The position numbers were made by a program, and so were the translations under genes. A stretch of DNA of 22,205 nt from positions 1-22,205 of IMG/VR virus record IMGVR_UViG_3300012212_000021, one strand, 5' to 3'. Each line of letters opens with the position of its first letter. The first letter of the stretch is position 1. The stretch is from a virus. Shown here in pieces: positions 1 through 22,205 of this stretch. The notes below the pieces were generated by a model that did not search any database, was not told the DNA's origin, and worked only from the letters and a program-made list of their open reading frames with translations.

Positions 1-161
1 GACTTCTTTACGCCGATCGGAATGTCAGCGTAATCCCACAACGCCTTTGTAGCCCCGCTAGTGTATGGATGGGAACCTGGATTGTTCCATGAACAGGAGT
101 TAAAGGTGGTTGCTTGAGCAGAGGATGCCAGCAAAGCTAGACAACAGAGAAGCTTTTTCAT
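1..161 (-). CDS. Secreted protein, N-terminal part (gene runs off the left edge)
   Basis: Reading left from an ATG at 159-161 gives 53 codons with no stop before the edge. The first 17 residues, MKKLLCCLALLASSAQA, form a classical Sec signal peptide: KK, a hydrophobic core, and an AQA signal peptidase I site. The mature part starts TTFNSCSW and contains WNNPGSHPYTSGATKALW. The two cysteines lie inside the hydrophobic core and do not make a lipobox, so a soluble periplasmic or extracellular product is likelier than a lipoprotein. I do not recognise the mature domain. The ribosome site is weak (GAAAG about 11 nt upstream). It is the last gene of this minus-strand stretch in the window. Confidence 0.6.
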   Translation of the reverse strand, partial: MKKLLCCLALLASSAQATTFNSCSWNNPGSHPYTSGATKALWDYADIPIGVKK

Positions 162-192
162 CGTAGTGCTTTCATTAATGTTTAGAGGTCAC

Positions 193-295
193 CAGAGGTG
201 CTCAGAGATGAAAATTACAAAGCTATGCTAGCTACAACATAGCTCTATACAAACACCTCTGAGAGGTCCTGACATGTATCTTAAAGATACATGTC
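193..295. other. Intergenic nested hairpins, one spanning a stop codon
   Basis: Three inverted repeats are stacked here. Arms 193-200 and 254-261 (CAGAGGTG/CACCTCTG) enclose a smaller hairpin, 221-227 with 238-244 (AGCTATG/CATAGCT). Next to them is a perfect 10-bp hairpin, 271-280 with 286-295 (GACATGTATC/GATACATGTC, 5-nt loop), which contains the stop codon of the 99-residue gene. No T-run follows on either strand, so this is not a standard intrinsic terminator; RNA processing or 3'-end protection would fit. Confidence 0.5.
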
Positions 296-580
296 GTTCA
301 GTATATTGTCGCTAAAAGTGGTTGGGAAAATTCGACCGTTGGGAAGAGTAGATCGTTTCTTCTTTGGCGCGTGCTCATATCGAGTACCTGTAGCATTTAG
401 CTGATAACTCATATGGTTAAATTCCACTGTTGGACTACCATTTGTTTGCCCGATATAGATCGCCGCCCGCATTCTAATGTTGTGGCCGTAGCTGCTCGCA
501 ATTGAAAGAACAGTATCTCCCGGTTTAATCACTTGCCCAAATCTGTTAGTGAAAGGAATAGCTTGAAAATTTTGGCTCAT
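281..580 (-). CDS. Hypothetical phage protein, paralogue of the next gene
   Basis: A 99-residue protein. Its N-terminus, FQAIPFTNRFGQVIKPGDTV, closely matches that of the 97-residue protein encoded just upstream (FKAIPFTNDIGQVINVNDEV), so the two arose by tandem duplication. The shared part looks like a small beta-rich domain; the tail is basic (KKKR) and diverged. The ATG at 578-580 follows AAGGAT. The stop codon of the upstream gene overlaps this ribosome site, which suggests translational coupling. No function is recognised. Confidence 0.75.
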   Translation of the reverse strand: MSQNFQAIPFTNRFGQVIKPGDTVLSIASSYGHNIRMRAAIYIGQTNGSPTVEFNHMSYQLNATGTRYEHAPKKKRSTLPNGRIFPTTFSDNILNDMYL

Positions 581-591
581 AGATCATATCC

Positions 592-885
592 TTAGAAGTT
601 CTTACCGACCATCTTCACGAATGGGGTATCAAGATGATACACCCGATTATCATTCAAGTATGATTTACGCATATATGATACCCTTTCGTACTTCGATGGG
701 TAAGCGATCCAGTTAATTCTAGTTGCTTCTGCTTCTATCACTACTCGATTGCCACCAACACCTACGAATTTTCCCCTTTTGACAGAGACATATCCAGAGG
801 AAGTAGTAATGACAACTACTTCGTCATTCACGTTAATAACTTGACCTATATCATTTGTGAACGGAATTGCTTTAAACTTTGACAT
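592..885 (-). CDS. Hypothetical phage protein, tandem paralogue
   Basis: A 97-residue protein starting at an ATG preceded by AAGGAG at good spacing. It shares the FxAIPFTNxxGQVI N-terminus and a following TSSGY/ASSYG segment with the 99-residue protein 11 nt downstream. The middle is rich in V, I and R; the C-terminus is VKMVGKNF. I recognise no catalytic motif. The pair is probably co-transcribed, and the 100-nt gap upstream carries a plus-strand late promoter for the divergent endonuclease gene. Confidence 0.75.
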   Translation of the reverse strand: MSKFKAIPFTNDIGQVINVNDEVVVITTSSGYVSVKRGKFVGVGGNRVVIEAEATRINWIAYPSKYERVSYMRKSYLNDNRVYHLDTPFVKMVGKNF

Positions 886-950
886 ACCGCTTCTCCTTAG
901 TTTCGTGCCGATGGACCTTCTTTGTACATCACGCCAACTTCTTCCCAGAC

Positions 951-958
951 TATAAATA
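951..958 (+). promoter_or_regulatory. T4-type late promoter box TATAAATA
   Basis: An exact TATAAATA lies 26 nt upstream of the ATG of the plus-strand GIY-YIG gene. T4 late promoters consist essentially of this -10 sequence, read by the gp55 sigma factor with the sliding clamp. Transcription would run against the neighbouring minus-strand genes. Confidence 0.6.
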
Positions 959-984
959 CAAAATTAATTTTAAAAGGTTTAATC

Positions 985-1788
985 ATGAATAAAAATATCC
1001 TTCCTTATGTTTATAAGTTAGTTCATAAAAATTCAGGGCAGTATTACTTTGGGTACAGAAGCGCTAATAAGATTAAAGCCGAAAAAGATATTGGTTTCCA
1101 TTACTTTACTTCATCGAAAACAATAAAAGATTTAGGCTTCGAAAATTTTGAAGTTTTTATTCTTGCTGAATTCTTTGATAAACGTGATGCATTTGAGTTT
1201 GAAACTCAATTAATTGAGCAGCATCTATCTGATCCATTGAATTTGAATAAAGCAGTAAAAGGTAAACTTTACCCATCAAGAAAAGTAACAACCAAAGAAC
1301 ACCGTGAAAATCTTTCACGTGCGCTTACTGGCAAAAAGCTATCGCCTGAAACTATTGATAAAATAAAAAATACTCGAAAAATTACTATTTCTCAAATGTC
1401 AGATGACGAAAGGAAAAGTAAATGGGGAGAGGCAGGTAAAAAAGCGCAAAAGACGATTTCTCAAATGTCCAACGAGGAACGAAAATTAAAATTTGGAACC
1501 ATGCGCGGTCGAACGCACAGCGCAGAAGTTCGTAAGTCCATTTCTATTAGTAACACCGGTAAATCTCGTTCTGAAGAAGCTAGACGTAAAATGTCAATAA
1601 CAAAGAAAGGAAAAAAGCAATCTCCATCTGCAATAGCAAACAGAACTAAAAATTTTGGTGGTGGTGGGAATCCTAGAGCAATTCCCATAACAGTCAATGG
1701 GACAGAATATTCTTGTAAAAAAGACGCAAGAATTGCTCTAGGGTGGAGTAAAAAAAGACTTAACGAGTATTTAAGATCACCGAATTGA
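985..1788 (+). CDS. GIY-YIG homing endonuclease with NUMOD repeats
   Basis: I place the start at the ATG at 985, after AAGG, which gives 267 residues; an ATG at 922 would begin upstream of the late promoter box. The N-terminal nuclease domain has the GIY-YIG pair as YVY (8-10) and YFG (21-23), the conserved arginine at 25, and a helix with the catalytic glutamate in FEFETQLIEQ. The C-terminal half has helix-turn NUMOD3-like units (TTKEHRENLSRALTGKKLSPE, then HSAEVRKSISISNTGKSRSEE) and ends in a NUMOD1-like segment (TVNGTEYSCKKDARIALGWSKK). Such tails bind the DNA target of I-TevI relatives. The gene is opposite in strand to its neighbours and its last 12 nt overlap the end of the VWA gene, as expected of a selfish insertion. 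Confidence 0.85.
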   Translation: MNKNILPYVYKLVHKNSGQYYFGYRSANKIKAEKDIGFHYFTSSKTIKDLGFENFEVFILAEFFDKRDAFEFETQLIEQHLSDPLNLNKAVKGKLYPSRKVTTKEHRENLSRALTGKKLSPETIDKIKNTRKITISQMSDDERKSKWGEAGKKAQKTISQMSNEERKLKFGTMRGRTHSAEVRKSISISNTGKSRSEEARRKMSITKKGKKQSPSAIANRTKNFGGGGNPRAIPITVNGTEYSCKKDARIALGWSKKRLNEYLRSPN

Positions 1789-2814
1789 TTTATATTCCAC
1801 GCCGACCTCGTCCCAGTACAGAATTTGGCTGCCTTTCTGAACTTTACGGTTGACAGAAGTGGATTGGATGAAGACGTCAAAGTTGCCCAGATCATCAGGC
1901 TTGAGTCGAACGTCGCTATAGGCCGGCAGCCCCAGCATTTGACGTGCGGCATCGCCATAATAGATGGCATTGGTTGCTTTGTCGCGAATGCAAATCTTCT
2001 TGGTCGATTGGACTTTGTCTTCCGACTTTGTCAGCTGATAGAATGCGGCGCCTTTCATCATTGGGCGCCCATTCAGACGGCCTTCAACAAATTCACGAAT
2101 TTGCTTTTCATGCTCTTTTTCAGCTACCGGAAACAGCATGACTTTGCTGCTCACGTCTTCCAGTGCCGCCTTGACATCAGCACTAGTGACGTCTTTCAGA
2201 TTGGCGTAGAAGGTAGCAGTGGATTTCATACCAGTGCTACGACCACTGAAGTAGGAGCGGAAGGCTTCTTGCGACTGAGCGGCGGCTTGAGACATACCGC
2301 GACTGGATTGATCCCATTCCATCACATTGCCTTCAGGGAAGCCCAGCGAGACGAAGTCACGAGCTGCGCCACGAGGAACACGGAATGCAAAGGTCCAGCG
2401 ATCACTTGCTTGGAGACGTTTGACCTTCTGACCCAGTTCCTTACCATAATGGCGCTGTTCGGTTTCTTCACCGTCAGTCGTCACGTAGACTAGGAAGCTT
2501 ACGTCGGGATCATTGTAGTCGGGAACTTGCTCGCAGATGGCGATTGCTTCGTCAACGGAGCGGAAGAGAGGAGTACCGCCACTAGTGCGGTAACGATCGA
2601 GGGGTTTGAGAACTGCGATGGAGGAATTGCGGACGGTGGTGCGAACATCGCCACCACATTCAATGACCGAGACGATAGTGTCTTGGTTTTCAGCGAGGGT
2701 CGCTTCTTTGATTGCGCCGACGGTTTCATTGAAATCGACACGTGCGGCTTCAGCGATGATGCCCATAGAACCAGAGTGGTCACGGACGAAAACGATATAG
2801 TTGCGAAAAGTCAT
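1777..2814 (-). CDS. VWA-domain protein with complete MIDAS motif
   Basis: A 345-residue protein. The N-terminal 200 residues form a von Willebrand factor A domain: strand NYIVFVRDHSGS gives the MIDAS DxSxS (D12, S14, S16), the threonine is T81 in SGGTPLF, and the aspartate is D114 in TTDGEE. Such domains bind a divalent metal and a protein partner. The C-terminal 140 residues (from about 205) are charged and unrecognised. The ATG follows AAAGAG. VWA proteins in large phages have been linked to assembly or host takeover, but no partner is visible here, so its role is open. Both ends abut homing endonuclease genes: a 12-nt convergent overlap at its stop and a 48-nt divergent gap at its start. 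Confidence 0.8.
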   Translation of the reverse strand: MTFRNYIVFVRDHSGSMGIIAEAARVDFNETVGAIKEATLAENQDTIVSVIECGGDVRTTVRNSSIAVLKPLDRYRTSGGTPLFRSVDEAIAICEQVPDYNDPDVSFLVYVTTDGEETEQRHYGKELGQKVKRLQASDRWTFAFRVPRGAARDFVSLGFPEGNVMEWDQSSRGMSQAAAQSQEAFRSYFSGRSTGMKSTATFYANLKDVTSADVKAALEDVSSKVMLFPVAEKEHEKQIREFVEGRLNGRPMMKGAAFYQLTKSEDKVQSTKKICIRDKATNAIYYGDAARQMLGLPAYSDVRLKPDDLGNFDVFIQSTSVNRKVQKGSQILYWDEVGVEYKSIR

Positions 2815-2821
2815 ATAAATA
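2814..2821 (+). promoter_or_regulatory. T4-type late promoter box TATAAATA
   Basis: An exact TATAAATA lies 41 nt upstream of the second plus-strand endonuclease gene. It overlaps the first base of the divergent VWA start codon, so late transcription of one gene could interfere with the other. Confidence 0.55.
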
Positions 2822-2862
2822 TCTCTTTAAAAAGTTTAAACAATTAAAATTATAAATCTACA

Positions 2863-3651
2863 ATGCAAACACAAAAACCATATTGCGTCTACATAACTAT
2901 TTACTCGGGTGAAAACCTGCCACCTTTTTATATCGGCTCAAAAGACACTCTTTCAGTAGAAAATGGTTACTTTGGATCAGTGTCTAGTCAAAGATTTTCA
3001 AAAATTTGGAAACAAGAATTAACACAATTCTCGCATCTTTTTGACATTTTGATTATCTCATATCATGATACCAGAGCAGAAGCTTTTAATGAAGAAGAGT
3101 TAATACAACGTAAATTAAAAGTCGTAGAGTCTGAATTATTCATCAATGAAGCATATGCTAAGAAAGGTTTTTCAAACTTAAACAAAAAGCATTCACCTGA
3201 AACTAAAGAAAAAATACGAAAATCACGTGAATTGTTTCTTCATACTGTTGGCAAAGAAGAATGGTATTCTAAAATGGGTAAGAAACAATCAGATACGAGG
3301 CAAGCCAAAAATGCGACTATGACACCGGATGAAATTATTGATCGTCATAATCGGTTAAGTGCGGCGAAAACTAATAGATCAGAAGAAGAGAAACTGAAAA
3401 CCTCTAACGCCATGAAACTTCATTGGTCAAATTTATCGCCTGAAAAACGAAAAGAGCTTGGGAATCTGCGATCAAAACTAGCAAAAGAACGATTTGCAAA
3501 AATGAGCCAAATAGAAAAAGAGTTACTATCAAAATCTATTTCTGCAAAATTAGAAAGAATTAAATGCCCACATTGTGATAAAGTTGGTATCAAAGCTAAT
3601 ATGAATAGATGGCATTTTAATAATTGCAAATTATTCAGAAATCTACGTTGA
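2863..3651 (+). CDS. GIY-YIG homing endonuclease with C-terminal zinc-finger-like tail
   Basis: A 262-residue protein. CVY (8-10) and YIG (23-25) form the GIY-YIG pair, followed by SKDT and a helix containing EEELIQRKL with the likely catalytic glutamate. The middle is a long basic helical linker with NUMOD3-like units (KKHSPETKEKIRKSR). The tail CPHCDKVGIKANMNRWHFNNCK has the spacing of a small zinc finger; the GIY-YIG protein at 13,028-13,582 ends with a closely similar CPHCDKSGAMNTMSRFHFDKCK, so the DNA-binding tails are related. It is a plus-strand insertion with its own late promoter and a weak ribosome site. Confidence 0.85.
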   Translation: MQTQKPYCVYITIYSGENLPPFYIGSKDTLSVENGYFGSVSSQRFSKIWKQELTQFSHLFDILIISYHDTRAEAFNEEELIQRKLKVVESELFINEAYAKKGFSNLNKKHSPETKEKIRKSRELFLHTVGKEEWYSKMGKKQSDTRQAKNATMTPDEIIDRHNRLSAAKTNRSEEEKLKTSNAMKLHWSNLSPEKRKELGNLRSKLAKERFAKMSQIEKELLSKSISAKLERIKCPHCDKVGIKANMNRWHFNNCKLFRNLR

Positions 3652-3659
3652 GAAACAAC

Positions 3660-3685
3660 AAGGGGCAATCCGAAGACTGCCCCTT
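3660..3685 (-). terminator. UUCG-loop hairpin, probable terminator
   Basis: On the minus strand an 11-bp stem (3675-3685 with 3660-3670) closes a C(UUCG)G tetraloop and is followed by a U-rich stretch, GTTGTTTCTC. UUCG-capped terminators are typical of T4-like phages. It lies downstream of the coiled-coil gene at 3,880-4,464 and just past the end of the plus-strand endonuclease gene, so it could stop readthrough in either direction. Confidence 0.55.
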
Positions 3686-3872
3686 GAGGGAGGAAAGCTG
3701 CTAAAATGTCTGAAGTTGAAACATAACAACATTCAAACATTACAACAGAAAGTGCGATTGTCGGGACATTCCAACATGCCTGGGAGCAAACAATCCCAAT
3801 AAGTTTAAAAACCGACGCAACAAGCACTAGCCGTTATTTTAAACTGCAGACTATAATGGCAGCCTTCCTCAG
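3686..3872. other. Intergenic stretch without a supportable gene
   Basis: I find no ORF with a convincing ribosome site on either strand. A 135-codon minus-strand frame crosses this stretch, but most of it is antisense to the endonuclease gene. The stretch separates the end of the 194-residue gene from the hairpin at 3,660. Confidence 0.4.
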
Positions 3873-3897
3873 CATGACATCAAATTACGATGTCATG
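3873..3897. other. Hairpin spanning a stop codon
   Basis: Perfect 9-bp arms CATGACATC (3873-3881) and GATGTCATG (3889-3897) around a 7-nt loop cover the stop codon of the 194-residue gene. There is no T-run. The arrangement resembles the stop-spanning hairpin at 271-295. Confidence 0.5.
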
Positions 3898-4464
3898 TTT
3901 GTCCAGAAGATCGACATCGTCTTTCGACAATTCGATCATCGTGGTAGTATTCAGCGCACTGAGCTGTTCACCGATTTGGGCAAGACGACGTTGAGTCGTT
4001 TTGCTTTCAGCCGAGAGACTTGCTTGCAGTGCACTCGTGGTGGAACCATTGACCTCGATATAGTCAATGGTTTGATAGCTGGTCTGGGTAGGACCGCTCT
4101 TCACCATCGCTTCGTGGCGTGCTTTCGCCACTTTTACTTCTGCGTCCGTTACGGGATGGGCAGTTGAAGTTTCGATGACTTTAGCCAGCTCTTTCAGCTT
4201 GGCTTCTTCGTTCATTAGCTGGTTGATGCCAGCAACTTCGTTTTGGGTTTCGATTGCCTTGCGGACAGCGAAACGCAGTGCGATCAAATTCACGCTCTGC
4301 ACCGCAGCGGATTCGATCTTCGTTTGCATCGCGTTAACTGCTTCTTGAAAATCCTCGTGAAGCGTAACGCGAATTTGATGTTCGCTCATATCGCTATTCA
4401 GCTTCTGCTGAGCGAGCATGAGATTTCGTTCCAGGCGGCCGGCCTGACGAAGGTTAATTTGCAT
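3880..4464 (-). CDS. Hypothetical helical phage protein
   Basis: A 194-residue protein, very rich in A, E, K, Q and L with few aromatics. Long amphipathic stretches (GRLERNLMLAQQKLNSDMSEHQ; MNEEAKLKELAKVIET; ESKTTQRRLAQIGEQLSAL) suggest coiled coils. No enzymatic motif is seen. The ATG follows AAAGGATA, a good ribosome site. Structural or scaffolding roles are common for such proteins, but nothing here proves one. Confidence 0.75.
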   Translation of the reverse strand: MQINLRQAGRLERNLMLAQQKLNSDMSEHQIRVTLHEDFQEAVNAMQTKIESAAVQSVNLIALRFAVRKAIETQNEVAGINQLMNEEAKLKELAKVIETSTAHPVTDAEVKVAKARHEAMVKSGPTQTSYQTIDYIEVNGSTTSALQASLSAESKTTQRRLAQIGEQLSALNTTTMIELSKDDVDLLDKHDIVI

Positions 4465-4496
4465 ATTATCCTTTTAACAGAAAAACAGAGTTTGAG

Positions 4497-4569
4497 CAGG
4501 GACGGCAAGAATCGAACTTGCAACCTTTGGTTTTGGAGACCACTGCTCTGCCAATTGAGCTACGTCCCT
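4497..4569 (-). tRNA. tRNA-Trp (anticodon CCA)
   Basis: The acceptor AGGGACG pairs with CGTCCCT, the D-stem GCTC with GAGC, and the T-arm is GCAAG-TTCGATT-CTTGC. The anticodon loop CTCCAAA gives CCA. The anticodon stem GTGGT/ACCAA has one G-A mismatch at its base. Discriminator G; the 3' CCA is not encoded. Confidence 0.9.
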
Positions 4570-4574
4570 AAAAA

Positions 4575-4712
4575 TTATTTTGCGGCATGAGCAGCGATGA
4601 TGGCCAGTTCAAATACTAATTCGCATGCTGCTGCAACGCCAACGCAGAATAGCCCATCCCCTCTGACTAATCGCTCCTTCGCAAAATACACCATGATCGC
4701 GGCGAAGATCAT
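4575..4712 (-). CDS. Small hydrophobic protein (45 aa)
   Basis: MIFAAIMVYFAKERL followed by FCVGVAAACELVFELAIIAAHAAK: two short hydrophobic segments around a charged turn (KERLVRGDG), so a small membrane-associated peptide is plausible. The ATG lies one base after the stop of the upstream 69-residue gene (TAA-A-ATG), so translation is probably coupled. The stop is 6 nt before the tRNA-Trp 5' end. Function unknown. Confidence 0.5.
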   Translation of the reverse strand: MIFAAIMVYFAKERLVRGDGLFCVGVAAACELVFELAIIAAHAAK

Positions 4713-4713
4713 T

Positions 4714-4923
4714 TTATGCAGACACTTCAGCTTCTTGCTTGCGCGAAGTCTTCTTGTTCTTGCTGTTCAGGAACTCGCGGTAGGTGTCGAACTTCTGGAA
4801 CCAGGCGTTCTTCTTGCCATGAGCCGGCGTGGTCTTTGCCGGACCCTTACCACCAGCGACGCGCTTCTGGCTCATTTCACGAGCAGCAACCAGGCGCTTG
4901 GCGTTTTTGTTGTTCTTCGACAT
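4714..4923 (-). CDS. Small very basic phage protein (69 aa)
   Basis: Strong AGGAG ribosome site 8 nt before the ATG. About a third of the 69 residues are K or R (for example KNNKNAKRLVAARE and NSKNKKTSRK), with a central AWFQKFDTYREFL. Such peptides often bind nucleic acid, but no known motif is present. It heads a short unit with the 45-residue gene and tRNA-Trp. Confidence 0.7.
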   Translation of the reverse strand: MSKNNKNAKRLVAAREMSQKRVAGGKGPAKTTPAHGKKNAWFQKFDTYREFLNSKNKKTSRKQEAEVSA

Positions 4924-4966
4924 TTAAATTCTCCTAAGTTCAAACAGTTAAAAAGTAAGTATATGA

Positions 4967-4972
4967 ATTATA
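4967..4972 (-). promoter_or_regulatory. Possible -10 box TATAAT
   Basis: A perfect TATAAT on the minus strand, about 44 nt upstream of the basic-protein ATG. No good -35 box is seen at the usual distance. It could start the basic protein / 45-residue protein / tRNA-Trp unit. Confidence 0.35.
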
Positions 4973-4974
4973 TG

Positions 4975-5124
4975 CTAAAGTACTCGTACTAAAAACTTTA
5001 TTCAGTGGCTATCATGTTAGACTCCTCCTTCACGATTAACGGTAGCCATTACCGGATCACTAATAACGGGTCGCAATCACATACCGTCGTCCATTATTCA
5101 CGATGCTACGACCACCGACCTTCT
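4975..5124. other. Intergenic stretch with a hairpin
   Basis: Arms TGGCTA (5006-5011) and TAGCCA (5043-5048) form a hairpin on either strand. Inside it, on the minus strand, AAGGAGG precedes an ATG that opens only a 5-codon frame, so I do not call a gene. Nothing else is supported. Confidence 0.35.
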
Positions 5125-5601
5125 TTACGTGGGAAGGCTCACGGAGTTCTTGCGTCTTTGTCGAGGAGGATACTTTGTCAGACCCTCTTCATCCAAAACA
5201 AACCTATCTGTTTCAAAATTTATTTCCCACCAACTGCAGTTGTAGTGAAAGTGCGCGCTAAACGCGTCGTAGAACCAAAGGTACTCCAACGAGAATTCAT
5301 CTAGCGTTTTGAAGACACCGTGTTCTTCGTATTCTGTGACTGGGATTTCTACACCGTCTTTGGTGTAAGGAACTATCTTCGGGCGCTCTTCACCTTCTTT
5401 GTTGCGAAGACCAAAGGTTACTGTGCGGAGATTGAGTTCTTTCGTTACCTCTGCCACCTTCTTCATTTTTTCAACGAGGGCTGGTGGAAAATGTAAGACG
5501 ACATACTCGGGGATTTCCATCTTAAATGCATCGCGAACTTCTTGGCGAAGCTTGTCTGTATGATCTCCCCAGAGATCAAAAACATTTACTTTGATTTGCA
5601 T
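5125..5601 (-). CDS. Hypothetical phage protein (158 aa)
   Basis: I start at the ATG at 5599-5601 (MQIKVNVFDLW). The longer frame would begin inside the tRNA-Ser gene. The protein is acidic and aromatic, with HFPPALVEKMKKVAEVTKEL as a helix and YLWFYDAFSAHFHYNCSWWEINFE as a distinctive aromatic stretch. No motif is recognised. The ribosome site is weak. The gene sits between tRNA genes, as several small genes here do. Confidence 0.65.
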   Translation of the reverse strand: MQIKVNVFDLWGDHTDKLRQEVRDAFKMEIPEYVVLHFPPALVEKMKKVAEVTKELNLRTVTFGLRNKEGEERPKIVPYTKDGVEIPVTEYEEHGVFKTLDEFSLEYLWFYDAFSAHFHYNCSWWEINFETDRFVLDEEGLTKYPPRQRRKNSVSLPT

Positions 5602-5622
5602 AAATTTGAATAAGAGGAGTGG

Positions 5623-5709
5623 CGGAAGAAAATGGAATCGAACCATCACCGGGTACTAGCCAGTGGACCGACTTTCGAGATCGGCTATGCACCATGCAAT
5701 CTATCTTCC
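5623..5709 (-). tRNA. tRNA-Ser (anticodon CGA)
   Basis: A type II tRNA. Anticodon arm CCGAT-CTCGAAA-GTCGG gives CGA. The long variable arm pairs CACTGG with CCCGGTG. The T-loop is TTCGATT. The acceptor GGAAGAT pairs with TTCTTCC apart from the last position. Discriminator G followed by an encoded CCA. Confidence 0.85.
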
Positions 5710-5714
5710 GTAAA

Positions 5715-5850
5715 GAACCATTTCACAGTTGCTAACTGCTTCTTCGGGGCCTCACAATATGCGCGATTTCAGATGTCTTTCGACAGTATCTGCGGCTACT
5801 TAATGTGATGGGTCCAATACCCCTAGTGAGTAGCAAACTCACCCGTTCTA
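5715..5850 (-). other. Run of hairpins between tRNA genes
   Basis: Consecutive hairpins can be drawn on the minus strand: GTGAG-TTTGCTA-CTCAC (T-arm-like, 5-bp stem and 7-nt loop), GGGT-ATTGG-ACCC, and CAGAT..GTC-GAAA-GAC-ATCTG with a GNRA loop. The GTC-GAAA-GAC element also forms long variable arms at 10,757-10,847 and 16,548-16,702. T-arm-like followed by an acceptor-like hairpin echoes the permuted elements to the right, but a full fold is not clear. No coding frame is supported. Confidence 0.4.
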
Positions 5851-5851
5851 A

Positions 5852-5943
5852 TTTGTAGTGATTGGTGCTGTTACCTCCAATATGCTCAGGCTTTATAGTT
5901 GTCGCCTAATCGCTCCCATATGGGCTGAAGCATTCACTACAAA
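5852..5943 (-). ncRNA. Cloverleaf-like RNA candidate of unknown type
   Basis: A perfect 10-bp helix (5852-5861 with 5934-5943, TTTGTAGTGA/TCACTACAAA) closes a junction with three further hairpins: 5862-5880 (TTGG/CCAA), 5888-5907 (AGGC/GCCT) and 5912-5931 (CCC-ATAT-GGG at its tip). The shape recalls a tRNA, but T-loop and anticodon signatures are missing. T4 itself carries two stable RNAs of unknown function (species C and D) in its tRNA cluster. It lies 6 nt upstream of the encoded CCA of the next tRNA. Confidence 0.45.
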
Positions 5944-5948
5944 ACTGG

Positions 5949-6036
5949 CGGAGAGACTGGGATTTGAACCCAGAAGGCGTTGTTCACACCGACTGCTTAG
6001 CAGGCAGTTGCAATAACCAGATTATGCGACCTCTCC
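5949..6036 (-). tRNA. tRNA-Ser (anticodon GCT)
   Basis: A type II tRNA. Acceptor GGAGAGG/TCTCTCC, D-stem GCA/TGC, anticodon arm ACTGC-CTGCTAA-GCAGT giving GCT, a long variable arm, and a T-loop TTCAAAT. Discriminator G with encoded CCA. Confidence 0.9.
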
Positions 6037-6046
6037 AAAAATTCTA

Positions 6047-6168
6047 TTTACCATATTGGATTCGAACCAATGTCTTCGCTTGCGGATTTACGGTCACCAT
6101 GCTTTCAACTGAATCGAACAGTATCCTACCCTCGTAGCGATGCACTTAACCGCTATGCTAACGGTAAA
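6047..6168 (-). tRNA. tRNA-like gene with a long insertion in the anticodon loop
   Basis: The outer parts are tRNA-like: acceptor TTTACCGT/ATGGTAAA (8 bp), a D-arm GCA..TGC with GG in the loop, a possible anticodon stem TCGCT/AGCGA, a 4-nt variable loop and a good T-arm ATTGG-TTCGAAT-CCAAT. The anticodon stem encloses 55 nt instead of 7. That insert contains a second T-arm-like hairpin (ACTG-TTCGATT-CAGT) and CCGTAAA, which resembles a Tyr anticodon loop with C at position 33. No CCA is encoded. It may be an intron-bearing, composite or decayed tRNA; I cannot assign an amino acid. Confidence 0.4.
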
Positions 6169-6172
6169 ACTT

Positions 6173-6601
6173 TTATAACCTCTTGAAGCCAACGACTTTC
6201 CTGGATTCAAACGTCTGACTGGTTAGAACCTTCACCATCTTCTTCTGCTGCTTGATGTTAGGTGGTTGTCCAGTTCCTAACTCATCATGAGTAGCGATTG
6301 CGACCAAATCGATAATGGTCGGATTTCGACCTGAACGTTTGTAGAGGATACTAAGATCAAATGTAAGATGGGCATGAATAAGGCCAGTGGCCTGCAGGAT
6401 TCCATTATTTACGAAATGCTGGTCCTTCTTACCAAACTGATCCATCGGGTCTTGCGTTTTGAGCTTGATAAACTCTGCAACCTTCGCTGCCGCATCCCTG
6501 TGTTTTGCTAGGGTTTCATTGAACAGCTTTGAGCGGCGAAACTGTACGACACTAACTTTTGCGATGGGGAATTCATCGCCGACTTTTACTTTGTATTTCA
6601 T
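6173..6601 (-). CDS. Possible RelE/YafQ-like toxin
   Basis: A 142-residue basic protein. The stretch GLIHAHLTFDLSILYKRSGRNPTIIDLVAIATHDELG resembles the C-terminal beta core of YafQ/RelE-type mRNA interferases (an AHI..DWLLIY-like strand, then a strand ending in a TH-D-like turn). No catalytic histidine/arginine set can be assigned with certainty. Its ATG starts one base after the stop of a 58-residue acidic protein (TAA-C-ATG), the usual small-antitoxin-then-toxin layout. The assignment rests on pattern memory and gene order only. Confidence 0.45.
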   Translation of the reverse strand: MKYKVKVGDEFPIAKVSVVQFRRSKLFNETLAKHRDAAAKVAEFIKLKTQDPMDQFGKKDQHFVNNGILQATGLIHAHLTFDLSILYKRSGRNPTIIDLVAIATHDELGTGQPPNIKQQKKMVKVLTSQTFESRKVVGFKRL

Positions 6602-6602
6602 G

Positions 6603-6779
6603 TTACAGCAGACCTTCGTTCCTCATTTCCTCAAGGAGCGTGTCGCCGTCAACAGGTTTAGAAAATTCAGTAACATGTATCGCTTCGAGCAAAACATTTG
6701 GGTCAAGACCCTCTGCATTCTCTCGGATTTCCTCGACGAGAGAAGAGATTTGTTTGAGAAGTGTCATGTAAGTGTCCAT
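6603..6779 (-). CDS. Small acidic protein, possible antitoxin (58 aa)
   Basis: MDTYMTLLKQISSLVEEIRE begins a 58-residue, strongly acidic protein ending in DTLLEEMRNEGLL. It is coupled to the downstream 142-residue gene with a one-base gap. A late-promoter-like AATAAATA lies 31 nt upstream. No DNA-binding motif is evident, so an antitoxin role is inferred from position, size and charge only. Confidence 0.55.
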   Translation of the reverse strand: MDTYMTLLKQISSLVEEIRENAEGLDPNVLLEAIHVTEFSKPVDGDTLLEEMRNEGLL

Positions 6780-6810
6780 AATATAATACTAACACAAAAT
6801 GTGTGCGATG

Positions 6811-6818
6811 TATTTATT
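6811..6818 (-). promoter_or_regulatory. Late-promoter-like box AATAAATA
   Basis: Matches T4 TATAAATA at 7 of 8 positions, 31 nt upstream of the 58-residue gene. A late promoter would be unusual for a toxin-antitoxin unit. Confidence 0.35.
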
Positions 6819-6855
6819 ATGCTTCAATTGAACTCACTATTGTGTAACTTTGTGG

Positions 6856-6927
6856 TCGGAGTGAGAGGAATCGAACCTCTGAGTTCTTGCTCCCAAAGCA
6901 AGCGCCCTGCCACTGGACTACACTCCG
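6856..6927 (-). tRNA. tRNA-Pro (anticodon TGG)
   Basis: Acceptor CGGAGTG/CACTCCG (C1-G72, as usual for Pro), D-stem GTCC/GGGC, anticodon arm CTTGC-TTTGGGA-GCAAG, T-arm AGAGG-TTCGATT-CCTCT. Discriminator A and encoded CCA. Confidence 0.95.
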
Positions 6928-6954
6928 ATAAAGGGCGGTAATTATCCGCCAAAA

Positions 6955-7143
6955 CTACTTAACTTCTTCGCCATTTTCATCGTACATTGCGATGCTAGGC
7001 TCATATTCACTATCATCTCCGAACTCTGATGCATATACATGAACACGTTCCAACATCATGTCATAAAAGGCTTGCGCTTCATCATGATCATCAAAGTGCA
7101 TTGATTCAGAGATTGTTCCGTATGAATATGCTACTGTTCTCAT
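6955..7143 (-). CDS. Small acidic phage protein (62 aa)
   Basis: An acidic 62-residue protein (MHFDDHDEAQAFYDMMLERV; EFGDDSEYEPS). The ATG overlaps the stop of the upstream 120-residue gene (ATGA), so the two are coupled. No family recognised. Confidence 0.65.
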   Translation of the reverse strand: MRTVAYSYGTISESMHFDDHDEAQAFYDMMLERVHVYASEFGDDSEYEPSIAMYDENGEEVK

Positions 7144-7502
7144 GTCTTCTTGAAAATACTATCTAACCACCACTCTGGAAAATTACCGTCTTCATAAAGC
7201 TCTCTAACAAAAAGACAGCCCATTGCGATATCTTCTTTCCAACAACTCACAGTCACGTTCAACCAATGTTTACCTACCAGATAACCATTCTTCTCATGAA
7301 CGTAAGTTCCATACGACTCACTGTTAAACCTCTGCAAAAGAGCTTCATCACTGAAGTCTAATACATGTTCCCAATGCCTAGCAAAGTATTTGTACAACTC
7401 TGCTTGCCGTCTGAACTTTTTACTTACGCCATTTACTGAATGGCGTGGCTGACCTTTGTTGCTTACGGACGAATGTCCATTGCGTTTAGCGAAGACATGC
7501 AA
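7140..7502 (-). CDS. Hypothetical phage protein (120 aa)
   Basis: A near-perfect ribosome site (AGGAGG, 5 nt before ATG). The N-terminus is basic (HVFAKRNGHSSVSNKGQ), followed by a helical, aromatic-rich domain (FRRQAELYKYFARHWEHVLDF; FPEWWLDSIFKKT). Not recognised. It overlaps the next gene by 4 nt and sits in a unit reading HNH gene, 115-residue gene, this gene, 62-residue gene. Confidence 0.7.
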   Translation of the reverse strand: MHVFAKRNGHSSVSNKGQPRHSVNGVSKKFRRQAELYKYFARHWEHVLDFSDEALLQRFNSESYGTYVHEKNGYLVGKHWLNVTVSCWKEDIAMGCLFVRELYEDGNFPEWWLDSIFKKT

Positions 7503-7518
7503 ACCTCCTAATGTTTAG

Positions 7519-7866
7519 TTATCGCCAATCTTCTTCACCGCAAGATTGGCATTTGTAGTGCGATTCTGCCATACTGCCAGAAATCTTTTCCCATACATGC
7601 TTGTGCTCTTCTACTCGTACTCCATTATTCCAAGTAGAACAAATCTTTCCAGCGAATTCAACAGTACCATGAAGCTTACCATCTTTAAAGTAGGCTTTAT
7701 AACCGTTCACGTATTCTTTTGCAGGGCCGTCTTCACGATGCAAGACTGCGTCATTGATACTTTTTGCTTTCTTAGGCATCTTCGCATACTGCTTGTTGCC
7801 TTTGTCATCAACCAAAATTACCTGATTGAAACCAGCAAAGTTTGGCTTTTCTACTTCAACCTTCAT
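7519..7866 (-). CDS. MORN-like repeat phage protein with C-terminal zinc motif
   Basis: 115 residues. The segment LHREDGPAKEYVNGYKAYFKDGKLHGT matches the short GPA..Y.NG...y..GklH repeat found in MORN_2-like proteins of large phages. The tail HVWEKISGSMAESHYKCQSCGEE has CxxC and a histidine that could hold one zinc. The start overlaps the stop of the HNH gene (ATGA), so it depends at least partly on the same transcript. Role unknown. Confidence 0.65.
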   Translation of the reverse strand: MKVEVEKPNFAGFNQVILVDDKGNKQYAKMPKKAKSINDAVLHREDGPAKEYVNGYKAYFKDGKLHGTVEFAGKICSTWNNGVRVEEHKHVWEKISGSMAESHYKCQSCGEEDWR

Positions 7867-8432
7867 GATAACTTTCTTTTAAAGCACTTATCATTATAAA
7901 AGGATGGCATATTTCTTCTCATCCAACCTGAAACTTTCTGTGGCTCTATTTCTAGCAAAGTAGATACCTCTTTAACCCATCCAAACTTATCAAATCGAAT
8001 AGTTGATCTTTCAATTGCTAAAATCTGATTTTGAATTAGAGTGCTCTCGTTTTTGTTTTTTAACTGAGCGCGTCCATCAGCAATTATCTGTTGAACATGG
8101 GCTCTAATCAACGCATTTTTAGGGTTCAATTTCAAGCGGCTAATAGCCTCAACAATAGAAAAAGAATCTTTTATTGACTCTACAAATTCATCAATTGGAA
8201 GCTTTCGCCACTCTGCGAGTTTCTTACTTGCATTTCGTCCAGCAAAAGTCGATGTCTGCGAATGACAGTTAGGACAAAGGAATCGTAAGTTTTCCAGCAT
8301 GTTGTTGGAATTTATCCCGCCGATATGATCCACTTGTAATGCAAGCGGTTTGCCTTGCCATTCACCAGCGTTTTCGCAGCTTTCGCATTTGTATGCTCGG
8401 CCAGCTTTAATCAATTTATTTTTCAGGGACAC
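7863..8432 (-). CDS. HNH homing endonuclease
   Basis: 189 residues, GTG start. The HNH zinc domain is complete: CESC (16-19), VDH (34-36), N48 in LENL, and CPNCH (53-57). The C-terminal 45 residues (FGWVKEVSTLLEIEPQKVSGWMRRNMP) match the tail of the HNH protein at 11,314-11,868 (YGWMRKASAILDIAPQSVVRYLKRHCP) and look like a helix-turn-helix that reads the target. The gene starts 21 nt after the 3' end of a tRNA, typical of endonucleases that home into tRNA arrays. No late promoter box is seen, so it may rely on array transcription. Confidence 0.8.
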   Translation of the reverse strand: MSLKNKLIKAGRAYKCESCENAGEWQGKPLALQVDHIGGINSNNMLENLRFLCPNCHSQTSTFAGRNASKKLAEWRKLPIDEFVESIKDSFSIVEAISRLKLNPKNALIRAHVQQIIADGRAQLKNKNESTLIQNQILAIERSTIRFDKFGWVKEVSTLLEIEPQKVSGWMRRNMPSFYNDKCFKRKLS

Positions 8433-8452
8433 GTACTTTTCCAGTTATTTGG

Positions 8453-8535
8453 TACCTCGGGTGGGATTCGAACCCACAAAAAGGTCTACGTTCTAAGCGT
8501 AGTAGCTGTACCACATTTACATTAACCACCGAGGC
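8453..8535 (-). tRNA. tRNA with anticodon TAG (reads CUA), enlarged D-loop
   Basis: Acceptor GCCTCGG/CCGAGGT with G1-T72 wobble; anticodon arm CTACG-CTTAGAA-CGTAG; T-arm GTGGG-TTCGAAT-CCCAC; discriminator A and encoded CCA. The anticodon says Leu, but the variable region is only 8 nt, whereas bacterial Leu tRNAs have a long arm. The D-loop is long and contains AATGTA/AATGTG in tandem. Its anticodon arm differs by one base from that of the CAG tRNA at 9,904-9,986. Confidence 0.8.
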
Positions 8536-8540
8536 AAATA

Positions 8541-8603
8541 GGAACAAAGGATTGAAAGTCAGACGTCAAATGGGATAAATGATAACTGACTTTCTTCGGT
8601 TCC
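8541..8603 (-). ncRNA. P1-P2 RNA motif, hairpin form (copy 1)
   Basis: On the minus strand: P1 GGAAC, CGAA, P2 GAAAGTCAG, loop starting TTATC, P2' CTGACTTTC, AATCCTTT, P1' GTTCC. Both helices pair perfectly. The unpaired CGA, TTATC and CCTTT are shared with the copies at 11,236, 12,682, 15,544, 15,888, 12,765 and 16,548 although the helices differ in sequence. Its 3' end is 5 nt before the 5' end of the CUA-reading tRNA, so it may be a processing or regulatory leader. Confidence 0.65.
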
Positions 8604-8611
8604 AAATTTTA

Positions 8612-8888
8612 TTAATCGTCGCCAGCAATGATGCTTGCTAAACCTCGCATTGCATAATACATCTGACTACGCTTACCATCTCTATTTGCGAGATTGAAAT
8701 CTTGAGATAACTTAATGTATGCTTCTTTGATTTTTGGATCAGCATCATAAAGGCTTTACCTTAGCATGAAGTTTGTAGAAAATATTTTCCATCTCATCAA
8801 GTGTGCTTGATGAATCATATCCCATGTCAGAAAGCAAGTCGTCAAACTTAGCTTCAGTTAATTTGTTGAGTTCTTTAATTAGCTGCAT
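8612..8888 (-). pseudogene. Small phage gene with a +1 frameshift
   Basis: From an ATG at 8886-8888 (GGAG 6 nt upstream) 47 codons run to a TGA at 8745-8747 (MQLIKELNKL...HAKVKPL). The next frame continues without a gap as YDADPKIKEAYIKL...MRGLASIIAGDD to a TAA at 8612-8614. Composition and sense suggest one original protein of about 91 residues. The shift lies around CCT TTA TGA. Either one base was lost or gained, or there is +1 recoding at a slow stop. A late-promoter-like box sits 19 nt upstream of the ATG. Confidence 0.55.
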
Positions 8889-8907
8889 GTTGTTCTCCAT
8901 AAAGCAA

Positions 8908-8915
8908 TATTTATG
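8908..8915 (-). promoter_or_regulatory. Late-promoter-like box CATAAATA
   Basis: Seven of eight positions match TATAAATA. It lies 19 nt upstream of the frameshifted gene's ATG. Confidence 0.4.
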
Positions 8916-8927
8916 GCAGGTGTTTGG

Positions 8928-9010
8928 TGCTGACGGTGAGATTTGAACTCACGTGGGGTCTCCCCTCCGGGTTACAAAGCCGGTGCAATCGGCCGCTATG
9001 CGACGTCAGC
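8928..9010 (-). tRNA. Type II tRNA with Thr anticodon TGT
   Basis: Acceptor GCTGACG/CGTCAGC, D-stem GCA/TGC with GG in the loop, anticodon arm CCGGC-TTTGTAA-CCCGG, T-arm GTGAG-TTCAAAT-CTCAC, discriminator A and encoded CCA. The anticodon TGT reads ACA (Thr), but there is a 14-nt variable arm (GGGG-AGA-CCCC) and a Ser-like D-arm ending CGATTGCACC, nearly the same as in Ser(TGA) at 9,463. Known Thr tRNAs have a short variable loop. The body looks Ser/Leu-like while A73 is not Ser-like, so charging is uncertain. Confidence 0.8.
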
Positions 9011-9412
9011 GTTGTTTCTTCTTCTAAAGGTTCTGGCAGAATCTTTGTTCTTTGCTTTGTACGTATCAGTCTGAGAATGACAGTTTGGGCAAAGAAATTC
9101 TAAATTCTCTAGAACGTTGTATGCTGCATTCCCATCGATGTGGTTTACTTCCAGTGTGATGGGCTTGCTATTCCATTCAGTAATACCGCAGCAGTTGCAT
9201 TTTAACCCAAAGTGTTCAATGAGTAAATTTCTCGGCCAACTATTGGTCGGAAATCCCATCAGTTTGTTTGAGTATTTGCCACTAAGAAAATTTGCGACTC
9301 TCTTAGTTCGCTGAGCCAACTGTTGACAGCGGGTGTCGCAGAACTTCTTACCTCCAACAGTAGTTCTGGTCGGCGCGGGAATCAGTTCCTTATTACATCC
9401 GAGACATTGCAT
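8996..9412 (-). CDS. HNH homing endonuclease
   Basis: 138 residues. Zinc pairs CLGC (3-6) and CDTRC (25-29) come first, then the HNH core: CNCC (72-75), VNH (89-91), N103 and CPNCH (108-112). It is short, with no separate DNA-binding tail. The last 15 nt of the ORF overlap the 5' end of the TGT tRNA, so the gene is inserted hard against a tRNA. A late-promoter-like box lies 24 nt upstream. Confidence 0.8.
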   Translation of the reverse strand: MQCLGCNKELIPAPTRTTVGGKKFCDTRCQQLAQRTKRVANFLSGKYSNKLMGFPTNSWPRNLLIEHFGLKCNCCGITEWNSKPITLEVNHIDGNAAYNVLENLEFLCPNCHSQTDTYKAKNKDSARTFRRRNNADVA

Positions 9413-9436
9413 AATGAGTAGAGCATTTTAAAAATT

Positions 9437-9444
9437 TATTTATG
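9437..9444 (-). promoter_or_regulatory. Late-promoter-like box CATAAATA
   Basis: Seven of eight match to TATAAATA, 24 nt before the HNH gene's ATG. Confidence 0.45.
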
Positions 9445-9462
9445 CTCTACTCAATCATATGG

Positions 9463-9549
9463 CGGAGGCGGTGAGATTCGAACTCACGGACCCGATTAAG
9501 AGTCGCTGGGGTTCAAAGCCAGTGCAATCGTCCACTCTGCCACGCCTCC
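9463..9549 (-). tRNA. tRNA-Ser (anticodon TGA)
   Basis: A type II tRNA: acceptor GGAGGCG/CGCCTCC, D-stem GCA/TGC, anticodon arm CTGGC-TTTGAAC-CCCAG with a C-C mismatch next to the loop, a long variable arm, T-arm GTGAG-TTCGAAT-CTCAC. Discriminator G with encoded CCA. Confidence 0.9.
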
Positions 9550-9555
9550 ATATTC

Positions 9556-9653
9556 TTTTGCACTGCGGAGGGAACTTAAAGTCCGAACCTACCCTAGCTC
9601 TCAAACCGCTCACATTGTTCTCCATGAGTTCGATAAGAAAGACAGCTGCAAAA
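9556..9653 (-). other. Hairpin-enclosed spacer between Ser tRNAs
   Basis: Arms TTTTGCA (9556-9562) and TGCAAAA (9647-9653) plus an adjoining CTG/CAG close a structured spacer. Inside, the minus strand has GTAGG-TTCGGAC, T-loop-like but without a matching 3' strand. It may be a decayed tRNA-like element. No gene. Confidence 0.35.
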
Positions 9654-9657
9654 TTGG

Positions 9658-9742
9658 CGGAGGGAGCGGGATTTGAACCCGCGGAACCTTTCGATTCGCC
9701 ACCTTTCCAAGATGGTGCAATAGGCCACTCTGCCACCCCTCC
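9658..9742 (-). tRNA. tRNA-Ser (anticodon GGA)
   Basis: A type II tRNA: acceptor GGAGGGG/TCCCTCC, anticodon arm CCATC-TTGGAAA-GGTGG, a long variable arm, T-arm GCGGG-TTCAAAT-CCCGC. Discriminator G with encoded CCA. Confidence 0.9.
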
Positions 9743-9750
9743 ATAATTCA

Positions 9751-9854
9751 TTTTAGCCCAGCACACTGGAGTCGAACCAGTAATTCCACGAAGAGCAAGT
9801 CGTCTTCATCTATGGGCTGTCGCGCGAGAAGCAACCCGTTCTGCTGGGCTAAAA
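9751..9854 (-). ncRNA. tRNA-like RNA with a 13-bp terminal helix, no CCA
   Basis: A perfect 13-bp helix (9751-9763 with 9842-9854) replaces the acceptor stem. A canonical T-arm, ACTGG-TTCGACT-CCAGT, sits next to it on the 3' side. The 5' side forms GGGTTG/CAGCCC and GAAGA/TCTTC hairpins rather than recognisable D and anticodon arms. CAT occurs in GCCCATAG but without U33. A decayed tRNA or a tRNA-derived RNA of another function is possible. Confidence 0.4.
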
Positions 9855-9903
9855 AGAATTTAGAGTAGAATTATAACAAACAACTCTACTTTATAAAACT
9901 TGG

Positions 9904-9986
9904 TACCCCGAGTCAGATTCGAACTGACACATAACTACGTTCTGAGCGTAGCGCCTGCTACCAGCTACCAATTGGGCTACCGGGGC
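9904..9986 (-). tRNA. tRNA with anticodon CAG (reads CUG), duplicated D-loop
   Basis: Acceptor GCCCCGG/TCGGGGT (G1-T72 and G7-T66 wobbles), D-stem GCC/GGC, anticodon arm CTACG-CTCAGAA-CGTAG, T-arm GTCAG-TTCGAAT-CTGAC, discriminator A, encoded CCA. The D-loop is 19 nt because TGGTAGC is repeated in tandem; removing one copy restores a normal loop. The variable loop is about 6 nt although the anticodon is Leu. It is a sister of the TAG tRNA at 8,453-8,535. Confidence 0.8.
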
Positions 9987-10630
9987 AAAGTACCTCTTCC
10001 TCTTTGATATCCATTTTTCAGATATTCATCAAGTAAATCTTTTTTAATCTTTATGGCTTTAACACCATTAGTAATCCAGCATGTACCAAACTGGCTGTTC
10101 TTTTCACCATCATGTTTACCTTTTGCGGAGGCTGACATTTTAGCTTTAGTTTTCTTAGTATGACTCTTACCTAACCAATTTTGATTTCCAGTAACAGCTT
10201 CAGAAATCTTTTGAGCATAAGAATCGCGATACTCTTGATTTTCTCTTCTAGCTGCAATAGTTTTTGCAGCTAAAACTCCAATCTTTTTCTTAATAATTGG
10301 ATCTCGAAGAGGTATTAGCGAATTTGGGTTATTTGCCCATCCGCCTCCTCCACCAAGTTGCAAATTCATGCATCTAGGGTCATCGAGAATTTCTTCATTA
10401 ACTAACTCACGTTCTCTTTCTTTGAGTTGAATTCGTGAAGGAAGAAACTCTAGGATTTCTTTCTTGTGTCTTTCAACACCATATTTCTTAATTGATCTCG
10501 TGATCAACTTACCACTACCAAAATAACCATCTTCTAGCGAATCCGTCGAATGCATGCCAATGTAATACTTCCCATCATCACGCGTTATTTTGTAAATGTA
10601 GTGGTAAGTTCGTTTGTCTGCTCTTTGCAT
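9977..10630 (-). CDS. GIY-YIG homing endonuclease (paralogue A)
   Basis: I use the ATG at 10,628-10,630 (MQRADKR), which follows AAAGGAG by 5 nt and aligns with the paralogue at 14,777; 217 residues. YIY (11-13) and YIG (23-25) form the active-site pair; GYFGSGK and the ERERELVNEEI helix complete the nuclease domain. NUMOD3-like units follow (GNQNWLGKSHTKKTKAKMSASAKGK), then a tail NSQFGTCWITNGVKAIKIKKDLLDEYLKNGY shared with the paralogue. The ORF end overlaps the 5' end of the CUG-reading tRNA by 10 nt. Confidence 0.85.
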   Translation of the reverse strand: MQRADKRTYHYIYKITRDDGKYYIGMHSTDSLEDGYFGSGKLITRSIKKYGVERHKKEILEFLPSRIQLKERERELVNEEILDDPRCMNLQLGGGGGWANNPNSLIPLRDPIIKKKIGVLAAKTIAARRENQEYRDSYAQKISEAVTGNQNWLGKSHTKKTKAKMSASAKGKHDGEKNSQFGTCWITNGVKAIKIKKDLLDEYLKNGYQRGRGTLPR

Positions 10631-10671
10631 GATAGCTCCTTTCAAAGCTATTTAGCAAAAAGGTAACCTGG

Positions 10672-10746
10672 TCTGGGTGGCAGGATTTGAACCTGCAGCC
10701 TCCCACTTCCAAAGAGGGCCGTCTACCAGATTGACAATACACCCAG
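10672..10746 (-). tRNA. tRNA-Pro (anticodon TGG), second copy
   Basis: Acceptor CTGGGTG/CACCCAG (C1-G72), D-arm TGTC/GACG, anticodon arm CCCTC-TTTGGAA-GTGGG with a T-T mismatch, variable AGGCT, T-arm GCAGG-TTCAAAT-CCTGC. Discriminator A and encoded CCA. A37 replaces the usual G37 of Pro tRNAs, so decoding could differ slightly. Confidence 0.8.
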
Positions 10747-10756
10747 AATGATTGTT

Positions 10757-10847
10757 GCATTTCGGGTTAGAAGGATTCGAACCTCCATGTCTTTCGACCA
10801 CCGCTTGTCGCGGATCCGTTTACCAGTTTGGGCATAACCCGAAACGC
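10757..10847 (-). ncRNA. tRNA-like RNA with a 13-bp terminal helix and 5-nt anticodon-position loop
   Basis: The arms 10757-10769 and 10835-10847 pair over 13 bp and include a 7-bp acceptor CGGGTTA/TAACCCG. The order is normal: a D-arm-like CCC...GG with TGG in the loop, a CCGC/GCGG stem with only GACAA in its loop, a variable arm GTC-GAAA-GAC, and T-arm GGAGG-TTCGAAT-CCTTC. No normal 7-nt anticodon loop with U33 can be formed and no CCA is encoded, so it may not decode. Confidence 0.45.
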
Positions 10848-10850
10848 ATA

Positions 10851-11008
10851 CAACTTAGATACTTGAGAAGGAGCCCATACTCTACTTCTTGTTCTCTAAA
10901 TTGTTTCGCTGGAATCTCACCAGCTCATCAGTGCGTTTAGTATGCAAATTTCAGTTGAGCCTACTGATCCGTATTCTTTCAACGGTGAGCTAATAGCTGT
11001 TTGCATAC
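10851..11008. other. Two further helix-enclosed spacers
   Basis: Element one pairs 10851-10859 with 10895-10903 (9 bp with one wobble) around an inner AGAAG/CTTCT. Element two pairs 10940-10948 with 11000-11008 (GTATGCAAA/TTTGCATAC, 9 bp) around GTTGA/TCAAC. Both are structured spacers without T-arm or ORF. They lack the conserved AAC-CG and UUAUC of the P1-P2 motif. Confidence 0.4.
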
Positions 11009-11015
11009 AAAACCA

Positions 11016-11136
11016 TTTACCACGAACATAGTGAGGGAATCGAACTCCTCGTCCTTTTCGAAGGGATGCGCCGGCTCTTGTTACTTGTCTCGATCCTTCC
11101 AACCACTGTCGAGAACCCATTGGGTAGGGTGGTAAA
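11016..11136 (-). ncRNA. tRNA-like RNA, 121 nt, no CCA
   Basis: The terminal helix TTTACCAC/GTGGTAAA (11129-11136 with 11016-11023) encloses, in order: ACCC-AAT-GGGT, a TCTCGA/TCGAGA hairpin with GG in the loop, an unresolved middle, a CCTT-CGAA-AAGG hairpin, and a T-arm-like GAGGAG-TTCGATT-CCCTC with imperfect stem. Nine extra nucleotides separate the T-arm from the terminal helix. It could be a composite or decayed tRNA. Confidence 0.35.
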
Positions 11137-11142
11137 ACATGG

Positions 11143-11226
11143 TGCAGACGATGGGACTCGAACCCACACGGTATTTCTACCACAAGCACCTCAAGCTTGC
11201 GCGGCTGCCAATTACGCCACATCTGC
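11143..11226 (-). tRNA. tRNA-Leu (anticodon GAG)
   Basis: Acceptor GCAGATG/CGTCTGC, D-stem GCG/CGC, anticodon arm CAAGC-TTGAGGT-GCTTG, long variable arm GGTAGAAATACC, T-arm GTGGG-TTCGAGT-CCCAT. Discriminator A with encoded CCA. Confidence 0.95.
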
Positions 11227-11235
11227 AAAATACTG

Positions 11236-11300
11236 AATCAACAAAGGAGTGAATCATGGGGATAATCGTAGAAGGATAACCATGATTCGATCGGTTGATT
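11236..11300 (-). ncRNA. P1-P2 RNA motif, hairpin form (copy 2)
   Basis: Minus strand: P1 AATCAAC, CGATC, P2 GAATCATGG, a 20-nt loop starting TTATCCTT, P2' CCATGATTC, ACTCCTTT, P1' GTTGATT. Helices of 7 and 9 bp are perfect. It ends 10 nt before the 5' end of tRNA-Leu(GAG). This is the clearest copy of the motif. Confidence 0.7.
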
Positions 11301-11313
11301 AAATTTGTCGCTC

Positions 11314-11868
11314 TTACGAACTATACTTACGTCTCATTTTTGCACCAGTGAGATACTCTGGGCAATGTCTCTTAAGATAACGTACTACACTCTGCGGAGC
11401 TATGTCTAAAATAGCTGACGCTTTCCGCATCCAACCATATTGGGTTATATCCAAATTAGCATTTTTTAACTCTACGAGCTTTAATTTTGCTTTTTCTTCT
11501 ACTATACTAATTCGTTTAGCTCGTCCTAGCGCAAGAGCAGATTTCATTTTATCAGTAAATTCGACTTTTCCTTCAAACTCCCGCCTAGACTTTGTTCTTG
11601 GTGTTACGTTATAATACTCTTTCCACGTATCGCCGAAAACTTCTTTCGCGCTTTTGAACTCGCTAATTAAACCATTATGCGCTGCTCTATGGCAGTTTGG
11701 GCACAAGTAAGTTAAATTAGAAAGCTCATCGCCTCCGCCTTTTGATTGTGGCAGTATGTGATGAAAATCGCATACACATAAATTCCAACCACAGTTAAAA
11801 CAACTAAGATTCATCCTCTTAGCTATTTTGGAGATAGTTCGTTTACTGCATTCTAAGATTGAATCCAT
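11314..11868 (-). CDS. HNH homing endonuclease
   Basis: 184 residues. CFNC (23-26), the FHH active-site pair (35-37), N51, and CPNCH (56-60) make a full HNH zinc domain. The rest is helical and basic; the last 45 residues match the DNA-binding tail of the HNH gene at 7,863. An AATAAATA box lies 25 nt upstream. The gene sits between tRNA-Tyr and the P1-P2 motif before tRNA-Leu(GAG). Confidence 0.8.
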   Translation of the reverse strand: MDSILECSKRTISKIAKRMNLSCFNCGWNLCVCDFHHILPQSKGGGDELSNLTYLCPNCHRAAHNGLISEFKSAKEVFGDTWKEYYNVTPRTKSRREFEGKVEFTDKMKSALALGRAKRISIVEEKAKLKLVELKNANLDITQYGWMRKASAILDIAPQSVVRYLKRHCPEYLTGAKMRRKYSS

Positions 11869-11893
11869 ACCTATTACTCAATTTTGAAATAGG

Positions 11894-11901
11894 TATTTAT
11901 T
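11894..11901 (-). promoter_or_regulatory. Late-promoter-like box AATAAATA
   Basis: Seven of eight match to TATAAATA, 25 nt before the HNH gene's start. Confidence 0.4.
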
Positions 11902-11913
11902 GGAACCTTGTGG

Positions 11914-12000
11914 TGGGTGTGGCAGGATTTGAACCTACACAGGCTTATTTGTATGCGGGAGATTTACAGTCTCTTGAGCTCACCAATGCTCAGCACACCC
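11914..12000 (-). tRNA. tRNA-Tyr (anticodon GTA)
   Basis: Acceptor GGGTGTG/CACACCC, D-stem GAGC/GCTC, anticodon arm AGAGA-CTGTAAA-TCTCC, a long variable region, T-arm GTAGG-TTCAAAT-CCTGC. Discriminator A with encoded CCA. Confidence 0.9.
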
Positions 12001-12004
12001 ATAT

Positions 12005-12271
12005 TTACTTCTCGACTTTCTCAAATTCTACACCATCAATTACGACGATTGTCTTAAGAGATTTTTCATGCATCGTAGTAGTTGTAGTGCTGTTTAGACA
12101 CCTTACCACCGTGATTCGACCGCCACCTCCGCCTAATTCATTGAATGAGCAGTCTTTTAATTCTGCGGGTTTTACCGAATAGCGCGTAGATACATCTTGT
12201 GAATAAGGATCGCAACCAGCAAGAACAATCAACGCAAATACAGCAAGTAGTTTCTTCATCATCATCATCAT
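12005..12271 (-). CDS. Small lipoprotein
   Basis: Up to 88 residues. Five ATG codons in a row follow GAGG; the best spaced starts are the third to fifth. KKLLAVFALIVLAGC is a lipoprotein signal with lipobox LAGC, so the mature N-terminus would be the cysteine followed by DPYS. The mature part is about 70 residues with a five-glycine run (NELGGGGGRITV) and two more cysteines. Phage lipoproteins often act in superinfection exclusion or lysis (spanin), but nothing here decides. It lies 5 nt upstream of tRNA-Tyr. Confidence 0.7.
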   Translation of the reverse strand: MMMMMKKLLAVFALIVLAGCDPYSQDVSTRYSVKPAELKDCSFNELGGGGGRITVVRCLNSTTTTTMHEKSLKTIVVIDGVEFEKVEK

Positions 12272-12278
12272 TACCTCA

Positions 12279-12587
12279 TTATGTATGGATTACTTCTTTA
12301 ATGCTTGTGAAGGAAATTGCTCTTTCACAAATCTTACAAGGTTTAGCAAGAGCTTCTTCACCACTTCTGGTGAACCTTGTTATTACCATTCGATAAGCTA
12401 ATGCAGTGTTCTTGCATCGTGCTATGGCATTAATTTCAGCGTGCATATAAATCTTATACACTTCACCAACCGCTTTAGCATGCTTCGCTTGAAGTGGATG
12501 AGTCTTTACATAAGAGTTCTTGCCGACACTCAAAATGTTTCCACGCTTATCATAAATGAATGCGGTTATATCAACTTTTCTTGTCAT
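12279..12587 (-). CDS. Cytidine/deoxycytidylate deaminase family protein
   Basis: I start at the ATG at 12,585-12,587 (102 residues), since the longer frame begins inside tRNA-Pro. The zinc site is complete: HAE (49-51, with the catalytic glutamate) and PCKIC (83-87). The fold is that of dCMP and tRNA-adenosine deaminases; it is shorter than usual phage dCMP deaminases. A nucleotide-pool role is the default, but its place among tRNA genes makes an RNA substrate worth considering. The ribosome site is weak. Confidence 0.75.
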   Translation of the reverse strand: MTRKVDITAFIYDKRGNILSVGKNSYVKTHPLQAKHAKAVGEVYKIYMHAEINAIARCKNTALAYRMVITRFTRSGEEALAKPCKICERAISFTSIKEVIHT

Positions 12588-12603
12588 CGTTTTTAATTGT
12601 TGG

Positions 12604-12678
12604 TCTCCGCGGTAGGATTCGAACCTACGACCCTCTGCTCCCAAAGCAGATGCGCTAACCGGACTGCGCTACGCGGAG
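12604..12678 (-). tRNA. tRNA-Pro (anticodon TGG), third copy
   Basis: Acceptor CTCCGCG/CGCGGAG, D-stem GCGC/GCGC, anticodon arm TCTGC-TTTGGGA-GCAGA, T-arm GTAGG-TTCGAAT-CCTAC. Discriminator A with encoded CCA. A fully canonical Pro tRNA. Confidence 0.95.
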
Positions 12679-12681
12679 ATA

Positions 12682-12748
12682 TTGACAACAAGTTAGTAGA
12701 TGACGGGTAGGTTCGCAAAAGGATAACCATCATCAATTCGGTTGTCAA
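12682..12748 (-). ncRNA. P1-P2 RNA motif, hairpin form (copy 3)
   Basis: Minus strand: P1 TTGACAAC, CGAATT, P2 GATGATGG, a 20-nt loop starting TTATCCTT, P2' CCGTCATC (one wobble), TACTAACTT, P1' GTTGTCAA. It ends 3 nt before the 5' end of tRNA-Pro. The loop shares TTATCCTT(Y)T(R)CGA with the copy at 11,236. Confidence 0.7.
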
Positions 12749-12764
12749 AACTTAAAAATAGAAA

Positions 12765-12904
12765 TAGAAATTAGAAAGAATAACAAATATGCCATTGGGC
12801 ATTGTCCACCGTAACCATAAGGACAAGTAGGAATCGAACCTACACGGTTTTTATACCATTAAAAGAGATAACCAATAAGCTCCGGTTACTCTTTCTAATT
12901 TCTA
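12765..12904 (-). ncRNA. P1-P2 RNA motif carrying permuted tRNA-like parts (copy 7, no D-arm)
   Basis: P1 is a 20-nt inverted repeat (12885-12904 with 12765-12784; 19 of 20 strict matches, the other a G-T wobble). After P1 come CGGAGC, P2 TTATTGG, then TTATC. Inside follow a TTTT/AAAA hairpin, T-arm GTAGG-TTCGATT-CCTAC, then TTGTCC...GGACAA as an acceptor-like helix closed by a 13-nt loop, P2' CCAATGG, CATATTT and P1'. So the T-arm precedes the 5' acceptor strand. No D-arm can be drawn between acceptor and P2'. Confidence 0.55.
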
Positions 12905-13020
12905 CTTAATTTTGTAAGAGATGATATTTTATACCAACTCTTTACTTAGAAAAACTATTATTTGGTTTTACTTCTACGTCGCTCTACGTCGCTATGTAGC
13001 AACTGAGAAGTAAATTATAC
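12905..13020. other. Hairpin-rich spacer
   Basis: A perfect 9-bp hairpin, TTTACTTCT (12967-12975) with AGAAGTAAA (13006-13014), encloses a short tandem repeat of CTACGTCGCT. Before it, GTAAGAG and CTCTTTAC pair with one bulge. No gene is seen. Confidence 0.35.
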
Positions 13021-13027
13021 TCCAACG

Positions 13028-13582
13028 CTACTCTTTGAAAAACTTACATTTATCAAAGTGAAACCTAGACATCGTGTTCATGGCACCAGATTTATCGCAG
13101 TGCGGGCATTGAACTTTCTGTCTAACCTTTCCGAGACTAGGACATCCAAACTTCTGAAAATTCTTCTTTACAGATTCACTAATCTTTTTCTTGACTTCTT
13201 CGGAATGTCGATTAGTATTCTGCGACGCTATGTTTCTATAGTATCCGGCGCCATATTTCTCAAGAAGCGTCTTCTTAATTTTAACAGCCACAACTGTAGA
13301 TAATCCACCATCTAAACCATTCTCAGGTTTTAGATTAGCCCACTCTTCAGATAGAGTGATATTATGTGCTTCACTAAATTCTAGCGCTGCCGTTATGCAT
13401 TCTTTTTCATCAGTAAACAATCCAACAATTTCAGTCGTAACATCATTTCCATGCGCTTTTAAATGTCTCGTCCAGTGTAATCCTGAACCTCGATATTTAA
13501 AGGGGTTATTAATAGTCTTGCCGAAATATTTAAGACCTGTTTTATTATGGGTTTTGATGTATAGGTAAGTTGGTTTAAACAT
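13028..13582 (-). CDS. GIY-YIG homing endonuclease (Seg-like)
   Basis: 184 residues. YLY (6-8) and YFG (19-21) are the active-site pair, followed by KTINNPFKYRGSGLHW, a signature of phage free-standing GIY-YIG nucleases. A NUMOD3-like unit (NRHSEEVKKKISESVKKN) leads to the zinc-finger-like tail CPHCDKSG...HFDKCK shared with the plus-strand gene at 2,863. Weak ribosome site and no late-promoter box; it abuts the tRNA-like element at 13,603. Confidence 0.8.
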   Translation of the reverse strand: MFKPTYLYIKTHNKTGLKYFGKTINNPFKYRGSGLHWTRHLKAHGNDVTTEIVGLFTDEKECITAALEFSEAHNITLSEEWANLKPENGLDGGLSTVVAVKIKKTLLEKYGAGYYRNIASQNTNRHSEEVKKKISESVKKNFQKFGCPSLGKVRQKVQCPHCDKSGAMNTMSRFHFDKCKFFKE

Positions 13583-13602
13583 TTTAAATCTACTGAAAAC
13601 TG

Positions 13603-13713
13603 GTGAAATCGACTAGGATTCGAACCTAGTTAAGCCAGAGGCGCCGCCTTTACATGGATAACCAATTACTAACGGTTACATGACAACAAAAAGGTGCAAT
13701 CGGAGATTTTCAC
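13603..13713 (-). ncRNA. tRNA-like RNA with the P1-P2 core in normal order
   Basis: The terminal helix is GTGAAA(A)TC/GATTTCAC. Next to it on the 3' side is T-arm CTAGG-TTCGAAT-CCTAG. P2' CCGATTG, then CACCTTTTT, a short GTT...AAC hairpin (13677-13689), CGTTAG, P2 TAATTGG and TTATC give the same conserved core as the permuted copies, but here the core is closed at the P1 end and open at the acceptor end. A variable-arm-like AGGC-GGC-GCCT follows. There is no D-arm and no CCA. It is the topological counterpart of the elements at 12,765 and 15,888. Confidence 0.5.
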
Positions 13714-13807
13714 GGTGGGGTTTCCAACTCCCTCCGACTTCATTCGCGTGAACATCTAGTAGTCCACTACCGATCAATATCGTTACTGATACTTAAAAGT
13801 ATTCTGG

Positions 13808-13893
13808 TGCGTCCACCCGGACTCGAACCGGGATGACCATTACGGTCGGCGGGTTTTAAGCCCGATGCGTCTACCAGATTCCACCATGGACGC
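13808..13893 (-). tRNA. tRNA-Leu (anticodon TAA)
   Basis: Acceptor GCGTCCA/TGGACGC, Leu-type D-arm (GTGGAATCTGGTAGACGC), anticodon arm TCGGG-CTTAAAA-CCCGC, long variable arm GACC..GGTC, T-arm CCCGG-TTCGAGT-CCGGG. Discriminator A with encoded CCA. Confidence 0.95.
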
Positions 13894-13909
13894 TTTGAAA
13901 GTGTTTAGT

Positions 13910-13981
13910 TGCGGGTGCGAGGATTTGAACCTGCGATGCCAATGGCTTATGAGACCACGGTGGTGACCGGACCCTACCCGC
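13910..13981 (-). tRNA. tRNA-Met-like (anticodon CAT), extended acceptor
   Basis: Anticodon arm GTGGT-CTCATAA-GCCAT gives CAT. The acceptor is part of a perfect 10-bp helix AGTTGCGGGT/ACCCGCAACT that runs past the normal ends, so no CCA is encoded. The D-arm is poor (GGT/ACC) and the T-stem CGAGG/CCTCG needs a bulged C. It may be an initiator, elongator or lysidine-type Ile tRNA, or one of the non-decoding tRNA-like RNAs of this array. Confidence 0.55.
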
Positions 13982-13995
13982 AACTAAAAACTCTC

Positions 13996-14109
13996 TTACT
14001 TTCTAAGCCACCATTTAAACGTGGCTTGTACTACACTTAGTACCACTATGATAATCCAAAACACCGGATCAAGTAGCATTTTTACAAATTCATCTGTAAA
14101 GTAAATCAT
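13996..14109 (-). CDS. Very small membrane protein (37 aa)
   Basis: MIYFTDEFVKMLLDPVFWIIIVVLSVVQATFKWWLRK: one hydrophobic helix (about 16-28) ending in WW and KRK, consistent with a single membrane span. No good ribosome site is present, so confidence is limited. It fills the gap between the Met-like and Leu(TAG) tRNAs. Confidence 0.4.
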   Translation of the reverse strand: MIYFTDEFVKMLLDPVFWIIIVVLSVVQATFKWWLRK

Positions 14110-14125
14110 AATTAAGAAAATTTGG

Positions 14126-14210
14126 TGGGAGTACTCGGACTCGAACCGAGACGGTATCTCTACCACGAGGACCTAAACCTCGCGCGTGCTGCCAATTTCG
14201 CCATACTCCC
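14126..14210 (-). tRNA. tRNA-Leu (anticodon TAG)
   Basis: Acceptor GGGAGTA/TACTCCC, D-stem GCG/CGC, anticodon arm CGAGG-TTTAGGT-CCTCG, long variable arm GGTAGAGATACC, T-arm CTCGG-TTCGAGT-CCGAG. Discriminator A with encoded CCA. A standard type II Leu tRNA, so CUA is read by two different tRNAs in this array. Confidence 0.95.
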
Positions 14211-14213
14211 ATA

Positions 14214-14362
14214 TTAAGTAAGGTTGGTCGCTACTCCAACACCTGGACTTGCACTTCGTGACAGAGTACCGGCCGATACTTGATGTCAGTAAGTTTCACG
14301 GCGGTCCGTCTGGCCTTAGGAAACATTAGGCATGCATACTTATCTCATGCTAACTTACTTAA
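14214..14362. other. Structured spacer closed by a 9-bp helix
   Basis: TTAAGTAAG (14214-14222) and CTTACTTAA (14354-14362) close about 130 nt. The interior has small hairpins and fragments reminiscent of a Leu D-arm (GGCCAGACGG on the minus strand), but no T-arm. It may be remnants of a tRNA-like element. Confidence 0.3.
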
Positions 14363-14368
14363 ATTTGG

Positions 14369-14450
14369 TACCCGTGGTCGGACTCGAACCGACAAGCCTT
14401 GCGGCGCCTGATTTTGAGTCAGGTGCGTCTACCAATTCCACCACACGGGC
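14369..14450 (-). tRNA. tRNA-Leu (anticodon CAA)
   Basis: Acceptor GCCCGTG/CACGGGT (G1-T72), Leu-type D-arm, anticodon arm CCTGA-CTCAAAA-TCAGG, variable arm GCC..GGC, T-arm GTCGG-TTCGAGT-CCGAC. Discriminator A with encoded CCA. Confidence 0.95.
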
Positions 14451-14457
14451 AATGAAA

Positions 14458-14631
14458 CTATTTCAACCAGCAATCGTACCCAAAAGGATATGAGTAAATT
14501 GCGTTAGAACGACCATTACATGAAAATTGGAAACCAACAACATTAATGTAAGTCGTTACTGACAGTAGAAGTAGTATGCTTAATATTATAGCAAGTACTA
14601 CACCTAACAAAAACTCTTTAAGTTTGTTCAT
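14458..14631 (-). CDS. Small single-span membrane protein (57 aa)
   Basis: The ATG follows AGGTG by 6 nt. MNKLKEFLLGVVLAIILSILLLLSV has a positively charged start and a strong hydrophobic helix (about 8-25); the rest (TTYINVVGFQFSCNG...YDCWLK) would lie outside the cytoplasm and has two cysteines that could form a disulfide. Uncleaved type II topology is likely. Function unknown. Confidence 0.6.
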   Translation of the reverse strand: MNKLKEFLLGVVLAIILSILLLLSVTTYINVVGFQFSCNGRSNAIYSYPFGYDCWLK

Positions 14632-14688
14632 TTTATCACCTATAAAGTAGAGTAAAAACTGTACTTATATTTAGGAGAGTTGAATTTT

Positions 14689-14754
14689 GTTGGAACAAAA
14701 GTAAGAATCGAATCGGGAGATTTGAACTCCCTAACATTAGGATTGTGTCCCAAC
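14689..14754 (-). ncRNA. Degenerate relative of the P1-P2 motif with a T-arm
   Basis: P1 GTTGGGAC/GTTCCAAC (8 bp with one wobble) encloses a possible AATC/GATT helix, T-arm GGGAG-TTCAAAT-CTCCC and a 3' loop CTTACTTTT just before P1' GTT, as in the motif. The 5' AAC-CG and UUAUC are missing. It sits at the 3' end of a GIY-YIG gene. Confidence 0.35.
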
Positions 14755-14776
14755 GTATTATCCAAGGTAATCAATT

Positions 14777-15421
14777 CTAAGCGGTTCCATCTACTACTTT
14801 ACGACCCTGTGAATAACCTCTTGCAAGGAATTCATCGAGTTGTTCTTTCTTGATCTTGATAGGTTTTACACCATTGGTTACCCAGCAAGATCCAAACTGA
14901 CTGTTCTTTTCACCGATGCCGCATGCACGCTCAGCGATAGTAGCTTTCATTTTTGCTTTGGTTTCTTCAGAATGTTTTCTGCCTTGCCAATTTCCCCACT
15001 GTGAACGATTGAAGCTATTTCGTTCGCGCTTTGTCTGCAAGATTTTTTCACTGATAACTTTATGATCACGCTTACTTGATCGATTTCCGGCAATAGAAGC
15101 ATTGACCTGCTGTGCCTTTGTGAAGAATCCACTTGGATGACCGCCTAATGCGATGTTCATACACTTAGGATCAGATACAATTTCTTCATTGACTAACTGT
15201 CGTTCTCTTTCTTTAAGAGAAATTCGCGAAGAAAGAAATTCTAGAATTTCTTTCTTATGCTTCTCAACGCCGTGCTGTTTAACAGATCGAGTAATTAACT
15301 TGCCGCTACCAAAATATCCATCGTCAAGATTATCCGTGCTGTGCATTCCGATATAATATCGGCCATCATCTCTAGTAATCTTGTATATGTAGTGGTACTT
15401 TCTACGATCTGCTTGTTGCAT
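14777..15421 (-). CDS. GIY-YIG homing endonuclease (paralogue B)
   Basis: I use the ATG at 15,419-15,421 (MQQADRRK), aligned to paralogue A at 9,977; 214 residues. YIY, YIG, GYFGSGK and ERERQLVNEEI match the paralogue closely over about 95 residues, the middle differs, and the tail NSQFGSCWVTNGVKPIKIKKEQLDEFL is again shared. This suggests duplication with new target recognition in the middle. A CATAAATA box lies 22 nt upstream. Confidence 0.85.
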   Translation of the reverse strand: MQQADRRKYHYIYKITRDDGRYYIGMHSTDNLDDGYFGSGKLITRSVKQHGVEKHKKEILEFLSSRISLKERERQLVNEEIVSDPKCMNIALGGHPSGFFTKAQQVNASIAGNRSSKRDHKVISEKILQTKRERNSFNRSQWGNWQGRKHSEETKAKMKATIAERACGIGEKNSQFGSCWVTNGVKPIKIKKEQLDEFLARGYSQGRKVVDGTA

Positions 15422-15443
15422 AAACATTTCCAATTAAAGAAAA

Positions 15444-15451
15444 TATTTATG
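15444..15451 (-). promoter_or_regulatory. Late-promoter-like box CATAAATA
   Basis: Seven of eight match to TATAAATA, 22 nt before the GIY-YIG start. Confidence 0.45.
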
Positions 15452-15468
15452 CTAAAAAAGTAACCTGG

Positions 15469-15538
15469 AGCGGGGGAAGGGATTCAAACCCTCTCCATCA
15501 GCTTGGAAGGCTGAGTCCTCTCTCAGGAGAACCCCCGC
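15469..15538 (-). tRNA. tRNA-Gly (anticodon TCC)
   Basis: Acceptor GCGGGGG/CCCCCGC, anticodon arm TCAGC-CTTCCAA-GCTGA, T-arm with loop TTTGAAT, discriminator T (usual for bacterial Gly) and encoded CCA. The D-arm is unusual: TCCT/AGGA around GAGAG without the GG dinucleotide. Confidence 0.8.
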
Positions 15539-15543
15539 ATAGT

Positions 15544-15657
15544 GCAAACAAAAATGTTAGAAGAAGTTGCTCCCCGACTGGAGCTTACCCTTAGCTTGTG
15601 GCTGCGGGATGGAGTCGAACCATGCATCTGTAAGATAATCTTCAAACAGCGGTTTGC
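15544..15657 (-). ncRNA. Permuted tRNA-like gene in the P1-P2 motif (copy 5, with D-arm)
   Basis: P1 GCAAAC/GTTTGC, CGCT, P2 GTTTGAAG/CTTCTAAC (one mismatch), then ATTATC and ATTTTT in the conserved places. Between them, in order: a small ATCT..AGAT hairpin, T-arm ATGG-TTCGACT-CCAT, 3' acceptor strand CCCGCAG, a CACAA loop region, 5' acceptor strand CTAAGGG, then a good D-arm GCTCC-AGTCGG-GGAGC. The acceptor helix has a 2-by-2 internal loop, as in the copy at 16,548. The 3' half thus precedes the 5' half. The element ends 5 nt before tRNA-Gly(TCC). The anticodon cannot be assigned. Confidence 0.6.
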
Positions 15658-15661
15658 TAAC

Positions 15662-15742
15662 TTTAAGAGTTCACTTTAACAACAGGAGGCCTTTTAACCC
15701 CATCTGCCGAAACAGAACTTCAGTGCTGATCTAACTCTTAAA
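15662..15742. other. Structured spacer closed by a 10-bp helix
   Basis: TTTAAGAGTT (15662-15671) pairs with AACTCTTAAA (15733-15742). The interior folds weakly (CTG-TTTCGG-CAG) and has no T-arm. No gene is seen. Confidence 0.4.
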
Positions 15743-15747
15743 ATTGG

Positions 15748-15815
15748 TGGAGAATAACGGTATCGAACCGTTCCTACCGCAGTGCAAGTGCAGCGTCTAG
15801 CCCTCTAGATTCCCT
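15748..15815 (-). tRNA. tRNA-Ala-like (anticodon TGC), short
   Basis: Anticodon arm CTGCA-CTTGCAC-TGCGG, T-arm AACGG-TTCGATA-CCGTT, discriminator A and encoded CCA. The acceptor AGGGAAT/ATTCTCC has an A1-C72 mismatch but keeps G3-T70, the Ala identity pair. The D-arm is small (CTAG-AGGG-CTAG), making the whole gene 68 nt. Probably functional for Ala, possibly degenerate. Confidence 0.65.
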
Positions 15816-15887
15816 AAAAATGAAAACGGACCATTTATCGCCTCGTCCATTATTCTCCTTCTCTACCAGGGAGAACTTTCATAAAAC

Positions 15888-16021
15888 TGTAATTGATAAG
15901 AACAACAAAAATTGACATCGAGTCAAAGTTGCGCCCAGCATTCAAGAGGAGAATCGAACTCCTAACTCCATTTTCGCAAGAATAGATAACCAATGTCGAG
16001 CAGTTATTCTTATCGATTACA
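15888..16021 (-). ncRNA. P1-P2 RNA motif carrying permuted tRNA-like parts (copy 6, no D-arm)
   Basis: P1 is a 19-nt inverted repeat (16003-16021 with 15888-15906) with one C-A mismatch and one wobble. Then TGCTC, P2 GACATTGG, TTATC, an ATT/AAT hairpin containing CTTGCGAA, T-arm AGGAG-TTCGATT-CTCCT, a weak acceptor-like hairpin (TTG..GC-TGG-GC.CAA), P2' TCGATGTC (wobbles), AATTTTT and P1' GTTGTTC. It starts 3 nt after the encoded CCA of tRNA-Ala(TGC). Confidence 0.5.
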
Positions 16022-16027
16022 ACTTGG

Positions 16028-16100
<73 letters not shown>

Positions 16101-16144
16101 AAGTGTATGACCCGCCTCTCCCGATTTGAGTCATACGATATTGC

Positions 16145-16360
16145 TTAACAGCAACCAGCGTCTTGCATTATATAAACTTGCTCTTCACCACCATCAACGA
16201 TGCGGACATCGACTAGGTTGTCAGACTCAGAAAACGTAACACCTTCTGCGATTGCTAGCTCCATTGCACGTTCTACATTTTCTGCAAAGACTATCAGTCC
16301 ACCACCGGAATGATAGTTATCCGTCAAATTCGAAATGTAATCCCATACAAATACTTTCAT
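16145..16360 (-). CDS. Small acidic phage protein (71 aa)
   Basis: MKVFVWDYISNLTDNYHSGGGLIVFAENVERAMELA: a strand-helix-strand start of a type common among small phage proteins, then SDNLVDVRIV and an acidic tail ending DAGCC. Function unknown. The start is ATG preceded by AGGAG, and that ribosome site adjoins the 3' arm of a 15-bp hairpin, so translation may be controlled by folding. Confidence 0.7.
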   Translation of the reverse strand: MKVFVWDYISNLTDNYHSGGGLIVFAENVERAMELAIAEGVTFSESDNLVDVRIVDGGEEQVYIMQDAGCC

Positions 16361-16368
16361 AATTTACT

Positions 16369-16401
16369 CCTAGTGAAAACAAAAGCTTTGTTTTCACTAG
16401 G
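16369..16401 (-). promoter_or_regulatory. 15-bp hairpin overlapping a ribosome binding site
   Basis: Perfect arms CCTAGTGAAAACAAA (16369-16383) and TTTGTTTTCACTAGG (16387-16401) with a 3-nt loop. On the minus-strand RNA the 3' arm ends in AGG, the first bases of the AGGAG that serves the 71-residue gene, 8 nt from its ATG. When the hairpin forms, part of the Shine-Dalgarno is paired. T4 uses such hairpins to block late genes on early readthrough RNA. Confidence 0.6.
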
Positions 16402-16473
16402 CGAACAATAAAAGAGAAGACTTTTTAATATGGCAAGAGCTGACTCTGGAGACCAGATGCGATATTAAATTAG

Positions 16474-16545
16474 AGCGGGTGACAAGGATTGAACTTGCGA
16501 CATTTTCGTTGGCAACGAAATGCTCTACCACTGAGCTACACCCGC
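16474..16545 (-). tRNA. tRNA-Gly (anticodon GCC)
   Basis: Acceptor GCGGGTG/CACCCGC, D-stem GCTC/GAGC, anticodon arm TTTCG-TTGCCAA-CGAAA, T-arm GCAAG-TTCAATC-CTTGT, discriminator T. CCA is not encoded. Confidence 0.95.
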
Positions 16546-16547
16546 AT

Positions 16548-16702
16548 AAAAGCAACAAAGTAGCGATAACGAAGATTGTCTTTCGACTAGGACCGGTGCG
16601 TCTGCCATTTCCGCCATCACAAAGTTTCCTAAGTGAGAGGGGTTCGAACCCTCACGTCTTTCGACACCTGTTTGAGATAATCATTATCTATCGGTTGCAT
16701 TT
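16548..16702 (-). ncRNA. Permuted Leu-type tRNA gene candidate in the P1-P2 motif (copy 4)
   Basis: Minus-strand order: P1 AAATGCAAC, CGATA, P2 GATAATG, ATTATC, CTCAAACAGG, variable arm TGTC-GAAA-GACG, T-arm GAGGG-TTCGAAC-CCCTC, 3' acceptor TCACTTAG, GAAA, 5' acceptor CTTTGTGA, a D-arm GCG-GAAATGGCAGA-CGC identical in kind to Leu tRNAs, 5' anticodon-stem side CCGGT, a GTC-GAAA-GAC hairpin, P2' CGTTATC, GCTACTTT, P1' GTTGCTTTT. The 3' half of a Leu tRNA thus precedes its 5' half, joined by a GNRA tetraloop. CTCAAAC fits a Leu CAA anticodon loop, but the junction is uncertain. It ends 3 nt before tRNA-Gly(GCC). Confidence 0.65.
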
Positions 16703-17382
16703 GTGGTTCCTGTAGGGATTGAACCTACGACCTTATCCTTGTTCAGCAATTCTTGTTCATTGTCTTCGATGTCTTTCAATCGCCAAACAATCAATTCAAA
16801 GGATGCAGCTTTAGCCGCATCCCATTTTATGTCATCTACAATAGATTGACGACCTTTGATTTCAAGAATAAATTTAGTACCATTGATTCGTTCTACTTCA
16901 AAATCTGGATTATATGTATGAGGTTCGTTATTTACGAAGTAAGTTATTCGATGTGGGCATCTTGACCAATTTTTAATCTCACCAAGGTTTTTAAATCTTG
17001 TTAAGATATGCGCTGTTCTTAATTCCCACGATCCTTGGACTTTTACTCCATCAATTTCGTACCACTTACAAAATCCTCCAGCTTGCTGCCTCGAACCATC
17101 AGAGTATCCTTTCTTTAAGCGTTCTGATTGAAGCACAGATAACTGTAACTTCTGCTTTTCTGAAAGGGGGCCACGTTTGATTCCTTTTAAGGAATTAGAA
17201 ATAGATTTTCCTAATTTCTCAATCCTAGGATCTGAAACATCTAGACCTTTGTTCCATGCAACTCGCTTTCTTTTCTCATAAACCTTACCACAGGATTTAG
17301 TGATATGTCTATTCAATGCGTTTGACTTTACTTCTTTCCCGCATTTATCGCAAGTGATGGTCGAAAATACTCCTTTTGGCAT
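16684..17382 (-). CDS. VSR-like (PD-(D/E)XK) homing endonuclease inside a tRNA gene
   Basis: 232 residues. The N-terminal CDKCGKEVKSNALNRHITKSCG is zinc-finger-like, followed by NUMOD3-like WNKGLDVSDPRIEKLGKSISNSLKG. The nuclease part has SWE (118-120), NPD (158-160) and EIKG (174-177), the layout of VSR-type homing nucleases. The gene lies between the 5' and 3' halves of one tRNA, and its last 20 codons read through the tRNA 3' half. An exact TATAAATA box is 28 nt upstream of its ATG, within the insertion. Confidence 0.75.
   Translation of the reverse strand: MPKGVFSTITCDKCGKEVKSNALNRHITKSCGKVYEKRKRVAWNKGLDVSDPRIEKLGKSISNSLKGIKRGPLSEKQKLQLSVLQSERLKKGYSDGSRQQAGGFCKWYEIDGVKVQGSWELRTAHILTRFKNLGEIKNWSRCPHRITYFVNNEPHTYNPDFEVERINGTKFILEIKGRQSIVDDIKWDAAKAASFELIVWRLKDIEDNEQELLNKDKVVGSIPTGTTNATDR
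16704..16742 (-). tRNA. Split tRNA, 3' half
   Basis: Anticodon-stem 3' side GGATA, variable AGGTC, T-arm GTAGG-TTCAATC-CCTAC, acceptor AGGAACC and discriminator A. The acceptor pairs perfectly with GGTTCCT at 17,457-17,463, about 690 nt upstream. Only CA of a CCA follows. Confidence 0.7.
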
Positions 17383-17410
17383 TTATGAAATCCTTAAAAT
17401 AATCTTAAGT

Positions 17411-17418
17411 TATTTATA
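17411..17418 (-). promoter_or_regulatory. T4-type late promoter box TATAAATA
   Basis: An exact match on the minus strand, 28 nt before the VSR-like gene's ATG and inside the split tRNA. Confidence 0.55.
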
Positions 17419-17431
17419 AGTCTTTCGAATA

Positions 17432-17463
17432 AGAGATTTGCTCTACCGCTGAGCTAAGGAACC
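17432..17463 (-). tRNA. Split tRNA, 5' half
   Basis: GGTTCCT-TA-GCTC-AGCGGTA-GAGC-A-AATCT: acceptor strand, a canonical D-arm and the 5' anticodon stem, after which the insertion begins (CTTATTCG...). With the 3' half it would give a normal type I tRNA with stem AATCT/GGATA. The anticodon is interrupted, so the amino acid is unknown. Confidence 0.7.
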
Positions 17464-17630
17464 AAGAGAATTTAAATTGTGAAAGAACAATTTAGAGATG
17501 ATATTTTATCTCTTAACTTACTTGATGAAAACTCGTTGTGATCTTCATCATTAAGATGTTCGACTGGGTAACGAAATTCTGTCCAGCTCACCAACATCTT
17601 TTAAAGCTTACCAACGTTAGTTGGTATAAG
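17464..17630 (-). other. Leader of serial hairpins at the start of the tRNA array
   Basis: Consecutive inverted repeats: 17474-17493 (AAATTGT/ACAATTT), 17494-17513 (AGAGAT/ATCTCT), 17524-17549 (GATGAA/TTCATC), 17553-17600 (AAGATGTT/AACATCTT with inner CTGG/CCAG), and ACCAAC-GTTA-GTTGGT near 17,610-17,625 just after the promoter. No ORF is supported. A folded leader that protects or paces the array transcript is a reasonable guess. Confidence 0.45.
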
Positions 17631-17633
17631 TGA

Positions 17634-17660
17634 ATTATATCTAACTACACACTTTGTAAA
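17634..17660 (-). promoter_or_regulatory. Sigma70-like promoter for the tRNA array
   Basis: TTTACA (17655-17660) and TATAAT (17634-17639) on the minus strand with a 15-bp spacer, directly downstream of the terminator at 17,683-17,708. It is well placed to start the long tRNA transcript. Confidence 0.5.
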
Positions 17661-17682
17661 AACTACCTTCAGATAAAAATTT

Positions 17683-17708
17683 AGGGACTCAACTTTCGTG
17701 GAGTCCCT
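17683..17708 (-). terminator. Intrinsic terminator before the tRNA array
   Basis: The 8-bp stem AGGGACTC/GAGTCCCT is followed on the minus strand by AAATTTTTAT. It would end transcription of the protein block to its right before the array promoter. Confidence 0.65.
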
Positions 17709-17732
17709 TGAGAAATTCTAGTTCAGAACTCT

Positions 17733-17825
17733 TCAGGGACAACTTACTCCAGGGGCCGACAGCACACTACCCAACGCTGCCGGCGCGAGAGGATAAAGTG
17801 ATGTGGATAAGAGTAGTGAAGCCAT
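17733..17825 (-). CDS. Tiny hydrophobic peptide (30 aa)
   Basis: MASLLLSTSLYPLAPAALGSVLSAPGVSCP. The ATG follows AGGAG by 4 nt, one of the better ribosome sites in the window, which is the main reason to call it. It is hydrophobic without charges. Last in the block before the terminator. Function unknown. Confidence 0.4.
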   Translation of the reverse strand: MASLLLSTSLYPLAPAALGSVLSAPGVSCP

Positions 17826-17900
17826 GATCTCCTCGACTAAGTCGAATGTTTTTAACTGATGTAGTTATATATAGGGAAACTGAATTTCTTTGGAACCTGA

Positions 17901-18326
17901 TTATTCGTCAAAATCGGTCTCAATGCCGATGCCGCGATAGTCGTCTGGGATTTCATCATCTCTTTCACGAAGACGCTGAAGCGTGTCAGCAAGCCAACCT
18001 TTTGCGTCGCTCTCGCTGTAGAAGCCCATAATGACCAAGTGACTTGATTGCGGATCATTATGATCCAAGGCTTTTTGAACTAGTTCTGGATCACGTGGAC
18101 GAATATCATTGCTGTAGGACATTTCATGAATGACTTGACCAGCAATTTCACTTGACAGCAAATTTTTCTTATGCCACCACAAGAGAGCAGGAACAAACGG
18201 TCTATCTGCTTCTTTTACTGCAAGCTGGCTGCGCATTGTAGCTTTCACGTGATTGTGCAAATCCAACGCGGCTTCTTTACTACGTTGGTTAATAAGATTG
18301 TCAATTAATGACTTGATATGGCTCAT
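17901..18326 (-). CDS. Phage protein sharing an N-terminal module with the next gene (141 aa)
   Basis: The first 28 residues, MSHIKSLIDNLINQRSKEAALDL and on, are nearly identical to those of the upstream 121-residue protein; the remainder is different (LLWWHKKNLLSSEIAGQVIHEM; FYSESDAKGWLADTLQRL; an acidic tail). A repeated short N-terminal helix on unrelated bodies suggests a targeting or assembly tag. T4-like head-core and scaffold proteins carry N-terminal helices of this kind, but I cannot confirm membership. AAGGA precedes the ATG, and 8 nt separate the genes. Confidence 0.75.
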   Translation of the reverse strand: MSHIKSLIDNLINQRSKEAALDLHNHVKATMRSQLAVKEADRPFVPALLWWHKKNLLSSEIAGQVIHEMSYSNDIRPRDPELVQKALDHNDPQSSHLVIMGFYSESDAKGWLADTLQRLRERDDEIPDDYRGIGIETDFDE

Positions 18327-18334
18327 TGTGTTCC

Positions 18335-18700
18335 TTATGCAGTGAAGGCGAATTTCTGCAAATCAACAGAGTCGGCATCATCACCGGTAACTGTTGTGGC
18401 ATTATCGAACGCGTGCTTTGCTTCTTTAGAAAGCTCATCATAAGTCATGGCGCGGACAGCTTCGCTACCGCCATTTGCGCTCAACGCTTTTACAACTGCC
18501 CATGCAGTTTCTTTGCTGTCGCACTTGTAGTATTCGTCATTATCTCCATCCACTACGGCATATTGCTGATCAGCAGACGGCGAATGACCTATCTTCAGTT
18601 TAGAGCTGAAGAATTCTTTCAGGTGGTTATGAAGATCCAACGCTGCTTCATCAGTGCGTTGGTTAATGAGGTTATTGATTAGGGATTTGATATGAGACAT
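18335..18700 (-). CDS. Phage protein sharing the same N-terminal module (121 aa)
   Basis: Start at the ATG at 18,698-18,700, preceded by AAGGAG; this aligns MSHIKSLINNLINQRTDEAALDLHNHLK with the downstream paralogue. The body (SKLKIGHSPSADQQYAVVDGDNDEYYKCDSKETAWAVVKAL) has a beta-rich then helical pattern, acidic overall. Co-transcribed with the 141-residue gene; a duplicated origin with a replaced C-terminal body is likely. Confidence 0.75.
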   Translation of the reverse strand: MSHIKSLINNLINQRTDEAALDLHNHLKEFFSSKLKIGHSPSADQQYAVVDGDNDEYYKCDSKETAWAVVKALSANGGSEAVRAMTYDELSKEAKHAFDNATTVTGDDADSVDLQKFAFTA

Positions 18701-18735
18701 GAGATTCTCCTTTATAAGGTTAACCCCATATTTAT

Positions 18736-18942
18736 TCATCCATTCAAATGTTCGTTCAACGTCTCAATAGTCGCTTCCAACTCAATACGCTTAATTAGGA
18801 GGTTTTGAACTGCTTGAGAAGTAGGTTGGTTTCCATAAGTGCGATGAAAGTACGCATCGTGAGGAAGCCTGCCCAAAGTCATATTGAGCAGCTTCAGTTG
18901 ATCTTGCAGATTTTGAAGATATTCGTTAGAAAAGATTTGCAT
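18736..18942 (-). CDS. Small coiled-coil phage protein (68 aa)
   Basis: Start at the ATG one base after the TAG of the upstream gene (TAG-C-ATG), giving MQIFSNEYLQNLQDQLKLLNM...; translational reinitiation is likely because no separate ribosome site is visible. Two amphipathic helices (6-22 and 45-65, LLIKRIELEATIETLNEHL) around a HDAYFHRTYGN turn. No family recognised. Confidence 0.65.
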   Translation of the reverse strand: MQIFSNEYLQNLQDQLKLLNMTLGRLPHDAYFHRTYGNQPTSQAVQNLLIKRIELEATIETLNEHLNG

Positions 18943-18943
18943 G

Positions 18944-19555
18944 CTAGAACTGGGGTTGGAACCAGTCGGGCGGATTTGTTTTCGTCCACTTAGCGAAGCG
19001 AGCTTTGTCACGATTGTAGAGATAACGGTACGCAGCGACATGGTCTGGTTGTTTGTAGGCATTAGGCATCGCTAATGGAGGGTCAGTCCATTCAACGTTT
19101 TTAGGGATGTTCTTTGGTGGATTTGCTAGCAATGGAAGAAGCTTCTCAACGCCATGAATCTTTCCATAACGTCGAGTGTATTCCTTCAGCATTGCTTTCA
19201 ACAATTGGAAATGCCACTCATACTGCTTCTCACCCTCCATACTCCAGGTGCAGCATGGATGATTCAAATGGGTGGCAGCATATAAAGCAAATCCACGAGA
19301 ATGCGAATAATAAGGGCGAAGCTTACCATCGATACGGTATTGCATCTTGACTTCTTCGTCTGGCATTACCCACATCTTCTTGTTTCTATCTCGATCTTGT
19401 TCATCCCAATATTCATATTGGATAAACTCGCCGTCAAGAAAACGATGCGCGCAGGATAAAAGCTGTGCAGACTCTATAGGCATCTTGACAATGTGTTTGT
19501 CAATCATCGCCTTAGCGGCTTCTTCAGCATTTCTAGATAGAAAAAAGATATTCAT
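18944..19555 (-). CDS. Conserved phage protein with DKHIVKM..ESAQLLS motif
   Basis: 203 residues. MNIFFLSRNAEEAAKAMIDKHIVKMPIESAQLLSCAHRFLDG followed by HLNHPCCTWSMEGEKQYEWHFQLLKAMLKEYTRRYGKIHGVEKLL is a pattern I know from a widespread phage family of unproven function (N-terminal DKHvvKM, then NHPc..W, then EY..RyGk.H). The conserved H, C and E residues suggest a metal or nucleic-acid enzyme, but no activity can be named. It has a promoter-like TTTACT-N15-TATAAA upstream. Confidence 0.7.
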   Translation of the reverse strand: MNIFFLSRNAEEAAKAMIDKHIVKMPIESAQLLSCAHRFLDGEFIQYEYWDEQDRDRNKKMWVMPDEEVKMQYRIDGKLRPYYSHSRGFALYAATHLNHPCCTWSMEGEKQYEWHFQLLKAMLKEYTRRYGKIHGVEKLLPLLANPPKNIPKNVEWTDPPLAMPNAYKQPDHVAAYRYLYNRDKARFAKWTKTNPPDWFQPQF

Positions 19556-19589
19556 CTTGATAACTTATCATCAAATACTAATGAGTTAT

Positions 19590-19616
19590 TTTATACTGTC
19601 TACAAACTGAAGTAAA
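19590..19616 (-). promoter_or_regulatory. Promoter-like TTTACT-N15-TATAAA
   Basis: On the minus strand, just after the terminator at 19,622-19,641 and 35 nt upstream of the 203-residue gene. It has the same 15-bp spacing as the array promoter at 17,634. Confidence 0.4.
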
Positions 19617-19621
19617 CAAAA

Positions 19622-19641
19622 AGGGAGCCCGAAGACTCCCT
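19622..19641 (-). terminator. UUCG-loop intrinsic terminator
   Basis: AGGGAG(TC)-TTCG-(GG)CTCCCT followed by TTTTTGTTTAC on the minus strand. It ends the 98-residue gene immediately upstream. Confidence 0.8.
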
Positions 19642-19645
19642 AATG

Positions 19646-19942
19646 TTACCACAAATCCCAAATCTGACGAGGACGCTGAAATTGAATCTCATAGTCAGGA
19701 TTCTTCATCCATTTTATGATTTCCAAATTGTGCTTTCTACGCTTACTTCTATTCGAAGGCTCCCAAGGCTCCTCGTAAAAGTACTGGAAAGATAAGTGCC
19801 TTGTCATCATGTCAGAATGGAATCTCCATTTAGGAATTTCACGATCCACGAATGGAGTTAAGATTCGCTTTCCGTCCTTATATTCATTATGGATTCGACC
19901 AGGTTGAGATTGCTTTTTGATGCGGCGATATGTACGAGACAT
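19646..19942 (-). CDS. Small basic phage protein (98 aa)
   Basis: The ATG at 19,940-19,942 follows AAGGAG. MSRTYRRIKKQSQPGRI opens a protein rich in R, K, W and P (EIPKWRFHSDMMTRHLSFQYFYEEPWEPSNRSKRRKHNLEIIKWM). Likely nucleic-acid or virion associated; not recognised. Single-gene unit with its own terminator 4 nt after the stop. Confidence 0.7.
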   Translation of the reverse strand: MSRTYRRIKKQSQPGRIHNEYKDGKRILTPFVDREIPKWRFHSDMMTRHLSFQYFYEEPWEPSNRSKRRKHNLEIIKWMKNPDYEIQFQRPRQIWDLW

Positions 19943-19992
19943 GATTGTGCTCCTTTGAGTGGGTAACACAATCGAGTCTGCTTTTCTTTATA

Positions 19993-20080
19993 TGCGTAGG
20001 TAGTCATGGGAATTTCATCGATAGAGATTTCATTATAAGTCAATGGCTATCGATGAAAATCTAACACCACTACATACGCA
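19993..20080. promoter_or_regulatory. 88-nt nested palindrome with a TATAAT in the loop
   Basis: Outer arms TGCGTA.GTAGT (19993-20004) and ACTAC.TACGCA (20069-20080) and inner 12-bp arms TTTCATCGATAG (20013-20024) and CTATCGATGAAA (20047-20058). The inner loop holds TATAAT on the minus strand (20032-20037). It may be an operator around a promoter for the 98-residue gene, or a structured leader. Confidence 0.45.
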
Positions 20081-20108
20081 GCTACATATAGCACGCACAA
20101 CTTCTCAC

Positions 20109-21023
20109 TTAAGCAACTTCAGCGTTTGGATCTTCCAACACGTTAATTGCGATTAAGACGCTGTTAAGTTTTACTTTCGCTAGCTTGCAAATCTTAGCAA
20201 CATCATCTGTATGAAGTAGGGTGTCACCATCCTGCCCCTCAAGCGCGTCGACAATGTCTGCTACGTCGTCTTCATCCAAATCACTTGCCTTCAACTTCTT
20301 GACGAAGTTTTTGGTCTTCATAGGCAGCTTAGAAAGAGTCGCGTCCTCTTTCACTTGCTTTGCCGGCTTCATCATCGATTTGATTTCAGCGAGTTTTGCG
20401 TCATAATCTTTGCCCCACGTCTTAAATGAATCAAAGATCGCCTTCGCCTTCGCCTTAATAGCCATCCACACATCGCTCAGACCTTCATCCAACATGCCGT
20501 CTAACTTGCCTTTCAATGCTTTCTTCTTATCATCTTCGTCCTTAAACTTGACAGACAACTTAGTAATTTCTGGTTTAGCCGCGACTGATTTAATTGCGGT
20601 GAATTCCTTAATGAGCTCTTTTGCCTTACCTTCAATTTCAGGAACGAGCTCCATCAACTTTTTCATCACCTTCTCATAGTCCACAACTTCTTCCTTACTA
20701 GATGGAGTTGCAGGCGTCGTCTTACTTACTGTAGCAGTCATACTAACAGTGTCGATGACGCGAGTGTAAATGATATCTGCCGCGTCATCAAAATACTCTA
20801 ATACCTTGTCTTTGATCTGACCATTCAACTCATTGCGTTTCTCTTGGATGGCATCTAAAAGTCTATCCATCTGCTTGTAACGTTTTGCTGCGCGAGTGAA
20901 GATGGCGCTTTCTTTGCCTTCTAACTCTACAGTAACACGCTCGATAACGCCCTTCATGACCTTATCTTTATACTCTAAATCTGTTCTACGAGATTTAGCT
21001 TCAAATAAATCGAATAGTAACAT
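20109..21023 (-). CDS. Helical protein with a possible capsid-targeting N-terminus (304 aa)
   Basis: The N-terminus MLLFDLFEAKSRR carries L-F-E|A, which fits the T4 prohead protease (gp21) cleavage rule (L/I)xE. The rest is almost entirely helical, charged and lysine-rich (VMKGVIERVTVELEGKESA; KKKALKGKLDGMLDEGLSDVWMAIKAKAKAIFDSFKTWGKDYDAKL), without enzyme motifs. A head-core or internal protein is a reasonable guess. The gene follows the 117-residue gene by 11 nt with AGGGAG before its ATG. Confidence 0.7.
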   Translation of the reverse strand: MLLFDLFEAKSRRTDLEYKDKVMKGVIERVTVELEGKESAIFTRAAKRYKQMDRLLDAIQEKRNELNGQIKDKVLEYFDDAADIIYTRVIDTVSMTATVSKTTPATPSSKEEVVDYEKVMKKLMELVPEIEGKAKELIKEFTAIKSVAAKPEITKLSVKFKDEDDKKKALKGKLDGMLDEGLSDVWMAIKAKAKAIFDSFKTWGKDYDAKLAEIKSMMKPAKQVKEDATLSKLPMKTKNFVKKLKASDLDEDDVADIVDALEGQDGDTLLHTDDVAKICKLAKVKLNSVLIAINVLEDPNAEVA

Positions 21024-21034
21024 TCACTTCTCCC

Positions 21035-21388
21035 TTACATTAACAAATCCATCACTGCAGTCCACAAAGCTGGATCCTTATGATGGTTAACGTACATATC
21101 AACAAAATCAGTAGGGCCAAGTTCGTCAGCTGATCTTGCATCAGCTCTACACTTCTTAACAATATCTCTAGCCTTCTTACTTAACTCTATTTTACTGTAC
21201 TTCGGTTGCTTAGCTTTCTCTGCTTCGCGGCGAGCTTTCTCATCTGCATGATAAGGATTAGATGGATCAAACTCTACATTACGAAAATCTTTCACTTGAC
21301 TATTATCAGTTTTCTTATCACTTCCACTGAATGTTCCCTTAGGAACACGTCGAGCTTCTACAAGTGTCAATAATTCTTTAATTAGCAT
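21035..21388 (-). CDS. Basic protein with a similar N-terminal tag (117 aa)
   Basis: MLIKELLTLVEARRVPKG has L-V-E|A at the same distance from the start as the 304-residue neighbour, again fitting a T4-type prohead protease site. The body is charged (SNPYHADEKARREAEKAKQPKYSKIELSKKARDIVKKCRADARSADE) and ends DPALWTAVMDLLM. Likely packaged with, or cleaved in, the head; the assignment is by motif only. Confidence 0.65.
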   Translation of the reverse strand: MLIKELLTLVEARRVPKGTFSGSDKKTDNSQVKDFRNVEFDPSNPYHADEKARREAEKAKQPKYSKIELSKKARDIVKKCRADARSADELGPTDFVDMYVNHHKDPALWTAVMDLLM

Positions 21389-21420
21389 TTTGTTGGCTCC
21401 TATTGAGATGCATTTCTTAT

Positions 21421-22053
21421 TTATTCTTCAATCTTAGCACCCTTACTAAGATTGTCCCACCACGGTAACATCTGTAAATTCTCTAATCCACCCGCTTTCT
21501 CAACAGGCCAGCCTCTCTTAAAACACTCAATGACAGGCACGATATGGTCTAGATGATAAACGTCGTCTCCTGTTTTTCCTCTTTTGTAATTATGCGGATT
21601 AATTAAAGCTTTGTTTTTCTTGTACACGAACTCAGAAACACCTCTAACCAACCTAGCATAATCTTCTGCTTTGGTTACATCATAGTCTTTTCCATGTTCA
21701 CGAATATATCCTGCTAATGCAGTTTGCATTCGATGTTTTGGTCCGCAATAGCCACAAGGAGAAGGACCATTCTTACTTTTAGCGCTGTTGATTTGTTTAC
21801 GTAAGTTATTGAAGACTATGTGTTGAAGTCTACCACAGCACGGATTAGTAATTTCATAAACGTTTTTATTATGTGCGCTTAATGATGGCCCAGAGATATA
21901 AGTAAACCCCCATTCTTTAATATTCTTAATTTCATCATCTACCATTTTATCTCTCACATTTTGTTTCGAGCATAACAAACAAAAATTGCTTCGGCTAGCA
22001 GTAAACATCTCAGTATTGCATCGTAAACATTTTCTATTTCTAAATTTTGGCAT
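21421..22053 (-). CDS. HNH-type homing endonuclease with N-terminal zinc motif
   Basis: I use the ATG at 22,051-22,053 (MPKFRNRKC, 210 residues), since the upstream frame starts with TTG and runs through a late-promoter-like box. CLRC (9-12) and CLLC (25-28) make a zinc ribbon; further cysteines at 72-73 and CGYC (100-103). The nuclease site is LDHIVP (168-173), N192 and WWDNLSKG (198-205), the pattern of an HNH subfamily in large phages. GATAAATA lies 26 nt upstream. Confidence 0.75.
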   Translation of the reverse strand: MPKFRNRKCLRCNTEMFTASRSNFCLLCSKQNVRDKMVDDEIKNIKEWGFTYISGPSLSAHNKNVYEITNPCCGRLQHIVFNNLRKQINSAKSKNGPSPCGYCGPKHRMQTALAGYIREHGKDYDVTKAEDYARLVRGVSEFVYKKNKALINPHNYKRGKTGDDVYHLDHIVPVIECFKRGWPVEKAGGLENLQMLPWWDNLSKGAKIEE

Positions 22054-22079
22054 AATTTGTTGTGGTGATTTTAGCAGAC

Positions 22080-22087
22080 TATTTATC
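22080..22087 (-). promoter_or_regulatory. Late-promoter-like box GATAAATA
   Basis: Seven of eight match to TATAAATA, 26 nt before the HNH gene's ATG and just after a terminator. Confidence 0.45.
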
Positions 22088-22105
22088 TTCCTCCAGATCA
22101 AAAAA

Positions 22106-22125
22106 GAGGAGCTCGAAAGCTCCTC
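22106..22125 (-). terminator. UUCG-loop intrinsic terminator
   Basis: GAGGAGCT-TTCG-AGCTCCTC followed by TTTTTTG on the minus strand. It ends a transcript coming from beyond the right edge. Confidence 0.85.
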
Positions 22126-22157
22126 AATTTACAACTTTTTATTGTTATCCTTGCTAC

Positions 22158-22203
22158 GTCGTTGATAGAGAACCGAAGCCCTCTTACCAATTATACGAAC
22201 GAC
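22158..22203 (-). other. Possible tRNA-like or hairpin element at the edge
   Basis: GTCGTT/AACGAC (22198-22203 with 22158-22163) encloses CG, ATAATTGGTAA (D-loop-like) and AGAG..CTCT. It resembles the tRNA-like elements of the array but is close to the window edge and has no T-arm, so I leave its nature open. Confidence 0.25.
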
Positions 22204-22205
22204 AA

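What the first reader, a model, noticed from the sequence alone, without database searches (positions are those of the whole stretch)
16548..16702. Candidate circularly permuted Leu-type tRNA gene
The minus strand reads variable arm, T-arm (GAGGG-TTCGAAC-CCCTC), 3' acceptor strand, GAAA, 5' acceptor strand, Leu D-arm (GCG..CGC with ATGG), 5' anticodon stem. Both halves are individually good Leu-type sequence but in reversed order, and the whole is closed at the anticodon end by P1/P2. Permuted tRNA genes are established in some algae and archaea, where ends are joined after splicing; I know of none described in phages. The acceptor pairs only 6 of 8 positions (CTTTGTGA/TCACTTAG, two T-T mismatches), so a decayed or non-decoding RNA is possible.
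Basis: partly seen in the sequence, partly recalled or inferred. Interest (0 to 1): 0.9.

Follow-up and report, generated by a model that had tools for sequence, protein, structure and literature searches.

The report
Phage Y RNA mimicking leucine tRNA
The reversed tRNA halves are most likely not a scrambled tRNA gene but a small "Y RNA" whose stem fits the ring protein Ro60 and whose body imitates a tRNA, one of several such RNAs in this phage, alongside apparent tRNAs that carry the same stem as an extra arm.

Summary
On the minus strand at 16698-16552, Leu-type tRNA halves lie in reversed order, with the acceptor ends joined by GAAA and the whole closed by helices P1 and P2. The reading as a permuted tRNA gene is not supported. 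P1/P2 carries the signature of the Ro60-binding stem of Y RNAs: a lower helix with an extra C, an upper helix, then UUAUC. Inside it, T-arm, sealed acceptor and D-arm come in the order of bacterial YrlA RNAs, known circularly permuted tRNA mimics. A homolog beside the same tRNA-Gly in a 343-kb phage contig (G006) restores all 8 acceptor pairs but keeps the tetraloop, and that contig encodes a full-length Ro60 (E 9e-104 to Deinococcus Rsr). All five module-bearing contigs of at least 336 kb, and six cultured actinophages with such stems, carry the Ro60 (TROVE) domain. No tRNA-splicing endonuclease or RtcB was found in 13 records. The window holds seven Y-type RNAs, plus a tRNA-Tyr with the same stem in its anticodon arm; about 23 such Y-armed tRNAs across all loci look newer than the flagged element. 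Limits: Rfam's YrlA model does not score the window RNA; no RNA evidence; Ro60 lies outside this fragment.

The parts
16552..16698 (-). Y RNA with Leu-type tRNA-like body (the finding)
   Evidence: structure count on five homologs
16694..16698 (-). P1 (lower Ro-stem), 5' strand GCAAC; an extra C, likely the conserved bulge, follows at 16693
   Evidence: bulged C as Ro60 site: PMC4030889 passage
16681..16688 (-). P2 (upper Ro-stem), 5' strand GATAATGA
16676..16680 (-). UUAUC motif after the upper stem
   Evidence: sequence; motif in animal Y RNAs and sbRNAs: PMC4726728, PMC4450293 passages
16667..16671 (-). anticodon-like stem, strand ACAGG (pairs CCGGT 16596-16592; one G-A mismatch)
16656..16665 (-). 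Leu-like variable-arm hairpin GTC-GAAA-GAC
16637..16653 (-). T-arm
16617..16636 (-). acceptor stem TCACTTAG / GAAA / CTTTGTGA, sealed by the GAAA loop
16598..16614 (-). D-arm GCG..CGC
16578..16587 (-). small hairpin GTC-GAAA-GAC between anticodon-like stem and P2'
   Evidence: 2 of 3 pairs change on both sides
16552..16572 (-). P2' TCGTTATC, linker GCTACTTT, P1' GTTGC
15889..16020 (-). second Y-type RNA: long P1, T-arm inside, no clear acceptor
15544..15657 (-). third Y-type RNA: T-arm, acceptor-like stem (loop ACAA), D-arm
12765..12904 (-). fourth Y-type RNA: long P1, T-arm and D-arm-like hairpin
12682..12748 (-). short-loop Y-type stem
11236..11300 (-). short-loop Y-type stem
8541..8603 (-). 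short-loop Y-type stem upstream of a tRNA-Leu
13601..13741 (-). tRNA-Tyr (anticodon GTA, CCA encoded) carrying the Y stem in its anticodon arm (arm 13703-13657)

Best explanation
It is a phage-encoded Y RNA of the YrlA type. The 5' and 3' ends pair into a two-part stem (P1, an extra C, P2, then UUAUC) that binds the phage's Ro60 (TROVE) ring protein. The loop end of that stem continues into a tRNA-like body in the order anticodon-like stem, variable arm, T-arm, acceptor sealed by GAAA, D-arm. It is transcribed within the tRNA cluster and stays linear, uncircularised and uncharged. It works as a Ro60 ribonucleoprotein: the stem docks on Ro60, and the tRNA-like part gates the ring or tethers partners and tRNA-modifying enzymes, possibly also decoying tRNA-cutting nucleases. 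Shown here: the stem and its covariation, the body and its conservation, other copies, and co-occurrence with Ro60. Inferred: binding, processing and function.
For: Architecture equals the Rfam YrlA consensus (outer stem, T-arm, sealed acceptor, D-arm, outer stem). Lower stem with bulged C and UUAUC at the 5' end of the loop are described Y RNA hallmarks (passages). P1 outside the fixed AAC/GTT, not used for selection in this test: 16 of 35 elements pair at 5 or 6 of 6 positions, against 4.7% in swapped controls. Ro60: PF05731 in 17 of 26 records, including all five module-bearing contigs of at least 336 kb and all six cultured phages in which one search finds the stem; 1 of 14 control genomes. 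The G006 protein is full-length Ro60, E 9e-104 to 2NVO and 1.2e-95 to 1YVP. The G006 homolog has 39 of 40 pairs, with the acceptor restored to 8 of 8. In cellular genomes, 64 matches to the insert pattern, none with both P2 and a T-arm. In GMA2 the YrlA model matches full length.
Against: The YrlA model gives no hit on the window RNA. In the other phages it stays below its cut-off, and it cross-matches ordinary tRNAs (11 of 14 control genomes ring). No Rfam family hits the short-loop stem at 12748-12682. No Ro60 among ten window proteins tested, and five smaller module-bearing fragments lack it too. UUAUC was part of my search patterns, so its apparent universality is biased; the copies in A3Wally, found by similarity, do carry it, but GMA2 reads UUAUU. 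Kabachok and CcrColossus have Ro60 but show no copies by the first pattern above chance. No transcript data.
Confidence: 0.87

Rival explanations
1. A true circularly permuted tRNA gene: the transcript is cut and joined at the anticodon end, RNase P and another nuclease remove GAAA, and a working tRNA results.
For: Permuted order and tRNA halves. Rnl1-type RNA ligase (PF09511) in 5 of 13 records, all five of at least 336 kb; PF09414 ligases in 8 of 13. ARAGORN finds a tRNA in 74 of 260 artificially joined versions of the window element.
Against: Tetraloop kept in 4 of 5 homologs, no CCA, anticodon-like stem mismatch; predicted anticodons vary with the assumed joint; tRNA endonuclease and RtcB 0 of 13 each; all five Leu isoacceptors already encoded; same stem without any tRNA.
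Confidence: 0.05
2. P1/P2 is a small new intron: removed from tRNAs where it is inserted, and producing circles where it flanks the tRNA.
For: 22 candidate inserts followed by a T-arm; 10 of 22 restore a full anticodon arm with U33 and purine 37 when the insert is removed up to TTAT.
Against: Swapped halves restore it in 22-24%, so the dependence across the insert is modest; the stem has the Ro60-binding signature; no catalytic family hit; no endonuclease.
Confidence: 0.04
3. Y RNA as above, but its main job is to be a tRNA decoy that blocks host tRNA-cutting defences rather than to steer Ro60.
For: PMC7790460 proposes that the YrlA tRNA-like domain could competitively inhibit an anticodon nuclease (passage); many different tRNA bodies per phage.
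Against: No nuclease target tested; short-loop copies have no tRNA body.
Confidence: 0.25
4. Two truncated tRNAs that merely abut, decaying.
For: Acceptor 6 of 8 and one anticodon-stem mismatch.
Against: Conserved arrangement in five phage loci with changes on both sides of pairs; P1 and P2 conserved.
Confidence: 0.02

Closest known systems
Bacterial YrlA Y RNA (Rfam RF02553; Salmonella structure 6CU1)
   Same: Ends paired into a Ro-stem; T-arm, sealed acceptor, D-arm in permuted order; partner Ro60/Rsr
   Different: Stem sequence (CCG..GRUUAUC) differs from the Rfam consensus; Leu-type variable arm and extra hairpin; many copies inside a tRNA cluster; no score with the model
Animal Y RNAs and nematode sbRNAs
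   Same: Lower stem with bulged C, upper stem, UUAUC at the 5' end of the loop
   Different: No tRNA-like body; PMC4726728 calls bacterial Y RNAs not homologous to the vertebrate clades (passage)
Permuted tRNA genes of algae and archaea (recalled; mentioned in PMC10085705, passage)
   Same: Order of halves
   Different: Those yield working tRNAs through a circle; here the acceptor is sealed and the splicing enzymes were not found
Introns in Lak phage tRNAs (PMC6784885, passages)
   Same: Small inserts in phage tRNAs of unknown nature
   Different: Lak sequences were not compared here

Membership tests
Y RNA (Ro60-binding) | 5' and 3' ends pair into a stem with lower and upper part | tested here: met
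Y RNA (Ro60-binding) | conserved bulged C in the lower stem | tested here: met
   an extra C follows AAC in the window and its homologs; that it bulges is inferred; its role in binding: PMC4030889
Y RNA (Ro60-binding) | UUAUC after the upper stem (animal type) | tested here: met
   selection by this motif noted; UUAUU in GMA2
Y RNA (Ro60-binding) | Ro60 ortholog in the same genome | tested here: inconclusive
   outside the 22-kb fragment; present in relative G006 and in all five large records
Y RNA (Ro60-binding) | binds Ro60 | not testable with these tools
   needs a binding experiment
YrlA | tRNA-like body: T-arm, sealed acceptor, D-arm in this order inside the Ro-stem | tested here: met
YrlA | match to Rfam RF02553 | tested here: not met
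   no hit on the window RNA; below cut-off elsewhere. Hence described as YrlA-like, not filed in RF02553
YrlA | tRNA-type modifications (D, pseudouridine) | not testable with these tools
   wet experiment; feature from PMC8394870
Circularly permuted tRNA gene | intact tRNA after joining, decodable anticodon | tested here: inconclusive
   ARAGORN positive for many joints with differing anticodons
Circularly permuted tRNA gene | splicing machinery available | tested here: not met
   PF01974 and PF01139 0 of 13 records each; the records may be incomplete

The most novel reading that the evidence does not exclude
These phages carry a whole repertoire of Ro60-binding tRNA derivatives in both topologies: permuted Y RNAs, and otherwise ordinary tRNAs (own acceptor, often CCA, own anticodon) that carry the Ro60-binding stem as an extra arm in the anticodon region. 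The unpermuted Y-armed tRNAs would be the missing link by which a YrlA-type RNA arises from a tRNA through circular permutation, and would tether usable or cleavable tRNAs to Ro60.
Probability: 0.65. Interest if true: 0.8.

Novelty: new variant of a known kind. Interest (0 to 1): 0.6.

Why it matters
It corrects a tempting reading (permuted tRNA gene in a phage) and replaces it with a testable ribonucleoprotein. It shows that phage Y RNAs can occur in many copies within tRNA clusters, are missed by current tRNA and RNA-family models, and carry a Ro-stem signature described for animal Y RNAs. The Y-armed tRNAs offer a concrete route for how Y RNAs came to mimic tRNAs. Cultured actinophages such as A3Wally have the same elements, so it can be tested at the bench.

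Tried and rejected
Permuted tRNA gene and small self-splicing or enzyme-spliced intron were each worked out before Ro60 was noticed; the intron reading guided and was dropped when cultured relatives showed Ro-like proteins beside the elements. Removing the insert and running ARAGORN gave a hit across the joint in 24 of the 29 P2-open candidates examined (30 rows, one skipped for length, grid of 260 joints each); two of those (L228_870, L248_7724; 2 joints each) look spurious, and hits were also obtained with many joints, so this does not fix a splice site. The anticodon-arm restoration test was weak: 13 of 22 against 35% in the wide grid, 10 of 22 against 22-24% in narrower grids. One candidate (L228_870) was dropped from those tests as a misread P1-open element, and L300_414 had its P2' start moved 9 nt by hand. 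The first viral pattern for abutting T-arm and Leu D-arm was not pursued beyond the common scan. Similarity searches of the phages collection with the window element and with L285, L186 or L300 elements found only partial, tRNA-arm-sized matches or nothing. Rfam on the window element and on a short-loop copy found no Y RNA; Rfam on a Phabba copy gave YrlA at E 2.7 only. Alignment A1 used a wrong G006 range and A3 shifted one row; only A2, in which the G005 row is truncated, was counted.

Paper searches for permuted tRNAs, phage tRNA introns and phage Y RNAs. None of the listings or passages seen describes Y-armed tRNAs, but the main Y RNA papers are not in the library.

Full report
What was checked. 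The window is an IMG/VR fragment of 22,205 bases with a tRNA cluster on the minus strand (17 genes by ARAGORN; 18 Rfam tRNA matches). The finding lies between a tRNA interrupted by an ORF (5' half 17464, 3' half down to 16706) and tRNA-Gly (16545-16473). The precise element is 16698-16552: P1 GCAAC/GTTGC, an extra C, P2 GATAATGA/TCGTTATC, then UUAUC; inside, an anticodon-like stem ACAGG/CCGGT with one mismatch, a Leu-like variable hairpin, the T-arm, acceptor strands joined by GAAA, the D-arm, and a second small hairpin.

The closing stem is a recurring module. By eye, and then by script, the same P1/P2 module was found in further places of the window: T-arm-containing copies at 16020-15889, 15657-15544 and 12904-12765, short-loop copies at 12748-12682, 11300-11236 and 8603-8541, and a tRNA-Tyr at 13741-13601 with the module inserted in its anticodon arm (coordinates). 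Pattern scans of viral contigs brought in many more. Of 127 candidates in the loci then held, 111 scored at least 16: 45 have a T-arm inside, 23 are inserts in tRNAs, 31 are short-loop stems and 12 remained unclassified. That set was selected for P1/P2 pairing and is therefore not itself a test.

Tests that do not select for the tested pairing. Among 35 elements chosen by the two conserved strands and a T-arm, the six bases outside AAC/GTT pair at 5 or 6 positions in 16, against 4.7% when strands are swapped between elements. Among 21 matches to the insert pattern, P2 pairs over at least 6 contiguous bases in 11 of the 15 with a T-arm and in 0 of the 6 without one. The same insert pattern in 257 Gb of bacterial and archaeal genomes gave 64 matches, 5 with P2 of at least 6, 1 with a T-arm motif and none with both. 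In 15 records already known to hold the module, the strand-A pattern occurs 99 times and its reversed control 6 times, nearly always on one strand per record.

The homologs. The nearest independent one is in G006 (IMGVR_UViG_3300049001_000044, 343 kb), again directly upstream of a tRNA-Gly. Its acceptor strands TCACCGAA/TTTGGTGA pair 8 of 8 and keep the GAAA loop; 39 of 40 pairs form, against 37 of 40 in the window. Further homologs are in G005, L285 and L279; G005 has a longer acceptor insert and its row was truncated in the counted alignment. Across the five, 88.0% of 184 cells pair, 11 pairs change on both sides and the covariation score is 0.290, against 0.145 in shuffles (0 of 500 as high) and at most 0.098 with slid partners. 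The anticodon-like stem is the weakest multi-pair helix (64% of cells), partly through misalignment of L285 and L279. Folding energies alone are not remarkable.

What the module is. Similarity search with an insert from L298 led to Microbacterium phage A3Wally. Within about 600 bases it has a series of module copies in a variant spelling (GAGCCGA..GGTTATC), including a permuted body with an 8-bp acceptor stem closed by CGC and a Gln-type CTG anticodon arm (read by eye); ARAGORN finds no tRNA there. Relatives include Zooman, Magritte and Trina, which are annotated with Ro-like RNA-binding proteins near the elements. PF05731 (TROVE, the Ro60 domain) was then found in 17 of 26 records: eight of thirteen module-bearing IMG/VR records, including all five of at least 336 kb; all six cultured phages in which one search finds the stem (A3Wally, GMA2, Daubenski, Phabba, Zooman, Trina); Magritte; and also Kabachok and CcrColossus. 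It is absent in Kaldavass, Bajun, DLP_6, XaC1 and five smaller fragments. The G006 protein matches Deinococcus Rsr (9e-104), human RO60 (3.1e-101; species recalled) and Xenopus Ro60 (1.2e-95; species recalled) over nearly its whole length.

Fit to Y RNAs. PMC4030889 (passages) describes the paired ends, the separation into lower and upper stem, and the bulged cytosine as primary Ro60 site, retained in bacterial Y RNAs. PMC4450293 and PMC4726728 (passages) describe UUAUC at the 5' end of the loop in nematode sbRNAs and its presence in vertebrate Y RNAs. PMC8394870 (passages) describes bacterial YrlA: a basal stem holding Rsr/Ro60 and a domain like the D, T and acceptor arms of tRNA. PMC11472068 (passages) reports that bacterial Y RNA 6CU1 superposes on tRNAs as a circular permutation. 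The Rfam YrlA consensus printed against GMA2 shows the same order: stem, T-arm, acceptor sealed by a short loop, D-arm, stem. GMA2 matches it over its full length at 43.1 bits (cut-off 69).

Results against. RF02553 gives no hit on the window RNA; elsewhere all matches are below its cut-off, and 11 of 14 control genomes also ring, because the model resembles tRNA. UUAUC was in my patterns. Ro60 is not among ten window proteins tested. I therefore call the RNA YrlA-like and a probable Y RNA, and do not file it in RF02553.

Why not a permuted tRNA gene. The splicing endonuclease (PF01974) and RtcB (PF01139) were found in 0 of 13 records each. Rnl1-type ligases were found in 5 of 13 and PF09414 ligases in 8 of 13, so ligation is possible in principle; such ligases are described in jumbo phages at large (PMC7824862, passage, which also notes TROVE in a small subset). 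The sealed acceptor, missing CCA and independent existence of the stem speak against a tRNA product.

The inserts. About 23 tRNA-like genes, including the window's tRNA-Tyr, carry the Y stem inside an otherwise normally ordered tRNA, in most cases at the base of the anticodon arm and in some in the anticodon loop. Removing the insert lets ARAGORN recognise tRNAs that it does not see otherwise, but a control with swapped halves shows that the anticodon arm lies mostly on the 3' side, so removal is not proven. The body of L183_1183 (insert) and of L222_5235 (permuted) share a stretch of about 36 bases that differs at only two places (read by eye), which links the two topologies. I found no report of such Y-armed tRNAs in the searches listed; Lak phage tRNA introns (PMC6784885, passages) may or may not be the same thing.

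Prior knowledge that I could not open. Chen et al. 2014, Wang et al. 2018, Sim and Wolin 2018 and Sim et al. 2020 are not held. From memory, Chen et al. report likely Y RNAs near Ro60 in more than 250 bacterial and phage species; if so, phage YrlA-type RNAs as such are known, and what may be new is the number and variety here and the Y-armed tRNAs.

Noticed in passing
window 17464-16706 (-): A tRNA (GGTTCCT..AGGAACC) is split by a 232-aa ORF without its own stop, which reads through the 3' half of the tRNA; no Pfam hit.
   Followed up: partly
window about 10952-10896 (-): Hammerhead-like sequence (CTGATGAG, stem, CGAAAC) between tRNAs, recognised from memory; not reported by Rfam at gathering threshold.
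   Followed up: no
L437 (Gordonia phage GMA2) 4301-4357: Pistol ribozyme above its gathering score directly after tRNA-Trp, with a tmRNA and a YrlA-like RNA just upstream.
   Followed up: no
window 6165-6045 (-): tRNA-like gene with matching acceptor strands, a large insert in the anticodon loop and a second T-arm-like hairpin; it does not carry the Y stem.
   Followed up: no
window 9860-9755, 10842-10765 and 14780-14700 (-): Further T-arm-bearing, oversized or odd tRNA-like structures not called by ARAGORN.
   Followed up: no
L439 (Mycobacterium phage Phabba) 3473 onwards: A tRNA in normal order, annotated tRNA-Ser, appears to sit inside a Y-type stem, i.e. the stem joins its acceptor end.
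   Followed up: partly
L441 (Rhodococcus phage Trina) 3783-4056: An annotated 209-base pseudo-tRNA just upstream of the Ro gene overlaps Y-type RNAs.
   Followed up: partly
L186_1163, L216_11956, L222_10960, L228_381, L269_192 and window 12904-12765: A recurring sub-class, often with very long P1 (up to over 20 bp), in which the T-arm runs directly into a D-arm-like hairpin without an acceptor stem.
   Followed up: partly
window 1777-2814 (-): 345-aa protein that reads like a von Willebrand A domain protein (impression only; no Pfam hit).
   Followed up: no
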